Of a stretch of DNA of 61,688 bases, positions 1 to 61,688 are shown one piece after another. The stretch spans positions 1-61,688 of the forward strand of contig JANWWA010000004.1 of the NCBI GenBank assembly GCA_025056565.1. Direction: 5' to 3'. The DNA comes from Chloroherpetonaceae bacterium (GTDB lineage Bacteria > Bacteroidota > Chlorobiia > Chlorobiales > Thermochlorobacteraceae). The position numbers were made by a program, and so were the translations under genes. Position 1 is the first letter of the stretch; every line of letters begins with the position of its first letter. The notes under the pieces were generated by a model that saw only the letters and a list, made by a program, of their open reading frames with translations, did not search any database and was not told the origin of the DNA.

Positions 1-436
1 TGTGGCGGCGGATTTGTTCAATCATCCAGTGGTCTTGGTTTCGCGCGGCGATTTCGTTGAGATAGATGGCGGTTTCAATCGCTTCGAGTTGGCAGAAAAA
101 GAGTTTCTTTTCGCGCTCTGGATTTGTCCAGTAGTGGAGCAAGCGTCTCGTAACGCGCGTTGCGCCTTGATAGCCGCCTTCGCGCCACTGTTTGACGCGC
201 TTGCGCGCTTGATTGATGAAGGTATTTTCCTTGATGCGATCCAGCGTCCACTCAGTATCGAAGGTAAGTTGATTTTTGTTTCTCGCTTTTGCGCGCGCAA
301 TAGGCACGAAGTAGATGCTTTGGCGACGCCCTTCGACGATGTCATTGGTAATGCCTGTGCGCTCGAACTTAAAGTGGCGCCGTGGCTCTTCGTAGGGCGA
401 ATTGATGATTGGATTTTCAATGATGGCGTCAGGCAT
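1..436 (-). CDS. Restriction/helicase protein of the BPTD_3080 type, N-terminal part (runs off the window)
   Basis: About 145 codons read leftward from an ATG at 436-434 and leave the window without a stop, so only the amino terminus is present. The translation begins MPDAIIENPIINSPYEEPRR and continues with segments such as GITNDIVEGRR, DTEWTLDRI, RRLLHYWTNPE and KKLFFCQLEAIETAIYL. From memory these match the start of BPTD_3080-family (type III restriction-like, DEAD/DEAH helicase) proteins, in which the Q-motif-like FFCQ.EA.ETA region precedes Walker A. The helicase motifs themselves would lie beyond the window. An in-frame TAG lies upstream of the ATG, and no strong ribosome binding site is visible. 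It follows the glycosyltransferase gene by 45 bases on the same strand. The role, cutting or unwinding foreign DNA, is inferred from the family only. Confidence 0.8.
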   Translation of the reverse strand, partial: MPDAIIENPIINSPYEEPRRHFKFERTGITNDIVEGRRQSIYFVPIARAKARNKNQLTFDTEWTLDRIKENTFINQARKRVKQWREGGYQGATRVTRRLLHYWTNPEREKKLFFCQLEAIETAIYLNEIAARNQDHWMIEQIRRH

Positions 437-481
437 TTTTTGGGAGCAATATTGTTCGGAAATCTAAGAAATCGCAACCAA

Positions 482-1612
482 TCAAGGCGAAAAGAAGTCA
501 AGCAAGCGAGCTTCTTGAGCTTCCCAGTTTAGCACCTTGCGTGCCTGCTGGCAATTGTGGCGGTAATGTTCTATCTTGCTCTGGAGCGTGATGACGGCTT
601 CAGCAAGGGATTTTTCATCAGCCGTTGCAGGCACGGCAAGACCAACTTTGTGCTGCTCTACAATCTCTTTCATTGCGGGTAGGTCGGTTGTCAGCACGGG
701 CACGCCTGCCATTACATACTCAAAGAGCTTATTCGGCAGTGCCAGTTGGTAGCTTTCGGAGAGCGGTTCAATGAGTGCAACACCAATATCAGCCGAGGCC
801 GTCAGGGGCAGCAGCTCTTGATAGGGCACGCGTCCTATTGCAAAAGCACGTCGATGGTAGTGGCGGGCAGCAATCGCTTGTTGAAGGTCGCCAAGTTTGT
901 CGCCAGCTCCAATAAAGACCGCCACGAATCGGCTGTCCAGCCAAGCTAGCATATCCAGCATTTTCCAAATCCCTCTGCCATCGGTAATCACGCCTTGATA
1001 GAGCAAGATAATTGCCTCATCAGGCAAACCAAGCTGTTGCCTCAGCGATGAATTAGGCGAATAGGCACAGTAGCGGGGGTAGTTGAAAATCGTCTCGGGC
1101 AGAGCAATGTGGTAGCGCTGACGCAAGGCTTCTGAGTCACGAAAGCCAGATGTGAAGACTTTAGCTTTGCGAATACAGTGTGCCTCAATTGCTGCCCAGA
1201 TGCGCTGCCGAAGGGGCTTATGAGAAAGTTGCGCTAAGGCAAAAAAAAGCTCACGCGAGTCGTAGTAAAGCGGAGCACACTGCTGCTGTGCTACCCAGTA
1301 AGCCAGCGGAAGTGAAAAGACATCTTCAGCACAATAAAACTTCGCCTTGATGCGCCGCACAGCAGGGAGCATCGTGCAGTAGAAGCGAAGGAATTTAAGA
1401 GCGCCACGCAAACGAGGGTTTAATGCCTGCGAGCGTACCTCGCAGTGCTCAAACACAAAGGTTTCAGGCTGCTCCGAAATTTGAAGCAGCACAAGCCGCT
1501 CATACTTCTGGGAAAGCGAGCGAAGAAGGTTTAAAAGGCGCGAATCATAGCGCACGTCGCCAAAGAAAAGAAAGCAGCCGTCGAAAAGCTCCAACTGGGA
1601 AGCGCAGCGCAT
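482..1612 (-). CDS. Glycosyltransferase family 4
   Basis: A 376-residue protein with the two-lobed GT-B plan. The C-terminal half carries the GT4 nucleotide-sugar binding pattern: LLYQGVITDGRGI, then ADIGVALIEPL, then LPNKLFEYVMAGVPVLTTDL, which includes the usual acidic residue before LFEY. It probably moves a sugar from a nucleotide donor onto an envelope glycan or lipid; donor and acceptor cannot be read from the sequence. It starts 5 bases after the end of uppP on the same strand, which fits cotranscription with an enzyme that recycles the undecaprenyl carrier used in glycan assembly. No signal peptide or membrane segment is obvious, so a cytoplasmic or membrane-peripheral location is likely. 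Confidence 0.85.
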   Translation of the reverse strand: MRCASQLELFDGCFLFFGDVRYDSRLLNLLRSLSQKYERLVLLQISEQPETFVFEHCEVRSQALNPRLRGALKFLRFYCTMLPAVRRIKAKFYCAEDVFSLPLAYWVAQQQCAPLYYDSRELFFALAQLSHKPLRQRIWAAIEAHCIRKAKVFTSGFRDSEALRQRYHIALPETIFNYPRYCAYSPNSSLRQQLGLPDEAIILLYQGVITDGRGIWKMLDMLAWLDSRFVAVFIGAGDKLGDLQQAIAARHYHRRAFAIGRVPYQELLPLTASADIGVALIEPLSESYQLALPNKLFEYVMAGVPVLTTDLPAMKEIVEQHKVGLAVPATADEKSLAEAVITLQSKIEHYRHNCQQARKVLNWEAQEARLLDFFSP

Positions 1613-1617
1613 GTGAG

Positions 1618-2475
1618 TTAGTCTGCAGACAATTTTCCGCTAAGCACCAGCGCCAGTATGCCAGCGCCTACGGCGATGCGATAAATGATGAAAATCGCCG
1701 TTGAGTTTTTCCGAAGATAGCCCAGTAGAAGTGCAATCGAGGCATAGCCAACCACACCCGACACAAGTGTAGCGGTCAGCAATGCGAGCACATGTTCCTG
1801 TGAGGCAAGCAAGGCTTCACGCGATTTGATCAGCTGGAAGATGCCCGCCGCAAACACAGACGGCAAAGAAAGTAAGAAGGAAAAACGTGCCGCCGCCTCA
1901 CGCTCCAAGCCTAAGAGCAATCCGCTCGTGATGGTCACGCCTGAACGAGAGGCACCTGGAATAAGCGCCAAACACTGAGCAAATCCAACTGTTAGGCTTT
2001 CAAACCAGCTAATGTCTGCAATGGATTTTAGCTTCTCTTTGCGCATTAAGCGCTGCTGCAATTGATACTCTGCCAGCGTAAGCAGAAGCGCAAGCCCAAT
2101 CATCGCAGCGGCAATCACGTAGAGCGAGCGCAAAGTGGTCTCAATAGCTTGCTTGAAAAGCACCCCTGCAACCACAATCGGAAGGGTGCCCGCCACAATC
2201 ATCCACCCCATTTTGGCGTCAGGTTCACCAAGTGGATTACCTGCTAAGGTGGCTTTTAGCGTAGCCTGAGAGATGCGTGCAATGTCTTGATAAAAGTAAG
2301 TCAGTACGGCAGCAAGCGTGCCAATTTGAATGACCGCCGTAAAAGCTGCACCTGGGTCGTCCCAGCCCAAAAGCGCAGGCACAATGCGCAAATGCGCCGT
2401 GCTACTAATAGGCAAAAATTCTGTCAGACCCTGCACAATGCCAAGAATGACCGCTTGAAGAATGCTCATCTGCAA
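1618..2475 (-). CDS. uppP: Undecaprenyl-diphosphatase UppP (BacA)
   Basis: 285 residues, the normal family length, strongly hydrophobic with about eight membrane segments. It carries both diagnostic motifs: GLTEFLPISSTAHL near residue 16 and PGASRSGVTI near residue 170, which form the catalytic site with the conserved Glu, Ser, His and Arg. The enzyme removes one phosphate from undecaprenyl diphosphate at the membrane, regenerating the lipid carrier for peptidoglycan and O-polysaccharide synthesis, and can confer bacitracin tolerance. It is the fourth gene of a minus-strand run mlaE-mlaF-mlaD-uppP and is followed within 5 bases by a glycosyltransferase. Identification is firm. Confidence 0.96.
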   Translation of the reverse strand: MQMSILQAVILGIVQGLTEFLPISSTAHLRIVPALLGWDDPGAAFTAVIQIGTLAAVLTYFYQDIARISQATLKATLAGNPLGEPDAKMGWMIVAGTLPIVVAGVLFKQAIETTLRSLYVIAAAMIGLALLLTLAEYQLQQRLMRKEKLKSIADISWFESLTVGFAQCLALIPGASRSGVTITSGLLLGLEREAAARFSFLLSLPSVFAAGIFQLIKSREALLASQEHVLALLTATLVSGVVGYASIALLLGYLRKNSTAIFIIYRIAVGAGILALVLSGKLSAD

Positions 2476-2493
2476 TGTGGTCGGTTGGAATGG

Positions 2494-3456
2494 TTAAAAC
2501 ACGCGAATGGTAACATACCGACTTGGATTTCGGCGTAGGTCATTGAGCAAGGAATCCAGCGAAGCCGCAGTGCTGCTTAGGTTTCGATACAATGCCGCAT
2601 CGTTGGTGAGTTTGCCTAAGGTGCCATTCGGATTTTCAAGGCGCGTGAGCAGTGTATCCAAACGTTGCACCACACTGCTAAGGTGGTGGTAAAATGAATC
2701 ATCGACCAAGAACTTGCCCAGTGTGCCATCGCCTCGTTTAAGCAAGTGAGAGACTTCATTGAGGTTGCGGGTAATGCTCTCCACATTATCCGCCAGCGAG
2801 TGGTCGTTGAGCAAGCGCGGCACAAGACCCTTGCCTTGTGTAAGGGCAGCAGTGGCTTGCTCCAGATGAGCTACGGTTTGCGTAAGTCGATTTAGCAAGT
2901 CCTCTGAGGTCAGAAGTTTGCCAAGTGTGCCTTCACCCCGATTGAGTTTGGCCAGCAGTGCATTGACGCTGTCGACGGCGTGATGCACCGACGCCAGCAC
3001 AGCTTCTAAGCCTTCCGCAGGTTCGTAGTCGAGGTAACTGCCGGGAGCAAGTGGGCGACCGCGTCCAGGAATAACTGCAACCAGTTTATCGCCCAGAATG
3101 CCGCGCCCAACTATCGTGGCTTTTGAGCCTTCCCGAAAAAGATAGGCATACTCTTGATTAACCAGTAGAGTAATCTCGACTCCAATTGTTGTGTCATTGG
3201 GTGTCGCAAAGTCCAGTGAGAGTACCGTACCAACCTTTTTGCCAGCGACCGAAACTAAATTGTTTTCCGCTAAGCCAGTGATGTCGGGCACAAGCACCTT
3301 GTAGGTAACTTTCTTTGAGAGGGCGCTCGTGTTTTTGCCAATGACCAGTGCTAAGATGCCCATAATTGCAACTCCCAGCACAAACAAAATTCCTGTGCGC
3401 ACATCTCGCCAGCGTACGCCCTCAGAGGTCAATGCACTTTTTGCCGTTTCCGCCAT
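2494..3456 (-). CDS. mlaD: MCE/MlaD-family lipid-binding protein
   Basis: 320 residues. One N-terminal membrane segment (TGILFVLGVAIMGILALVIG, about residues 21-40) is followed by an MCE domain in which VLVPDITGLAENNLVSVAGK and KVGTVLSL form the conserved beta barrel core. A long helical C-terminal region follows, with repeated LNRGEGTLGKLL / LKRGDGTLGKFL / LENPNGTLGKLT motifs, as in many MlaD and Mce proteins. The protein sits in the inner membrane with the MCE ring in the periplasm and binds phospholipid during transport between the membranes. Seven bases separate it from the ATPase gene and the permease gene precedes that, so this is a complete MlaFED core. MlaB, MlaC and MlaA are not in the window. 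Confidence 0.9.
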   Translation of the reverse strand: MAETAKSALTSEGVRWRDVRTGILFVLGVAIMGILALVIGKNTSALSKKVTYKVLVPDITGLAENNLVSVAGKKVGTVLSLDFATPNDTTIGVEITLLVNQEYAYLFREGSKATIVGRGILGDKLVAVIPGRGRPLAPGSYLDYEPAEGLEAVLASVHHAVDSVNALLAKLNRGEGTLGKLLTSEDLLNRLTQTVAHLEQATAALTQGKGLVPRLLNDHSLADNVESITRNLNEVSHLLKRGDGTLGKFLVDDSFYHHLSSVVQRLDTLLTRLENPNGTLGKLTNDAALYRNLSSTAASLDSLLNDLRRNPSRYVTIRVF

Positions 3457-3463
3457 ATTCAGA

Positions 3464-4192
3464 TTATACTTCTGCGTTGGAGAGGAACGAGGTAATAAAC
3501 GGGTGCGACACTTCGCTCATTTTTTCGGGCGGCCCAGTGTAGATAATCTCGCCGCCGTAGAGCACCGATACCATATCGGCTACACCGAAAACATCCGTAA
3601 TAATGTGCGTAACCATGACGGCGCCTAGACCGATTTCCTCTTTTAGGCGCTTGATAAAGTCGAGAATTTTCTTGGAGCTAATAGGGTCTAAGCCAGCGGT
3701 CGGCTCATCGAGCAAAATAAATTCAGGGTGAAAAATGAGTGCGCGACCAATTGCCACACGCTTTTTCATTCCACCAGAAAGATTTTCAGGCAAAGCATTC
3801 TCGTAACCTTCAAGACCAGCAAACTTAATTTGTTCCTTGATACGGCGCTGCACTTCTTCTTCGGGTAGGTTGAGGTTTTCTCGCAAAAAAAAGCCTAAGT
3901 TTTCGCTCACCGTTAGGGAGTCGAAGAGAGCATTGCCTTGAAAAACCACCCCCATTTTTCGGCGAATTGGAAAGAGCTGCGTTTCCGTAAGTCGACTAAT
4001 TTCCATCCCATCAACATAAATCTCACCCGAAGTCGGCTTGATTAGCCCTAACATCAGCTTAAGAATTGTGCTTTTGCCCACACCTGATGGCCCGAGAATC
4101 ATATGTATGGTGCGGTCTTCAAAAGTGAGAGAAATGTTTTTAAGAATTTCCCGCGAGCCATATCGGAGTGAGACATTTCTAAACTCAATCAT
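3464..4192 (-). CDS. mlaF: ABC transporter ATP-binding protein MlaF
   Basis: 242 residues, a complete ABC ATPase. Walker A is GPSGVGKST near residue 34, the signature is LSGGMKKRVAIGRAL near 138, and Walker B is FILLDEPTAGLDP near 158, followed by the H-loop VTHI. The LSGGMKKR form of the signature is typical of MlaF and related MCE-linked ATPases. It powers phospholipid movement through the MlaE permease from the cytoplasmic side. The gene lies between mlaE (17-base gap) and mlaD (7-base gap), which supports the assignment. Confidence 0.94.
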   Translation of the reverse strand: MIEFRNVSLRYGSREILKNISLTFEDRTIHMILGPSGVGKSTILKLMLGLIKPTSGEIYVDGMEISRLTETQLFPIRRKMGVVFQGNALFDSLTVSENLGFFLRENLNLPEEEVQRRIKEQIKFAGLEGYENALPENLSGGMKKRVAIGRALIFHPEFILLDEPTAGLDPISSKKILDFIKRLKEEIGLGAVMVTHIITDVFGVADMVSVLYGGEIIYTGPPEKMSEVSHPFITSFLSNAEV

Positions 4193-4209
4193 CGTGCCAG
4201 TGTGTGTGG

Positions 4210-5001
4210 TTATAGAATCTCAAAAACTAGCTTTGAAATGTAGAAGTTAAATACCATCACTAAGCCGCAGGAGACCACGATGCCTTTAATCGTGGAATTG
4301 CCGACACCGACTGTGCCACCCTGCGCAGAAAAGCCATTAAAGCACGTAACCAGCGTCATCAAGGTGGCAAAAACAGGCGGCTTTAGGAAGCCCACATAGA
4401 AGTCTTTTGGCACAAGGTAGTTCATTACAGGATTCCAGTAGAAAGCAGGGTCTAAGCTATGGTATCCGATAGCCATAAAGGCGCCTGCAAGCAAACCTGC
4501 GGCATCGCAAAGCGCAGTGAGCGGCGGAAACATGATCAGGGCAGCGACAAGGCGCGGCACGACCAGCTTAGCAATTGGGTCAGTGCCAAATGCGCGCAAT
4601 GCATCAATTTGCTCAGAAATTTTCATTGCGCCGAGTTCTGAGCCATTGCGTGCACCCACACGCGCTGAGAGCATAATGCCTGTGAGAAGCGGCCCTAACT
4701 CGCGAATGATAGAAAAAGCAGTCGTGCGACCAATTAAGCCTTTCGCCCCAAATTCAGTCAAGATGTTGCCAATCTCAAATGTCAGAAGCCCGCCGATTGA
4801 GACAGCACTCACCATCACAATCGGTAGCGATTCTGTGCCGCTCACATACATTTGATACATCACGTCTTTCCAGTATCGTTTTGTAGCGCCTAACGCACCA
4901 AACGTGCGAAGAGAAAATTCAAAGAATTCCTGCATCGTTAGAAAAAAGATCTTGAGGCGCTCACTGAGTTCAGTTGCGTAGCTCGTAGCAGAGTATGGCA
5001 T
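4210..5001 (-). CDS. mlaE: ABC transporter permease MlaE
   Basis: 263 residues, close to the usual MlaE length. The segments GIMLSARVGARNGSELGAMKISEQIDAL and FGTDPIAKLVVPR are hallmarks of the MlaE/YrbE permease family. An N-terminal amphipathic helix precedes about five membrane helices. In the inner membrane it forms the channel part of the MlaFED lipid transporter. It is the first gene of the minus-strand run that continues through mlaF, mlaD and uppP, so the promoter should lie in the 156 bases between this start and the diverging gene at 5158. No consensus promoter was clear there. Confidence 0.93.
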   Translation of the reverse strand: MPYSATSYATELSERLKIFFLTMQEFFEFSLRTFGALGATKRYWKDVMYQMYVSGTESLPIVMVSAVSIGGLLTFEIGNILTEFGAKGLIGRTTAFSIIRELGPLLTGIMLSARVGARNGSELGAMKISEQIDALRAFGTDPIAKLVVPRLVAALIMFPPLTALCDAAGLLAGAFMAIGYHSLDPAFYWNPVMNYLVPKDFYVGFLKPPVFATLMTLVTCFNGFSAQGGTVGVGNSTIKGIVVSCGLVMVFNFYISKLVFEIL

Positions 5002-5157
5002 AACTAAGTTGTGCTTTTAAGCAAAGAAAATACAGATTTCTCTTCAATGCACGGAGAGACTGCAGAAGAAATGAACGAGGCTGCAGTATCACAGCGACTT
5101 TCTGGCAAAGTATGCGTAAATTGAAATAGTTGAGCAGATGAGTAACCAAAGTAACAA

Positions 5158-5772
5158 ATGTATAGCGAGCAAAAGTGGGAAGCATCCGAAGCAAAAACAC
5201 GCTTCGCTAAAGCGTTCCCGGGCTTAGAATGGGACACGACGCAGGCAAGCTGCAAAACTATGCAGGCAACTTTCGCGCTGCCTTCTAACGGGGTTAGATT
5301 AATCCTTTTTACTGACCATACCTTTCGTCTCGAGCCACTGGATATGAATGATGTGAAAGGCTTGCTGACAGCGCTGCGTGAGGCACGCCCACATCTGGAG
5401 CCGCTATACCCCGACGCATTTCGGCAGCTTGATGAACTGATAGCACACGATGCGGAGATTGCGCGCTTGTCGAAAATGGAAAAGTTGCTTGGCGCAATTG
5501 TCAACAACAGCCTCGAGATTCCAGCTTTGCCAGAGCTGGTGCAGCGACAACTTCAAGACAGTTCTTGCTTGCCTGCCCATTCGCTGGCAGGTCATGCCAA
5601 ACTTAAAGCAGAGCGTGTCCTAAATGCGATTCGCAACCTGCTTCCAACGACACCAGAACTCTATGAGGAAATTCCAAAGGTCTTGAACGGCACAAGCACC
5701 TTAGTGCGATGCGATGCAATGAAATCGCTTCAGCGTAAGCTCTCCACTGCGCCTAATCCAAGAACTATGTGA
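5158..5772 (+). CDS. Protein of unknown function upstream of pdxJ
   Basis: 204 residues, not recognised. The first 80 residues look like a mixed alpha/beta domain (ATFALPSNGVRLILFTDHTFRLEPLD) and the rest is mainly helical, with several Leu-rich amphipathic stretches. There is no signal peptide, membrane segment or metal motif, so it is probably cytoplasmic. It begins with ATG; no strong Shine-Dalgarno sequence is visible. The stop lies 21 bases before pdxJ, and the next four genes overlap or abut, so it appears to lead a plus-strand operon of pdxJ, guanine deaminase, rdgB and a Roadblock-like gene. Coding character is supported by length, lack of overlap with another gene and operon position. 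Confidence 0.7.
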   Translation: MYSEQKWEASEAKTRFAKAFPGLEWDTTQASCKTMQATFALPSNGVRLILFTDHTFRLEPLDMNDVKGLLTALREARPHLEPLYPDAFRQLDELIAHDAEIARLSKMEKLLGAIVNNSLEIPALPELVQRQLQDSSCLPAHSLAGHAKLKAERVLNAIRNLLPTTPELYEEIPKVLNGTSTLVRCDAMKSLQRKLSTAPNPRTM

Positions 5773-5793
5773 CTTGTTCTAACCTAAACGAGT

Positions 5794-6573
5794 ATGCGAT
5801 TAGCCGTAAATATTGACCACATCGCCACACTACGCAATGCACGCCGAGAAGCAGAGCCAGACCCAGTCTATGCGGCAGTGCTCGCTGAGCTGGCGGGTGC
5901 ATCGGGCATCGTTTGCCATCTGCGAGAAGACCGTCGACACATTCAAGATGATGACCTAAGGCGACTGCGCGAGACCATCAAGACCAAGCTCGATCTCGAG
6001 ATGGCGGCAACCGAAGAAATGAAACGCATTGCTATCAAGACCAAGCCTGAGCTGGTAACGCTGGTGCCAGAAAAACGGGAGGAACTGACCACTGAAGGTG
6101 GCCTTGATGTCAAAAAGCACCGTGCGCTGTTAGCCTCGTTCATTGAGGAGCTGGCGGCACACCAAATTCCGACTTCGCTATTTATTGAACCAGAACCTGA
6201 AACGGTAGAACTGTCCAAATCCTTAGGCGCAACATATGTAGAATTGCATACGGGAAAATTTTCACGCCTAAGAGATGAGCGCGACATCATTGAGGAACTG
6301 TCACGCTTACGAAAAGCGGCTGAACTTGGCAGAAGTCTTGGACTGCGTGTGGTCGCAGGACATGGTTTGAACTATCGTAACATTGTGCACTTTGCAACGC
6401 TCTCCGATGTGATTGAGGAAGTCAGTATCGGACACGCTATTGTTGCCCGCGCAGCACTGGTAGGCATCACGGAAGCCGTGCGAGAAATGCTGAATTTGAT
6501 ACGCAGCATAAACCGTGCGCCACTTGCCTTAGAAGGCAGTTACATCAAATACCGAAGTGAAAATGAATCTTGA
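5794..6573 (+). CDS. pdxJ: Pyridoxine 5'-phosphate synthase PdxJ
   Basis: 259 residues. The start [18 protein letters not shown] is the characteristic PdxJ N-terminus, followed by [30 protein letters not shown]. The TIM barrel continues with [18 protein letters not shown] and ends with AGHGLNYRN and [12 protein letters not shown], which bind the phosphate. It condenses 1-deoxy-D-xylulose 5-phosphate with 3-amino-2-oxopropyl phosphate, so it depends on the same DXP pool as dxr elsewhere in this window. It belongs to the DXP-dependent vitamin B6 route. The 3' end overlaps the next gene by 11 bases, indicating translational coupling. The C-terminus is about 15-20 residues longer than in many homologues. 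Confidence 0.97.
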
Positions 6574-7030
6574 CTTTATGCGAGAAGCGATTGCACTCTC
6601 GCTCGAGAATGTGCGCGCTGGCAGAGGAGGCCCTTTCGCTGCAGTGATTGTAAAGGACGGCAAAATAATTGCTCGAGGCACAAACTTGGTAACCTCGACC
6701 AACGACCCCACTGCGCACGCAGAAATCGTGGCAATTCGTGAAGCCTGCAGGCAAATTGGGCATTTTCACTTAACGGACTGTGAGATTTATACTTCTTGCG
6801 AGCCTTGCCCAATGTGTCTAGCAGCGATATACTGGGCACGCCTGCGCAAAATCTACTACGCAAATACACGCAGCGATGCAGCGGCTATTGGCTTTGATGA
6901 TGAATTGCTCTACCGAGAAATAGCAATGCCGCATGCACAGCGCGCCATGCCAATGGAGCAAATATGGCTCCACGATGCGCAAGAGGCCTTGAGATTGTGG
7001 AAAACGAAAGATGATAAAGTTCCATACTGA
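6563..7030 (+). CDS. guaD: Guanine deaminase (GuaD-type cytidine deaminase fold)
   Basis: 155 residues from the ATG at 6563; a GTG six bases upstream is an alternative start. The zinc site is complete: THAE-type motif [13 protein letters not shown] near residue 51 and PCPMC near residue 82. The surrounding [33 protein letters not shown] and [10 protein letters not shown] closely follow Bacillus subtilis GuaD, including the aromatic C-terminal Tyr. The enzyme converts guanine to xanthine in purine salvage. A tRNA adenosine deaminase (TadA) is less likely because the FDDxxxYxEI segment and C-terminus match GuaD instead. It overlaps pdxJ by 11 bases and rdgB by 20 bases. Confidence 0.85.
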
Positions 7031-7775
7031 ACAAATCACACTAGTACTGGCAACCAGAAACCGTGACAAGGCGCAAGAAATCAGGCAGAAGTTGCAAACA
7101 ATGCAGTTGCCACTGGTGGTGATGAGCCTCGATGAGCTCGAGCGGAGCGGTTTCGTTTTGCGTGAAGTGGAAGAGACTGAACCGACACTGGAAGGCAATG
7201 CCTGCAAAAAAGCCAGAGAAACATTCCGAATACTCAGCGAGCAAGGTGCTGAAAATTTCATCGCCTTAGCCGACGACACAGGGCTGGAAGTAGCGGCGTT
7301 AGGCGGAGCTCCTGGAGTGTATTCTGCACGCTATGCTGAAGCGGAGCTTGGACGGAGACCAACCTACGCAGAGAATGTAGAAAAGCTCTTGCGTCAGATG
7401 CAAACCCACTCTAACCGCGCTGCTCGATTCCGCACCGTGATAGCATTAGTAGGCATAGTGCAGGCTAGCAATGAGCAGCTGCCGTTACAGATCGAACACT
7501 GGGTTGAAGGAATGGTGGAAGGGCAAATTACCCATCAGCCACATGGCACAAACGGGTTTGGCTACGACCCAATTTTTGAAGTGCAGTCGCTGGGCAAAAC
7601 TTTTGCAGAACTCTCTCTCGAGGAGAAAAATCGCATCAGCCACCGCGCCCTTGCGCTTGAGAAAGCGTGCCTATATCTTCAAAATTTGTTTGCAGGTAAC
7701 TCGAGAACGCAATCTTACGCAACTCATTCAACAAAGCCACAGAGATATGAGCCAACTAAGCTCCGCTCAAGTTGA
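7011..7775 (+). CDS. rdgB: XTP/dITP diphosphatase (RdgB/HAM1 family)
   Basis: 254 residues. Family motifs are in order: LVLATRNRDKAQEI at the N-terminus (nucleotide binding), ALADDTGLEVAALGGAPGVYSARYA near residue 83 (catalytic Asp), HGTNGFGYDPIF near residue 179, and a final SHRALAL. The enzyme hydrolyses non-canonical purine triphosphates to monophosphates, keeping hypoxanthine and xanthine out of DNA and RNA. That fits its position directly after guanine deaminase, which makes xanthine. About 25 extra, low-complexity residues follow the conserved core (from about residue 228) and overlap the start of the next gene. The start ATG overlaps guaD by 20 bases. Confidence 0.94.
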   Translation: MIKFHTEQITLVLATRNRDKAQEIRQKLQTMQLPLVVMSLDELERSGFVLREVEETEPTLEGNACKKARETFRILSEQGAENFIALADDTGLEVAALGGAPGVYSARYAEAELGRRPTYAENVEKLLRQMQTHSNRAARFRTVIALVGIVQASNEQLPLQIEHWVEGMVEGQITHQPHGTNGFGYDPIFEVQSLGKTFAELSLEEKNRISHRALALEKACLYLQNLFAGNSRTQSYATHSTKPQRYEPTKLRSS

Positions 7776-8643
7776 TGCCCTTGCCGCAGTAAAACACAAC
7801 TTGCTGGCATCGGTGTCGGATGAGGCGGTTTATGTCTCTATTCTCAAAAAACTCAGTGCCAAAGAGCTGAAACATCTGCAAGAATTTTTTTGGGATTTCA
7901 TTATCAATGAATCGCAGCAAGCACCAACAAAGCGCACGCGTGCGGATATTCTTGCTCTGCTTGAGCCAACCAGCAAGTATCAGCAACGGGCGCGCTGTCA
8001 AGAACCGCTGGGATACTGTACAATTTCAATGTGCGTGCGCATCAATCCCGCATGTGCCGTTACACGCATTTCTGGCATTTTGACAGCCATTCGACCGCTG
8101 CTGCAAACATTAGTCAAAGAGCGCCCTGAACTCTTATCGCGGTTCCCTGCTGCGCCAACTGCTGCAGAAGAGGTCATTCTGGTCACAGAGCGACGCAAGT
8201 CCGTCAAAGAAGGCTTGCCAAAGCGCCTTGCAGAGGCAGAAACGCTCTCAGACGACTACAAAAGCAAATTTGCGCGCTACAAAGAGCGGCTCTGGTCAAT
8301 GATTGAATCCGACGGCTTAGACTATGCGCTGATTATGACAGAACAAGGCACAATCTTGCAAATTGCAACCACGAAAAAGTATGACTTCGAGCGGATTGCA
8401 GATGTGATTGCCGATGAAATCTTCTGGGTGAAGGAACAGGGCAGCGCACTGAATTTTGCCAGCTTGCTAACCGTTACCAAAGAATTTGAGCGCGGTGTGC
8501 TGGCGATTCGGGCACTAGGAAATCGATTGTATCTGGTCGGCGCATCAGAAACGGTCCTGCCTGCAAAAATTCATAGCCTAATCTGCCGTTTGGGGAGCGA
8601 ACTGAGCAAAGAAATCAATGCGGCATTGGTGGCAAAGACTTAA
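7747..8643 (+). CDS. Unknown protein with a Roadblock/LC7-like C-terminal domain
   Basis: 298 residues from the ATG at 7747. The reading frame stays open for 92 further codons upstream, but those lie inside rdgB and look non-protein-like, so this start (29-base overlap with rdgB) is preferred. The N-terminal half is helical with KRTRADILALLEPTSKY and a Cys-containing CTISMCVRINPAC stretch. The last 110 residues (DGLDYALIMTEQGTILQIA, then ERGVLAIRALGNRLYLVGAS) resemble Roadblock/LC7 modules, which often partner small GTPases such as MglA. No GTPase is nearby, so the role is unknown. The gene ends tail-to-tail with the next gene, sharing stop-codon bases. Confidence 0.65.
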   Translation: MSQLSSAQVDALAAVKHNLLASVSDEAVYVSILKKLSAKELKHLQEFFWDFIINESQQAPTKRTRADILALLEPTSKYQQRARCQEPLGYCTISMCVRINPACAVTRISGILTAIRPLLQTLVKERPELLSRFPAAPTAAEEVILVTERRKSVKEGLPKRLAEAETLSDDYKSKFARYKERLWSMIESDGLDYALIMTEQGTILQIATTKKYDFERIADVIADEIFWVKEQGSALNFASLLTVTKEFERGVLAIRALGNRLYLVGASETVLPAKIHSLICRLGSELSKEINAALVAKT

Positions 8644-9326
8644 CTGCCTTTTCTGGCAGCCTGCAATTTCTGTGCAATGCCGATGGCAATCATCAGATTG
8701 CTCGCAGTAAGCAGACTTTCCGCAAAACCGTGCAGAAGGTCGTCGTGCGTAAGTGTGGGGTAACCACGCACATTGGTCGCATAATGGGTACAGACAATCG
8801 TTACCACCACAAAAACCAGAACAAACCAAAAACCAAAGACGGTCAGCCCTGAAAAAACAGTTTTGTCCTTGCGATAAAGCCAGAGCAATGAAACTAAAAA
8901 AATAAAATACACAAGGCTCGAGAGCTGAAAAGCCGCATTGATGAGCGTGTCTTTGAAACTTTTGTTGGGAAATATCTCCGCAGCGTTAGGCGAAAGGTGT
9001 AGCATGACGATGCCAAACAAGCAGGCTAGTGCCGTGCGTGCGGACGAATTGAAGCGAATGATATTCAGTGAAGCGTAAAGCAAGCAAATGCTTCCTACCA
9101 AATTCACGACTTTCGATGCATCAAGCCAAAACTCGACGGAGTCGGTGGTAAGGTGATAGATAATGACGCATAATCCACCTGTCCAGTGCGGAAGCATCAG
9201 CCATGCAAACTGCTCAATATCTTTTCGCCCGACTGCTTTGCCGTATCGATGTAGCAGAACTGCTGCAGCGAGCCACTCTACCATTGAGGAAATGTGAACC
9301 ACCCAAGTTGGGAACGACAGTAGCAC
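8640..9326 (-). CDS. Membrane protein: DUF2499 fused to DUF3593 (Ycf49-like)
   Basis: 228 residues with about six membrane helices. The N-terminal half begins LSFPTWVVHISSMVEWLAA, closely resembling DUF2499 (Ycf49-like) proteins of cyanobacteria and plastids. The C-terminal half, with GFWFVLVFVVVTIVCTHYA and LLHGFAESLLTASNLMIAIGI, resembles DUF3593. In cyanobacteria these are, as I recall, usually separate small proteins that occur together; here they form one chain. The biochemical role is unknown, and the family tends to occur in phototrophs. It is the last gene of the minus-strand run that includes hisH and hisA, 56 bases downstream of hisA. Domain assignment is from memory of conserved segments. 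Confidence 0.75.
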   Translation of the reverse strand: MLLSFPTWVVHISSMVEWLAAAVLLHRYGKAVGRKDIEQFAWLMLPHWTGGLCVIIYHLTTDSVEFWLDASKVVNLVGSICLLYASLNIIRFNSSARTALACLFGIVMLHLSPNAAEIFPNKSFKDTLINAAFQLSSLVYFIFLVSLLWLYRKDKTVFSGLTVFGFWFVLVFVVVTIVCTHYATNVRGYPTLTHDDLLHGFAESLLTASNLMIAIGIAQKLQAARKGS

Positions 9327-9382
9327 TGCAACTTCTCCTTTTCACTCAAAGGTATAGGAGTGCAAACAATCGTGCAAATGCG

Positions 9383-10165
9383 CTATGGATTTGGACAACG
9401 CAATGCTGCGGTCGAGAAGTTGGTGTCTAATGTAAGCTCTTTTTCATAGAGGTGCCAGAGTTTTTGGCAAGGGAAAGTTTCTTCATAGAGCGCTTTGCCA
9501 ATGACAACTGAATCGACACCAAGCGGGCGCAATTCGTTCAGCGCAATAAAATCTTTGTAGGACGAAACACCACCTGAGGCAGTAATTCGCAGATGCGTTT
9601 TTTCAGCAAAATTGCGAAGTGCATCTAAGCCCACTCCAGAGAGCATTCCATCTTTGGAGATGTCCGTATAAATCACGCGCTCCACACCTAAATCTTTCAT
9701 TCTAAGCCCTAACTCGACATCGGTCATCGGAGCGCCATCCGTCCAGCCGCTCACCTTTGGCACCCCATCTTTGGCATCAATGCCCACCACAATTTTCTTT
9801 GCGCCGAATTCTTTGATTAGTGCTTCAACCAGTTGAGGGTTAGTAACAGCAGCAGAGCCAATGATAAGGCGACAGACACCGATGTTGAGGTAGCGCTCGG
9901 CATCGTGCATCGTGCGAATGCCGCCACCGACTTCTACGGGAATATCAACTGTTTCTACAATAGCACGAATTGTCTCAAAATTTTGTGGAGAGCCTTTCAG
10001 AGCGCCGTCAAGGTCGACAAGATGCAGCATCTTGGCGTTTTGCTTGCGCCAGATGATTGCCATGTCGCAGGGTCTATCGAGGTAAATTTTCTCGCGCGAA
10101 AAGTCGCCCTGTGAGAGCCGAACACACTTTTGGTTGCGAATGTCAATCGCTGGAATAATGAGCAT
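9383..10165 (-). CDS. hisA: HisA, ProFAR isomerase of histidine synthesis
   Basis: 260 residues from the ATG at 10165, chosen because GGAGG lies about 7 bases upstream; a GTG 18 bases further upstream is less likely. The beta-alpha barrel shows IIPAIDIRNQKCVRL with catalytic Asp near residue 8, LHLVDLDGA, VGGGIRT, VVGIDAKDG with the second catalytic Asp near 130, YTDISKDGML, and ITASGGVSS. It isomerises the aminoaldose ProFAR to the aminoketose PRFAR in the fourth step of histidine biosynthesis, in the cytoplasm. hisH lies 60 bases upstream on the same strand, but hisF, its usual partner, is not in the window. Confidence 0.96.
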   Translation of the reverse strand: MLIIPAIDIRNQKCVRLSQGDFSREKIYLDRPCDMAIIWRKQNAKMLHLVDLDGALKGSPQNFETIRAIVETVDIPVEVGGGIRTMHDAERYLNIGVCRLIIGSAAVTNPQLVEALIKEFGAKKIVVGIDAKDGVPKVSGWTDGAPMTDVELGLRMKDLGVERVIYTDISKDGMLSGVGLDALRNFAEKTHLRITASGGVSSYKDFIALNELRPLGVDSVVIGKALYEETFPCQKLWHLYEKELTLDTNFSTAALRCPNP

Positions 10166-10225
10166 AATGCGCCTCCAAGTCACTGTATTTCACCACACTG
10201 CTAATGCGTCCATATACTTCTTTCG

Positions 10226-10828
10226 TCAAAGCTGGGCAAAATTCTTCAGGATTCTTAACCCCGTCTCACCTGACTTTTCTGGGTGAAACTGAACAGCAAA
10301 GATACTGTTTTTTTCAATTGCGGCTGTAAATCGCTGCCCTGCGTAGTATGCCTCTGCCGCTGTGCCCACTTCAGGGACACAGTAGTATGAGTGCACAAAG
10401 TAGACAAATGCACCTTCGTCAATACCTTTGAAGAGTAAAGCATCACGGCGAATGAAGTCAAGGCTATTCCAGCCAATTTGTGGCACTTTGTCTTTCGTAT
10501 CATCAAACCGTTTGACCTTGCCAGCAATCACATTTAGACCTTGATGCTGACCCATCTCTTCACTTTCAGTTAGCAAAAGCTGCATACCAAGACAGATACC
10601 CAAAAGCGGTTTGCCTTTGTCAAGGTGCTCGCCAATTGCTTCAGCAAACTTGTGTTGACGCACCGCCTCGATTGCTTTCCCAAAGGCACCGACGCCCGGT
10701 AAAATGAGCTTATCAGCTCTTGCCACATCGCTGGCACGGTCGGCAAAGCGCACAGGAATACCCAAAAATTCAAAGGCTTTTGCAACGGAGCGCAAGTTAC
10801 TGGCGCCGTAGTCAATAATTGAAATCAT
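10226..10828 (-). CDS. hisH: HisH, glutamine amidotransferase subunit of imidazole glycerol phosphate synthase
   Basis: 200 residues, the family norm. The class I glutaminase triad is visible: nucleophile Cys79 in LLGICLGMQLL, and His-Glu in VQFHPEKSGETG near residue 185. FVYFVHSYY and the N-terminal IIDYGASNLRSVAKAFE are typical HisH segments. It releases ammonia from glutamine and channels it to HisF, giving IGP and AICAR. It starts 3 bases after dprA ends and precedes hisA on the same strand. Confidence 0.96.
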   Translation of the reverse strand: MISIIDYGASNLRSVAKAFEFLGIPVRFADRASDVARADKLILPGVGAFGKAIEAVRQHKFAEAIGEHLDKGKPLLGICLGMQLLLTESEEMGQHQGLNVIAGKVKRFDDTKDKVPQIGWNSLDFIRRDALLFKGIDEGAFVYFVHSYYCVPEVGTAAEAYYAGQRFTAAIEKNSIFAVQFHPEKSGETGLRILKNFAQL

Positions 10829-10831
10829 TCG

Positions 10832-11953
10832 CTAGGCTCGCTGAAAAAATTTGCCCGGCAATTGCTTGACGCACTGTTTGACTTCCAGCTCGAAGAGCAC
10901 CACCAGCAGGTCTGAAACATCAAGCCCTGAAGCTTCGCAGAGGTCGTCAATATGCATCGGTGTATTCGAAAGCAAGGCATAAACTTGTGCTTCCTCAGGC
11001 GAAAGGTCAAGCGGGAGTGTGGCGGTTGCAGCAGGCACAGTGGTCGGATGCGACGGCACAAGCTCTGACAAGACATCTTCGGCACTCAGAACAAGCTTGG
11101 CATGACTGTCACGAATCAGGGCATTGGTACCGTTGGATTTGCGCGAGAAAATGCTTCCTGGCACAGCGAAGACTTCACGGTTTTGTTCTAGTGCATACTT
11201 TGCAGTAATCATTGCCCCGCCTTTGATGTCTGACTCGACGATAATGACTCCATGCGAAAGCCCCGAGATGATGCGGTTGCGTTTCGGGAAATTTTCTGCA
11301 ACGGGTGCAGTGCCCATCCACTCCTCTGAGAGAATCGCACCCTGCTCAATGATTCTGGGATAGAGCTTGCCGCGAGGGTCGGTATAAATAGTATCAACGC
11401 CAGAGCCCAAGACCGCTACGGTGCGCAGGCCGCTCTCCAGCGCCGTCTGGTGCGCCACCATATCGATTCCAAATGCCAAGCCGCTGACAATCTCTGCTCG
11501 TGTGGCAGCTAAAGCGCTCACGAATTTACGCGTAGCATTTCTGCCATATTCCGTAGGGTGGCGCGTGCCGACTACGGCAACACGCAGTGCATCAGGCGTC
11601 AGGTTGCCTCTCACGAAAAGGTAAGGCGGCGCATCGTAAGTTTCTTTCAGAATGGTAGGGTAATCAGCGTCCCAAAATGTGAGAATGGCCGCACCAAGTT
11701 TCTGGCAGCGCTCCAGTTGGGCTTCGGCAGCAGCTTTGGCTTGCGCAAAAGCAGGGCCATGAAGGTATGCGTAAAGTATGTCAGCAAGGCGCGCGCCAAT
11801 GCCTGAAATGCGTTGCAGTTCCATTCTCGAAGCAGCACAAATGCGCTGCGGTGTGCCAAATGCAGAAACCAGTGCCCGCAACCGTACAGCTCCAATTGAG
11901 GGCGCCTTAGACAGCGCAAGCAAGGTGATGAGAAAATCTGCATCACTTGACAT
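10832..11953 (-). CDS. dprA: DNA-processing protein DprA (Smf)
   Basis: 373 residues from the ATG at 11953; an in-frame ATG at 11971 is an alternative. The N-terminal helical region contains a helix-hairpin-helix stretch (LQRISGIGARLADIL). The central Rossmann-like DprA domain has VAVVGTRHPTEYG, IVSGLAFGIDMVAHQTAL, VLGSGVDTIYP-like VLGSGVDTIYT, NFPKRNRIISGLSHGVIIVE and GGAMITAKYALEQNREVFAVPG. A winged-helix-like C-terminal domain follows. DprA loads RecA on incoming single strands during natural transformation. The start overlaps the end of the YfhO-like gene by 11 bases, and hisH follows 3 bases after its stop. Confidence 0.95.
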   Translation of the reverse strand: MSSDADFLITLLALSKAPSIGAVRLRALVSAFGTPQRICAASRMELQRISGIGARLADILYAYLHGPAFAQAKAAAEAQLERCQKLGAAILTFWDADYPTILKETYDAPPYLFVRGNLTPDALRVAVVGTRHPTEYGRNATRKFVSALAATRAEIVSGLAFGIDMVAHQTALESGLRTVAVLGSGVDTIYTDPRGKLYPRIIEQGAILSEEWMGTAPVAENFPKRNRIISGLSHGVIIVESDIKGGAMITAKYALEQNREVFAVPGSIFSRKSNGTNALIRDSHAKLVLSAEDVLSELVPSHPTTVPAATATLPLDLSPEEAQVYALLSNTPMHIDDLCEASGLDVSDLLVVLFELEVKQCVKQLPGKFFQRA

Positions 11954-14549
11954 TAACTGTAGAGGAGCCATTTACAGTTGTCTCTGCAGCTCGAGTGCGT
12001 CGAGCTTGCCATGCGATGACGGCTGACACGACGAACATCACTGCCAGCACCACATTTGCCCCAACTGAGAGCACTTTGCCTATCTCAAACGCACGCGACT
12101 CATACACCAAACGAATTTCGTGCTGACCTTTCGGCACGAAGATGCCTCTAAATGCATAGTTTGTTTTGTAAATCTCCGTTTCTACGCCATCAATGTAGCA
12201 CTTCCAAGCAGGATAGTAGATTTCGCTAAGAAAGAGAAAATGCGTTCCAGTGGTGTTTGTTCTAAGAGTAATGTCTTGCAAGCGATATTGCACAATTTCA
12301 ACCTTTGCCGTGCTGTCGGCTGGCTCATATAAGGGCACAGCTTTCTCAATAAAAGCTTTCTCACGGGCATTAAAGTCGCGTGCTACAATGTGGCGCAAGA
12401 TATTTACGGCGGAGTCTTGTGCGACCTCTTTTACAAACCACATTCGTGGCGTTGGGTTTTCGCGCTGCAACACGAAGGCACTGCCGTTGAAAACAGGCTT
12501 AAACTCTACCACCGAGTAGGGCGTGCTGGAGACAATATACTTGATATTCAGCAGGTCCATCATTACGGAGTTGATAAAGAAGAAAGGTGTCTCTGTCGAG
12601 CCCATGCCAACGGTTTCAATCAAGTCTTGGTAGAGACGAAGTTTTGCGCCTTGGTAGCCGCCTACGGTTTCCATCTTGAAGTAAGCCAGCCAGTTGGCTT
12701 CTTTATCAAAATCGTGCGGGTTGATGCGGAACTTACTTTTGTCTTGCTCCAAAAACTCAATGAAGTCAGGTTTGGCGAAGAAGGCTTTTTGCTCTTGTGG
12801 CTCCTTAAGCTCTTTCAGTAAAGGGCTGCTGGCACGCCAAAGATCGAGCGTCGTGACGGCAGCGACCAGCGGCACAAAGACTGCCACAGGCAACCGACGG
12901 CGCACAAAAAAGTATCCACTGCCAAACACTGCGCTTACGAAGAGCAGCGACAGCACAAGGTCAGTCTGCGTATTTTCAAACAAGCGATACTCGGCAGCCA
13001 TACGCTCAACCACGCCCGGAATGAGCGGATTTTGCTTAATAAGCATTTGTCCTTTGGGACTAGACGCATACTCCTTGATATATTGACTGCGGCAGCCTGA
13101 AAAGCCCACAATCGCTAAAAAAAGTAAGCCGACAACTCCAAAGGTGCTGTATCGGAAAATCTTGATGGGTAGCTCAGGCTGCGCTTGGCGCATCTCGTAA
13201 AGCGCTTTGATGCCATAACCAGCCAGAATACACGCTGCGGTTTGCAGCAAAATGAGAATCATCGAAGGAGCGCGGAATTTGTTGAAGAACGGGAAGTAAT
13301 AAAAAAGCGGGTCGAAAAGAATTGGGAGGTATTTGCCGAAAGAGATAAAAAGCGAAAGCGTGCCAATCACAGCAAGGGCCTGCACAAAGTGGTCGCGTCG
13401 GTAATAGACAAGCCCCAAAATGGCTAGTGCAATGATGACCGCACCGAAGAATTGTGGACAAGCTGTGAAAGGCTGCGGCCCCCAATAGGTATAGTTGCCG
13501 TAGCCGTAGTAAGACGGAATAAAGAAGGTGATGACTTCACTAACGCCGAATGACCAATTGGTTGCATAATCATAATCTAGGCCAGTACCAGCTGGCTTTT
13601 TCTTCTCTTCGGGTGAGCCAGGCAGCGCAAGGTCAGGTGCAATCTCTGTTACGCTAGCAGAGCCACGAATGGAGTGCGGCGTGTATTCTGCAACGGAAAG
13701 ATAGGTATCAGCGGACATAGATACCCCTATTAGCATGGCAATTACGAAGCCCGCAACGCTGCGCAGCCATGCTTGCACAGGGGCTTTGCGAACAAGCGTA
13801 GAAATAAGCTCAAAGAGAAAATAGATACCGATGGCAAGGTAGGAGTAATAGACCATCTGCACGTGGGTGGAGCGAACTTGCAGATTCAGCGCAAATGCAA
13901 GAGCGGCTAAGTTGAAGATATTTTTTCGCCAGTCGCTTTCATCACGCAGTCGCTCTAAGAAGACCAGTGTAAAAGGCAGCATAGAAATTGCAACCATCTT
14001 GGTATTGTGCCCGACAGGAATCCAGACAAGTGAGAGCGTGGCAAAAGTGCCCCCAATTGCGCCTGTCAGGGCAGCTAACACAGGTGCTTGCTTGATGCGG
14101 AGCAGCGTATAGATGCCTGCACCGTAAATGAAGAAATAAACAATTACCCAGTCTGATAGGTCGTTTTTGGAGGGCGCTGTGATAAGACCAAGTAGATAAG
14201 ACCACGCTGTGTTGAGGAAATCAAAAGTGCGCTCGCCGCTAGCAAAAAGCGAGCCATAGCAAGGCATGCCGCTGAAGATGTAAGGAATCCACTGTGGAAA
14301 AACGCCTTGTTCCTTCGCCTCTTGCAGAAAAGGTTGTAAACTCAGCGAAGCCGTATTGTCGGGCACAAGAAAGACTTTACCGCTAAAGAGTGCGTCCCAG
14401 AAAAAAACCACAAGCAACACTGCCAGCGTGAGCAGTGCTACCAAATCTTGGTATGGTTTCGGGATTAAAGCTTTTTCTTCGGCAAGTGGCGGAATTGCCG
14501 ATTCGGATTTTTGTGTTTTTTTCGTTGCCTGAGCGGTTGATTTCGCCAT
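11943..14549 (-). CDS. Large YfhO-like multi-spanning membrane protein
   Basis: 868 residues from the ATG at 14549 (MAKSTAQATKK); an upstream in-frame ATG at 14615 would add 22 residues that span the palindrome and look non-coding. About twelve membrane helices occupy residues 40-560, and a soluble region of about 270 residues follows before a final helix near the C-terminus. The architecture and segments such as GMPCYGSLFASGERTFDF, FFIPSYYGYGNYTYWG and FNKFRAPSMILIL resemble bacterial YfhO family proteins. Those are GT-C-like membrane proteins linked in Firmicutes to glycosylation of lipoteichoic acid. Here a lipid-linked sugar transfer role is plausible but unproven. A C-terminal segment (FLSEIYYPAWKCYIDG) is typical of the family. 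Confidence 0.8.
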   Translation of the reverse strand: MAKSTAQATKKTQKSESAIPPLAEEKALIPKPYQDLVALLTLAVLLVVFFWDALFSGKVFLVPDNTASLSLQPFLQEAKEQGVFPQWIPYIFSGMPCYGSLFASGERTFDFLNTAWSYLLGLITAPSKNDLSDWVIVYFFIYGAGIYTLLRIKQAPVLAALTGAIGGTFATLSLVWIPVGHNTKMVAISMLPFTLVFLERLRDESDWRKNIFNLAALAFALNLQVRSTHVQMVYYSYLAIGIYFLFELISTLVRKAPVQAWLRSVAGFVIAMLIGVSMSADTYLSVAEYTPHSIRGSASVTEIAPDLALPGSPEEKKKPAGTGLDYDYATNWSFGVSEVITFFIPSYYGYGNYTYWGPQPFTACPQFFGAVIIALAILGLVYYRRDHFVQALAVIGTLSLFISFGKYLPILFDPLFYYFPFFNKFRAPSMILILLQTAACILAGYGIKALYEMRQAQPELPIKIFRYSTFGVVGLLFLAIVGFSGCRSQYIKEYASSPKGQMLIKQNPLIPGVVERMAAEYRLFENTQTDLVLSLLFVSAVFGSGYFFVRRRLPVAVFVPLVAAVTTLDLWRASSPLLKELKEPQEQKAFFAKPDFIEFLEQDKSKFRINPHDFDKEANWLAYFKMETVGGYQGAKLRLYQDLIETVGMGSTETPFFFINSVMMDLLNIKYIVSSTPYSVVEFKPVFNGSAFVLQRENPTPRMWFVKEVAQDSAVNILRHIVARDFNAREKAFIEKAVPLYEPADSTAKVEIVQYRLQDITLRTNTTGTHFLFLSEIYYPAWKCYIDGVETEIYKTNYAFRGIFVPKGQHEIRLVYESRAFEIGKVLSVGANVVLAVMFVVSAVIAWQARRTRAAETTVNGSSTVNVK

Positions 14550-14589
14550 TGTTACATCGGTGAAAATTGTGTAAAAAGACCGAAATAAT

Positions 14590-14610
14590 GCCTTGTTTTT
14601 GAAACAAGGC
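14590..14610. promoter_or_regulatory. Perfect 9-bp inverted repeat between diverging genes
   Basis: GCCTTGTTT and its exact complement AAACAAGGC flank a 3-base centre (TTG). The repeat lies between the divergent starts at 14549 (minus) and about 14630 (plus), only 19 bases before the plus-strand start. No T-run follows on either strand and no gene ends here, so an operator or a 5'-leader hairpin is more likely than a terminator. The binding protein, if any, is unknown. Confidence 0.45.
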
Positions 14611-14629
14611 TGCAAATCTACGAACTTTC

Positions 14630-15415
14630 TTGCTGAAATCTGTGGAGCAATCTGCCCTGATTGTCTTTTTCAAGTGGGCGAAAAGCGGTGGGGTAAAGAC
14701 GCGCCTAACCCCACCACTCTCACCGAAAGAAGCCGCAAAACTATACCAAGCGTTTGTCTGCGACACATTTGCCAAAGTAAGAAAGTTGAAGCAAGTCTCC
14801 GTCTTCGGCTTTGTAGCAGGCAAAGTGGGGAACGGAGGAGAGCTGGAAACTCTGTTACAGAGAATGTCTATTCCGCTCATTGAGCAGGTCGGAAGGGATT
14901 TAGGTGAGCGAATGCGGAATGCATTTCTATGGGTCTTTGAGCAAGGCTTCTCGCAGGCGGTGATTGTGGGCACTGACTCACCTGATTTGCCACTCGAGCG
15001 GATACACACAGCCTTCGATACACTCACGCAGTCAGTGCCGGCTGTTTGCCTTTGCCCTGCAGAGGACGGCGGCTATGTGCTGCTGGGTATGAATCGCTAT
15101 TTCCCTGAGGTCTTTGAGAATGTGCCGTATAGCTCAAACGAAACTTATCGAGCGACGCTAAGGCAAGTCTGCCAATTGTCGGTGCAGCTTTTTGTGTTCC
15201 CGCGTTGGTATGATGTCGACACATCAAGCGATTTATGGCGGCTGGCAGCGCACTTGGACGCCAAAGAGCTACCTCACACTGCAGCCGTGCTCCGTGAGCT
15301 ATCGCTGGAAAAATTAGCAAAGCACACTGAAGACCCAGTGTGCATAGCAAAAAGCACAAACAGCAGAGCGTGGCAAAGCGTAAGCCCATCTCCACAGCGA
15401 GAGGGAACCGCATAG
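14630..15415 (+). CDS. TIGR04282/DUF2064-family glycosyltransferase-like protein
   Basis: 261 residues with a GT-A-like nucleotidyl/glycosyl transferase fold. Family segments are ALIVFFKWAKSGGVKTRL, the acidic GTDSPDLPLERI near residue 107, CPAEDGGYVLLGM near 143, and YDVDTSSDLWRL near 196. Members have been named arsenosugar biosynthesis glycosyltransferase (TIGR04282), but many are of unknown function, so the substrate is not assigned here. The start is a TTG at 14630, with GTG at 14642 as an alternative; no ATG fits. The last 30 residues (after LEKLAKHTED) look unconserved. It heads a plus-strand group with truA, a DUF192 protein and a diguanylate cyclase. Confidence 0.8.
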   Translation: MLKSVEQSALIVFFKWAKSGGVKTRLTPPLSPKEAAKLYQAFVCDTFAKVRKLKQVSVFGFVAGKVGNGGELETLLQRMSIPLIEQVGRDLGERMRNAFLWVFEQGFSQAVIVGTDSPDLPLERIHTAFDTLTQSVPAVCLCPAEDGGYVLLGMNRYFPEVFENVPYSSNETYRATLRQVCQLSVQLFVFPRWYDVDTSSDLWRLAAHLDAKELPHTAAVLRELSLEKLAKHTEDPVCIAKSTNSRAWQSVSPSPQREGTA

Positions 15416-15519
15416 TAAATGTTCGCAGCGCTTCGCCGTCAGGCGATGTTCACAGAGATGTTTTGGCGGTAGCCGCATGTTCTCTACATATTTTGTGACC
15501 AAAAGGGAGTAGCGCACCA

Positions 15520-16350
15520 ATGCGACACTTGCCAAATATGCGTGATGCCAAGCTAGCGCAGGCGCGCAACCTCAAGCTCATTCTGCAGTATGATGGAACG
15601 CCTTTTGCGGGATGGCAGCGTCAGCCGCAAAATCCGCATCAAGTTACCGTGCAAGGTGAGTTAGAAAGGGTGTTGTCTCAGGTCCTGCAGGAGCCAATTG
15701 AAGTGATTGGAGCAGGGCGAACCGATACAGGCGTTCACGCCAGAATGCAAGTTGCTAACTTCTTTACAACCAGCAAGCTGAGTGATGACAAGATTCGCTA
15801 TGTGCTCAATCGGCTATTACCAAAAGAAATTTCAGTGCAAAGTGCGCGCACGGTAAGCCCAAGTTTTCATGCACGCTTTTCCGCAACGGCGCGAACATAT
15901 CGATACTTTCTAACCACAGAGAAACGCGCCTTAGAGCATCGCTACAAAGCATTTTATCCATATCCTACTCTGGATGTTGAGAGAATGCAGCGATGTGCAG
16001 AAGCAATTTTGGGGCGGCATGATTTCTCATCGTTCTGCAAAGCAGGGTCAATTGTTCAAACAAAGTTCTGCACTGTCTATGCGGCGTCGTGGAAAAAAAT
16101 CGGAAAGGTATTTCAGTTTGAAATTACGGCGAATCGGTTTTTGCACAGTATGGTGCGATTGCTGGTAGGCACCATGCTGCAGGTCGGGCGAGGCGAGTAT
16201 TCTTACAACGATTTTCAGCGTATTTTTGCGGCGCATGATGTGCGGCAAGCAGGGGCATCAGCAAAGCCGAATGGGCTGTTTCTTTGGAAAATTCACTACA
16301 GTGCAGCCCTGAAACCGCAACCATTCCTGAGCGAAGAGAATGAAGAGTAA
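15520..16350 (+). CDS. truA: tRNA pseudouridine(38-40) synthase TruA
   Basis: 276 residues. The catalytic Asp is in VIGAGRTDTGVHARMQVANF near residue 69. Other TruA features are LILQYDGTPFAGWQRQP, FHARFSATARTYRYFL, GRHDFSSFCKAGS, FEITANRFLHSMVRLLVGTML, and the terminal GLFLWKIHY. The enzyme converts uridines 38-40 of the tRNA anticodon arm to pseudouridine. A GGGAG lies about 11 bases before the chosen ATG; an internal ATG 18 bases downstream is possible. The preceding gene ends 104 bases upstream. Confidence 0.96.
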   Translation: MRHLPNMRDAKLAQARNLKLILQYDGTPFAGWQRQPQNPHQVTVQGELERVLSQVLQEPIEVIGAGRTDTGVHARMQVANFFTTSKLSDDKIRYVLNRLLPKEISVQSARTVSPSFHARFSATARTYRYFLTTEKRALEHRYKAFYPYPTLDVERMQRCAEAILGRHDFSSFCKAGSIVQTKFCTVYAASWKKIGKVFQFEITANRFLHSMVRLLVGTMLQVGRGEYSYNDFQRIFAAHDVRQAGASAKPNGLFLWKIHYSAALKPQPFLSEENEE

Positions 16351-16376
16351 CTCAACCTAAATGATTGCCTTGAACG

Positions 16377-16850
16377 ATGAGAGTGCAAGCAATTGTGCTA
16401 ATTATCTGTGCAGGCTTGATATTAAGCTGCGGGCAGAGCCGTCAGAAGGAATCTTCTGCAGAGCAGACAGTAACGGCAACCAAAAACACCCGTGCAGGCA
16501 AGCGAAAAGTGAGAATTGACACCGCAGTAGTTTGGGTCGAAGTTGCCGACCGTGATGAGCTGCGTCAGCGTGGATTAATGTTTCGCACAGAGCTGCCCGA
16601 AGATGAAGGAATGCTCTTTGTCTTCGAGCGACCAGAAATTCAATCGTTCTGGATGCGCAATACCTACATTCCGCTTGACATTGCCTTCATTGACGAAAAG
16701 GGCAGAATTACCGACATCTACCAGATGAAGCCATTAGACGAGGAGCCAAGATATGAATCGTCGGTGCCCGTGCCCTTTGCGATTGAACTGAATCAAGGGT
16801 GGTTTGCAAAGCGCGGTATCAAAGTGGGGGCGCAGGTCTCTTACGACTAA
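16377..16850 (+). CDS. DUF192 lipoprotein
   Basis: 157 residues. A lipoprotein signal peptide is evident: hydrophobic residues 4-16 end in the lipobox LILSC, so the mature protein should start at the Cys near residue 18 and be membrane-anchored in the periplasm. The rest is a DUF192 domain: RGLMFRTELPEDEGMLFVFERPEIQSFWMRNTYIPLDIAFID, then a MKP motif and VPFAIELNQGWFAKRGIKVG. DUF192 proteins are small beta-rich periplasmic or secreted proteins without a settled function. It starts 26 bases after truA on the same strand. Confidence 0.9.
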   Translation: MRVQAIVLIICAGLILSCGQSRQKESSAEQTVTATKNTRAGKRKVRIDTAVVWVEVADRDELRQRGLMFRTELPEDEGMLFVFERPEIQSFWMRNTYIPLDIAFIDEKGRITDIYQMKPLDEEPRYESSVPVPFAIELNQGWFAKRGIKVGAQVSYD

Positions 16851-16954
16851 GAGATACCTCATCGGCGAAGTGCACTGAAGGAAAAAAGTCGCACCTTAGG
16901 CACACATTTATCGTCAGAGAGCTGAAGCCCGACGCAAATTTGCACACTGGAAAT

Positions 16955-16962
16955 TATTTTTG
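16955..16962 (+). promoter_or_regulatory. Possible Bacteroidota-type -7 element
   Basis: TATTTTTG matches the TAnnTTTG -7 consensus of Bacteroidota promoters and lies 34 bases before the diguanylate cyclase ATG. A TTTG occurs 12 bases further upstream, closer than the usual -33 spacing, so the match is partial. Confidence 0.25.
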
Positions 16963-16996
16963 GCAGAGAAGATGAGCCAACGCAAGCGAAGCAACT

Positions 16997-17800
16997 ATGC
17001 AGGTAATGCAATCTGACCGTGATATCATTCAAGAGCGGCTGACCAGACTGGTTCAAGATTGCGATGAACTGCGCAAAAAGGCGCTAATGTCCGCTGAAGC
17101 GATTGCGCTGCTGGAGCGACATCGTGCAGATCTCCTGCAACTGCTCGATCATCACAAGCATCGTAAAGCCGCTGCGGAGGAAGATACTCGCCTACTGGAA
17201 TTGCAAGAGCTGCGTGCAGAATTGCAACTGGCAAACGAAGCCTTGCAGTTCTTAGATAAGCAGAAAAGCGAGCTGATGCGCGAGCTGGAAAATCAAAAAC
17301 TTGTGCTCGAGCAGCAAAGTCGCGAAGATGGACTGACCAAACTCTATAACCGTCGCTATCTGGACTCACTGCTGGCGCAAGAATTCGAGCGTAGCAAACG
17401 CTTCAATCATCCCTTCACGATTGCGATTGTGGACATTGACCACTTCAAGAAAATTAATGACAACTTCTCGCATCAAGTTGGTGACGAAGTCATCAAGACC
17501 GTAGCGCAAATTTTTAAGAATAATCTCCGCTCAATGGATTTGGTAGGGCGATATGGCGGAGAGGAGTTTGTGATTGGGCTGTTGGAGACATCTCTAATGC
17601 GAGCGGTGCTGGTGGCAGAAAAGTTGCGTCGCGCCGTTGAGGAATTTAACTGGACGATTGTGCAGCCCAATCTACGTGTAACGATTAGCGTAGGGTTAGC
17701 GGAGAACACCAAGATGCCCAACCACGAGAAAATGATCTCTGAGGCTGACAAAAAGCTCTATGAAGCGAAACGTGCAGGACGAAATCTGGTGCGCTACTAA
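16997..17800 (+). CDS. Diguanylate cyclase with coiled-coil N-terminus (GGDEF)
   Basis: 267 residues. Residues 1-100 are charged and helical (RAELQLANEALQFLDKQKSEL), forming a probable coiled coil that would dimerise the enzyme. The GGDEF domain follows: DGLTKLYNRRYLD, DIDHFKKINDNFSHQVGDEV, and the active-site GGEEF at residues 187-191. An RSMD sequence sits five residues before GGEEF, exactly the allosteric inhibitory (RxxD) I-site. So the protein should make cyclic di-GMP from GTP and be feedback-inhibited by it. No membrane segment or sensory domain is present, so it is cytoplasmic with an unknown input. It lies 146 bases downstream of the DUF192 gene. Confidence 0.95.
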   Translation: MQVMQSDRDIIQERLTRLVQDCDELRKKALMSAEAIALLERHRADLLQLLDHHKHRKAAAEEDTRLLELQELRAELQLANEALQFLDKQKSELMRELENQKLVLEQQSREDGLTKLYNRRYLDSLLAQEFERSKRFNHPFTIAIVDIDHFKKINDNFSHQVGDEVIKTVAQIFKNNLRSMDLVGRYGGEEFVIGLLETSLMRAVLVAEKLRRAVEEFNWTIVQPNLRVTISVGLAENTKMPNHEKMISEADKKLYEAKRAGRNLVRY

Positions 17801-17819
17801 GGGAAGCAAAACTGGAGAG

Positions 17820-17875
17820 AAAAGCAAATGTCGCTTTTGCGCTGCGCCGCCTTCTTGCAAGGGAAAGCGGCGCAG
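17820..17875 (-). terminator. Hairpins between converging genes (terminator candidate)
   Basis: CTGCGCCGC at 17842-17850 pairs perfectly with GCGGCGCAG at 17867-17875. Read on the minus strand, a second smaller hairpin (GCAAA/TTTGC) follows and ends in a short T-run at 17820-17823. The structure sits between the ends of the diguanylate cyclase and peroxiredoxin genes and could stop transcription from both sides, more convincingly from the minus strand. Confidence 0.5.
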
Positions 17876-17881
17876 TGTGCT

Positions 17882-18340
17882 TTAGTTCAGATGCGCCTTG
17901 ACAGCTGCGAGCAATTCTTCATTAGTGCGGCTATCCTTGAGCTCATTTTCAATGTGCATCCACTTGATTTTGCCATCTTTGCCAACCAGAAAATAAGCGC
18001 GCTTGCTGCAATTGAGCGGCTCGTAGAGAATATCGTATTTCTTAGTGGCGTCGCGATGAATATCAGACAGCAGGTGGTGCGTCAGCTGGTATTTCTCGCG
18101 AAATGCTGCATGGGCAAACTTGGAATCGACACTAATCGGCAAAACCTTCACGCCCAGTTGCTCGAACTGTGCGTAATCTTGAGAGTAGCCGCAGTTCTGA
18201 GCGGTGCAGACCGGCGTAAAGTCCAGTGGGTAGAACGATAGCAGCACGGCTTGTTTGCCTCTGAAATCAGAGAGTCTCACCTTCGTGCCGTCGGTGCTAT
18301 CCAGCTCAAAATCAGGGGCTTCGTCGCCAACTTTTAGCAT
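17882..18340 (-). CDS. Peroxiredoxin, PrxQ/Bcp-like
   Basis: 152 residues with a thioredoxin fold. The peroxidatic Cys is in [14 protein letters not shown] near residue 45, and a second Cys five residues later gives the C-x4-C arrangement of atypical two-Cys PrxQ/Bcp enzymes. It begins [18 protein letters not shown], typical of the AhpC/TSA superfamily. It reduces hydrogen or organic peroxides using a thiol donor in the cytoplasm. AGGAGG stands 8 bases before the ATG, a near-perfect ribosome binding site suggesting high expression. It follows the 2Fe-2S protein gene by 73 bases. Confidence 0.93.
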
Positions 18341-18413
18341 AGAGAATTCCTCCTTTTGGTTTTAAGTGTTTTAGAAAATCCGAGAGATGCAAAGCAAGTT
18401 GCAAGGGTTCAAC

Positions 18414-18761
18414 TTAGCTACCCGTCAGTCGCCGTAGCATCAGGTGCTTAATGAAGCAGCGCGTAACTGGCTTATCATTTTTGAAGTGGCTCTCGACAAT
18501 TTCAGGAATGTCGTCGGGCATTAGGTGTCCATACCATGTGTTGTCAGTATGCACCAGCATTGTGCACCCATTTTCGCAAGCGCCTAGGCAAGTGGCAGTC
18601 TGCACTTCAACTGTGCTATCTAAACCTTGAGCGACGAGTTCAGCGTTCAGACGCTCTAAAAGAGCCGTGGCGCCGCGCTGAACGCAACTGGGCTTGGGGC
18701 TACCCTCTGGACGCAAGTTGGTGCAAACATATACCAAGTAAGGCATGGCTGGATAGAGCAT
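18414..18761 (-). CDS. Thioredoxin-like [2Fe-2S] ferredoxin
   Basis: 115 residues; the start is ATG at 18761 or the internal ATG at 18746 (MPYLVYVC). Four Cys match the thioredoxin-like 2Fe-2S pattern: one in VYVCTNLRP, one in PKPSCVQRG, and two in ATCLGACENGC. The chain ends with a DIPEIVESH segment typical of these small ferredoxins, which also occur as the NuoE-like fold. It probably carries electrons in the cytoplasm; the partner is unknown. Its neighbours are a membrane protein and a peroxiredoxin on the same strand, which may hint at redox stress functions. Confidence 0.85.
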   Translation of the reverse strand: MLYPAMPYLVYVCTNLRPEGSPKPSCVQRGATALLERLNAELVAQGLDSTVEVQTATCLGACENGCTMLVHTDNTWYGHLMPDDIPEIVESHFKNDKPVTRCFIKHLMLRRLTGS

Positions 18762-18785
18762 TTTTCGCTCGAACCGCCGTGACGG

Positions 18786-19265
18786 TCAAGTCGTTTCAGG
18801 CTTAGGGAAAAGCGCACGGGCTTTGTAGAGCAAAAGCACAATAATAGGCGTTAGCACTGCAGCCACAATAGAGCGAATACTGAACCACGAATCATAGAGA
18901 ACCATACTAGACACGAAGCTATTCAACATCAAGCCAATCGTAACGAAAAAGCCGCTGCGCCAGCCAAAATAGTTCAGGCGAATGGTGCCAAACGCGCAAA
19001 GCACCTCGAAAATGCCAAAGCCAAGCGTAACAAATGCGGAGGACGTGACGCGTTCCTTATTGTAGCCGAAGAGTTCAGTAAGGGTCTCGCCGCTACTTAG
19101 AAGTGTTGCAAGGCTCTCATAGGCGTTGCTAAAACCGAGAAGCATCATCAGAAGTGCAGCAAAAAAGGCTGTGGCACGCAGGCGCTGGAACTTCTGATAG
19201 AGCGCCTTCTCTTCTTCGGGTGAGAGGGTAGGCTCTTCTTCTTTGAGCGACGGCTCCTCTGGCAT
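18786..19265 (-). CDS. Small membrane protein of unknown function
   Basis: 159 residues. An acidic N-terminal tail (MPEEPSLKEEEPTLSPEEEK) is followed by about four membrane helices between residues 32 and 150, including FFAALLMMLLGFSNAY and IVAAVLTPIIVLLLY. No motif identifies a family. It lies 11 bases after ppa and 24 bases before the ferredoxin gene on the same strand, so it is probably cotranscribed with them. Coding is supported by its hydrophobic pattern and operon position. Confidence 0.7.
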   Translation of the reverse strand: MPEEPSLKEEEPTLSPEEEKALYQKFQRLRATAFFAALLMMLLGFSNAYESLATLLSSGETLTELFGYNKERVTSSAFVTLGFGIFEVLCAFGTIRLNYFGWRSGFFVTIGLMLNSFVSSMVLYDSWFSIRSIVAAVLTPIIVLLLYKARALFPKPETT

Positions 19266-19276
19266 CTTAAAACAGA

Positions 19277-19900
19277 TTACTTCGTTGGGTCTGGCTTCAG
19301 CTTAGCAATTTTGGCAGATTTTTTGGGCTTCGTTGTCCCATTTGCTTTGCCATTTGAAGCCAGACGCTTTTCTTCAGCAAGCTGCTCTTTTTTGCGTTCA
19401 ATTGCCTGCAAGATGGCGCGCTCAGCCACAAAAAAGTCGTGCCAACCGAAACTTTCTACGTGCTTGCCTTCCAGCTCTTTGTAGACGCTAAAGAAGTGCT
19501 CAATTTCGTTGGGCAAATGTGGTGGCACATCGGCTAAGCGACGAATGTTGTTGTAAATAGGGTCATTGATAGGGACGGAGAGAATCTTATCGTCCATTCC
19601 TTTGTCATCACGCATTTTCAGCAGCCCGACAGGACGCACTTCAATCAGGCAGCCTGTAAAAATCTCGCCGTGCGTGAGCACCAGCACATCGACAGGGTCG
19701 CCGTCTTCAGCAAGCGTATTTGGAATAAACCCATATGCAGCAGGGTAATGCACAGACGAGTACAGCACGCGGTCGAGCTTAAAGACACCTAAGTCGGGGT
19801 CAAATTCATACTTGTTTCGCTGACCCTTCGGCACCTCAATCACTGCATTCACTTCCTTCGGTGGATGCTTCCCAACAGGCAGATTCTTGTAGTCAATCAT
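19277..19900 (-). CDS. ppa: Inorganic pyrophosphatase (family I)
   Basis: 207 residues. Active-site segments are VIEVPKGQRNKYEFD near residue 22, YPAAYGFIPNT near 53, and DGDPVDVLVL near 66, supplying the acidic residues that bind magnesium. It hydrolyses pyrophosphate to phosphate and pulls biosynthetic reactions forward. The last 30 residues form a Lys/Ala-rich tail beyond the usual family length. The start codon overlaps the stop of the upstream 45-residue basic protein in an ATGA arrangement, indicating translational coupling. Confidence 0.95.
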   Translation of the reverse strand: MIDYKNLPVGKHPPKEVNAVIEVPKGQRNKYEFDPDLGVFKLDRVLYSSVHYPAAYGFIPNTLAEDGDPVDVLVLTHGEIFTGCLIEVRPVGLLKMRDDKGMDDKILSVPINDPIYNNIRRLADVPPHLPNEIEHFFSVYKELEGKHVESFGWHDFFVAERAILQAIERKKEQLAEEKRLASNGKANGTTKPKKSAKIAKLKPDPTK

Positions 19901-20034
19901 TTGCTTTGCGATTTTGTAGGTTGAGTCGTCGATTGAGATTTACTGGCTTGCTCTCTCATTGCTTTGCGCTTGGCTTTCATTCGCGCAATCGCTTTACGAT
20001 GCTTTTTAGCAACTTGCCGTGCACGCTTGTTCAT
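19897..20034 (-). CDS. Small, highly basic 45-residue protein
   Basis: The frame reads MNKRARQVAKKHRKAIARMK and continues with KRKAMREQ, then a Ser/Gln/Thr tail. Nearly half of the first 28 residues are Lys or Arg, forming a probable amphipathic helix. Such short MNKR-type proteins occur in several bacterial groups, but I know no proven function; nucleic-acid or ribosome binding is an inference from charge. Its stop overlaps the start of ppa by four bases (ATGA), and a promoter-like sequence lies 51 bases upstream, which together support a real gene. Confidence 0.65.
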   Translation of the reverse strand: MNKRARQVAKKHRKAIARMKAKRKAMREQASKSQSTTQPTKSQSK

Positions 20035-20084
20035 ACTTGGATAACAGGTTTAGAACGGGTTAGTAAGCTGGCAAAATTTGTGCA

Positions 20085-20112
20085 AGTATAATGCTTTTAA
20101 GGCGTCCTTCAA
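20085..20112 (-). promoter_or_regulatory. Sigma-70-like promoter for the small basic protein-ppa operon
   Basis: On the minus strand TTGAAG and TATACT are separated by 16 bases, four and five matches to the -35 and -10 consensus. The start of the small basic protein gene is 51 bases downstream, giving a leader of about 45 bases. It is the only such pair seen in the 190-base gap. Confidence 0.45.
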
Positions 20113-20223
20113 ATTCGGTCTTGCTAAATTAGTCCCCTTGACAGAAAGCTGTGCTCTGAAAGATGACTGCGGTGAAAACTGCCACGCTGCGGCTTATGAT
20201 GACGCTCGCATTTGGCGACTCCT

Positions 20224-21375
20224 TCAATCCGAGAAAGGTAAGCCACGGAGCAGCGGCCTAAGTTGAATGGACAGTGCAGAAAGGGTGAGCTGTGGATTAG
20301 CATTGCGCATCAAAGAATACAAGCTCTCTTCGACCAGCTTTGCGGCAGCATCAAAGTTTGCATTAGGGAAAGCTTTCACGAACTTTTCAATGGTCTCGGA
20401 AATATCAGTATTTACAAGAGGAGAGAGTGCGGCACCTAACTGGCGGACACGCTGCGCGTCTTGAAAGATGAGTAGCAAGGCGCTCAAAACTTCAAGCTGT
20501 GCATCTCTCGTCTGCTTTGTAAGTTCCTCAATAAAGCGAATTCTCTCAAGTAGGCGGTTTTCGGCCAAGATAGTGCGCAGCCAGTCGAGAGCACGGTTGC
20601 GTAGCTGCAGCGCTGTAGGGTCGCAAAGAAGCTGCTGTGCCTTAAAAAAATTGCCACGTGCAAGACCGACGGCGAACCGGACTTGTGCCGCACTGTCTGC
20701 TCCACCAGCCAAGCGCGAAAGCATTTCTTCGGAGGAGAGAGCTGAAAACCGCACAAGCTGGCAGCGTGAGACAATTGTCGGAAGCATAGCATCAGGGCGA
20801 GCCGTCGTGAGAATAAAAAGCACAAAGGGTGGCGGCTCTTCCAGAATTTTAAGCAAGCGATTCGCTGCAGTGGTATTCATTCGGTCGGCTTGGGAGATAA
20901 GAAAAATGCGCATCCCACTCTCTGGCTTAAACTGCGCTTTGCGAATCAGCTCTTCAATCTGCTCTGCCAAAATCCCCATTGATTTTTCCATCTGCATCTT
21001 GAAGTAAGGATTTCGGCGTTTTTCGGCGAAAAGCTGCTTGTATTGCGCTAAGGCTTCTTCCTGCTTTTCTCGCTCTTTGCTGCTGTCGGAAACTTCACGC
21101 AGAACAATTCCCTCAACCGGAAAGACATACTCGAGGTTAGGGTGCAGTAGCTCTGCGAAGGCTTGACAGCTTTCGCACTGGTCGCAAGCCTCGGCATTCC
21201 GTCGTGCACTGGGCGAAAGACAGTTGAGTGTTTTGGCAAGCTCGAGCGCCACCGCATCTTTGCCCACGCCCTCAGGCCCCACAAAAAGGTAAGCGTTGGG
21301 CAAACGACCCGCTTGCATCGTGCGACGCAATGTCTCTATTTGCTGCTTTTGTCCTAAAATGTGTTGCCAGCTCAT
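20224..21375 (-). CDS. holB: DNA polymerase III delta-prime/clamp-loader subunit
   Basis: 383 residues. It begins MSWQHILGQKQQIETLRR and has a Walker A-like GPEGVGKDAVALELAKTL near residue 33, a four-Cys zinc module (LNCLSP to CDQCESC) near 50-70, TTAANRLLKILEEPP near 168 and the arginine-finger SRC motif VSRCQLVRF near 200. A helical C-terminal domain would join the loader ring. It helps load the sliding clamp on DNA. The intact P-loop resembles DnaX, but the length and lack of the tau C-terminus fit delta-prime. It starts 63 bases after the methyltransferase gene on the same strand. Confidence 0.88.
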   Translation of the reverse strand: MSWQHILGQKQQIETLRRTMQAGRLPNAYLFVGPEGVGKDAVALELAKTLNCLSPSARRNAEACDQCESCQAFAELLHPNLEYVFPVEGIVLREVSDSSKEREKQEEALAQYKQLFAEKRRNPYFKMQMEKSMGILAEQIEELIRKAQFKPESGMRIFLISQADRMNTTAANRLLKILEEPPPFVLFILTTARPDAMLPTIVSRCQLVRFSALSSEEMLSRLAGGADSAAQVRFAVGLARGNFFKAQQLLCDPTALQLRNRALDWLRTILAENRLLERIRFIEELTKQTRDAQLEVLSALLLIFQDAQRVRQLGAALSPLVNTDISETIEKFVKAFPNANFDAAAKLVEESLYSLMRNANPQLTLSALSIQLRPLLRGLPFSD

Positions 21376-21437
21376 TGATGTAGCAAAATTGTCAGGGATG
21401 TGAATGCTTGCAAGCGTAATAAAAATACGCTGCTGCC

Positions 21438-22073
21438 CTATGCATCGCTGAACGTCTTAACACAGAAAAGTTGGTATGCAAGGTGTGGTATGTGCCGCAC
21501 AAGAGGCTGCGTGAGCACGCTAACACGATGCCAAAAAAGTTTGGGCTTCCACTTCACCTCGCTGTGCGCGCCGCGCAAAGGTTTGTAGCCCGACATTCCA
21601 CTTACGCTGTAGCCTAACGCCCGCATGTCCTTCACCGTCCAACCCGAGCGATGCAGTTGATATGGGTTGTCATCGAAGTCGCCTTGCGGCTGAAACCCAT
21701 TGGGCGTGAAAATAATGACTTTTCGCCGTGCAATGCGCTCCATTGAAGCAATGAGCTGGTAGCCATCGGCTTTCTCAAAGTGCTCAATGACATCTAACGC
21801 TACGACCACATCAAAGGACTGAGGCGGGAAAGCGGTCTCAAGTGCAAGCACATCCATCTGCCGATACTCGTGATGAATCTTGTGGGCGCGGCTTTGTTCA
21901 ATCGCTGGCAAAAAGGCATCAACGCCAACTGCATAGTGCAATTTGTGCGAAAAAAACCGAATGGGTGATGAACCGCCGCAACCAACATCCAACAGCGTGG
22001 TGCCAGCGCTCAGCACTTCTGCTTCAAGGCGAAGGAAATACTCTCTGGAAAGACGCCGAAAAATCTCAAGCAT
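21438..22073 (-). CDS. Class I SAM-dependent methyltransferase
   Basis: 211 residues from the ATG at 22073, which lies 4 bases after the stop of the glycosyltransferase gene; a longer frame upstream overlaps that gene and is not preferred. Motif I is TTLLDVGCGGSSPIRF near residue 27, followed by VVVALDVIEHF (post-motif Asp/Glu) near 93 and KVIIFTPNGF. This is a Methyltransf_11-type enzyme. Its tight link to a GT4 gene and a polysaccharide flippase suggests that it modifies a sugar or glycan; the substrate cannot be read directly. Confidence 0.85.
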   Translation of the reverse strand: MLEIFRRLSREYFLRLEAEVLSAGTTLLDVGCGGSSPIRFFSHKLHYAVGVDAFLPAIEQSRAHKIHHEYRQMDVLALETAFPPQSFDVVVALDVIEHFEKADGYQLIASMERIARRKVIIFTPNGFQPQGDFDDNPYQLHRSGWTVKDMRALGYSVSGMSGYKPLRGAHSEVKWKPKLFWHRVSVLTQPLVRHIPHLAYQLFCVKTFSDA

Positions 22074-22077
22074 TGTG

Positions 22078-23169
22078 TCAACTTTGTAAGATGCGTTCAA
22101 ATGTCTCAACGGCGCGTGCCCAAGTGTAAGTGCGAATATGCGCATAAGCGGCTTTTGCCAGTGCAACGCGCTCATCAGGATTACGAATTAGCCGCAACAC
22201 TTGCTCAGCCATCTTTTCGCTATCCTGCGGCGGCGCAAATAGAGCCGTTTGATTATCTGCTGCATACTCACGGTGTGCAGCAATATCGGTCAAGCAGACG
22301 GCTGCACCACACTGCATTGCTTCAATAGGTGTCAGTGAGAGACCCTCTGAAAGATTGGGTGCAAGGAAGATAGCAGCGTCGTTGTAAAGCTGGCATAGCT
22401 GCGTCGGGGAAGGATTCTGCACATAGTGTATCCAACTGGGCAAATTTGGCGGCGGTTTCACTACCCCAAATAGCTGAGCAGTAAGTGCAGGCACTTGTGC
22501 TTTGACTTTGTAAAGCGCCGCCAGCCCATACTGTGAGCCTTTTAGCGCAAGGGTATGATATAGCATCAGCACATGAGTCGGTTGGCGGGCTTCAATGGGG
22601 ATCAGGAGTCGAAACGGGCTATATGGTGAGTCCACGCCAAAAGAAACAACGTGGGCACACTCTCCCATTGATGCCAGCAAGTCTTTCAGCCAACTGGCTA
22701 TCACCAGTTTAGTCAGTGGCAGTTTCCAAGCTGCTTCAACCCGCTTTGGGTCAACGCCATCAAGATGTATTTCAGGGCCTTGAATGAAATAAAACTTCTT
22801 GCCTTTTGATGAGGGGTAAGATGCGACATACTCACTGGCTTCCCAAGTCGTTGCAATTACCACGTCTGCATCGGGCAGCCAGCGCCAATGCAGGCTAGGA
22901 CGCCAGAGCAGTTTTACGCTTGGGTGCAAACTTATCCAGCGGTGCGGCTTGTAGCCACCGCCATAGCCTACTCCACGCAGGAAAAACCATATCCATCGCT
23001 TCAAGTGTTGCAGCGGTGAAGCAAATCGGTCTACGCCTAATGTATTGTGGGCTGCAATGAGAAACATGCGATGTCCACGCATGGCAAGATGGTTAGCATA
23101 CTCCACGATGATTCTAAGTCCACCGCCTGGAAGATGAAATGATAAGGGGCATGCGAAAGAAATCGTCAT
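22078..23169 (-). CDS. Glycosyltransferase family 4
   Basis: 363 residues, GT-B type. The N-terminal domain has PLSFHLPGGGLRIIVEYANHL, the acceptor-side loop of GT4 enzymes, and the C-terminal domain has AAIFLAPNLSEGLSLTPIEAMQCGAAVCLTD, with the EGxxLxxIEAM donor-binding signature. It probably adds a sugar to a cell-surface polysaccharide. The start overlaps the flippase stop by four bases (ATGA), and the methyltransferase follows at once, so these three genes form one translationally coupled unit. Confidence 0.9.
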   Translation of the reverse strand: MTISFACPLSFHLPGGGLRIIVEYANHLAMRGHRMFLIAAHNTLGVDRFASPLQHLKRWIWFFLRGVGYGGGYKPHRWISLHPSVKLLWRPSLHWRWLPDADVVIATTWEASEYVASYPSSKGKKFYFIQGPEIHLDGVDPKRVEAAWKLPLTKLVIASWLKDLLASMGECAHVVSFGVDSPYSPFRLLIPIEARQPTHVLMLYHTLALKGSQYGLAALYKVKAQVPALTAQLFGVVKPPPNLPSWIHYVQNPSPTQLCQLYNDAAIFLAPNLSEGLSLTPIEAMQCGAAVCLTDIAAHREYAADNQTALFAPPQDSEKMAEQVLRLIRNPDERVALAKAAYAHIRTYTWARAVETFERILQS

Positions 23170-24530
23170 ACGGCCTTATCAGTTGCGTTGTCATCCTGCC
23201 GTGCAAGGCGATGCGTCGCCGCATCTTCAGAGAGTACTGTGCTCTGTTCCAGTTTGCGTTTGACGAACCAGTAACTTAATGCCATCGTTGTGCTGTCCGC
23301 AGCAAGGGCGCTGAGAGCCATTGCCAGCGGGCCGCAACTTGGCACAGTGGAGATAGCAAGCAGAACATAGAGGGCATTGCTGAATATGCCAATTTGCAGC
23401 GTTGCAGACCCCTGCTGCAATGCGATAAGTGCATGCCAGTAAGGTTGAGCGATAAATGCGATAAAGCGTGTAATCGCTAAAACCTGAAGAACCGCAACAC
23501 CTGTCAGAAAAGCGTCGCCTAACAGCAACTTGTAAATCATCGGCGCGCTAAGACACACAATTGTTGTCAGACTACCACCTAAGGCGACACACAGCCAGAA
23601 AGTAGCCGTGAGCTTTTTCTGAAATGTATCTTTGCCGATTGCTTGCCAGATCGATAGGCGTGGCAAAAAGAGCGAATAAACGCTGCTAAAAAAAAGATCT
23701 AACGCCATTGCCATCGCATAGCCCGAGCGATAAATTCCTACTGCGTGCGCATCAGCCATCAGTGCAAGCAAGGGCACCTGAGCATTCACAACCGTGAAGT
23801 TGACGGTTGTCAGCAACCAGTATCGCCACGATTCGCGGAAAGTGGTGGCAACCTCGGCGAATGAAAATCGCCCAATTGGACAGTGCTGTGTTTTACGATA
23901 GTAGAGGTAGGCAGCAGTCAACGTCGATACAAGACCAGCGAGAACAGTTACAACTAAGTCAGACCCCACTGGCATTCCTGGAGAAAAGAACAGAAAAATA
24001 AGCAGCGCAGAAAGACCAGATTGAAGCGCCAGCGTGGCATAATGCCAGCCTATTTCTTCCAGACCTTGAAAGACGAAAAGAAAGTTCAGACCTTGCGTCC
24101 AAAGAAATGCAATACCCAGCAGCCATAACCAGCGCTGGTCACTTGGCACCACAAACCAGCACACACTGCCCCACACCAGCGAAAGCCCAAGCAAGACAAG
24201 TGCACGAAATGACAGCAGCGGCTTTGCAATCTGATGCACATTATGCTTTTGAACGGCAATTTGACGCACGGATACCGCATCGAAACCAAAATTTGCCAGT
24301 AATGCAAAATAGGCGGCTGATAGGTAAATGGTGCCCGAAATACCAAAACTCTCTGGCCCAAGGCAACGCGCTGCGTATGTCATCGCAAAGAAGCCGGCGA
24401 TGCGCGAAAAAATCATGAGGAACATTGAAGCTGCAGCGTGGCGGGCAAGGCGTGAAGTTCTAAGCTGCTGTAAAGCAGCCTGTAGAGAGACACTGGCGCT
24501 ATGCCAGTGTGTGCGGAGATGCCTAATCAT
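23166..24530 (-). CDS. Wzx-type polysaccharide flippase
   Basis: 454 residues from the ATG at 24530; an earlier in-frame start at 24659 would overlap the OstA-like gene and lacks a plausible N-terminus. About twelve to fourteen membrane helices begin with SMFLMIFSRIAGFFAMTYAARCLGPESFG, typical of the MATE/Wzx polysaccharide synthase superfamily. It should move lipid-linked oligosaccharide units across the inner membrane. It is coupled to a GT4 glycosyltransferase, consistent with an O-antigen or exopolysaccharide cluster. A 7-bp hairpin (24491-24509) lies in the first codons. Confidence 0.88.
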   Translation of the reverse strand: MIRHLRTHWHSASVSLQAALQQLRTSRLARHAAASMFLMIFSRIAGFFAMTYAARCLGPESFGISGTIYLSAAYFALLANFGFDAVSVRQIAVQKHNVHQIAKPLLSFRALVLLGLSLVWGSVCWFVVPSDQRWLWLLGIAFLWTQGLNFLFVFQGLEEIGWHYATLALQSGLSALLIFLFFSPGMPVGSDLVVTVLAGLVSTLTAAYLYYRKTQHCPIGRFSFAEVATTFRESWRYWLLTTVNFTVVNAQVPLLALMADAHAVGIYRSGYAMAMALDLFFSSVYSLFLPRLSIWQAIGKDTFQKKLTATFWLCVALGGSLTTIVCLSAPMIYKLLLGDAFLTGVAVLQVLAITRFIAFIAQPYWHALIALQQGSATLQIGIFSNALYVLLAISTVPSCGPLAMALSALAADSTTMALSYWFVKRKLEQSTVLSEDAATHRLARQDDNATDKAV

Positions 24531-24624
24531 CGTCAGTGTCGCAAGATTGGGTTCGAAAAACTGCCCAAGCAAAGGGAGCACTGTTTGCTTTTGGGACAGC
24601 TTAAAGAAAAGCAAGGATAGTGAA

Positions 24625-25989
24625 TCATTCTCGTGGCTTTTCCGACTCGCGCCACTCAAAGCCGGGCAGGTTCAAATCTTTGCGGAACAAAAGCCGCTCT
24701 GGATACTGCTCGCCTTCCACGTCGCCACGAATTCGAATGCGGCGTACTCGGTTGTTCTCAAAGTAGATGTTGATTTCATCGCCGCTTGAGGCATTAGCGC
24801 CACGCGGCTTGGTGCCATCGTAAGTGTAATACAAACTGCGTGCTTGCTTATAGACATCGGCTTGGCGCACACGGGCACTGTCGTCGAATCGAATCACCAT
24901 ATCTACACCAGAGACTTGGCTATACTTTAAGCCTGTTTTATCCAGTGAATCTTTCGATGCCAGAAAGGCATTGCGATAAACATAGACAGTTTCAATGCGA
25001 AGGCGTTTGTTGCGCTCCCTAAGCTGCACCACGATTGAGTCGCCTGTAAGCTGAGAGCGCTCGAACCAGACAATTGGGCGACCGTAGAGCAAGATTTTTT
25101 GGTCTTTCAGACGATAGGTGGCGTGTCGTGCGCGAGCGTAGAGGTCTGTGCCCCAGCGAATGCGCACGCTATCTTTCATCTCTATGCGCTGCACGCTATC
25201 TTTCTCACCACGATGCGAGTCCATTCGCGCGGCACGAATGAACAGCGTATCCACTTTGCCGCCTTGTGTCGTGTCAATTTTGGTGAGCAGTGGCTGCCCC
25301 ACAATGAAGCTATATCCACGTGCGTGGAAGTGCTCAGCGTAGTCACCTGTGATGAGTGTATTATCGGCTAAGTTCATCAGGCGCACCTTGCGAAAGACCA
25401 GTGAGCGGGCTTCATCACGTAAATACACAAGGCTATCGCAGAAAACCATGTTCACGCTATCTTTAAGCGAGACATTCCCGCTAAAAACAGCACGGCGCTC
25501 GTTGCTGAAATAAAGTCCAGAGTCGCTTCTGAGCAAAACACGCTGGTCAAAGAGCGTAACATCTTTCTTCAATTCTGACCGCCGCTCATCGGGAAAGTAG
25601 AAGCCTTCGTAGCCTGTAATCACGACCGTATCGCGCACGATTTTGACATTGCCAACCACACGAATTTTGCGTGAAGTGAGGTATTGCGTCGCTGTGTCGC
25701 ACTCAACGGTTGTGGTGCTTTCGCGAAAGAGCACATTCCCAATAGCAGAACGAATTTCCTCAAGCACGGGCGGCATGCGCGTAGTATCCAAAATCTCGCC
25801 ACCATAAACTTCATTAGCACGTTCCAAGATGACGGTTACCAACTTAACGGTATCAGTACTGCTTGGCTTTTGGCTCGGCAACTTCGTTTGACCAAATAGT
25901 GGCAGCGCCAGACTGAGCCAACAGACCCACCCAATCCCTGCAAGAATCCAGCGTAAAGTGCTATCTTTGTAGTTCGAACACTTAACCAC
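24625..25989 (-). CDS. OstA/LptA-like outer-membrane biogenesis protein
   Basis: 454 residues from a GTG at 25989. The frame is open further upstream, but that part overlaps wecB on the other strand and is not protein-like. A signal peptide (TLRWILAGIGWVCWLSLALPLFGQ) directs export. The mature region is built of repeated beta strands such as VGNVKIVRDTVVITGYEGFYFPDERRSEL and GNVSLKDSVNMVFCDSLVY, the OstA/LptA jellyroll seen in LPS transport proteins of Bacteroidota. It probably forms part of the periplasmic bridge carrying lipopolysaccharide. The exact start is uncertain. It heads the minus-strand flippase-glycosyltransferase group. Confidence 0.75.
   Translation of the reverse strand: MVKCSNYKDSTLRWILAGIGWVCWLSLALPLFGQTKLPSQKPSSTDTVKLVTVILERANEVYGGEILDTTRMPPVLEEIRSAIGNVLFRESTTTVECDTATQYLTSRKIRVVGNVKIVRDTVVITGYEGFYFPDERRSELKKDVTLFDQRVLLRSDSGLYFSNERRAVFSGNVSLKDSVNMVFCDSLVYLRDEARSLVFRKVRLMNLADNTLITGDYAEHFHARGYSFIVGQPLLTKIDTTQGGKVDTLFIRAARMDSHRGEKDSVQRIEMKDSVRIRWGTDLYARARHATYRLKDQKILLYGRPIVWFERSQLTGDSIVVQLRERNKRLRIETVYVYRNAFLASKDSLDKTGLKYSQVSGVDMVIRFDDSARVRQADVYKQARSLYYTYDGTKPRGANASSGDEINIYFENNRVRRIRIRGDVEGEQYPERLLFRKDLNLPGFEWRESEKPRE
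25962..25969 (+). promoter_or_regulatory. Possible Bacteroidota-type -7 element for wecB
   Basis: TATCTTTG is an exact match to the TAnnTTTG -7 consensus, 38 bases before the wecB start. No TTG is visible at the -33 position. Similar TATCTT sequences precede argR and one TPR kinase gene. Confidence 0.35.
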
Positions 25990-26007
25990 TAAAACTGATT
26001 TATCCAC

Positions 26008-27111
26008 TTGCGGAAACTCATTTTGGTTGCAGGCGCACGACCGAACTTTATGAAAATTGCGCCAATCCATCGAGAACTGCAAAAGTGCCAAAACTATCAA
26101 TCGATTATTCTGCATACAGGTCAGCACTACGACGAAAAAATGTCCAAGGTGTTCTTTCAAGACCTTGAACTGCCTGAACCGAACATTTACTTAGGCGTTG
26201 GCTCTGGCTCGCACGCTGAGCAGACGGCAAAAATAATGGTCGAGTTTGAGAAAGTCTTGGAGAGGGAAGTGCCCGATATGGTAATTGTGGTGGGCGATGT
26301 CAACTCAACGCTGGCATGCTCAATTGTAGCTGCAAAAATGCTGGTGCCTGTTGCACACGTGGAAGCTGGCTTACGCAGCGGTGACCGCACGATGCCTGAG
26401 GAAATCAACCGTATTGTAACGGATAGCATCTCTGATGTGCTCTTTGTGAGCGAACCCTCTGGTTTGCATAATCTTATCAAAGAGGGTGTGCCCGAAGAGA
26501 AGATTTTCTACGTGGGCAATGTGATGATTGACAGTCTCGTGCAGCAGATGCCGAAAGCCAATCAATCGAAGGTGCTGGAAACGCTGGGACTCAAGCCAAA
26601 GACTTATACGCTGGTAACGCTGCATCGCCCTAGCAATGTGGATGAAAAAGAAAGCCTCGAGAAAATTTTGCGCATCTTCGAGACTATTGCCAAAAAATCT
26701 AAAATTGTCTTCCCTATTCATCCACGCACGCAGAAAATGCTTGAAACCTTTGGCTTGATGGAAAAAGCAAAGTCAATTGAAGGGTTGCTCCTAATTGAGC
26801 CGCAAGGCTACATTGAATTTTTGAAGCTGATGAAAGAAGCCCAGCTAGTGATTACGGACTCAGGCGGGGTGCAGGAAGAGACAACCGTATTAGGCGTGCC
26901 GTGCCTTACAATGCGAGAAAATACCGAGCGCCCGATTACAATTGAAGTAGGCACTAATCGCTTGGTGGGCACCGATGAAAAAGAAGTCTGCCAAGTAGCG
27001 CTGGAAACCCTCAGTGGCAAGGTCAAGCGCAGTAAAATTCCAGAGAAGTGGGATGGGCGCGCTGCTGAGCGAATTGTGCAGCACCTCAACGAAATTTTCA
27101 AGACTTGGTAA
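26008..27111 (+). CDS. wecB: UDP-N-acetylglucosamine 2-epimerase (non-hydrolysing)
   Basis: 367 residues, full length. Key segments are VAGARPNFMKIAPIHREL, LHTGQHYD, VVGDVNSTLACSI, HVEAGLRSGDRTMPEEINRIVTD, TLHRPSNVD, FPIHPRTQ, ITDSGGVQEE and MRENTERPITIEVGTN. It interconverts UDP-GlcNAc and UDP-ManNAc in the cytoplasm, supplying ManNAc-derived sugars for surface polysaccharide. The start codon is TTG at 26008, giving MRKLILVAGARPNF; no ATG or GTG fits. It diverges from the OstA-like gene with only about 18 bases between the starts. Confidence 0.96.
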   Translation: MRKLILVAGARPNFMKIAPIHRELQKCQNYQSIILHTGQHYDEKMSKVFFQDLELPEPNIYLGVGSGSHAEQTAKIMVEFEKVLEREVPDMVIVVGDVNSTLACSIVAAKMLVPVAHVEAGLRSGDRTMPEEINRIVTDSISDVLFVSEPSGLHNLIKEGVPEEKIFYVGNVMIDSLVQQMPKANQSKVLETLGLKPKTYTLVTLHRPSNVDEKESLEKILRIFETIAKKSKIVFPIHPRTQKMLETFGLMEKAKSIEGLLLIEPQGYIEFLKLMKEAQLVITDSGGVQEETTVLGVPCLTMRENTERPITIEVGTNRLVGTDEKEVCQVALETLSGKVKRSKIPEKWDGRAAERIVQHLNEIFKTW

Positions 27112-27170
27112 TACTCTGATTGCACGCCTCTGGTGAAGGGAAGAAAACGGTGCAGGGGTGTAGCAGGTAG

Positions 27171-27187
27171 GCCACGATTGGCGTGGC
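27171..27187. terminator. Small hairpin between converging genes
   Basis: GCCACG and CGTGGC flank a five-base loop between the ends of wecB and the histidine kinase gene. No T-run follows on either strand, so termination activity is uncertain. Confidence 0.25.
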
Positions 27188-27189
27188 AG

Positions 27190-28362
27190 CTAAAGATGGC
27201 GCTTGAGCTTAATGCGAAATGTGGTGCCTTTGCCAACTGCGGTATCCTTGAGTAGAAGTTTGCCGCCGTGATAATCTTCCACGATGCGTTTGGCGAGCGT
27301 CAGACCAAGACCCCAGCCGCGCGGCTTGGTGCTAAATCCCGGACGAAAAATGTCGGCGCGCAAGTGAGGCTCAATGCCTTTGCCCGTGTCGTGCACATCT
27401 ACCACCACATAGTTGCCCTCAGTAGAAATGACAGCGGAAATCGTGCCACTCTTGCGCTCAATTGCATCGAGGCTGTTCTTGACAAGATTTTCAAACACCC
27501 ACTCCATCAGCTCTCGATTGATCGGCACGGACAAATCAGTTTCGCCAGAAAGCTCCATTGAAACGCTTTTGCCCATCTGTGGCAAGCGAGCGCGGTAGTA
27601 GTCAAAAATCGTCTCAATCACGCTGGCAAGATTTTCAGGCAAGAGAGTGGCTTTGGAGCCGATTTTCGAAAAGCGCGTCGCCACGCGGTTCAAGCGATTG
27701 ATATCCGTTTGCATTTCAAAAATAATTTGTGCCTGTCGCTCAGGGTGGTCGCTGGAAGTTTTCAGAAGTTCCAGCCAACCCATTAGTGAAGAAATCGGTG
27801 TGCCGAGTTGATGTGCCGTTTCTTTTGCCATTCCGACCCAAATGCTGGAGACCTCCGTGCGACGAATGTAGCTGAAAGTGAAATAGGCGATTAAGATAAA
27901 AGTGCCAACACCGATGCCTAAAAGAATCGGCGCAAGCTGCAAGGCTTTCACAAGGTCGGAATCGCCGTAGTGGACATACTGCACCGTGTTGGAATCCAGC
28001 CACACTTCCACTGGTGGATACTCTTTATCCAGTGCAGCAATGCGCTGACGCAGGTAAGCCAGTTGTGCCTCTTTCGAGAGCGTGGTATCGACTTTGACAT
28101 TGCGCCAAGTCAGCGGGTTCATTGCGCTGTCGGAGAGAATGGCGGGAAAATCAATCACGCTAACAATCTCTGTGAAGAGAAACGACACATCGGTAGGATT
28201 GTCCGTGCTGACCAGTAGCCGGAGCGACTTCACCCAAAGGTCAACTTTCTGGCGCTGCTGTTCACGAACTTTGCTGATAAGTTGCTGTGTAAAGAAAAAG
28301 ACGGCAATAGCCCCAACGACTGCAATCAAAATAAATGCGCCCTTGAGCGTCGTGCTACGCAT
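27190..28362 (-). CDS. Membrane sensor histidine kinase
   Basis: 390 residues. Two membrane segments (about residues 8-28 and 143-163) enclose a periplasmic domain of about 110 residues with no recognised fold. The kinase core has the phospho-acceptor H-box AKETAHQLGTPISSLMGWL, the N-box VFENLVKNSLDAI, the DTGKGI box and GWGLGLTLAKRIVEDYHGG. It autophosphorylates on His; no response regulator gene is adjacent, so it may be an orphan or act with a distant partner. It is the last gene of a tight minus-strand operon after the polysaccharide deacetylase (5-base gap). Confidence 0.93.
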   Translation of the reverse strand: MRSTTLKGAFILIAVVGAIAVFFFTQQLISKVREQQRQKVDLWVKSLRLLVSTDNPTDVSFLFTEIVSVIDFPAILSDSAMNPLTWRNVKVDTTLSKEAQLAYLRQRIAALDKEYPPVEVWLDSNTVQYVHYGDSDLVKALQLAPILLGIGVGTFILIAYFTFSYIRRTEVSSIWVGMAKETAHQLGTPISSLMGWLELLKTSSDHPERQAQIIFEMQTDINRLNRVATRFSKIGSKATLLPENLASVIETIFDYYRARLPQMGKSVSMELSGETDLSVPINRELMEWVFENLVKNSLDAIERKSGTISAVISTEGNYVVVDVHDTGKGIEPHLRADIFRPGFSTKPRGWGLGLTLAKRIVEDYHGGKLLLKDTAVGKGTTFRIKLKRHL

Positions 28363-28367
28363 CGTGC

Positions 28368-29177
28368 TTAGGCTTTTCCGTGTTCAACTTTGGCGATAAA
28401 AGTTTGCAGGGAATCGTCTCCTGAGATGCCGATGCGAGTAATTTCATACAGGTCGCGCAAGGGTAGCGTGTTGGCAATGCCTTTGATGCGCGCTGCACAG
28501 ACAAAGCCGGATGCACGAAGCCATTCCTTGATTTGGCGACGCTGCAAGATGTTTTTAGGCAATCCGCCGAAGGGATAGGCAAACACAGGCGAATACGGAA
28601 AGCCACTTTCAGCCGCAACCGCAGCGGCTTGGCTAATATCTTGGCGAACTTCGTTCATTGAAAGCGAGCGATAATCTCGATGCTGATGTGAGTGCACGCC
28701 AAACTCCACAAGGTCGGTCATCTGACGCATGGTCTCGTATGACATAAGCGGCTCGTTGCCGCCGTCCCAAATATTCGTTTTGCCGACAAGCCCCACAGGC
28801 ACAAAAATTGTTGCCTTGAAACCAAATTGTTTAAGAAGGGGATAGGCTAACTCAAAGTTGTTTTGATAGTTGTCGTCGAAGCTAATAATGATAGGCTTCT
28901 CTGGCAGCGGCACTTGCGCTTGATGATGGGCAGCAAGTTCGGCAAATGAAATCGGTGTATAGTGATGAGCTTGCAACCACTGAAGTTGAGCTGCAAACTG
29001 GTCTTGTCTGACCGTCAGCGAGTCTTGCGTGTGCAGAGAAAGTTTGTGATACATCAGGACAACGAGTGTATGCGGCAGAGTGGTAGGACGTGTGCGCCAA
29101 ATGCGAAAGACGCTTTTGCCCAGTGCGATGATGCTTGTCAGTGCAGGTTTATGCACTTGCGCAGTTGCCATGTCCAT
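28368..29177 (-). CDS. Polysaccharide deacetylase (NodB homology)
   Basis: 269 residues. The NodB domain carries metal-site motif 1 in PIIISFDDNYQNN, motif 2 in FGVHSHQHRDYR (HSHxxH), and motif 3 in FAYPFGGLPK. It likely removes acetyl groups from a surface polysaccharide or peptidoglycan, with zinc or another divalent metal. No classical signal peptide is visible, although VVLMYHKLS marks the usual family start. It lies 3 bases after the ABC exporter gene and 5 bases before the kinase gene, so export, modification and signalling genes are cotranscribed. Confidence 0.9.
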   Translation of the reverse strand: MDMATAQVHKPALTSIIALGKSVFRIWRTRPTTLPHTLVVLMYHKLSLHTQDSLTVRQDQFAAQLQWLQAHHYTPISFAELAAHHQAQVPLPEKPIIISFDDNYQNNFELAYPLLKQFGFKATIFVPVGLVGKTNIWDGGNEPLMSYETMRQMTDLVEFGVHSHQHRDYRSLSMNEVRQDISQAAAVAAESGFPYSPVFAYPFGGLPKNILQRRQIKEWLRASGFVCAARIKGIANTLPLRDLYEITRIGISGDDSLQTFIAKVEHGKA

Positions 29178-29180
29178 TTG

Positions 29181-30932
29181 TTAATCCAGCTGCGAAATTT
29201 CCTCTTCCAACAGTTGCTTGCGATACAGGGCAGCATAGATGCCATCTTGCGCCAGCAGTTCAGCGTGAGTGCCACACTCCACAATCTTGCCCTCATCTAA
29301 CACAATAATCATATCTGCGTTTTTCACCGTCGAGATGCGATGGCTAATGAGAATGAGCGTCATAGATGCCGCTGCAGTTTGCAAGCGGCGTAGAATGGTG
29401 TCTTCGGTGTAGGTATCCACAGCGGAGAGCGCGTCATCTAAGACCAAAATTTTAGGCTGACGCAGAAGGGCACGGGCGATGGCGGCACGCTGTTTTTGAC
29501 CGCCTGAGAGCGTGATGCCGCGCTCCCCGACGAGTGTGTCGTAGCCCGCAGGAAAGTGGGCAATATCTTCTTCCAAAGCAGCAACCCATGCAGCGCTGTG
29601 AATTTGTGCCTCGCTGGCATCTGGTGCACCGAAGGCAAGATTGTGGCGAATGGTGTCAGAGAAAAGGAAATGGTCTTGTGGCACAAAGCCAATCGCTTTG
29701 CGCAGCACAGAAAGTGGAATGGTGCGAAGCGGCTTGCCATCGATGAAAATCTCGCCTTCGGTGGGTTCGTAGAGACGTGCAAGCAAACTGACCAGTGTCG
29801 TTTTACCTGAGCCTGTAGCGCCTACAATCGCAAATTTGCTACCACGAGGAATACTAAAGGAAAGGTGGCGCAGTACCCATCGCTCTGGCGAAGAAGGATA
29901 AGCAAATGAGACATTGCGAAACTCAATATCACCTTCAAGGTGCGTGATGCGAAGATCTGTGTCAGCAGAATCAGCAATGTCAGGTTGAGTCGTCATTACA
30001 GCGTTAATGCGGGCTTGTGCAGCTGCAGCGCGCTGCACAATGTTGGTAACCCAGCCAATTGAAATCAGCGGCCAGCCTAGCGTAACGATATACATCAAAA
30101 ACTGCGTCATCTGGCCAAGTGTAACCGTGCCTTTGGTAACTTCTGTGCCACCGACCCAGATAACCAGCATGACTGAGAGTCCTAACAAGCTGGACATAAT
30201 TGGGTAAAAAAGTGCTTGCAAGCGAGCCAGTTTCAGGTTTTGCGTGAAGTAAGCCATACTAAGCGCCGCAAAAGCTTGCTGCTCGCTGTCTTCTCTGACA
30301 AATGCCTTCACAACACGAATACCTGCCAGATTTTCCTGCACTTTTGTCGTAAGTTCGCCATACTGTTGCTGCAAAACTTGGCTTTGATTGTGAATTGCTT
30401 TGCCCATTCGATACACAAGGTAGCTGAGAAGCGGAGCAGGTAGGAGGGCAAACAGCGTAAGCACAGGTGAAACGGTAAGCATTGCCGAGAGTGCAAACAC
30501 CAGCCGAAATGCAGTATTCAGCGAATACATTATGCCAGGCCCAAGATAGTTGCGCACCGCATTGAGGTCATTGGTGGCGCGGGACATTAGGTCGCCTGTG
30601 CTATGCTGCCTAAAAAAGTTCTGCGAAAGCGTTTGAAGGTGAGCGTAAAAGTCGTTCTTCAAGTCAAACTCAATTTTGCGAGACGCAACAATGATGAATT
30701 GCCTGACGAGGAACATAAAAAAGCCTGATAGCAACGAGCAGAGCAAGGCCAGAAGGATATTTTGTCCAACCTCACCTGCGTAAAACTCGCTGCGCATCGC
30801 ATCAATAGCACGCCCGACAAACTTCGGGGCGCTCATCATAAAGAAATTTGTAAGCAGAATGCAAAGCAAACCTGCAGCCAGCTCACGTCGGTAACGCCAT
30901 AGATAGGGATTTAGCCAGAGCAAACTTTTCAT
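29181..30932 (-). CDS. MsbA-type ABC exporter (fused membrane and ATPase domains)
   Basis: 583 residues, the half-transporter length. Six membrane helices (residues 1-310), with QNFFRQHSTGDLMSRATNDLNAVR in the coupling region, are followed by an ATPase domain: Walker A VGATGSGKTTL, signature LSGGQKQRAAIARAL, Walker B ILVLDDALSAVD and the H-loop ISHRIS. It would work as a homodimer exporting lipid, glycolipid or drug. The gene order TPR protein, exporter, deacetylase, kinase favours a cell-envelope substrate, but specificity cannot be read. It is separated from the TPR gene by 6 bases. Confidence 0.93.
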   Translation of the reverse strand: MKSLLWLNPYLWRYRRELAAGLLCILLTNFFMMSAPKFVGRAIDAMRSEFYAGEVGQNILLALLCSLLSGFFMFLVRQFIIVASRKIEFDLKNDFYAHLQTLSQNFFRQHSTGDLMSRATNDLNAVRNYLGPGIMYSLNTAFRLVFALSAMLTVSPVLTLFALLPAPLLSYLVYRMGKAIHNQSQVLQQQYGELTTKVQENLAGIRVVKAFVREDSEQQAFAALSMAYFTQNLKLARLQALFYPIMSSLLGLSVMLVIWVGGTEVTKGTVTLGQMTQFLMYIVTLGWPLISIGWVTNIVQRAAAAQARINAVMTTQPDIADSADTDLRITHLEGDIEFRNVSFAYPSSPERWVLRHLSFSIPRGSKFAIVGATGSGKTTLVSLLARLYEPTEGEIFIDGKPLRTIPLSVLRKAIGFVPQDHFLFSDTIRHNLAFGAPDASEAQIHSAAWVAALEEDIAHFPAGYDTLVGERGITLSGGQKQRAAIARALLRQPKILVLDDALSAVDTYTEDTILRRLQTAAASMTLILISHRISTVKNADMIIVLDEGKIVECGTHAELLAQDGIYAALYRKQLLEEEISQLD

Positions 30933-30938
30933 AGCTGA

Positions 30939-32297
30939 CTACGAAGTCGGTGATGAGGCAGCAGGGTTCTTCTTGGCAGAAAAAATGCTTTGAACCAACT
31001 TGTCATATTGTTCTTTGCCAAGCGTGTGTTCAAGGTTTCCCAAATGCTTGCGCACGGTGGTGCGATAGATGGAAGTCGTTTTGTCCAGAATGCTTTGTGC
31101 CGCAAGGTAGTATTTGAGAGCCTCTTTGTGTAGCCCGCGCTCTTCATAAACCTGCCCAGCATAAAGAAGCGACACCCCCATTCCGCGCAGGTTATTATTC
31201 TGTTTGAAGGATTCAAAGGCTTCACGATAGTGTTCAATAGCCTTAACGTGCAGACCAATATCTTCATACACCGTGCCAAGATTAAGCCGTGTGCCAGCCG
31301 AAGCATCCGAATTTTTTAGCTCCCGATTATGCGAAAGGCTGCGTGAGTAGTAGTCAATTGCCTTGTCAAACTCACCCAAGTCTTGGTAAAGTAAGCCAAT
31401 TTGATGTAGAAGCTCAGCGATGTGTTCAAGGTCACCGATTTTGATATACAGGGCTAAGCTATCGCGGTAGTGCTGTAAGGATTTTTCGTAGTAGCCCCAG
31501 ATGTGGAGAATGGCACCCAAGCGGTAAAGTGCCAGCGCACGGTGTGTGAGGTCGTCAGGCGTGCTGAGCAGCAGCAAAAGGTCGCTGTAGACCTCAAACG
31601 CTTTCTCGTATTGGCGGTCATCAAGATAGGCTTGGGCAAGAAGCAGCATTGTAGGAATTTGGTCTTGCGGCGTGGCTTTATAACGCTGGCGGATTTCTGC
31701 AATTTGCGACTCGAGAAGTTGCACGCGCTTCGCTCGTGCCTCAGCAGGTTCAACTGGGGCGGACGAAAAACCATACTCCAACTCTTTGGGCGGTTCGAGG
31801 TCTGACTTCAAGTCGATAAGACGCGAGCGAATACTGCGCCAGAAGTTTGGCGCATTGCGATAGGCAAGGTCGAGTAGAAAAGTCGGCAAGCAGAAGACAA
31901 ACACATAACTGTATTGATGAGCTTGATGAGCGAAAAGCTCGAGCAATTGGCAGAGATACTCTTCGCTCGGGGCATCTTTTGAAGAATCCGCATATGCGTT
32001 AATTACTACACAATCCAAGCGATGAGGAGGCTTAGAGAGATCTTTTTCAATTTGCTGGAAAATGTTTGGCTGACCGACAAGACTAACTTCTCGGGCAATA
32101 AGCTGTAGGCGCTCAGCAGCCTGAATAATCTGTCCAACAATTCTGATTCGCCACACAGGCGAGTTAATCTTCACAGCCCAAATCTTTGCTTCGCCAGCTT
32201 TTTTGGCTGCTTCAATGTCAGCAAAGATGTGCTGCAGGTGCTCTGCCGTCAAAAGCTGTCTCACACCACTTTCAAATTTGCAAAATGTTGGTTGCAA
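30939..32297 (-). CDS. TPR protein with STAND-like N-terminal domain lacking a P-loop
   Basis: 452 residues. The C-terminal 260 residues are about six tetratricopeptide repeats (QIGLLYQDLGEFDKAIDYYSRSL, LNLGTVYEDIGLHVKAIEHYREAF). The N-terminal 180 residues contain CLPTFLLDLAYRNAPNFWRSIRSRLIDL, which resembles the aPDFWswRs segment of STAND-type ATPase-TPR proteins. CVVINAYADS could stand for Walker B, but no Walker A is seen. So it may be a scaffold derived from a signalling ATPase. The start is TTG at 32297, preceded by GGAG with a short spacer; GTG at 32264 is an alternative. It heads the exporter-deacetylase-kinase operon. Confidence 0.75.
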   Translation of the reverse strand: MQPTFCKFESGVRQLLTAEHLQHIFADIEAAKKAGEAKIWAVKINSPVWRIRIVGQIIQAAERLQLIAREVSLVGQPNIFQQIEKDLSKPPHRLDCVVINAYADSSKDAPSEEYLCQLLELFAHQAHQYSYVFVFCLPTFLLDLAYRNAPNFWRSIRSRLIDLKSDLEPPKELEYGFSSAPVEPAEARAKRVQLLESQIAEIRQRYKATPQDQIPTMLLLAQAYLDDRQYEKAFEVYSDLLLLLSTPDDLTHRALALYRLGAILHIWGYYEKSLQHYRDSLALYIKIGDLEHIAELLHQIGLLYQDLGEFDKAIDYYSRSLSHNRELKNSDASAGTRLNLGTVYEDIGLHVKAIEHYREAFESFKQNNNLRGMGVSLLYAGQVYEERGLHKEALKYYLAAQSILDKTTSIYRTTVRKHLGNLEHTLGKEQYDKLVQSIFSAKKNPAASSPTS

Positions 32298-32305
32298 ATA
32301 GCTCC

Positions 32306-32340
32306 AAAAAAGAATGCACGCTGAAGCTCAACGTGCATTC
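32306..32340 (-). terminator. Rho-independent terminator after the multiheme cytochrome gene
   Basis: On the minus strand GAATGCACG and its perfect complement CGTGCATTC flank an 11-base loop and are followed by six T. It lies 37 bases after the cytochrome stop. The T-run directly abuts the GGAG ribosome binding site of the following TPR gene, so the site may act as a partial terminator controlling downstream expression. Confidence 0.85.
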
Positions 32341-32376
32341 AGGAAAATAGAGCTTTTTCGTTAAAAACCTTGTGGC

Positions 32377-34179
32377 TCAGCGCCCTCGGTCACGCTTTTC
32401 ATCGTTGAGCCGTGAGACAACCAGACCCAAGCCGATGATGAGCAATCCTACCAAAACCAGCGTAACGCGAAGTACAGTCGCACGTGTAGCGATCAACTGT
32501 TCGGTGCGATGCACCAGTGCCTTCACAGAATCCTTAACGGCAAACCCTTCGGCCATCTTGGCTTCAAAGAGTGCAGCACGTACAATGTGGTGATTGCCAC
32601 CTGCTGCATCTGCCTGACGCTTCAATTCTTCCAAATATGCCATCTCTTCGCTGACAGGGATGGCTTCCTTCTCACGAGCTTCAAAGAATTCGCGAGACTC
32701 CTTGTAGGTCTTCTCAAAGTCAATAAGGTAGGCATGCAACTTCGCAGCGCTGCCCATTGCACGCAAATTAGCTTGATACTTGCGGTAGCTATTGGCATAG
32801 TCTGCAACCTCAATTGCAAGTGCCAGCGAATCGTCAGCGGTTTTTAGCGTGGCGAGTTTGGCTTCATCTTTGACGTAGCGAAGAAGTGCAGGCACAAGTT
32901 TGCGTGCATTGAGGCTATCTTGCTTGGTATCTAATGCGATGCTGTAGCGATCCATCTCAAAGAATTTCCAAGCCAGCCGAAGCGAATCTTCCAGCGAGGT
33001 AGGAACAGCAGCAAGATACTTGGCACGGCTGTAAAGTCCGCGTGAGGCGGCATAGCGAACTGAGTCTTGCGCCGTCTTCAAATCCCCTACAATCAGACGC
33101 GTGGCATTAAACTCTTTCATTAGCTCATCTAAGGCAACCTTGTAGGCAGGGGGGTCAGGCACGTTCGCATTGTGGCAATTAAGACACTGTGCGCCCTCCT
33201 GAATACCCACTTTCTCATGACCCCAGTTTGCAATGCGATGTCCATTTGGAGAGCCATGACAGCTGATGCAGCCGTTGTTGCCAGCTGCAAGATACGCCGA
33301 TGCATGCGGTCCTGCTGAGTAAGCAGACGCAATTGAAGCGTGGCAAGAGTTGCATGCCTGCGTAACATCAGCGACCTCTTCGGGGTGATTGCCGTGCTTA
33401 CCGTGACAGTCATTGCAGGTCGGTGAAGTAAGGTCATTCTTGACATAAAGCCCCTTTGCGTGGACGCTCTCCATATAGGCTTCAATATGATTCTCAAAGC
33501 TCTTGCCTTTCTTTTCAAGTGAGGCAGCCATATAGGACTCACTGGCATGGCAGGTGCCACACATATTCGCAATGTTCTTCGGGTATGTGAGCGAGAGCGG
33601 GTTGTCGGCTGTCATTGCACCATGAGCACCATGGCAGCTCACGCAACTGGCTGAGGCAGCATTGCCTTCTTTCAGTGCGGCAACACCATGTGAGCTGGCT
33701 GCATACACCGCATTGATGTTGAAGTCAATTTTTTCGATTGACTTAGAGAGCTTGTAGGTTTTCATCTTCTCAGGACTTTCGTGGCAAGAGCCACACCACT
33801 CCATCTGCTTCTTAGCATCACCACGAGCAATGAACGGCACAATCACTTTGCCTTTTGCATCTTTGATGTCTTTGTGTGCCTCTTGGTAGTTAGCCATCGT
33901 GATGTCACGGCTGGGATTGCCGCCATGGCAGCTGACGCAACTAAGTCCAGCTTGGTGATGTGTATCGCGCTCCCAAAGTGCAGCACTCACGCCTGCTTTG
34001 CCAGCTAGCTGAGCGTGGCACGAGATGCACCCACTCTCGTCTCTGGGTGCTTCTTTTTCGGCAACTGCAGGAGTGGTGTGGGTATCGTGATTGACGTGGC
34101 TAAACAGGAATCCGTATGAGAGCGAGGCCGCAAAGCACAGGGCGGCAACGATGAGCACACTGGTGTGAAGATGTTTCAT
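32377..34179 (-). CDS. Membrane-anchored nine-heme cytochrome c
   Basis: 600 residues. An N-terminal hydrophobic segment (residues 5-25) is an uncleaved anchor or signal peptide. Nine CxxCH haem-binding motifs lie between about residues 53 and 337: CISCH, CVSCH, CGSCH, CVSCH, CGTCH, CNDCH, CNSCH, CISCH and CLNCH. The following 220 residues have no haem motif and are helical and charged, then a C-terminal membrane helix (VLRVTLVLVGLLIIGLGLVV) ends the protein. It should carry electrons in the periplasm or at the inner membrane. A partner and pathway are not evident; no reductase gene is adjacent. It is a single gene, ended by a strong terminator. Confidence 0.93.
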   Translation of the reverse strand: MKHLHTSVLIVAALCFAASLSYGFLFSHVNHDTHTTPAVAEKEAPRDESGCISCHAQLAGKAGVSAALWERDTHHQAGLSCVSCHGGNPSRDITMANYQEAHKDIKDAKGKVIVPFIARGDAKKQMEWCGSCHESPEKMKTYKLSKSIEKIDFNINAVYAASSHGVAALKEGNAASASCVSCHGAHGAMTADNPLSLTYPKNIANMCGTCHASESYMAASLEKKGKSFENHIEAYMESVHAKGLYVKNDLTSPTCNDCHGKHGNHPEEVADVTQACNSCHASIASAYSAGPHASAYLAAGNNGCISCHGSPNGHRIANWGHEKVGIQEGAQCLNCHNANVPDPPAYKVALDELMKEFNATRLIVGDLKTAQDSVRYAASRGLYSRAKYLAAVPTSLEDSLRLAWKFFEMDRYSIALDTKQDSLNARKLVPALLRYVKDEAKLATLKTADDSLALAIEVADYANSYRKYQANLRAMGSAAKLHAYLIDFEKTYKESREFFEAREKEAIPVSEEMAYLEELKRQADAAGGNHHIVRAALFEAKMAEGFAVKDSVKALVHRTEQLIATRATVLRVTLVLVGLLIIGLGLVVSRLNDEKRDRGR

Positions 34180-34563
34180 TGTTTGAGCCTTCCTCGAGGC
34201 AATGCGCTTGTTAAGAGATAGACCTGAGATTTACCCTTAGAACGCAAGAGGAAAAGGTATTCGTTTCCGCTGCAACGCACTCAGCAGCGAAAACTGTGGC
34301 AAACTTAGAAAAAACTCCGCTAAATGCAATCTGAGCAAAAATCGCTGCTTTTTGAGGGCAAGGGTGTTGCAAGCACACGGACAGAGGGCAGAAGCGAGAG
34401 CAAAAACTTGAAGAGAAGTCTTGCTGCGTCATTTCATGCTCGTGTTCTCAGGTTTCGCATAATCCAGATCTGGAGACGTGCCGCCTGTTGCAAGTTCTTC
34501 TTCCTTTCACAAAGCGCAGCGGTAGCGTAAATTCGCAGCAAATCAAGCACGCACCTTACGGAG
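34180..34563. other. Intergenic region between diverging cytochrome and glycosyltransferase genes
   Basis: 384 bases without a credible gene; the short frames in it have no protein-like character. It must hold promoters for both neighbours, but no clear consensus was seen. A CCTCGAGG palindrome lies just upstream of the cytochrome start. GGAG lies immediately before the plus-strand ATG at 34564, closer than normal for a ribosome binding site. Confidence 0.5.
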
Positions 34564-35691
34564 ATGACAGAGCTGGTCAGCATCATTGAGCAGGCGCTTG
34601 AGTGGGCTGCAATAGGCGCAATCGGTATCTACACGCTGGAGACCATCGTGATGATTGCGGCACTGCACAAGAAATTTCCAACACGACAATTTTCCACGCT
34701 TCCCAGAATTAGCGTTGTGGTGGCGGCGCGAAATGAGGAAAAAAATATCGCTGCATGCTTGCAGTCGCTTGTGGCGTTGGATTACCCCAAAGAGCAGCTC
34801 GAGATTATCGTTGCAGATGATCGCTCACAAGACCGCACTGCCGACATCATCAAGCAGTATGCAGCGCAGTATCCATTTGTGAAATACCTTTTGGTAGAAG
34901 AAAGCGCTATCAAAGGCAAGGGTAATGCAATTCATCAAGCAGCGGTGCAAGCGACAGGTGAATTTATTTTGATGACCGATGCAGACTGCGTGGTCAAGCC
35001 AACTTGGGCTAAAGATACGCTCAAATACTTCACAGATGAGACGGGGCTGGTTTGCGGCATAACGCTGCCCAGTGCATCACGCGCTTTTGAGCGCATTCAA
35101 GCACTAAATTGGTGTTACTTACTAGCAACAGGCTCAGCCGTCGCAGCGATTGGTTTTCCAATAGGTGGAATTGGCAACAACTTCAGCTTCAGGCGCAGCA
35201 CATACTTTGAAGTAGGAGGCTATGAAAAGGTGCGCTTTAGCGTAACGGAAGATTTTGCACTCTTTCAAGCTATTAAGAAGACCAAGTGGAAAATTGCTTG
35301 TCCGGTCGAATACGGCACGCAGAATACAACTGTGCCAGAGCAAACTGTGTGCGACCTCTACAAGCAACAAAAGCGATGGGTGCTGGGCGGATTAGGTGGC
35401 GACCGCAGTAGCCTTGCCACGCTCACACTAGGATTTGTGGCACATGTGCTGACAATTCTCTCGTTCTTTCTCTTTACTTGGCGTCAAGCATTCCTGATGC
35501 TGCTGTGGAAAGTCGGAATGGATTTCCTCTTTCTGCTGACACCACTTCGACGCCTGCATTCTGCTTCACTGCTGAAAGCGATGCCCTTCTTTGCGCTCTA
35601 TCACTACTGCACAATGGTCTTGATACCTCTCTTACTGCTCTTCGACCGCAAAGTGGTCTGGAAAGGACGGGTTTATGTTCGTGGGGCATAG
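34564..35691 (+). CDS. Membrane-associated glycosyltransferase family 2
   Basis: 375 residues. One N-terminal membrane segment is followed by a GT-A domain: ISVVVAARNEEKNI, IIVADDRSQDRTADII, LMTDADCVV (DxD-type), TEDFALFQAI, and a QQKRWVLGG motif equivalent to the QxxRW of processive GT2 enzymes. About three membrane helices end the protein (residues 280-370). It probably makes or extends a membrane glycolipid or polysaccharide from a UDP-sugar. It is the first plus-strand gene after the cytochrome and has no operon partner that clarifies the substrate. Confidence 0.92.
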   Translation: MTELVSIIEQALEWAAIGAIGIYTLETIVMIAALHKKFPTRQFSTLPRISVVVAARNEEKNIAACLQSLVALDYPKEQLEIIVADDRSQDRTADIIKQYAAQYPFVKYLLVEESAIKGKGNAIHQAAVQATGEFILMTDADCVVKPTWAKDTLKYFTDETGLVCGITLPSASRAFERIQALNWCYLLATGSAVAAIGFPIGGIGNNFSFRRSTYFEVGGYEKVRFSVTEDFALFQAIKKTKWKIACPVEYGTQNTTVPEQTVCDLYKQQKRWVLGGLGGDRSSLATLTLGFVAHVLTILSFFLFTWRQAFLMLLWKVGMDFLFLLTPLRRLHSASLLKAMPFFALYHYCTMVLIPLLLLFDRKVVWKGRVYVRGA

Positions 35692-35733
35692 GAGCTTGGC
35701 TGGCAGCAGGGGTGAATGCAGAGGAGATTGAGC

Positions 35734-35839
35734 GTGGAAAACACAGGCAAAGCCGCAACCGCCGACCGATGCACTGCCAGTCATCAATCTGCTCTCCGAA
35801 GAGGAAGTGGAGGAAGCGATGCAGTTGCACAAATCATAG
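35734..35839 (+). pseudogene. Frameshifted small ORF (about 35 codons)
   Basis: A GTG at 35734 preceded by AGGAG with a 7-base spacer opens a frame starting MENTGKAATAD. The protein-like continuation, PTDALPVINLLSEEEVEEAM ending in QLHKS and a TAG at 35837, is one frame over. The shift would occur in the repetitive GCCGCAACCGCCGACC stretch. So this looks like a small gene broken by an indel, or a sequencing error. No family is recognised. It lies between the GT2 gene and the S8 protease gene. Confidence 0.3.
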
Positions 35840-35897
35840 AGCGGCATTACCTTAGAGCCTTTCAGTGTCATCACACCTACTGAACTCAACAACTGCT

Positions 35898-38800
35898 ATG
35901 CATCACGTTCTAATTTGCCTGCTGCTTGCTGCAACGGTGTTCAGCTCGCAATCAATAGCGCAAGCACCCGTGTCACCGACGCGCTCAAAACAAAGGGCAG
36001 TGCCAGCTGTGCCGCTCTCTGAGGTAATGCCCGGCATTGTCGTGGTGAAGTTGCGTCAGCCAGATAAGTCGCGGTTCAGCATGCACAATCCAACAGGCGT
36101 CCAAGCTACCTCAGCCAAAGCGGCAGGCGCGTTAGCAGTCGTGCAAGCGGCAATTGCAGCGCATCATCTGACACGAGTGGAGCCACTCTGGAAAGCGGAG
36201 TATGAAAACAAGTTGTGTCAAACGCTTGCACCACGCCTTGGCACAGGTGAGTTAGGCGAGGCAATTCTATCTGCCAGAACCCCAGAAGAAGCTGCTAAGC
36301 GACTGACAGACGACATCTCACGCATCTACTACTTGCATTACGCCGATGGCACGCATCCAGCACTGGTGGCAGCCGAGCTGACGAAGTTGCCTGAGGTAGA
36401 ATACGCTGAGCCGAGCTACATCTACTCACTGTCGGTCGTGCCGAATGACTCTGCCTACGGCACGCGTGGGCAAGACTTCTTTGAATACCATAACATTCCG
36501 CAAGCGTGGCAAGTCAGCACCGGCAGCCCAAATGTGATTATCGCTATCTTGGACACAGGCGTAGAATTTGACCACCCTGACTTGCAAGGCAAAATCTGGA
36601 CAAATCCAGGCGAAACGGGCACCGATGCGCAAGGACGAGACCGACGCTCTAATGGCGTTGATGATGATGGAAACGGATTCGTTGATGACTGGCGGGGATG
36701 GGATTTCTGGGAAAGTGGCACCACAACCGCCACGCAGGACAATAACCCATATGATGAATTTTCAGGACACGGCACAGGCACGGCTGGATTAGCTGGAGCA
36801 AATACCAACAACGGCATTGGCATCGCTAGCACAGGCTTTAACTGCCGTCTGATGATTGTCAAGCTGGGCGGCACACAAGAGCGTGTGCGCAATGTCGCAT
36901 TCATTGACCGTGGCATTGTCTATGCAGCCACAAATGGTGCCAGCATCATCAACAGCAGTTTCGGTGGACCCAATCGCTCACGGGCGATTGAAGATGCAGT
37001 AAATTTTGCAACCAATGCAGGGGCACTGGTTGTTGCTGCCGCTGGCAATGGCGGCACAGAAGCGCCCAGCTATCCTGCGGCCTATCTGAATGCTTTGTCG
37101 GTAGGTGCAGTGTTTCACTCGGGAGTCAACATCGGGCAGCGCACGCCTTTCTCGAACTTTGGGGCAACCGTCAAAGTGTATGCTGCAGGGAATGCGCTTC
37201 TGACAACTGTACCGCCGCGTGCGGTCGATGTCAAAGATGGACGCAATCCTACTGACCTCTACATACTGCTTTCGGGCACATCGTTCTCTTGCCCAATTGT
37301 AGCGGGCATTGCAGGGCTAATTAAAGCGCGCCATCCGAGTTGGAGTCCGCAGCGGATTGCCACACAGATTCGAGCAACGGCATTTGGACCAACTTCGCTG
37401 CGCATTTTAGATGCCAGTGCAGCACTGCGTCGCACAACGCCTGGACTTGTAGCAGTGGATTTGCGCTACAATGAGCCGACATCATCTATTAGCGCACGCA
37501 TCGCAAACTACAATGCACCGACCGTGAACGCTGAGTTTCTTTTAAGCACGTCGGTGCAGGGCGTCAGCATCTCAAATCCTCGTCAAGCGCGTGGCGTGAT
37601 TAACACTAACGACACCATCACACTGACCTTTGGCGTTACCTTACCCAGTAACATTGATTTCACCACGACAACGGCACTCTTTCGTTTGGATATGATAGAC
37701 AATCCTTCCAACTACAGTGACGTGGCGTTTTTAGACCTAAGTCGACCAGCATGGTTTGAACAAGCAAGACTAGCACGCTCGGGGAGCTTTCACGGCATTA
37801 AGCTGGTTAATCGCAACGTGGCGTGGGCATGTGCAGACGGAGGTGTCGTGATGCGCTCGTTAGATGGTGGCAGAACTTGGACGCAAGTGAATGCACCGAC
37901 GCCGAATGACCTCTACTGCATCAACGCGCTCAACGAGAATGTAGCTATCGTCGGCGACGGACCTGAAAGCGGCAATGCGCGACTGTATCGCACTGCAGAC
38001 GGCGGACAGTCGTGGCAGGTGGTCAGCACAGTAGGCAGTTTCTGGAATGCAATTCACTTTTTTGATGCACAGAATGGCATTGCGCAGTCCGACCCCGTGT
38101 CAGCCAGCAGTGGATTTATCTTGGTAAAGACGACCGACGGTGGCGCAACGTGGTTGCCTATTGCACAAACTGTGCCCGCTGCCTCTGGCGAATTTGGGTT
38201 AGTAAATTCCTTTCAATTCGTGGGCAATTCAGGCTGGTTCGGCACAAATCAAGGACGCGTGCTGCGCACAACCAATCGTGGCGATAGCTGGAGTGTATCA
38301 AGTGCTGCAGGCAGCAACGATTGGCTGGTTTCAGTCGCATTTGCTTCAACGAGCAATGGGGTGGTCGGTGGCTACACCTTACAAAATCGGCAAATTTCCA
38401 GCAGCATACTGCGGCGCACCACAGACGGTGGTCAGACATGGTTACCCGTTTTTGTGCCAAACGTTTTGGCTTACTTCGGCGGTGGCGCAGCGCCAGAAGT
38501 AGGGCAACTATGGCTGAGCATAGCTGGCTCACAAGGGGCAGGCATTCTAACCAGCCGTGATGGTGGCGCAACATGGGTGCAGCACAATAGCCCACCTCTA
38601 ACAGAAAGCATTGCTGCGTTTTCGTTCTTGGTAACTGCCGATAGTGTGTTTGGGCTGGCCATCTCAGGTGATGGCGTGGTGCTGCGCTATGCCCAGCCAG
38701 CACGGGCGGCCTCAGTGGTTCGGGAACTCAATGCGCCGCGCCCCGAGACCTTTGCACTCGAGCAAAATTATCCGAACCCATTTAACCCGACGACCGTGAT

Positions 38801-39008
38801 TTCCTACCAACTGCCCGTAGCAAGCACTGTCAGTCTCAAGGTCTATGATATGCTCGGCAGAGAAGTGGCAACGCTCTTTAGCGGACGGCAAGCTGCAGGG
38901 CGCTATCAAGCGACCTTCAACGCCAGTGGCTTAGCGAGTGGAATGTATTTCTACCGACTGCAAGCAGGTAGTTATGTCGAGACCAAAAAAATGATGCTCT
39001 TGAAGTAA
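35898..39008 (+). CDS. Secreted S8 subtilisin-like protease with Ycf48-like repeats and T9SS sorting domain
   Basis: 1036 residues from the ATG at 35898. The signal peptide VLICLLLAATVFSSQSIAQA is followed by a propeptide-like region (about 25-185), then the peptidase S8 domain with Asp219 in AILDTGVEFDHPDL, His291 in FSGHGTGTAG and Ser462 in LSGTSFSCPIVAG. After a linker come repeats with Asp-box signatures (RSLDGGRTW, RTADGGQSW, KTTDGGATW, RTTDGGQTW, SRDGGATW), resembling the Ycf48-like propeller. The last 80 residues (ALEQNYPNPFNPTTVISYQL, GMYFYRLQAGSYVETKKMML) are a type IX secretion C-terminal sorting domain. It should be secreted or surface-attached, degrading proteins. Confidence 0.95.
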   Translation: MHHVLICLLLAATVFSSQSIAQAPVSPTRSKQRAVPAVPLSEVMPGIVVVKLRQPDKSRFSMHNPTGVQATSAKAAGALAVVQAAIAAHHLTRVEPLWKAEYENKLCQTLAPRLGTGELGEAILSARTPEEAAKRLTDDISRIYYLHYADGTHPALVAAELTKLPEVEYAEPSYIYSLSVVPNDSAYGTRGQDFFEYHNIPQAWQVSTGSPNVIIAILDTGVEFDHPDLQGKIWTNPGETGTDAQGRDRRSNGVDDDGNGFVDDWRGWDFWESGTTTATQDNNPYDEFSGHGTGTAGLAGANTNNGIGIASTGFNCRLMIVKLGGTQERVRNVAFIDRGIVYAATNGASIINSSFGGPNRSRAIEDAVNFATNAGALVVAAAGNGGTEAPSYPAAYLNALSVGAVFHSGVNIGQRTPFSNFGATVKVYAAGNALLTTVPPRAVDVKDGRNPTDLYILLSGTSFSCPIVAGIAGLIKARHPSWSPQRIATQIRATAFGPTSLRILDASAALRRTTPGLVAVDLRYNEPTSSISARIANYNAPTVNAEFLLSTSVQGVSISNPRQARGVINTNDTITLTFGVTLPSNIDFTTTTALFRLDMIDNPSNYSDVAFLDLSRPAWFEQARLARSGSFHGIKLVNRNVAWACADGGVVMRSLDGGRTWTQVNAPTPNDLYCINALNENVAIVGDGPESGNARLYRTADGGQSWQVVSTVGSFWNAIHFFDAQNGIAQSDPVSASSGFILVKTTDGGATWLPIAQTVPAASGEFGLVNSFQFVGNSGWFGTNQGRVLRTTNRGDSWSVSSAAGSNDWLVSVAFASTSNGVVGGYTLQNRQISSSILRRTTDGGQTWLPVFVPNVLAYFGGGAAPEVGQLWLSIAGSQGAGILTSRDGGATWVQHNSPPLTESIAAFSFLVTADSVFGLAISGDGVVLRYAQPARAASVVRELNAPRPETFALEQNYPNPFNPTTVISYQLPVASTVSLKVYDMLGREVATLFSGRQAAGRYQATFNASGLASGMYFYRLQAGSYVETKKMMLLK

Positions 39009-39010
39009 CA

Positions 39011-39044
39011 ATGCTGGGCGAAACTCCTTCGGCCAGTGCAGCAT
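39011..39044 (+). terminator. Stem-loop after the S8 protease gene
   Basis: ATGCTG and CAGCAT, with inner GGCGAA/TTCGGCC pairing, form a hairpin immediately after the protease stop codon. No strong T-run follows (TATAAAG), so it could be a weak terminator or a 3' stabilising structure. Confidence 0.35.
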
Positions 39045-39069
39045 ATAAAGGAAGCAAAAACATAGAAAA

Positions 39070-39840
39070 ATGGCGCAATTAAACTCGACGCTTCAACAGG
39101 CAGAAGTGCTAAGCATCGCGATTTCAGGGATGCGTTGCGACGGCTGCGTGCAACACATCAGAGAGGCACTTTTAAAGTTGGATGGTGTGCAGGAAGTGGA
39201 GGTTTCACTTTTCCCGCCCCAAGCCCGTTTGGTGAGTGTGCGCCCGCTGTCGCTTGAGCAGATTAACGGCGCACTTGCACAAGCAGGAGGCTATCAGGCC
39301 GAAGTAAGTAAAATGCCAGCGGCGTCGCCGAGTGTGCACCCAACGCTTACCTTGCCAGTGATAGAGGGGGCGCCAATCACGCCAGCGGCAGGAAAACTCT
39401 CTTTTTGGCAGGAGCCCGCAACTTGGCGACGTGCAGCACTCAATACACTAAACTGCTTGATTGGTTGCTCAATTGGTGATTTTGGTTTCCTTATCTATGC
39501 CCAAGCCAGTTCACTGAGATGGTCAATGTGGATGATTATGGGCGTTGCAATGCTCTGCGGACTGCTAACTTCCGTAATGATGGAAACCGTGCTGCTTAAG
39601 CTGCGAGAGAAGTTTGACTGGAAAACAGCATTTCAGACCGCACTCTCAATGAGTTTCCTATCTATGCTGGCAATGGAGCTGGCGGAAAATCTGACCGACT
39701 ATGCACTCACAGGTGGGATGGCAGTGCCGAGCGAACCTTTCTTCTGGATTGCCTTGCTGCTTTCGCTCCTTGCAGGATTTTTAGTGCCGCTGCCGTACAA
39801 CTACTTCAAACTGCGTAAGTATAACAAATCGTGCCACTAA
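39070..39840 (+). CDS. HMA metal-binding domain fused to DUF4396 membrane domain
   Basis: 256 residues. The N-terminal 75 residues are a heavy-metal-associated domain with the metal site GMRCDGCVQHI. After a Pro-rich linker, the C-terminal part has about four membrane helices, with AALNTLNCLIGCSIGDFGFLIY and MELAENLTDYAL, which resemble DUF4396 membrane proteins. The fusion suggests transport or sensing of a soft metal such as copper, an inference from the HMA domain. It lies 61 bases after the S8 protease and 109 bases before a four-helix-bundle sensor gene on the same strand. Confidence 0.78.
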   Translation: MAQLNSTLQQAEVLSIAISGMRCDGCVQHIREALLKLDGVQEVEVSLFPPQARLVSVRPLSLEQINGALAQAGGYQAEVSKMPAASPSVHPTLTLPVIEGAPITPAAGKLSFWQEPATWRRAALNTLNCLIGCSIGDFGFLIYAQASSLRWSMWMIMGVAMLCGLLTSVMMETVLLKLREKFDWKTAFQTALSMSFLSMLAMELAENLTDYALTGGMAVPSEPFFWIALLLSLLAGFLVPLPYNYFKLRKYNKSCH

Positions 39841-39949
39841 ACCAGTGAGTGACGAACGCCTTGCATCCAATACCTGTTGTGCTCGACGCAGTTAGCGAAG
39901 AGGCAAGAGGTTTCTTGCATTAATTCTCTTCAAAATCACCCAAAAAGCG

Positions 39950-40597
39950 ATGTGGAACTTTATCAAACGCTATGCGCTAACGCTATTTGTATTTGCGCTG
40001 CTACTTTTTTCCAACTTTTACACACTGAACTATGAGGGTGATGTGAGCCGTGAGGCACTTGAAATTGTGCGCACAATGTTGCCAAGCGTCTATCACGTGT
40101 CCAGTATGAGCACCGATGTATCGGACTATCAAATCCACGAGCTACGGCATCTTTTGGCTGAGGATTCGCTCGACATGGTGCGGCAAGAGACTGCGATGCA
40201 AGCCGAGGAAAAAAGCTACAGTGAGCATGAAAAGGCTTACTTGGAATTGATGGTCTCCGACCGTGAGCGCATTCTCTTTGAGCAAACTAAGGCGATCCAT
40301 GAGCGCTACCTTGCAATTAGCCGAGAAATGATTCGCTATTCGCGTGCAGGTCGGAAGGGTGATGCGTATGCGATTTTCCGAAATCGTCTTTTGCCACTTG
40401 ACGATACGCTAACGGCGCGCTTCGACACACTGGTCAGCGTGGCAATGCGCAGCGCTTCACAGATGGCAGATATGGCAACGGAAGCAACCAACTCATCGCG
40501 CCTAATCTCGGTGATTGTCATAGCAAGTTGTGCTGTAGCCGTGCTCTCGTGGATTATTGGTATTGAGTATTTTGAGCGCGCACAAAGCCGAGTGTAG
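39950..40597 (+). CDS. Stand-alone four-helix-bundle sensor-like protein
   Basis: 215 residues. An N-terminal membrane helix (ALTLFVFALLLFSNFYTL) and a C-terminal one (LISVIVIASCAVAVLSWIIG) bracket about 155 helical residues in the periplasm. This matches the 4HB_MCP-type ligand-binding domain of chemoreceptors and kinases, but no HAMP, methyl-accepting or kinase domain follows; the chain stops about 10 residues after the second helix. It might modulate another receptor, or be a truncated receptor. Nothing nearby indicates a partner. Confidence 0.65.
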   Translation: MWNFIKRYALTLFVFALLLFSNFYTLNYEGDVSREALEIVRTMLPSVYHVSSMSTDVSDYQIHELRHLLAEDSLDMVRQETAMQAEEKSYSEHEKAYLELMVSDRERILFEQTKAIHERYLAISREMIRYSRAGRKGDAYAIFRNRLLPLDDTLTARFDTLVSVAMRSASQMADMATEATNSSRLISVIVIASCAVAVLSWIIGIEYFERAQSRV

Positions 40598-41803
40598 TTA
40601 TGAAGCAAGCGAACTTGCCACTTGCGTTCGCTGCAAAGCCGCATCCAGACTAAAGACTCCATAAAGCATTGCGAAAGCAAAAAAGCCCAAGATGTAGGGG
40701 GGGCGCACCATTACTAAGATACCAGGAAGAGCACTGAATCCTATTGCTAGCCCAAATGCAAGCTCAATCTCCCACGATTTAGGGCGTCGGATAGCTGCTA
40801 TGAGTCCAATGTTTGCAGCAATGCATAGGCTAATCAGGAGAATACCAGACTTCGCTAGCAGAGTCTGCACAACGAATCTATAATCTTGCCTTACAAGGTC
40901 AATAACAGCTTTCCTCAGCGCAGCCTCATATTCTGGTGAACAATACTCAGCGTCGGGTGCAATTTCACGCACCTTTTTCTCTGCGACTTCGTCTCTGTAG
41001 GCTAGTCCATACTCATTGCTAAGGTAGCCGAAACCAATATAGACAGAGTGCCAAAATGGATGCTGACGTGCGATTGAGCGGTATCCAACTCGTGCTTGAA
41101 GAAAGGAATCGCGTGCGTCAAAAACTGGCTTCATATAAACCTGCGGCAAGACAAATCCTATAATCAACGCTGCAAGGAGCAACCCACGCTTTGGCCAAGC
41201 GATTTGCGTAGCACATAAGAGCAGCGTTCCGATGAAGAGTAAGACCGCCGTCGCAGAATGTGCACGAATCAGGTGTGCCCAGCCAAATATGACCCCAGCC
41301 GCCACAAGTGCTGCCATACCAATCCGAAACCGTTTTTCATCAATTGGTTTCGAGAAGTATTGCAGTGCAAGCGGCACACCTACCAGTGCAAGGCAGGGGG
41401 CAAGTTGATACACATCGCCGACCTTCACAATAAGCACAGTCAGAACGACAAGTTCAATGAGGTAAAGCGCTTTTGCTGAAGGTGATTGGAGCAAACGCAC
41501 CGTGCTGTAAATTCCAACTACCAGTGTAAGCACAAGCAGACCAAAGAACCAAAGCGCCCAAACCACATTGAGTGGCAGATTTAGAAAGGCAACAAGTTTC
41601 GGCAAAAGGTAGAATAATCCTGCATCATCCGTTGCGCCCAATGCACGATAAGCAACGCCTGAATCAGTTTGTACAATCCCGACCAAAGGCGGTGGCGAGG
41701 GTGTATAGCTCTGGGCAGCAACAGCAGTGAGTAAGTCCCACTGGCGTACTGGCATTAGACGCGGGAAAAGCGTAGGCAGAGAATCAAGTGCAGAAGAAGT
41801 CAT
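40598..41803 (-). CDS. Multi-spanning membrane protein, possibly GT-C-like
   Basis: 401 residues with about nine to ten membrane helices and an N-terminal loop rich in Pro and Ser (YTPSPPPLVGIVQTDSGVAY). The family is not recognised; the plan resembles GT-C glycosyltransferases or polysaccharide polymerase-like proteins. It starts 1 base after the upstream methyltransferase ends, so the two are coupled. A run of seven C on the coding strand (40697-40703) encodes RPP and could allow slippage. The stop directly abuts the plus-strand gene ending at 40597. Confidence 0.75.
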   Translation of the reverse strand: MTSSALDSLPTLFPRLMPVRQWDLLTAVAAQSYTPSPPPLVGIVQTDSGVAYRALGATDDAGLFYLLPKLVAFLNLPLNVVWALWFFGLLVLTLVVGIYSTVRLLQSPSAKALYLIELVVLTVLIVKVGDVYQLAPCLALVGVPLALQYFSKPIDEKRFRIGMAALVAAGVIFGWAHLIRAHSATAVLLFIGTLLLCATQIAWPKRGLLLAALIIGFVLPQVYMKPVFDARDSFLQARVGYRSIARQHPFWHSVYIGFGYLSNEYGLAYRDEVAEKKVREIAPDAEYCSPEYEAALRKAVIDLVRQDYRFVVQTLLAKSGILLISLCIAANIGLIAAIRRPKSWEIELAFGLAIGFSALPGILVMVRPPYILGFFAFAMLYGVFSLDAALQRTQVASSLAS

Positions 41804-41804
41804 T

Positions 41805-42482
41805 TTACGGCACGGATATAGTGTTGTCCGCCGAGAGCAACCAACCTAAATAGGCTTCAGTTGGACGTAGTCTCTTCAATGGCGCAGGGTAGAAAAGAGT
41901 GTAGCGTTTTTCTACTAATCTCAAGTGAGAAGCACTGATACAAGTTGCAAGTTCTGCAGGCGTTAGCAGAATCGCATCCTTATCGAAAGGACAGGTGCTA
42001 ACAAGATGGCGCGTAATAGGGTTATATGGATTATGCTCAAAAATGAAAAGTTCACCACAGGGTTTCATTAAGTCATAAATTTGTGCAGAGACAACGGCGC
42101 GTTCTGCTGGAGGGATGTGGTGAAAGACACAAGCCACAAACACAAGGTCGTATTGCTTCTTAGGCAGATTGTTCGGCAAGAGATACAGCGCAGCATCAGG
42201 GGCTCGGCGAGCCGCAATACTTAAGCTTTCCGCAGAAATATCACAGCCTTCTATCACAGCATCGGGGAAATACTCTCTGAAGAATGGCAAATTTCGACCT
42301 GTGCCGCAACCGTATTCAAGAATAGTGCTCGGCAACGCTGAGCTGGTTTTTTGCAAGCGCTCTTTTACGAGACGCACCTTATATTCAGCAAAGTAAGCAC
42401 TTTCTTCGCCAAAGCCCTTTAGCTGGGCTTCCATAATTTGGTCGTAACTTTTCGCAAAGTTATCAAAGTCTATTTTTTGCAT
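41805..42482 (-). CDS. Class I SAM-dependent methyltransferase
   Basis: 225 residues. SAM-binding motif I is ILEYGCGTGRNLPFF near residue 53, followed by VIEGCDISAESLSIA with the ribose-binding acidic Asp, LVFVACVFHHIPP, and GELFIFEHNPYNP. The N-terminal NFAKSYDQIM resembles methyltransferases acting on lipids or small molecules. Substrate is not evident. It is coupled to the membrane protein gene that follows by a 1-base gap, and a GtrB-type remnant lies 100 bases upstream on the other strand, so a surface-glycan locus is possible. Confidence 0.85.
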   Translation of the reverse strand: MQKIDFDNFAKSYDQIMEAQLKGFGEESAYFAEYKVRLVKERLQKTSSALPSTILEYGCGTGRNLPFFREYFPDAVIEGCDISAESLSIAARRAPDAALYLLPNNLPKKQYDLVFVACVFHHIPPAERAVVSAQIYDLMKPCGELFIFEHNPYNPITRHLVSTCPFDKDAILLTPAELATCISASHLRLVEKRYTLFYPAPLKRLRPTEAYLGWLLSADNTISVP

Positions 42483-42581
42483 ACCTTTGCGTCGTCTATT
42501 GCAGTGTGATAGCCGCTAGCGGAAAGCCTAAGGGCTGAAACTGAGCAAAAATATACACTTTTCCACAATTTTCACACATAG

Positions 42582-42782
42582 CCGCAGAGGTGGGCATCGA
42601 TGATAGTCGTGATTTTGTTCTTAGGGGGTGTGCAGTTACTGAGCATTGGCATCATTGGCGAGTATATTGCACGCATTTACGACGAGGTTAAGCAGCGACC
42701 CATCTACATTCTCTCAGATGCGATGAATTTCCCAGATTTGCACCAGACACCTACAACTGCCGCAAATCACAAGGCGAAGTAG
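42582..42782 (+). pseudogene. 3' remnant of a GtrB/ArnC-type glycosyltransferase gene
   Basis: About 66 codons, opening after a TAG at 42579-42581. They read [20 protein letters not shown] followed by [20 protein letters not shown], matching the last membrane helix and conserved [14 protein letters not shown] tail of GT2 enzymes that make polyprenyl-phosphate sugars. The catalytic GT-A domain (about 250 residues) is absent upstream. The ATG at 42600 lies inside the conserved W-A-S-M segment, so it is not a natural start. The piece is best read as the relic of a deleted gene; a short translated peptide is possible but doubtful. Confidence 0.7.
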
Positions 42783-42910
42783 CATCCATTAATAAGGCTG
42801 CTGATTACAACGAATAGTGCCTTGCTATTAACGGTGTGCAAAGCATAGACTGAGAGCTGTTTTGTATCTTCGTGGGTCGTGCGGTGCATACTGCAAGTGA
42901 GAGAAAAGGT

Positions 42911-43369
42911 ATGTCGTCATCAGAAAAAGCGCAGCGCCAGCTGGCTATTAAGGAGATTCTTTCAACGAAAGAAATTTCCAGTCAAGAAGAACTTGCAAAA
43001 GAACTTTCGCGGCGTGGTTTTGAGGTAAATCAAGCCACACTCTCGCGCGATTTGAAGGAAATGGGCATCGCCAAAGTCTCAACGCCTGAGGGCGCATGGT
43101 ATCAACTGCAGCCTGAAAACGAAGCACATCGCTTGCGCGCTTTGATTAGCTATGAAATTGAATCTATTCATGCCAACGAAAGTTTGATTGTAATTAAAAC
43201 CTTGCGCGGACGTGCGTCTGGCGTGGCAGAGATTCTCGATCGCTTGGACATTCCTGACATTCTTGGCACAATCGCAGGAGATGACACCATTTTCATTGCG
43301 CCCACTTCAACAAAAAAAATTTCCGCCATCGTGCGGCGCATCAAAGAAGCGATTTTTCAAGCAGAATGA
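42911..43369 (+). CDS. argR: Arginine repressor ArgR
   Basis: 152 residues from the ATG at 42911, which follows AAAGG by a few bases; upstream in-frame codons are unlikely to be used. The N-terminal winged helix has RQLAIKEILSTKEISSQEEL and VNQATLSRDLKEMGIAKV, and the C-terminal oligomerisation domain has TLRGRASGVAEILDRLD and LGTIAGDDTIFI, where arginine is bound (GTIAGDDT). It represses arginine biosynthesis genes when arginine is plentiful. argG lies 130 bases downstream on the same strand, fitting local control. Confidence 0.95.
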   Translation: MSSSEKAQRQLAIKEILSTKEISSQEELAKELSRRGFEVNQATLSRDLKEMGIAKVSTPEGAWYQLQPENEAHRLRALISYEIESIHANESLIVIKTLRGRASGVAEILDRLDIPDILGTIAGDDTIFIAPTSTKKISAIVRRIKEAIFQAE

Positions 43370-43409
43370 TTGTCAAAGCAGAACGAGAATGTGAAAGCAA
43401 GTTGTCCGG

Positions 43410-43429
43410 CAGCGCAGCTGTGAGCGCTG
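43410..43429 (+). promoter_or_regulatory. Stem-loop in the argR-argG gap
   Basis: CAGCGC and GCGCTG flank an 8-base loop in the 130 bases between argR and argG. A TGAAT half-site (AGCTGAATAC) further downstream resembles half an ARG operator, but no full palindrome is present, so control by ArgR is only suggested. Confidence 0.25.
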
Positions 43430-43499
43430 GAAACAAGGGGACTTGAAGTGTTCCAAATCATAGCTGAATACAAACACTAACTGCAAAACACGCTCGAGA

Positions 43500-44726
43500 A
43501 TGTCAAAAGAAAAAATCGTTGTCGCATACTCTGGCGGGTTGGATACGTCCGTCATCGCCAAGTGGCTTCAAGAAAAGTATAATGCCGATGTCATTACACT
43601 CACGGTCAATCTGGGTCAGCAAAAAGAGCTACAAGGCGTAGAAGAAAAAGCCTACAAAACGGGCGCAAAGAAAGCTATCGTGCTGGATTTGCAAGAGGAA
43701 TTTGCGACAGATTTTATCTTCCCAGCACTCAAAGCAGGTGCACTCTACGAGTGGTCTTACCCTATGGCAACCTCATTAGGCAGACCGCTCATTGCCAAAG
43801 CACTAGTGGAAGTTGCCCGAGCTGAAGGGTGCACGGCTGTAGCACACGGTTGCACAGGCAAAGGCAATGACCAAGTTCGCTTTGAAGCAGCGATTGCAGC
43901 CCTTGCCCCTGAACTTAAAGTGTATGCCCCGCTGCGCGAGTGGGAGTTTCGCTCACGTGAGGAAGAAATTGAGTATTGCCAAAGGCACGGCATTCCCATC
44001 AAAGCTACGAAAGAAAGTCCCTACTCAATTGACGAAAATATGTGGGGCACCTCAATTGAATGCGGTGCACTCGAAGACCCACGCATGCCGCCACCAGTGG
44101 ATGCGTATCAACGCACAGTCTCACCCGAAGAAGCACCTGACGCACCGACCGCAATTGAAATTGAATTCGAGCGTGGTGTTCCAGTTGCGCTTGGCGGCAA
44201 GAAGATGAACCCCGTGGAACTCATTATGACGCTCAACGAGATTGGAGGCAAAAACGCTATCGGTCGCTTGGATTTAGTGGAGAATCGATTGGTCGGCATT
44301 AAGTCACGCGAGCTGTATGAAGCACCAGCCGCAACGATTTTGCACTTTGCTCACCGCGAGCTCGAGCGGCTTACGCTTGACAAAGACACGATGCACTACA
44401 AAGCCAAACTCTCACACGATTACGCTGATCTGATTTACAACGGGCTATGGTATTCACCGCTGCGCTTTGCACTGGATGCTTTCGTAGAAGAAACGCAGAG
44501 GGTCGTTAACGGCACAGTTCGGCTCAAGCTCTACAAAGGGAACATGGAACTTTTAGGACGCTGGTCACCAAACTCACTGTACGACACACGCCTTGCAACC
44601 TACACTGAAGAAGACACTTTCGACCACAAAGCCAGCAGCGGGTTTATCAAGATTTACAGCTTGCCGCTCAAGACTTACTACCGTGTCAACGGTAAGCCAG
44701 TATCACAAGAAGTGACAGCAAGGTAA
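43500..44726 (+). CDS. argG: Argininosuccinate synthase
   Basis: 408 residues, normal length. The ATP pyrophosphatase loop [17 protein letters not shown] is near residue 8, followed by [34 protein letters not shown] and [22 protein letters not shown], all typical of ArgG. It joins citrulline and aspartate using ATP to form argininosuccinate in the penultimate step of arginine synthesis. It follows argR, which probably controls it. The next gene, on the opposite strand, ends 95 bases downstream. Confidence 0.97.
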
Positions 44727-44821
44727 TGAAATGCGACAGCAAAGTGACGGCAGAAGCGAGCTAACCTAATTGTGTCAGCAATGCATCGTGGCTGCCCAAG
44801 CGGTGGCGCAGCAGGCAAAGG

Positions 44822-46984
44822 CTATGTTGAGTTTGCAGAGGCAACAGTAGGTATCGGCGGCGCAGGGGCAGCGGGAAGTTTAACGAAGAAAGCTGCGCCC
44901 CTGCCCTTACCCTCACTTTCTACCCAGACTTCTCCACTGTGGAGTTCCACGAGTTGCTTCACAATAGCTAATCCTAATCCAGTCGAGCTTTCACCGCCTG
45001 TTGGACGCGCCGAAAGGCGCTGAAACTTGCCGAACACTTTCTCCTTATCTTCCTCACTGAAACCTTGTCCCTCATCTTTCACGGCTATCACAATTGCAGC
45101 CTCGCCCTGCACTGAATTGCCTAAGGCTGGTTGTGAGGCATTGTCCGTCTTATAGCATTCTACGGTGATACGCTGACCAACTTCACTGTATTTGATGGCG
45201 TTACTCAAAAGGTTCTCAAAGACTTCTCGTATCCAACTGGCATCTACCTCTGCGAAGCAATTTGGCTGAATGCAGGTGTGAATTGTCTGAGACTTGCGTC
45301 GAGCTTGCACTTCTGCATCAGAAATGGTCAGTGAGAGCAGCTCACTAAGATTGGTGAGGCGACGATTCAGGCGAATTTGACCGCTCTCGAGAGCAGCGGT
45401 TTGAAGCAGGTGGCTAATGAGTTCCGACATCCGCTGCGCAGATGAGTGGATTCTCTGGAGAAAGAGTGCAACTGCATTTAACCGCACAAACTCAGTGGAG
45501 CAAGAGAGCTGAGACAGCTCTTCGCTTGCAAGCTCTGCAAAACCTACGACGGACTGAAGCGGATTTTTAAGGTCGTGGGCAGCAATGGACAAAAGCTCAG
45601 TCTTAATACGGCTGGCTTCTTCCGCAATCTGGCGCTGCTCTTCGGCAACTTTGAGGGCTGCATTCAGCGCTGCATTTTTTTCTTTCAGTGCAGCCTCTGT
45701 TTTTCGCTTGTTCTGGTAAGCACGATAAGCGGTCAGGGCAAGGGCAAAGGCGAGCAGCGCAATCCCGATTAGGGAGTTACGCAAAAGTATTTCACGTGAA
45801 AGTGCAAGGGCTTGGATTTCTTTCTCGTGTTGCAAGCGAGCAATTTCTCGTTGCCGCTTTTCTGATTCATATTTTTCCTGAATTTCTGCAAGCTGCTTGG
45901 CACTGCTTTCGTTGAGCACGGAGTCTCTTGCTCGTGCAAAGGCGAGACTATACTCAAAGGCTGCTTTGTAATTGCCGCATTTGGCTTCAATGCGTGCAAG
46001 TAGCTCATAGACCTGTGCAACCGTGCGCATTGAGCCAGCTTGGTATGCATTAGTAAGCGCTTTTTTGCCAAAGTCCAACGCTGCGGTGTAGTTTCCCATC
46101 TTCTCATAAAGCTCCGCAATAGATTGCTGCGTAATAGCGAGAGTGCTTTTGTTGCCAATTTTTTCTTTAAGCGTCAGCGCTTCTTGATAGCGCAATAGGG
46201 CTTTTGTGAAATTGCCGTTGCGCTCCTCCGCATAGCCAAGATTGTTGAGCACTGTAGCAGCCCCTACTTGGTCACCAATTTCTCGGCAAATCTCTAAGGC
46301 TTGCTCGTAGTAGGATTTGGCGTCCTCAATTCGATTTTGGTCGTCATAAATGTTGGCAATGTTGTTAAGCGCAGTAGCGATGCCCGTTTTGTCATTAAGC
46401 TCCTTAGCAATTTCAAAAGCACGCTCTTGATACCGTAGTGCTTCACTAACATTGCCAAGCTCATAGTAGAGGTTGCTAATGTTGGAAAGCGTGATGCCCA
46501 AAGATAGGCGATGATGAAGCTGCTCCTTTATGCGTAGGGATTGCAGATAATACTCCAGAGCTTCCGTGCTGCGATTTTGCGCTAAGTAGACACTCCCAAT
46601 GTGATTAAGTGAAGATGCAACACCAAGACTATCACCGATTGCTTGACGAATGTCCATTGCTTGGTGATGCAAACGCAACGCATCGCTATACTGGCTTTTT
46701 TTCTCGTAGATGAGCCCAAGCGTTTCCAGTGCAGAAGCGTGCGATTTGCGGCTGCCTAATGTTTGGCTAAGCTCAATAGCTTCCTCAGCGAAAAGTTGAG
46801 CTTTCTGAAGCTCAATGCGAAGATATCGAGAAGCAAGTTCCTGCAGGAGAGCAAGCCGAGCTTCACCATATACGCTAGGCAGTCGCTGCTCCAAAGAGTC
46901 TAGTTCAGAGAGTGTCTGAGCAGGCAGCAGCGGCGCTGCGCTCAAAAAACCCCACACAACCGCTACAACACAGCGGCATCGCAT
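44822..46984 (-). CDS. TPR-containing sensor histidine kinase (copy 1)
   Basis: 720 residues from the ATG at 46984, chosen because it opens a signal peptide (VVAVVWGFLSAAPLLPAQ). About eight tetratricopeptide repeats fill the periplasmic region (residues 40-380; LNNIANIYDDQNRIEDAKSY, LNNLGYAEERNGNFTKALLR). A membrane helix (SLIGIALLAFALALTAYRAY) and coiled coil lead to the kinase: H-box LLSIAAHDLKNPLQSVVGF, N-box VFENLLSNAIKYS, DEGQGF and GLGLAIVKQLVELH. It senses an unknown, probably protein-mediated, signal. No response regulator is adjacent. It is closely related to the kinase at 55469-57610. A TATCTTC element lies about 40 bases upstream of the start. Confidence 0.92.
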   Translation of the reverse strand: MRCRCVVAVVWGFLSAAPLLPAQTLSELDSLEQRLPSVYGEARLALLQELASRYLRIELQKAQLFAEEAIELSQTLGSRKSHASALETLGLIYEKKSQYSDALRLHHQAMDIRQAIGDSLGVASSLNHIGSVYLAQNRSTEALEYYLQSLRIKEQLHHRLSLGITLSNISNLYYELGNVSEALRYQERAFEIAKELNDKTGIATALNNIANIYDDQNRIEDAKSYYEQALEICREIGDQVGAATVLNNLGYAEERNGNFTKALLRYQEALTLKEKIGNKSTLAITQQSIAELYEKMGNYTAALDFGKKALTNAYQAGSMRTVAQVYELLARIEAKCGNYKAAFEYSLAFARARDSVLNESSAKQLAEIQEKYESEKRQREIARLQHEKEIQALALSREILLRNSLIGIALLAFALALTAYRAYQNKRKTEAALKEKNAALNAALKVAEEQRQIAEEASRIKTELLSIAAHDLKNPLQSVVGFAELASEELSQLSCSTEFVRLNAVALFLQRIHSSAQRMSELISHLLQTAALESGQIRLNRRLTNLSELLSLTISDAEVQARRKSQTIHTCIQPNCFAEVDASWIREVFENLLSNAIKYSEVGQRITVECYKTDNASQPALGNSVQGEAAIVIAVKDEGQGFSEEDKEKVFGKFQRLSARPTGGESSTGLGLAIVKQLVELHSGEVWVESEGKGRGAAFFVKLPAAPAPPIPTVASANST

Positions 46985-47090
46985 CTTCAAAAGCGTGTAG
47001 AAATTTGTATGAAGATACACAAAAGAAGGGTTGCTACGCACGAAGTCAGCTTTCCAGCGAAACACTTAACGCATCCCACGCCGTGCACTT

Positions 47091-47118
47091 TTGACAGCTT
47101 AGCAGAGCGTTTTATATT
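47091..47118 (+). promoter_or_regulatory. Sigma-70-like promoter upstream of the unknown bitopic protein gene
   Basis: TTGACA, a perfect -35, and TATATT, five of six at -10, are 16 bases apart. The start of the gene is about 94 bases downstream, giving a leader near 85 bases. The site lies in the divergent gap after the TPR kinase gene. Confidence 0.55.
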
Positions 47119-47211
47119 GTGCCGAGCTGTGGAGGTGAGTCGGCAGTGAGGCGATGAGGTTTCACATCGCACTTTGCCAACACATTCAAGCGGACTTCAA
47201 ATCGGACGGCA

Positions 47212-48579
47212 ATGTATTCTATCCTTCCTGCGTATCTGTGCTGCTGGCTATGTTTGAGTATGCCTACCCAGATCCTTCAAATTGGCAACTGCGGTGTCAA
47301 GTCCGCCTCTCTCGAGCTGCAGGTGAAGAAAAGTGAAAATGGTGTTTCCCAGAGCGACGAGAAGAAGCCAAAAAAATCGAGCAAAAAGAAAAGTGACGCA
47401 AAGAAGAGTGAAGCCCGTTCGCCAAGCGATGCCAAAAAAGAAACTGCAGAGTCCTCTGGTGCGGAGATGAGCAAGGGAGCGGAAGCCACAGCGAAGAAAG
47501 AACCGGCTAAAAAAGAAGAGGGATTTGGGCTTGCGGCAATCATCATTGCAGTGATAGTCTCATTTGGGGCAGGAGCGGGCGCGTTGCTTTTTATCTTGCG
47601 GCGACGTCTGGCTGCAGCACTGCCTCCTGCGCCGCCTAAACAAATTCCAAGCGTACTGGAAACGGCGGTTGTGGTCGTAGAAAGCAAGTCGCTGCATACC
47701 GAGTCAGCTCAAGTGACTGTGGCAGCCCAGACAGGAGAAGAACCTGCGAAAGAAAAAACGGCAAGCAAGACCATTCCCAAATCTTTTGATAGCGCAAAGC
47801 CAGTGGCGCCTGTTGCCCCGACATATACCGACGAGAGGGCTGAGCTGCCAACCAGTCCCCAGTCCGCGCCGAAAGCGGACGCTGAAAAGCGCTCTGCTCC
47901 ACGCACGGCCGACAAGGAAAGGGAACTAATTGCTGCAGAGAATGCAACCCCAGCAATCTCAGATGTGGAAAAGCCCACTATTGAGAAAACAACTTTGCAA
48001 GAACCCACTGAGTTGGGACTACTGTTAGATGATAATGCCATAGATCTGTCGGATAGCCGCAGCAAAGACCTGTTCATACTGAACACACTGGCGCAAGAGT
48101 CGCAGACTAAAAAAGACGATGAACCAGTCTCAGACCAATTGTTACTACCCGAAGAGACAGAACTGTTGCTGGACGGCAGTGTACAGCAGAAACAAGAGAC
48201 ATCGCTGCTGGCGGCATATCAAATGCTCGCAACGCCGGAGGCTGAGCAAGCATTTATGAGTCAAGTGACAGTCTGCACAATGTCGAATTTCGACGAGGTG
48301 TTCAGCAACCCTACATGTTGCCCGGAATTTCTGGAAAATAAAAATGGCAGTTTCTTGGTGGCACGGCAGCCTAACTCGGAGGGATATTACGAAATGTTTC
48401 TCTTGCCGTCATTTCCGATATCTGATTTCCTGATGCAAGAGAGCATTGCACCCGTCTATGAGCTGAGCACAGCAGGAGATATTCAGAAAGGGTTTCGCAT
48501 AGAGCGACCTGCTTTGGTCAAAAAAAGCGAGCTGGGTTGGGTTTTGACCGCGAAGGGCAAAATCGTGATGCCAGCTTGA
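47212..48579 (+). CDS. Bitopic protein of unknown function with long charged region
   Basis: 455 residues, not recognised. An N-terminal hydrophobic stretch (LPAYLCCWLCLS) may be a signal peptide; an ATG at 47260 is an alternative start. A Lys/Ser/Glu-rich low-complexity segment follows (about 40-100), then one membrane helix (GFGLAAIIIAVIVSFGAGAG) with RRR after it, a disordered Ala/Glu/Lys/Pro region of about 200 residues, and a folded C-terminal part with DEVFSNPTCCPEFLE and GFRIERPALVKKSELGW. If the Arg-rich side is cytoplasmic, the C-terminal domain is inside the cell. It ends 65 bases before the dxr start. Confidence 0.6.
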   Translation: MYSILPAYLCCWLCLSMPTQILQIGNCGVKSASLELQVKKSENGVSQSDEKKPKKSSKKKSDAKKSEARSPSDAKKETAESSGAEMSKGAEATAKKEPAKKEEGFGLAAIIIAVIVSFGAGAGALLFILRRRLAAALPPAPPKQIPSVLETAVVVVESKSLHTESAQVTVAAQTGEEPAKEKTASKTIPKSFDSAKPVAPVAPTYTDERAELPTSPQSAPKADAEKRSAPRTADKERELIAAENATPAISDVEKPTIEKTTLQEPTELGLLLDDNAIDLSDSRSKDLFILNTLAQESQTKKDDEPVSDQLLLPEETELLLDGSVQQKQETSLLAAYQMLATPEAEQAFMSQVTVCTMSNFDEVFSNPTCCPEFLENKNGSFLVARQPNSEGYYEMFLLPSFPISDFLMQESIAPVYELSTAGDIQKGFRIERPALVKKSELGWVLTAKGKIVMPA

Positions 48580-48644
48580 AATTCCCTAACGCAGAAAATG
48601 GTTTTCCAACTAAGCGAGCAAGACTGCACAATTGGCTAACATTT

Positions 48645-49811
48645 ATGAAAAGAATCACCATCTTTGGCTCTACGGGCTCAATCGGGCGAAATTCCTTAGA
48701 TGTGATTGCGCGATTCCCTGACAAGTTTTGTGTGCAGTATCTCACCGCAAATAACAATGTGGAATTGCTGGCAGAACAGGCGCTGCAGTTTCGCCCGCGC
48801 GCAGTTGCAATCACAAATCCAGCCTTAGAGCCTGTGCTGCGTGAGCGGTTGCATGGCGAGCCAATAGAGGTCATGGCAGGTCCAGAAGCACTGTGCGACA
48901 TTGCGCGTCGCAGCGACAGCGACTTTGTCATTGGAGCACTGGTTGGTTTCTCTGGCTTGAAACCTACGGTTGAAGCCTTGAAATGCGGCAAATGCATCGG
49001 TTTAGCAAACAAAGAGACCTTAGTCGTGGCAGGGGAAATCATCACCAAGCTGCTTAGAGAATACGGCGGCACGCTATTGCCAATTGACAGCGAACACTCA
49101 GCCATCTTTCAGTGCCTTGTAGGCGAACCGCCAGAGAGCATTAGCAAGATTATTCTGACCGCTTCAGGTGGTCCATTTCGCACCCTGCCCAAAGAGGAAT
49201 TTCATCGCATTACGCTCGAGCAAGCGCTGCGCCACCCGAACTGGAAAATGGGGCGCAAAATTACGATTGACTCCGCAACCCTGATGAACAAAGGTTTGGA
49301 AGTCATTGAAGCAAAGTGGCTCTTCGGCGTCCCGCTGGAAAAAATTGAAGTGGTGGTGCATCCACAGTCTATCATTCACTCAATGGTGGAATTTGCTGAT
49401 GGAAGCATTAAAGCGCAACTGGGCACACCGGATATGCGAATTCCGATTCAGTATGCGCTAACCTACCCTGAGCGTTTCCCAGCCGATTATCCAAGAATAG
49501 ACTGGCATACGCTGGCGCGCCTTGATTTCGAAGCCCCCGATAAAGAAAAATTCCGCTGTTTAGCACTTGCCTACCAAGCCATTGAGCAAGGTGCATCCTA
49601 CCCAACTGTTCTGAATGCAGCAAATGAAGCGGCAGTTGCGCTCTTTCTCGAAGAGAAAATTCCATTTGTGAGAATTCCTGAACTTATTGAAGAAGCACTA
49701 AATGCGCATCAGAACGGTCAAAGCCTCAGCCTTGATGATTTGATTGAAATTGATCGTGAAACGCGCCGCCAGACCTTTGAGCGAGCAGGTGTATCGGCGC
49801 TATCGCTCTAA
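48645..49811 (+). CDS. dxr: 1-deoxy-D-xylulose 5-phosphate reductoisomerase
   Basis: 388 residues from the ATG at 48645 (MKRITIFGSTGSIG). The frame extends upstream but runs into the previous gene. NADPH binding is at GSTGSIGRNSLDVI, and the metal/substrate site uses PIDSEHSAIFQCL, TASGGPFR, KITIDSATLMNKGLEVIEA and HPQSIIHSMVEF. It converts DXP to MEP, the committed step of isoprenoid synthesis by the MEP pathway; DXP also feeds PdxJ, encoded elsewhere in this window. Identification is firm. Confidence 0.97.
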   Translation: MKRITIFGSTGSIGRNSLDVIARFPDKFCVQYLTANNNVELLAEQALQFRPRAVAITNPALEPVLRERLHGEPIEVMAGPEALCDIARRSDSDFVIGALVGFSGLKPTVEALKCGKCIGLANKETLVVAGEIITKLLREYGGTLLPIDSEHSAIFQCLVGEPPESISKIILTASGGPFRTLPKEEFHRITLEQALRHPNWKMGRKITIDSATLMNKGLEVIEAKWLFGVPLEKIEVVVHPQSIIHSMVEFADGSIKAQLGTPDMRIPIQYALTYPERFPADYPRIDWHTLARLDFEAPDKEKFRCLALAYQAIEQGASYPTVLNAANEAAVALFLEEKIPFVRIPELIEEALNAHQNGQSLSLDDLIEIDRETRRQTFERAGVSALSL

Positions 49812-49881
49812 GTAACGCTTAAGCTTTGCTCGAGAAAAGAACTGTGCTTGCAAGTTGCTTGAAGGGAAAGAGTCTGCACGA

Positions 49882-51078
49882 CTAAGAAAGAAGCACAGGA
49901 CTGGTGCGACGTGAGCAACTAATCACATCGAGCAATACTTTGGCAACTTCTTTTGAAGGAGAGAGACTGCCTAACTCTGTGCGCGCAGCCAGTAGGCGGG
50001 AGCGAATAGCGTGCAACTGCGCCTCATTTGTGAGGAGAGATTTGGCGGTGCGATAAATGTTCTCGGCAGTGACGGCGTCTTGAATTAGCTCAGGCACCAG
50101 TTTCGTGTCGCCCTTTATGCCTTCAATGATCAGGTTCGGCAATGCGATTTTTCTGATTTTGACTAAGCGTTTAGCAATCTCAAAATTAAGCCGTCCCATT
50201 TTGTAGTGCACAATCATTGGGGTGCCAAATGCCAGGGCTTCCAGTGTCACGGTGCCTGATGTAACCAGTGCAAGGTCGCTGTATGCAAGAGTTTGGTAGG
50301 CAGAAGCATAAATAGGCTTTACGGGAGCGCGTGCAAGCAGCAGCTGGTAAAGAGAAGGAGGAATCGTATTGGCTACACCTAAGAGCGAGCGTGTGCCGAA
50401 CTCACGTTCCAGATGCGCTGCAGCTTCCAGCATCGGTGGCAACATTGCCTTAACCTCGCTCTGACGACTACCAGGCAAAAGACCGATAAAACGCTGTGAA
50501 GGTGGCAAATGGTGAGCGCGTAAAAAGTCGGACTTACTAGGCAACTTGTGCGCCGCAATTTCTTCCAAAATAGGATGACCGACAAACGTGGCAGACACAC
50601 CCCGCTCTGCAAAAAAGCGCTGCTCAAACTCAAAGACCACCAAGAGGCGAGAGACATACTTTCTAATCAGTTCCACGCGTTTCTCACGCCAAGCCCAAAC
50701 TTGCGGCGCAATGTAGTAGATAACAGGAATGCGCTGCTCGCTGAGAAACTTTGCAAGACGCAGATTCATTCCGGGATAGTCAATAAGTAAAGCCGCATCA
50801 GGTTTTTCCTGTAAGATAGCAGCCTTGAGTGAGCGCATCACGTGGCGCAGGAAGTTAAACCGCTTTGCGACTTCCAAAAACCCAACCAGATTGACCTCTT
50901 CGGCGCGGTAAAGCTGCTGCATTCCCAGCTCAGCCAAGTGCACGCCGCCAATGCCGAAAAAGCGTAAGGTAGGCACGGCTTTCAGCAGCTCGCGCATCAC
51001 CCAAGCACCATGTAGGTCGCCCGACGCTTCACCAGCAACCACGAAAAGCGTCGGCGTAGAGTCAGAACTGAAGCTCAT
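49882..51078 (-). CDS. lpxB: Lipid-A-disaccharide synthase
   Basis: 398 residues from the ATG at 51078 (MSFSSDSTPTLFVVAGEASG); a longer frame begins at 51108. Typical LpxB segments are VVAGEASGDLHGA, LLIDYPGMNLRLAKFL, YYIAPQVWAWREKRV, FVGHPI, LLPGSRQSEV and SGTVTLEALAFGTPMIVHYKM. It joins lipid X with UDP-diacylglucosamine to form the lipid A disaccharide at the inner membrane. So the organism makes a lipid A-type outer membrane. It stands alone on the minus strand, converging on dxr. Confidence 0.96.
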   Translation of the reverse strand: MSFSSDSTPTLFVVAGEASGDLHGAWVMRELLKAVPTLRFFGIGGVHLAELGMQQLYRAEEVNLVGFLEVAKRFNFLRHVMRSLKAAILQEKPDAALLIDYPGMNLRLAKFLSEQRIPVIYYIAPQVWAWREKRVELIRKYVSRLLVVFEFEQRFFAERGVSATFVGHPILEEIAAHKLPSKSDFLRAHHLPPSQRFIGLLPGSRQSEVKAMLPPMLEAAAHLEREFGTRSLLGVANTIPPSLYQLLLARAPVKPIYASAYQTLAYSDLALVTSGTVTLEALAFGTPMIVHYKMGRLNFEIAKRLVKIRKIALPNLIIEGIKGDTKLVPELIQDAVTAENIYRTAKSLLTNEAQLHAIRSRLLAARTELGSLSPSKEVAKVLLDVISCSRRTSPVLLS

Positions 51079-51378
51079 CGAATTCAGAACGCAGTTTAGT
51101 TGACACAAATCAATTCACGATGCGATGGCAGACTCTGCACTTCAGAGTGTCGCCCACGATTGATTGCGCGCGTAGCAATGCTCACCCTCTCTGGATGCCT
51201 GCAGACTGATGGGGCTGGAACGCCAACTCACTGCCAACAGGTATCTTCATCATCGCTATGCTTTGTCATGTGTGTCTCTTGGCAAGACGGCAACGCGGAT
51301 TGCGATTGCACACACTTGAATTTAGGATTGTTGTAATTTCGCAAAATTTCTTGGCTCTTCAATTTGCCGCAAGCCCGA
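51079..51378. other. Divergent intergenic region between lpxB and the glycosyltransferase fusion gene
   Basis: 300 bases with no convincing gene. It contains a 6-bp inverted repeat (ACTCTG/CAGAGT, 51132-51148) and a TTGACA near the lpxB start without a matching -10. Promoters of both flanking genes should lie here, but none can be assigned confidently. Confidence 0.45.
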
Positions 51379-53322
51379 ATGACACTGTCTGTTGTAATTG
51401 TCAGCTACAATGTCAAGACTTTCTTGGAACAGTGCTTGCGCTCTGTGCTGAAAGCGGCAGACGGCATTGAGACAGAGATTTTTGTGGTCGACAACCATTC
51501 AGTTGACGGCACACAAGCTATGCTGCGAGCACAGTTTGCACATCTGCCAAATGTGCATCTCATCTTCAATAGCGAGAACGTGGGCTTTAGCCGAGCCAAC
51601 AATCAAGCCCTACGGCAGTGCAAGGGGCGGTATGTGCTGGTGCTGAATCCTGATACGATTGTGCAAGAAGATACATTCCGCAAGATGATTGCGTTTATGG
51701 AGCAAGATGAAAAGATTGGGGCAGCAGGTTGCAAGCTGCTTAATGCTGATGGGTCATTTCAGCTCTCGTGTCGGCGCAGTTTCCCAACGCCTGAGATCTC
51801 GTTTTACAAGCTAATTGGACTGTCCACGCTCTTCCCGAAAAGCCGCCGCTTTGCCCGCTATAACCTTACTTACTTGCCGATTGATGAAACTTATGAAGTC
51901 GATGCGCTGATGGGCGCATTTATGTTTCTTCGCCGCGAAGTCTTGGAGCAGGTGGGATTGTTTGACGAAAGTTTCTTTATGTATGGCGAAGATTTGGACT
52001 GGTGCTATCGCATCAAGCAAGCAGGCTGGAAAATTTACTACTATCCGGGCACACAGATTATTCACTACAAAGGTGAGAGCACAAAGAAAGAAAGTTTCAA
52101 CTACGTGGTTCGTTTCTATGAAGCAATGCTGATTTTTGTGCGCAAACATTATCGCTCGCGTTATTCTCGGCTGTTTGAGGCGCTGCTGGTGGTGGGCATT
52201 TATGCGCGGGCAGCGCTGGCATTTTTGCGGCGTGTGCTGGTGCGATTAGTGATACCGATGTTAGACCTGGCACTTGTCGTGGCTGCAATTTTTATCGGCT
52301 TTCGATACAAGTTCACCGTCTACCCAGCTGAATTTGTAAGCATTGTGCTACCTGCTTACACAGCAATTTGGCTGGCGTCCTTGCTTGCGTTTGGTCAATA
52401 CGCCGATACAAAGCGATATGCGCTTAAAACGCTCTGGTTAGGACTGGGGTTCGGTTTTCTGGTCAATGCCTCGCTAACATTTTTCTTCAAGCAGTATGCG
52501 TTCTCGCGCGTGGGACTAACTGTGTCCTTTCTTTGCTCCCTGCTGTTCCTAAGCGGCTGGAGGGTGCTCTGGCGAGCGATTCGGCAAAGCCCATTCAGTG
52601 GGGCAATAGCGCGCCGAAAGCGAGTGGCAGTTGTGGGCACAGGGCAAGCAGCAATGGAAGTGGCGACAAAGTTGCAAGCCGATATCTCCAAGAACTATGA
52701 AGTTGTGGGATTTGTCAGCCCGTCAAGTGATGGTATGCATCACTTGCAAGTGTTGGGAAGGTTAGACGATGTGGTGGACATTGTGCGCATCAATCGACTA
52801 AGTGAGCTAATCTTTGTAGCGTCAGAGGTAAGCAACACAGCTGCCTTAGCAGCGATTGCAAAATGTAGCCGTTCTGCCGTCGAATGCAAAATTGTGCCCA
52901 GTGGTTTAGATGTGGTGATTGGGAAAGGCTCTATTGAAAGTTTTTCAACAGCGGTGCCATTGGTCGAGGTGGATTTGCCGCTCACTCGCTTCTCACGACA
53001 GCTCTCTAAGCGAATCTTTGACCTTGTGCTATGGCTGCCGCTAACAGCTGTGCTGCTGTGGCGACGACATAAGCCGCTCTCGGATATATGGGAGGTGCTA
53101 CTCGGAAAGAAGACTTGGGTAGGTATGAGCACGGTGCAAAGAGGCACTCAAGCCTCAGCAAATCATGTGGCAGGCTGGCAAGAAGGGGTCTGGAGCTTAG
53201 CAGCCCTACAAGGTGCAATGACACCTGAACAACATGAACAAGCAAATCTCTTCTATGCCAAAAATTCTTCGCTGGGGCTTGATATGGAAATCCTGCTGAA
53301 AAGTCTCTTTGCTAAGAAGTGA
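51379..53322 (+). CDS. GT2 glycosyltransferase fused to an eroded sugar-phosphotransferase domain
   Basis: 647 residues from the ATG at 51379. Residues 1-260 are a rhamnosyltransferase-like GT2 domain: SVVIVSYNVKTFL, VVDNHSVDGTQA, LVLNPDTIV, and FFMYGEDLDWCYRIKQAGW. Several membrane helices follow (about 270-405), then a Rossmann CoA-binding-like domain (RVAVVGTGQAAMEVA) and a C-terminal region aligned by LSKRIFDLVLWLPL and YAKNSSLGLDMEILLKSL with polyprenyl-phosphate sugar transferases (WbaP/PglC-like). The KFRSM-type catalytic segment and Asp-Glu pair are missing, so that part is likely not catalytic. It probably acts in O-polysaccharide assembly. Confidence 0.8.
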   Translation: MTLSVVIVSYNVKTFLEQCLRSVLKAADGIETEIFVVDNHSVDGTQAMLRAQFAHLPNVHLIFNSENVGFSRANNQALRQCKGRYVLVLNPDTIVQEDTFRKMIAFMEQDEKIGAAGCKLLNADGSFQLSCRRSFPTPEISFYKLIGLSTLFPKSRRFARYNLTYLPIDETYEVDALMGAFMFLRREVLEQVGLFDESFFMYGEDLDWCYRIKQAGWKIYYYPGTQIIHYKGESTKKESFNYVVRFYEAMLIFVRKHYRSRYSRLFEALLVVGIYARAALAFLRRVLVRLVIPMLDLALVVAAIFIGFRYKFTVYPAEFVSIVLPAYTAIWLASLLAFGQYADTKRYALKTLWLGLGFGFLVNASLTFFFKQYAFSRVGLTVSFLCSLLFLSGWRVLWRAIRQSPFSGAIARRKRVAVVGTGQAAMEVATKLQADISKNYEVVGFVSPSSDGMHHLQVLGRLDDVVDIVRINRLSELIFVASEVSNTAALAAIAKCSRSAVECKIVPSGLDVVIGKGSIESFSTAVPLVEVDLPLTRFSRQLSKRIFDLVLWLPLTAVLLWRRHKPLSDIWEVLLGKKTWVGMSTVQRGTQASANHVAGWQEGVWSLAALQGAMTPEQHEQANLFYAKNSSLGLDMEILLKSLFAKK

Positions 53323-53425
53323 GCGAGGAAGTCAAGTTATTGCGCTCTCCCTGCAGGGCGGCTAAAAGCAAGAGGGCAAAGCATGTTCTCTGGCTCTGAT
53401 ATAATAGGTGCAGAGAGCAGTTCCC

Positions 53426-54649
53426 TTAGCGACCACGAAGCAGCTCCCTAATGTAAGAAGGTGCAGACGTGCCCAAGTGCATACGAAAATTTTGCTCGCA
53501 GAGTGCAAGCACTTTCTTTGCCTCTGCAGGACGACGCTGCTGCAAGTATGACTCTATTAGTACCGTATAGGCAGGTTCATAAAGGTGGTCAGCTTGTAGC
53601 ATCTTGTGCCCGAGCTCAATCACGACTGCGAGGTTTTGCTCGGCTTGTGCTTTGCTAAGTAGCACTTGCAACGCATTAAGGTAGAGGTCTTTAAGCATCT
53701 GACGCTTGTAGCTAGTCCATTCATACTCAGCGTCATTTTTGAGGAATTCATCACGGTAAAGTTCAATTGCGGCGTAGTACTTTTCTGCAGACTGGCTGCG
53801 CTGTGCCTCTTTCAAGGCAGCCTCGAAGGCTTCCACATCATACCAGTAATCCACATTCAGCGTGCCGAGATTGAGTTCATAGCCAGAGGGGTGTGTGCGA
53901 ATATACTTGGACTGGCGAGCCACACGAAGGTTGGGCTCAAACAGCCGGCGAATGAAGGAAATCGCACTGAAAAGCATAACTTCTGCGCTGCGCGTGGAGA
54001 CCTCTGGCCAGATGCAGTCAATCAGCTGTTCAGTGCGTACAACTTGCTGATGATGCAAAAGCAGTATCTTAAAGACAGCTGCGGTTTTAAGATTCTGCCA
54101 GTCATTTTCGTAGATGATGCGGTCGTGAATTTGCACCACCAAGCTGCCAAAGGCTTGAATTTGAATAGGCAGTGCGAGAGCGCTGTGAGAAAGAGAAAGT
54201 CGTGGCAGCTCTGTGGGTTGGGGGCTTGCAGAGGCTTTTTTCTGCCACAGTCGCCGCTCGGCATTTTCCAAAACAGGCAGTAGCGTCTCCAGCGACAAGG
54301 GTTTGGGCACAAAGTCAGAAATGCCGCTGCGCAAAGCGTCAATAACCAGTGCCATATCGCCCTCCCCTGTGATGAAAATAATCTCCGCATGAGGTTGCAA
54401 CTTGTGCAAGGCTTTGAGCACAGAAAATCCGCTAAGGTCAGGCAAGCGAATATCAAGCAACGTGATGTCAGGGCAGAGCGCTTCGAACTTCTGCAGAGCG
54501 GCTGCACCGCTGGCAGCCGTGTGGACTTGATAGCCGACTAAGGTCAGGCTCTGGGCGACCGTTTCTCTCACGAAGTCGTCGTCGTCAACCAGTAAAAGCC
54601 GAAGTGGAGTGCGTGAAGGCTGATTGCGTTCAAGCTGCGCCTTTGCCAT
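53426..54649 (-). CDS. Response regulator with winged-helix and BTAD output domains
   Basis: 407 residues from the ATG at 54649. The receiver domain (about residues 15-130) has acidic LLLVDDDDFVRE, phospho-acceptor Asp in ITLLDIRLPDLSGF and the conserved Lys in FVPKPLS. An OmpR/SARP-like winged helix (KTAAVFKILLLHHQQVV, YIRTHPSGYELNL) and a helical bacterial transcriptional activator domain (BTAD; residues 270-400) follow, as in SARP regulators. It would bind DNA when phosphorylated. The kinase-like gene upstream ends 16 bases before its start, so they form a two-component pair with the TPR kinase beyond. Confidence 0.88.
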   Translation of the reverse strand: MAKAQLERNQPSRTPLRLLLVDDDDFVRETVAQSLTLVGYQVHTAASGAAALQKFEALCPDITLLDIRLPDLSGFSVLKALHKLQPHAEIIFITGEGDMALVIDALRSGISDFVPKPLSLETLLPVLENAERRLWQKKASASPQPTELPRLSLSHSALALPIQIQAFGSLVVQIHDRIIYENDWQNLKTAAVFKILLLHHQQVVRTEQLIDCIWPEVSTRSAEVMLFSAISFIRRLFEPNLRVARQSKYIRTHPSGYELNLGTLNVDYWYDVEAFEAALKEAQRSQSAEKYYAAIELYRDEFLKNDAEYEWTSYKRQMLKDLYLNALQVLLSKAQAEQNLAVVIELGHKMLQADHLYEPAYTVLIESYLQQRRPAEAKKVLALCEQNFRMHLGTSAPSYIRELLRGR

Positions 54650-54665
54650 AGCATCTTTGCCGTAT

Positions 54666-55346
54666 TTATGCTTGCTTGTCGAGTTGCGAAAAATTTGCTT
54701 CAACCAGCGTAAGCGACCGTGATGCTTGACGGGACACGGTTACGCTCGCATGAAGTGCTTGCGCCAGAGAGCGTAGCAAATTAAGAAAACCTTTCTCCCT
54801 TGCCTCGAGTTCTTTGGTGGTGGCTAGGTGCACGGTTGTGTATTGGCACTTTAGTTCAAGGCAATTGCGGCGTTGGCGTGTTTTGATGGATAGCTTGGGT
54901 CGTCGCCTGCGGTCAACGCGTTCGGCGTGTGTGATAGCATCGCAGAGAATAAGAAAGATGAAAAGGCTAAGTGGACCGGAGGGCACGCGAAGAAAGGGTT
55001 GTGCGGCAGTCAGTCTGGTTTGAGTGTGAATGCGCAGCGCCCCCAATCGAGAGCGAAAGAGACGCAATGCAGACTCGAGAAATTCGTGCAAGTTAATGCG
55101 GCGTTCCAGCGTGTTGCCTTTGACAAGGTCACTGAGAAGTTCCAAAATCGCTTTCTGGCGCAAAGCACCTTGTCGAATTTGGGTAGATAGTTCGCTAAGC
55201 TCATTTGCAATGGAGGTAGGCGGTTTTTCGGCAAGAAGCGAAAGCGTCTCTGCAGCAAAGTTCATCATCGTAAGTGGCTGGCTTAGCTCATGGAGTGCAC
55301 TGCTAAAAACTTCAGAGAGCACTCTAAGTTTAAGAAGGCTTCCCAT
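54666..55346 (-). CDS. Reduced histidine kinase-like protein
   Basis: 226 residues from the ATG at 55346; upstream in-frame codons at 55472 overlap the next gene and are not preferred. An H-box-like SSALHELSQPLTMMNFAAETL lies near residue 18, including the His and the QPL found in ATP-dependent sensor kinases. The rest should be the ATPase domain, but the N-box is replaced (FLILCDAITHAE), no DxGxG or GxGLG motif is seen, and no membrane segment is present. So it may be a phosphotransfer or pseudo-kinase protein. It is followed by the response regulator gene (16 bases), which suggests a phosphorelay. A TATACTTG element lies about 35 bases upstream of the start. Confidence 0.7.
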   Translation of the reverse strand: MGSLLKLRVLSEVFSSALHELSQPLTMMNFAAETLSLLAEKPPTSIANELSELSTQIRQGALRQKAILELLSDLVKGNTLERRINLHEFLESALRLFRSRLGALRIHTQTRLTAAQPFLRVPSGPLSLFIFLILCDAITHAERVDRRRRPKLSIKTRQRRNCLELKCQYTTVHLATTKELEAREKGFLNLLRSLAQALHASVTVSRQASRSLTLVEANFSQLDKQA

Positions 55347-55468
55347 AAACCTTCGAAATGTTTTAATGTTTATGCACACCCAAGTATAGTAACGATGAGT
55401 GCTAAGACCTGTTGTAGCTTTGCGAGAAGTAGCAATCAATGGTAAGTTTTGATCGACAGCAAGCCTTT

Positions 55469-57610
55469 TCACTTAGTCGCAGGCAACGCTACAAAAAACG
55501 AGCTGCCTTTGTCTTTCCCTTCGGAGGTCGCCCACACTTTACCACCATGAATTTCTACCAGCTTTTTGACAATTGAAAGTCCTAAACCTGTGGAATCTTC
55601 CCCGCCAGTTGGGCGCGCTGAAAGACGCTGAAACTTGCCGAAAAGCTTTTTCATATCGTCGGCGCTGAGACCTTGGCCCTCATCACGGACCGAAATTAAA
55701 ATGGTGGGGTACGGCAGCAGCTCGGTATGCACGCTGGTTGTGATGTGTTGAGGTTGAGCACAAGCCGAAGCTGGCATGGCTGACGTGGATGGCAGAGTGG
55801 CATCGTAGCGCCGAGCCTCAACCCAGATAGTTGATTGCTTCAGTGAATACTTCATTGCGTTTGAGATTAAATTTTCAAACACCTCTCGCATTCGACTGGC
55901 ATCGACTTCGGTGTATAAATTAGGCGCGAGCTGAAGTTCAATTCGCTGCATTTTCTGAGCAGCATTAGGCTGGTTGGCTTCGACAACGCTTTTCAGCAGC
56001 ATACCGATGTCCACAAGCGATTTTTCTAACTCAACTGAGCCAGCATCAAGTGCCGTAGTCTTAAGCAAACCTGTAATGAGACGCAGCATGCGTTGTGAAG
56101 CGTGAAGAATGGCATCGATCATCGCTGTCACATCATCACTTGCAGGTTGCTTTTCTCTAAGCAGCATAGCAAATCCAGCAATGCTCTGGAGCGGATTCCG
56201 CAAATCGTGAGCTGCAATGGAGAGCAGCTCTGTCTTGAATGCATCAGCTTGTTCAGCAGCTTGGCGTGCGACGTCTGCGTTTTCTCTTGCCTTGCGAAGC
56301 TCGGCGTTCAGTGCTGAGAGGGTTTGATTCTGACGCACCTTTTGCCAGTAGCTGAGCGCAATAAGCCCAGCGACAATCAGCAAAAGTAGTGCTAATGCCA
56401 AAAGCAGGCGCTGCACAGTGGTTTTGGCTTCTGCTTCTCTTTGCAAGCGTTCAATTTCTCGGTCTTTGCGTTCCGTCTCAAGCCGGAGCTGCAGCTCCGC
56501 AATGTGCTTCTGACGCTCGAGTGAAAGAAGCGAATCTTTAAGGGCACTGAAGCGCTCGTAGTAAGCCAGTGCAGTTTTGTAGTCTCCCATATCACGGTAA
56601 ATGTCGGAGAGCAATTTGGCAGCGGCTCTGGCTTCATTTTGCGCCTGAATGCGGCTTGCAAGCTCTAAGGAGCGAGTGGCAAACTGCACGGCTTCGGTAT
56701 GCTTTTTTTGAAGCAAGAGCACATAGCCAATGCGTTCCAGTGATTCAGCAATGTAGTTCTGCACTTGCATCTCTTCACGCAACTGAAGCCCTTTACGGAA
56801 GTATCGCAGTGCATCGTCATAGTGGCCGTGAACGCGTGCGCATTCGCCGAGTGTGGTGAGGGCTAAGTCGGTGTAGCGTTTGTCACCGAGCGTTTCAGCG
56901 ATCTCCAGACCGCGTAGGGCAAAGCGCTTGGCTGCTTCATACTCACCCAGCGCAAAGTAGCTCATCGCAACGCCAACCAGTGAAGAGCAAATAGCGTCTT
57001 GTGCATTCAAGGCTTCCGCCTTTTCTAAGGCTTGGGTACGATGTGAAAGCGCAAGATGATGTTTGCCCTGATTCGCATAGCAATCGCCAATGCGGTTTAG
57101 CGACCAGCAAATGCCCTGTGCATCACCCATTTCTTCTCGAAGTGCAAGGGCACGAATGTGATAGCTGAGAGCAGAGTCATACTTGCCTTGATAGTCATAA
57201 ATGTTACCCAAGCTATGATAACACCATGCAATACCTGTTTTGTCGCCAAGTGCGTCATAGAGCGAAAGTGCCTGCCAGCGATGCGCAAGGGCTTTTGGGA
57301 AGTCAGACCAGCGTTCATAGACATAGCTGATGGCATTATGGGCATCAGCAAGGCCGCGTTTGTCTTTGAGCTGACTGGCAAGTGTATGCATTTGCTCAGC
57401 GTAGTGAAGCACGCTATCGGGCTGATTACGCCAGTAGTAGCGCACAAGACGATGAAGAAGACGAAGATGAAGCGTATCTCTACCCGTTTGAGCAAGCGCT
57501 TCAAGAAGGCTGTCAGCAAGTGTGCGAGGCTGTGCTATCGCTGCACTGGTTAAGGTAAAGCAAAGACTTATCAATACGACAGGGGCGATGGGGAACATGC
57601 AGCGAAGCAT
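55469..57610 (-). CDS. TPR-containing sensor histidine kinase (copy 2)
   Basis: 713 residues from the ATG at 57610, which opens a signal peptide (PIAPVVLISLCFTLTSAAIAQ). Tetratricopeptide repeats of the form CYHSLGNIYDYQGKYDSAL and RIGDCYANQGKHHLAL fill residues 40-370. A membrane helix (LLLALALLLLIVAGLIALSY) and a coiled coil lead to the kinase: LLSIAAHDLRNPLQSIAGF with the phospho-acceptor His, VFENLISNAMKYS, DEGQGL, and GLGLSIVKKLVEIHGG. It is a close paralogue of the kinase at 44822-46984; the end motif FGKFQRLSARPTGGEDSTG is nearly the same. It lies upstream of the reduced kinase and the response regulator on the same strand. Confidence 0.92.
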   Translation of the reverse strand: MLRCMFPIAPVVLISLCFTLTSAAIAQPRTLADSLLEALAQTGRDTLHLRLLHRLVRYYWRNQPDSVLHYAEQMHTLASQLKDKRGLADAHNAISYVYERWSDFPKALAHRWQALSLYDALGDKTGIAWCYHSLGNIYDYQGKYDSALSYHIRALALREEMGDAQGICWSLNRIGDCYANQGKHHLALSHRTQALEKAEALNAQDAICSSLVGVAMSYFALGEYEAAKRFALRGLEIAETLGDKRYTDLALTTLGECARVHGHYDDALRYFRKGLQLREEMQVQNYIAESLERIGYVLLLQKKHTEAVQFATRSLELASRIQAQNEARAAAKLLSDIYRDMGDYKTALAYYERFSALKDSLLSLERQKHIAELQLRLETERKDREIERLQREAEAKTTVQRLLLALALLLLIVAGLIALSYWQKVRQNQTLSALNAELRKARENADVARQAAEQADAFKTELLSIAAHDLRNPLQSIAGFAMLLREKQPASDDVTAMIDAILHASQRMLRLITGLLKTTALDAGSVELEKSLVDIGMLLKSVVEANQPNAAQKMQRIELQLAPNLYTEVDASRMREVFENLISNAMKYSLKQSTIWVEARRYDATLPSTSAMPASACAQPQHITTSVHTELLPYPTILISVRDEGQGLSADDMKKLFGKFQRLSARPTGGEDSTGLGLSIVKKLVEIHGGKVWATSEGKDKGSSFFVALPATK

Positions 57611-57694
57611 TGTCTTAGAAGTTTTACGGCTTTCTTTGATGCAGAAGCAGTCGTTATATTGTCGCAAAGTTTCTACCAAATCTGCAACCGCAAT

Positions 57695-58267
57695 ATGGCT
57701 CTGACTTATTCTACGATGGCAATGCCGCTTGGCGCAGTAGCGCCTGACTTTACGCTGCCAGATACGGTTTCAGGTAGGCTGTGCTCGCTTGCTGCACTGC
57801 GCTCAGACAAAGCCACGCTGATTATGTTTATCTGCAACCACTGTCCATATGTGCAGCATGTCCAGCCAGAACTGGTGCGTCTGGGCAATGACTACCTGCC
57901 AAAGGGCGTCTCAATTATCGCCATCAGTTCCAACGACATAGAAGCCTATCCCGACGATTCACCTGACAAGATGCGAGAAGTAGCTTTGCGACTCGGATAC
58001 AAATTTCCATATCTTTACGATGAAAACCAAGCTGTTGCTAAAGCTTACCAAGCAGCTTGCACGCCTGATTTCTTCCTGTTTGATGGAAACTTGAGATTGG
58101 TCTATCGTGGTCAGCTCGATGACTCACGACCGGGGAATAGCATTCCTGTAACGGGGAAGGACTTGCGTGCAGCGATAGATGCCGTGCTGGAAGGACGGCC
58201 AGTGTCGCCAGAGCAAAAGCCGTCTGTTGGTTGCAATATCAAGTGGAAGACAAAGACCGAAGCCTAA
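57695..58267 (+). CDS. Thioredoxin-like redoxin with NHCPYV motif
   Basis: 190 residues from the ATG at 57695 (MALTYSTMAMPLG). The segments MFICNHCPYVQHV, IAISSNDIEAYPDDSPDKM, CTPDFFLFD and QLDDSRPGNSIPVTGKDLRAA are those of a conserved AhpC/TSA-like redoxin family whose members carry CxxC in this position. A further Cys is in SVGCNIKW. No signal peptide is seen, so the protein is likely cytoplasmic. The reductive partner and substrate are unknown. The gene diverges from the TPR kinase and converges on batE, overlapping its end by 4 bases. Confidence 0.92.
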   Translation: MALTYSTMAMPLGAVAPDFTLPDTVSGRLCSLAALRSDKATLIMFICNHCPYVQHVQPELVRLGNDYLPKGVSIIAISSNDIEAYPDDSPDKMREVALRLGYKFPYLYDENQAVAKAYQAACTPDFFLFDGNLRLVYRGQLDDSRPGNSIPVTGKDLRAAIDAVLEGRPVSPEQKPSVGCNIKWKTKTEA

Positions 58268-59019
58268 ATCATACCCAACTCACTGGCTCTCACCCAGCCT
58301 TTTTCGCCATTGGGTAGGCGAACTTCTCGCCATTCGCCCGCTTGACGCAGCACACTCACTTTAAGACCCTCGTGAATGATAAAAATCGTCTTGCCCTCTT
58401 CTCTTGGCTCGCTTTTGAGGTGAAGCACTGGAGCAAGCACAATCGCATCGGAGCGAGACGCATCGCTGTAGGCTTTGGCGGCAAAGACAACACTGAAGAG
58501 CACCGTCAGTGTCAGCGTGAGGTAAAATCCGACCAGCAACACCGTGCGGTGGGGTAGCAGTTGGCGCATATGTGCAATGAGGATAGCCACGAAAAGATAA
58601 AAGCTCACAAGAAGCCCTGCAGCAGCGCCTGTAAGTGAAAAGAAATCCAAAACGCGCACAGTCAATGCGTCAAGAAAAAGGGGAGGCATCGGCGGTACCC
58701 TGTCTTTTGTGCGAAACTGCGCCAGCTCTAAGTTTGCCAGCACATCTTCATCATTGGGCATCAAGCGACGAGCCTTTTCATAGTAAAGAATTGCATAACC
58801 AATCGTGCCCAGCTTGTAGTATGCGTTGCCCAAGTTGTAGTAAAGGGCGCCGCTTTGATAGCCTAACGAGTCCAGCAGCCGATACTTCTGCAGCGCTGCG
58901 CTGAAATCTCCAGCTTGATACGCTGCATTGCCTTCCCTGAAAAGTTTGTCGGCATCGATGTCATCAGCATAACCAGCAAGTGGTATAAGCGCAACGATAA
59001 GCAGGGCGATGTAATGCAT
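58264..59019 (-). CDS. batE: BatE: TPR and SH3-domain membrane protein
   Basis: 251 residues. A signal peptide (IALLIVALIPLAGYA) is followed by two or three TPR units (FREGNAAYQAGDFSAAL, YYNLGNAYYKLGTIGYAIL), two membrane helices between residues 122 and 185, and a C-terminal bacterial SH3-like domain ending with GEWREVRLPNGEKGWVRASE. This is the BatE plan of the Bacteroides aerotolerance (Bat) system, an envelope complex linked to a MoxR ATPase and vWA proteins. It starts 6 bases after batD. batA, batB and moxR are absent here. Confidence 0.88.
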   Translation of the reverse strand: MHYIALLIVALIPLAGYADDIDADKLFREGNAAYQAGDFSAALQKYRLLDSLGYQSGALYYNLGNAYYKLGTIGYAILYYEKARRLMPNDEDVLANLELAQFRTKDRVPPMPPLFLDALTVRVLDFFSLTGAAAGLLVSFYLFVAILIAHMRQLLPHRTVLLVGFYLTLTLTVLFSVVFAAKAYSDASRSDAIVLAPVLHLKSEPREEGKTIFIIHEGLKVSVLRQAGEWREVRLPNGEKGWVRASELGMI

Positions 59020-59025
59020 TGGTTA

Positions 59026-60843
59026 CTACGAGTGCTTAGAAAGTTCCGAAATGACTTGCTCTGCTTTGCTGTAGACTGCAGAAAGGTCATCGGTCGTCTC
59101 GTTAGCTGGAGCGTAGCGGTAGTATTCGGATTTTTCCAAGATTTTTAGGCAATCTTCAATCACGGGTGCAGGCACTTTTTTCTCCTGCAAAAGCACGCGC
59201 AGTTCTTCTCGGGTAAGTGCTAAATCATCGGTGTTGAACTTATTGCCGATAAACTTCACAAGCGCATGCTCAAGCTCGGCAAAGAACTCTTTGGGGCGAT
59301 GTTGCCTAAGCAGCTCTCGAGCGCGCCGAAGTTGCTTTTTCGCTTCAGAAGAGGCACGGGAAAGACGTGCGAAAGCCACGTCAGCTTGCAGTTTTTCTTC
59401 GTGCTTTCTTTGCCGCCACACAAGCAACAGGGCTAATAGTGGCGCAAGAAGGCAAGAATAAAACCAAATTGACTGGTAAATTGGCTTAGGGTGGCGCTCA
59501 AGCACGGCATCCGTTTTGATGAAGCGAATGTCGCTACTGAGCTTCTCAAGACTCTGCTTATCGGTCATAGGCATTGCAGCTGTTGCAGCTGCATCGCCTT
59601 CCACATCAATTTCAAAGCGAGGCGAAAAGAGCGTGCGATATTCTCTTTTCTCCACATCGAAGAAAGAAAAGGCAGCAGGTTCAATTTCAAACCGACCACT
59701 GGTGCGCGGAATGGCAACAATTTCAATCGTCTTGGTGCCACTGACCACCCCCGACTGACGAGAAATCTCTTCCTCAATTTTCGGCTCATATTTCTCAAAC
59801 GACTCAGGCAAAGTGAGCAGAGGAGCTGAAACCGCTCTGAGGTTGCCCTCACCCGAGATGGTGAACCGAAATGTAAGTGGCTGTCCAGCTTTTACTTTGG
59901 TTTTATCTACAGTGGCAGTCATCGTGTATTTGCCGACTGCACCTGTAAATGTGGCAGGTTTAGGTTCAGGCAGCGGCAAGACCTCAAACTTAATTTCAGG
60001 CGCGACCACATCAATTTTGACTTTTTTGCCAAGTGTGCCTAAAAAGGCATCAAAGTCGTCGAACAGTGAGCGCCCGCTTTGTGGCTTGATTCTGGAGAGC
60101 AACGCATCGCAACTGAGTTTGTAACTGCCGTTACTCAGTATGCCAGGGCGTGTGGGGAAAAGAATCATTTTCTTGACAGTATAGACTCGATAGAGTGAGC
60201 CGTTAAGAAATTCAGTAGTGTGAGGCACGCCCATCCGCCCCTGCTGCAAGTCAATTTCTTCTACCCAGAAGCCCTCGGGCTTGACATCTTTTTCAACGAC
60301 CACATTTGTGACATCAGCGCGTTCATAGAGCTTGTAAGTAACGGTAGTCGCTTCGCCAACATAGAGTTTGGTCTTGCTGACAATAGGCTTGATGAAGACA
60401 AGGTCAGAGTAGAGGTGGCTCTCGCCACTTTGACTGTGAGGTGCTTGCGCAAGGGATTTGCGAACGGTAACTTCCACAGGATTGGTCTGATAAGTTTTGC
60501 CATCAATGCGGAGCGTAGCGGGCGGAATGATGAGTTTGCCTTCCTGCCGTGCAATCAGCGTGTAGCTAAGGACACGCGACTGCGAAATGCGCCCATTGAT
60601 GATGCTCACGCTGGTAGACTGCGACTCGCCGTATTTTTCCACACCAGAGAGCTTACCTAACTGCACACTCTCAACACTGGCACTGCCCTGAATCTCAATC
60701 TGGTATTCAAACGGTTCGCCAACGCTAACCGTGGTTTCGCTCACCGAAGCGCGCACCGATATGTCTTGTGCGCATACTGTTTGCCACCCATACATCACGG
60801 TCACAATCAGACTAAGTAACAAAAGTCGCTGCAGCATTTGCAT
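59026..60843 (-). CDS. batD: BatD: aerotolerance protein with beta-sandwich repeats
   Basis: 605 residues. A signal peptide (LLLLSLIVTVMYGWQTVCA) and several Ig-like beta domains follow (SVGEPFEYQIEIQG; LTFRFTISGEGNLRAVSAP), then a membrane helix near residue 455 (WFYSCLLAPLLALLLVW) and a helical cytoplasmic tail of about 130 residues (ELEHALVKFIGNKF). It matches BatD/oxygen tolerance (BatD family) proteins. It is thought to act with BatA-C and MoxR at the inner membrane. It lies 20 bases after proC and 6 bases before batE, so proC-batD-batE is a minus-strand run. Confidence 0.9.
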   Translation of the reverse strand: MQMLQRLLLLSLIVTVMYGWQTVCAQDISVRASVSETTVSVGEPFEYQIEIQGSASVESVQLGKLSGVEKYGESQSTSVSIINGRISQSRVLSYTLIARQEGKLIIPPATLRIDGKTYQTNPVEVTVRKSLAQAPHSQSGESHLYSDLVFIKPIVSKTKLYVGEATTVTYKLYERADVTNVVVEKDVKPEGFWVEEIDLQQGRMGVPHTTEFLNGSLYRVYTVKKMILFPTRPGILSNGSYKLSCDALLSRIKPQSGRSLFDDFDAFLGTLGKKVKIDVVAPEIKFEVLPLPEPKPATFTGAVGKYTMTATVDKTKVKAGQPLTFRFTISGEGNLRAVSAPLLTLPESFEKYEPKIEEEISRQSGVVSGTKTIEIVAIPRTSGRFEIEPAAFSFFDVEKREYRTLFSPRFEIDVEGDAAATAAMPMTDKQSLEKLSSDIRFIKTDAVLERHPKPIYQSIWFYSCLLAPLLALLLVWRQRKHEEKLQADVAFARLSRASSEAKKQLRRARELLRQHRPKEFFAELEHALVKFIGNKFNTDDLALTREELRVLLQEKKVPAPVIEDCLKILEKSEYYRYAPANETTDDLSAVYSKAEQVISELSKHS

Positions 60844-60863
60844 CTTTCCAACGACAGTTAGGG

Positions 60864-61679
60864 TTATTTCTTAACAAGTTCGCAGGCGCGTTCTGCAGCA
60901 CGCACCACTGCTTTGATAAGCGTGACACGCAGGCCGCCTTCTTCAAGTTCCAAAAGCCCATCAATCGTGCAACCCGCAGGCGTGGTAACGCTATCTTTAA
61001 GCAGTGCAGGGTGCTGTTTCGTTTCCAGTGCCAGCTTGGCTGCGCCTAACATTGTTTGCGCTGCTAAAAAGGTGCTAATATCTCTTGGAATCCCGAGCTT
61101 GACGCCCGCTTCCGCAAGTGATTCAATCACAACATAAATGTAAGCAGGTCCGCTGGCGGAAAGAGCCGTTACACCGTCAAAGAGCGCTTCATCAAGCTCG
61201 ACCACTTCGCCCACGGCACGAAAAAGCGTTTTTGCCATGTCAAGGTGCATTGCGTCGGCAAATTGACCTTTGCAAAGCGCCGTCATTGCAGCTCCAACAA
61301 CCGCAGGGGTGTTTGGCATCGCCCGCACCACTGGAATGGGCTTGTGCAAATGCGCCTCAATGTAAGCAGTCGTAACAGAAGCCGCAACACTGATAAGAAG
61401 TTGCGAGGGCTGAAGCACGTCGCAAATTTCAGCACAGACGCTGGACACGTTCTGCGGTTTCACCGCAAGCAAAATGATGTCGGACTTCTGCGCAACCCAA
61501 CGATTGTCCAAAACCGCTTCAACACAGAGCTTAGAGCGCACACGCTCGAGCGAAGACGGATGCTTAACGCTGCAAAGCAATGCATCGCGCCTCAAAATCC
61601 CATTTTGCAGTAAGCCTAAGGCAATCGCTTCACCTAACTTACCTGTGCCGATAATGCCTAAGGTTTTCTCAGAGAGCAT
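60864..61679 (-). CDS. proC: Pyrroline-5-carboxylate reductase
   Basis: 271 residues, complete: the ATG at 61679 is 9 bases from the window edge. The NADPH-binding IIGTGKLGEAIALGLL opens the protein, followed by ILLAVKPQNV, VVRAMPNTPAVVGAAM, SASGPAYIYVVIESLAEAGVKLGI and TTPAGCTIDGLLELEEGGLR, all characteristic of ProC. It reduces pyrroline-5-carboxylate to proline in the cytoplasm. It is followed at 20 bases by batD on the same strand. Confidence 0.96.
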   Translation of the reverse strand: MLSEKTLGIIGTGKLGEAIALGLLQNGILRRDALLCSVKHPSSLERVRSKLCVEAVLDNRWVAQKSDIILLAVKPQNVSSVCAEICDVLQPSQLLISVAASVTTAYIEAHLHKPIPVVRAMPNTPAVVGAAMTALCKGQFADAMHLDMAKTLFRAVGEVVELDEALFDGVTALSASGPAYIYVVIESLAEAGVKLGIPRDISTFLAAQTMLGAAKLALETKQHPALLKDSVTTPAGCTIDGLLELEEGGLRVTLIKAVVRAAERACELVKK

Positions 61680-61688
61680 AGAAGTTTA

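Follow-up and report, generated by a model that had tools for sequence, protein, structure and literature searches.

Large monotopic phosphoglycosyltransferases (Lg-PGTs), among them WbaP, CpsE and WcaJ, combine a four-helix membrane bundle with a PF13727 domain and a PF02397 domain. In WbaP, the PF13727 domain dimerises through a swapped beta-hairpin and binds nucleotide, and the enzyme is inhibited by UMP (PMC10942596). Bifunctional monoPGTs have been named as Bi-PGTs in the same paper. A further point of reference is the general protein O-glycosylation of Bacteroidota, which is phylum-wide and has a core of mannose followed by rhamnose, to which no genes are assigned in a 2025 review (PMC12871550).

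The protein described here is encoded in a 61,688-nucleotide stretch of a Chloroherpetonaceae bacterium genome, referred to below as the window. Its C-terminal half is collinear with Lg-PGTs over their full length, but unlike them it has a deletion of about 60-70 residues, has lost the PRP motif, and carries a GT2 glycosyltransferase domain in front. The fusion of a functional domain to a monoPGT recalls the Bi-PGTs; in this case, however, a domain is fused to a PGT whose core is incomplete and lacks the catalytic residues, and strictly speaking the protein is no Bi-PGT. The GT2 domain is shared with WbbL-type/TIGR01556 rhamnosyltransferases and with relatives in Paenibacillus, although the latter are separate polypeptides adjoining a complete PGT. 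The data do not support equating the protein with FpgA, a Flavobacterium psychrophilum GT2 whose mutant shows altered glycosylation, as FpgA has 319 aa and a different neighbour. Beyond the mention of Bi-PGTs, the papers searched yielded none on fused or dead PGTs, and in them we found none describing a PGT that has lost catalysis and is retained as a fused module.

Domain architecture and the missing catalytic core

The gene is a 647-aa ORF at 51379-53322 (+), starting with ATG at 51379 and ending with the stop codon at 53320-53322, and was recovered exactly where a reading made from the sequence alone (the sequence-only reading) had placed a GT2-PGT fusion. Translation might instead begin at an in-frame TTG at 51364. 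The closest named record, from Candidatus Thermochlorobacter, is 74% identical across the protein. Within the window the gene is solitary, with an opposite-strand lpxB-like gene upstream and an opposite-strand response regulator downstream, both named by reading the sequence without a search; a response-regulator-like gene is located at 53426-54703 (-). Two histidine-kinase-like genes with TPR-like repeats before the kinase (44822-47065 and 55469-57679, both on the minus strand) flank the fusion region, and their kinase parts resemble each other. Features of the protein are listed in Table 1.

Table 1 Features of the fusion protein, with nucleotide positions in the window, and of intact fusions from KSB1, with positions in the named loci
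Feature	Residues	Positions	Strand	Evidence
GT2 catalytic domain	1-260	51379..52158	+	Pfam PF13641/PF00535, invariant residues, motif positions, AF2
Linker helix and four-helix membrane bundle typical of Lg-PGTs	263-405	52165..52593	+	Hydropathy, hhalign, WbaP alignment
Rossmann-type PF13727 domain (WbaP 'DUF')	410-506	52606..52896	+	Pfam, Foldseek, conserved glycines
Beta-hairpin 'VIGKGSIES'	507-530	52897..52968	+	AF2 strands, conservation, WbaP alignment
Hydrophobic KRIFD helix, equivalent to the PGT membrane helix	544-564	53008..53070	+	Conservation, AF2, PGT alignment
Deletion junction		53062..53079	+	PGT alignment, hhalign gap, PF02397 positions before 91 unmatched
C-terminal PGT remnant, VLLGKKTWVG ... 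FYAKNSSLGLDMEILLKSLF	567-647	53077..53319	+	PF02397, conservation, dN/dS
KSB1 intact fusions		L129:1638-3896, L130:1548-3806, L131:1192-3525, L132:1692-4040(-), L133:999-3437		

The N-terminal domain has a GT-A fold with NPD (DxD-like) and ED motifs, as is typical of GT2 glycosyltransferases, and was matched by Pfam families PF13641 (3e-32) and PF00535 (7.8e-29). All GT2 motifs are present (VVDN 36-39, NPD 90-92, GEDLD 203-207, and HYKGES 229-234), and D38, N39, D43, D92, E204, D205, D207, and H229 are invariant among 59 homologues. In the structural model, pLDDT is mostly >90 in this domain, and the fold was matched by RmlT and other GT2 structures in a Foldseek search with the full-length model. 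The earlier description of a rhamnosyltransferase-like GT2 domain is supported. Because its motifs are intact, the domain should be catalytically active, and it is most likely an L-rhamnosyltransferase of the WbbL type. Its score against the TIGR01556 rhamnosyltransferase model was 67 bits, below the cut-off of 200.55. The donor is probably dTDP-L-rhamnose, given the rmlD neighbours and the weak similarity to rhamnosyltransferases. Use of this donor is plausible in view of an rmlD gene in the host genome (~2.9 Mb), on a contig other than that of the fusion, and of rmlD genes next upstream of the fusion in KSB1 and Neomarinimicrobiota loci (TIGR01214, 256 bits, above the cut-off).

Profile comparisons identify the C-terminal half as a descendant of a WbaP-type Lg-PGT. 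A profile of 59 homologues aligned by hhalign with one of ten complete Lg-PGTs (probability 100, E 1.4e-40, 378 columns) collinearly from the first membrane helix to the last helix, with one large gap. A profile search of PDB sequences with this half recovered WbaP (1e-38) and PglC (7.2e-22) with the same gap. The four-helix bundle, PF13727 domain, KRxxD helix, and C-terminal PGT helices all occur, and in that order. Hydropathy peaks lie at residues 265-283, 290-308, 319-337, 352-370, and 374-392, and an AFSR motif is conserved at residues 374-377 of the bundle. The PF13727 (CoA_binding_3) match covers residues 354-507 (2.5e-11). The Rossmann domain conserves G420 and G444 at 97%, while its core is weakly conserved (mean 0.35), and Foldseek also matched it to 3nkl. 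The hairpin that follows appears to sit approximately where the chain-swapping hairpin of the WbaP dimer lies; the AF2 model places its strands at 512-514 and 519-521, G515 is found in 51 of 59 homologues, and position 516 is K or S in 59/59.

Monomer AF2 models were obtained for the full protein (mean pLDDT 87.4, pTM 0.78) and for the C-terminal half alone (mean pLDDT 85.1, pTM 0.59), which was modelled and searched separately because the full-model Foldseek search was swamped by GT2 matches. The top match of the C-terminal half was WbaP (8t53, E 8e-10), with a low TM-score (0.34) and an rmsd of 15.7, so that the match is to be read as a relation of fold and not of overall arrangement. The KRIFD helix is broken near Pro554 in the AF2 model, giving helices at 538-550 and 552-562. 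At the junction, only a few residues separate this hydrophobic helix from the helix preceding 'VLLGKKTWVG', and the ~60-70 residues of the PGT core that carry QERVG, KFRSM, DPRxT, and the basic RK..LDE segment with its Asp-Glu dyad are absent. The remnant beyond the junction aligns with 'NVLKGDMSLVG ... FYIENMSLRMDLKIL' of PGTs, with PRP missing. The window protein has no whole-domain PF02397 (Bac_transf) match above the Pfam cut-off: residues 567-644 fall on profile positions 91-175 of 179 and score 15.5 bits, where the cut-off is 27. Other fusions cover PF02397 only at approximately positions 76-178, and some of these exceed the cut-off.

Across a 66-member alignment, the K of KFRSM is kept in a single member, its M in none, and the Asp and Thr of DPRVT in none. 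The Asp-Glu dyad (LDExPQ) is absent from the window protein, and no aligned member keeps both residues (0/66), with D kept in L020 and L023 and E in L051 and L058. Neither the sequence nor the AF2 models contain a DE-dyad core. Structural positions are almost invariant (K544, D548, and Y626 at 98%; G582 and D635 at 100%). That an intact PGT might be masked by misalignment was rejected, since, among 111 fused ORFs screened for motifs, a KFRSM-like motif and LDExPQ occurred together only in the five KSB1 paralogues. The sequence-only reading had proposed a WbaP/PglC-related half that has lost its catalytic core, and had named a complete DE-dyad core, or the lack of any relation to sugar transferases, as findings that would overturn it. 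Neither was found: the relationship to PGTs is clear, and alignment with WbaP and PglC, the 66-member alignment and the hhalign gap agree that KFRSM, DPRxT and the dyad are gone. One detail of that reading needs correction, as the region around KFRSM is indeed missing but was not exchanged for an unrelated stretch, and is better called a deletion. Judged by its residues, the C-terminal half is not an active PGT and would no longer perform sugar-phosphate transfer.

Distribution, length variants and phylogeny

The protein is a member of a widespread conserved family. A survey of homologues, proposed when the architecture was first noticed, found it in Chlorobiota, Ignavibacteriota, Kryptoniota, Calditrichota/KSB1, Neomarinimicrobiota, WOR-3, and Bacteroidota. 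Most of the 82 Calditrichota/KSB1 genomes scanned contain a full-length fusion, usually as a single copy. In a draw of 148 genomes from the phylum group of the window, 88 had a strong match to the GT2 domain or to the whole protein and about 60, many of them Chlorobia, had no strong match to the fusion; most genomes of the Chlorobia order in this draw are without it. The PGT remnant is under purifying selection, with dN/dS mostly 0.07-0.19 where two close relatives give a readable dS (pairs with saturated dS were excluded).

The extent of the loss differs between lineages. Members from KSB1, WOR-3, and Neomarinimicrobiota retain part of the lost strand (for example 'FVYGEKNQRVLLYQFAG...NKLPYLWAILKGDVSFVG' in L019), and the stretch is wholly gone in Chlorobiota, Ignavibacteriota, and most Bacteroidia. 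The GT2 domain and part of the Rossmann domain persist in certain Bacteroidota lineages from which the PGT remnant, and even the helices, have disappeared. Some of these proteins (390-420 aa) lack both membrane helices and remnant, with their C-terminus close to the Rossmann hairpin, and others (410-435 aa) stop after the helices; the remnant, and sometimes the helices, are dispensable in these organisms. Four Bacteroidota loci (L030:1166-4060, L033:5980-8874, L041:4719-7613, and L059:5980-8874) encode fusions extended to ~960 aa by a further hydrophobic segment and a SPOR-like C-terminal domain, which possibly ties the enzyme to peptidoglycan. The L033 extension, the one compared with SPOR, scored 20.9 bits, just below the cut-off of 21.

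In a quick PGT tree with some long branches, the pseudo-PGT halves cluster apart from all complete PGTs with support 100, consistent with a single change. The GT2 tree largely tracks phyla. The intact KSB1 fusions (753-813 aa), which join a GT2 domain to a complete Lg-PGT with KFRSM/KFRTM and LDE in place, are of the Bi-PGT kind (L129, L130, L131:1192, L132, and L133). Directly downstream of the intact copy L131:1192 is a second GT2-PGT fusion (L131:3593-5869) with RFRVK in place of KFRSM and a broken dyad, LEKIPQ, so that the two form an active/inactive tandem pair. All of these KSB1 fusions, including L131:3593, fall within the complete PGTs, and their GT2 domains group with a separate Ignavibacterium GT2 on another branch from that of the window family. 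Placement apart in both trees indicates that GT2-PGT fusion arose at least twice, and derivation of the window family from the intact KSB1 fusions was rejected on the same grounds. The closest unfused GT2 proteins (48-50% identity) are found in Paenibacillus, with a complete PGT gene directly downstream and rmlD-like genes upstream. This arrangement shows GT2 and PGT activities linked without fusion; we make no claim that Paenibacillus has the ancestral form.

Gene neighbourhood

Among the 90 loci with enough flanking sequence, a DPM1-like GT2 gene is directly upstream of the fusion in 47, accA (PF03255, 2.5e-155) is directly downstream in 52, and both are present in 44; since related genomes are not independent, the numbers indicate how broadly the arrangement occurs and should not be taken as a significance test. 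The accA gene is found 3' of the fusion in, for example, L015, L017, and L019-L029, and is not beside it in the host window. The DPM1-like gene was matched strongly in almost all of the 148 genomes drawn from the phylum group and lies <=1.5 kb from the GT2 or fusion gene in 37/88 genomes and <=6 kb in 55/88. Copies such as L029:5277-5990 and L013:3921-4799 often adjoin the fusion. The host genome has its own copy on contig C13, 76% identical to that of L013 and not adjoining the fusion. The encoded protein weakly matches synthases of polyprenyl- and dolichyl-phosphate sugars, and from this family similarity and our reading of its sequence we infer that it makes a polyprenyl-phosphate sugar. 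A hydrophobic GT-C-like protein of 420-435 aa is encoded beside the DPM1-like gene and the fusion in L013:4742-6001 and L021:4586-5890. Neither copy had an NCBIfam match, and that of L013 also had no Pfam match.

Proposed function of the fusion and competing explanations

We propose, with a probability of roughly 65%, that the protein is a GT2 enzyme, most likely an L-rhamnosyltransferase, which is joined to a pseudo-PGT that holds it at the membrane, and which acts on a polyprenyl-linked acceptor. With architecture, core loss, the single pseudo-PGT clade, selection and synteny as direct results, we infer donor, acceptor, dimerisation and regulation. At the inner face of the inner membrane, the GT2 domain would use a nucleotide sugar as donor, probably dTDP-L-rhamnose, and attach the sugar to a polyprenyl-phosphate-linked acceptor. 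Both the Lg-PGT-type membrane module and the neighbouring DPM1-like gene point to such an acceptor, which is likely the product of the polyprenyl-phosphate-sugar synthase that this gene may encode in relatives. Given that bundle, Rossmann domain, hairpin, KRxFD helix, and C-terminal helices are all kept, the pseudo-PGT probably retains the GT2 domain at the membrane as a dimer, near the lipid-linked acceptor. Uridine nucleotides may regulate the GT2 domain through the Rossmann domain, as they apparently do in WbaP; the conserved hairpin 'IGKGS', at about the place of the WbaP hairpin, suggests that dimerisation and nucleotide sensing may both persist in the fusion. The literature search found no biochemistry on any family member. 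The idea of the sequence-only reading that the C-terminal half is a membrane scaffold fits the retention of conserved parts under selection, but scaffolding cannot be the sole purpose everywhere, since some Bacteroidota have dropped the remnant or the helices and kept the GT2 domain and part of the Rossmann domain.

Alternatively, the pseudo-PGT could serve as the inactive partner of a complete Lg-PGT in the same cell, joined to it by the DUF hairpin, which would bring the first and second sugar transfers together in one complex. Complete PGTs are present in 17/17 genomes checked that bear the fusion or the Paenibacillus GT2, one is encoded ~0.7-3.8 kb upstream on the same strand in Ignavibacteria/Kryptonia, and the broken-dyad fusion of L131 directly adjoins an intact one, all of which would suit such a partnership. 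However, the KSB1 and Neomarinimicrobiota loci showed no complete PGT in the vicinity of the fusion, and in the window genome the two complete monotopic PGT genes, like the two polytopic ones, are on other contigs than the fusion, and we regard this explanation as unlikely.

We also consider it quite improbable that the C-terminal half is no more than a membrane tether for the GT2 domain, taking no part in specific docking, sensing or pairing. The missing catalytic residues, the low conservation of the Rossmann core, and the shortening or loss of this half in some lineages speak for such an anchor. A bare anchor would have no need of G582, D635, Y626, K544, and D548, which are kept over many phyla, nor would it account for whole-length collinear homology to Lg-PGTs, and the Flavobacteria-type relatives that lack helices yet have Rossmann pieces are the reverse of what it predicts. 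That the gene is a decaying, non-functional relic, or was created by faulty assembly or gene calling, is rejected as highly improbable, for although the original PGT function is lost, the same architecture is conserved in many phyla and the remnant has a low dN/dS.

Returning to the proposed membrane-held GT2 enzyme, a selected fusion that occurs across related phyla beside a gene for making a lipid-linked sugar may belong to a shared glycan pathway. A DPM1-like synthase paired with a rhamnosyltransferase-like GT2, as seen from synteny and distribution in several phyla, fits the first two sugars of the Bacteroidota O-glycan. We raise, as a tentative and rather unlikely possibility, that this pair builds the Man-Rha core of the general protein O-glycan in Bacteroidota and their relatives. 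The synthase would make polyprenyl-phosphate-mannose, the fusion would add L-rhamnose, and the dead PGT would have been re-used to bind the polyprenyl-phosphate sugar. That about 60 of the 148 genomes, many of them Chlorobia, have no strong fusion match counts against this reading. The synteny supplies a concrete, testable gene pair for the O-glycan core, a step called unidentified in PMC12871550. Should the module prove to bind polyprenyl-phosphate sugars or to pair with live PGTs, it would show how membrane glycan assembly lines are organised.
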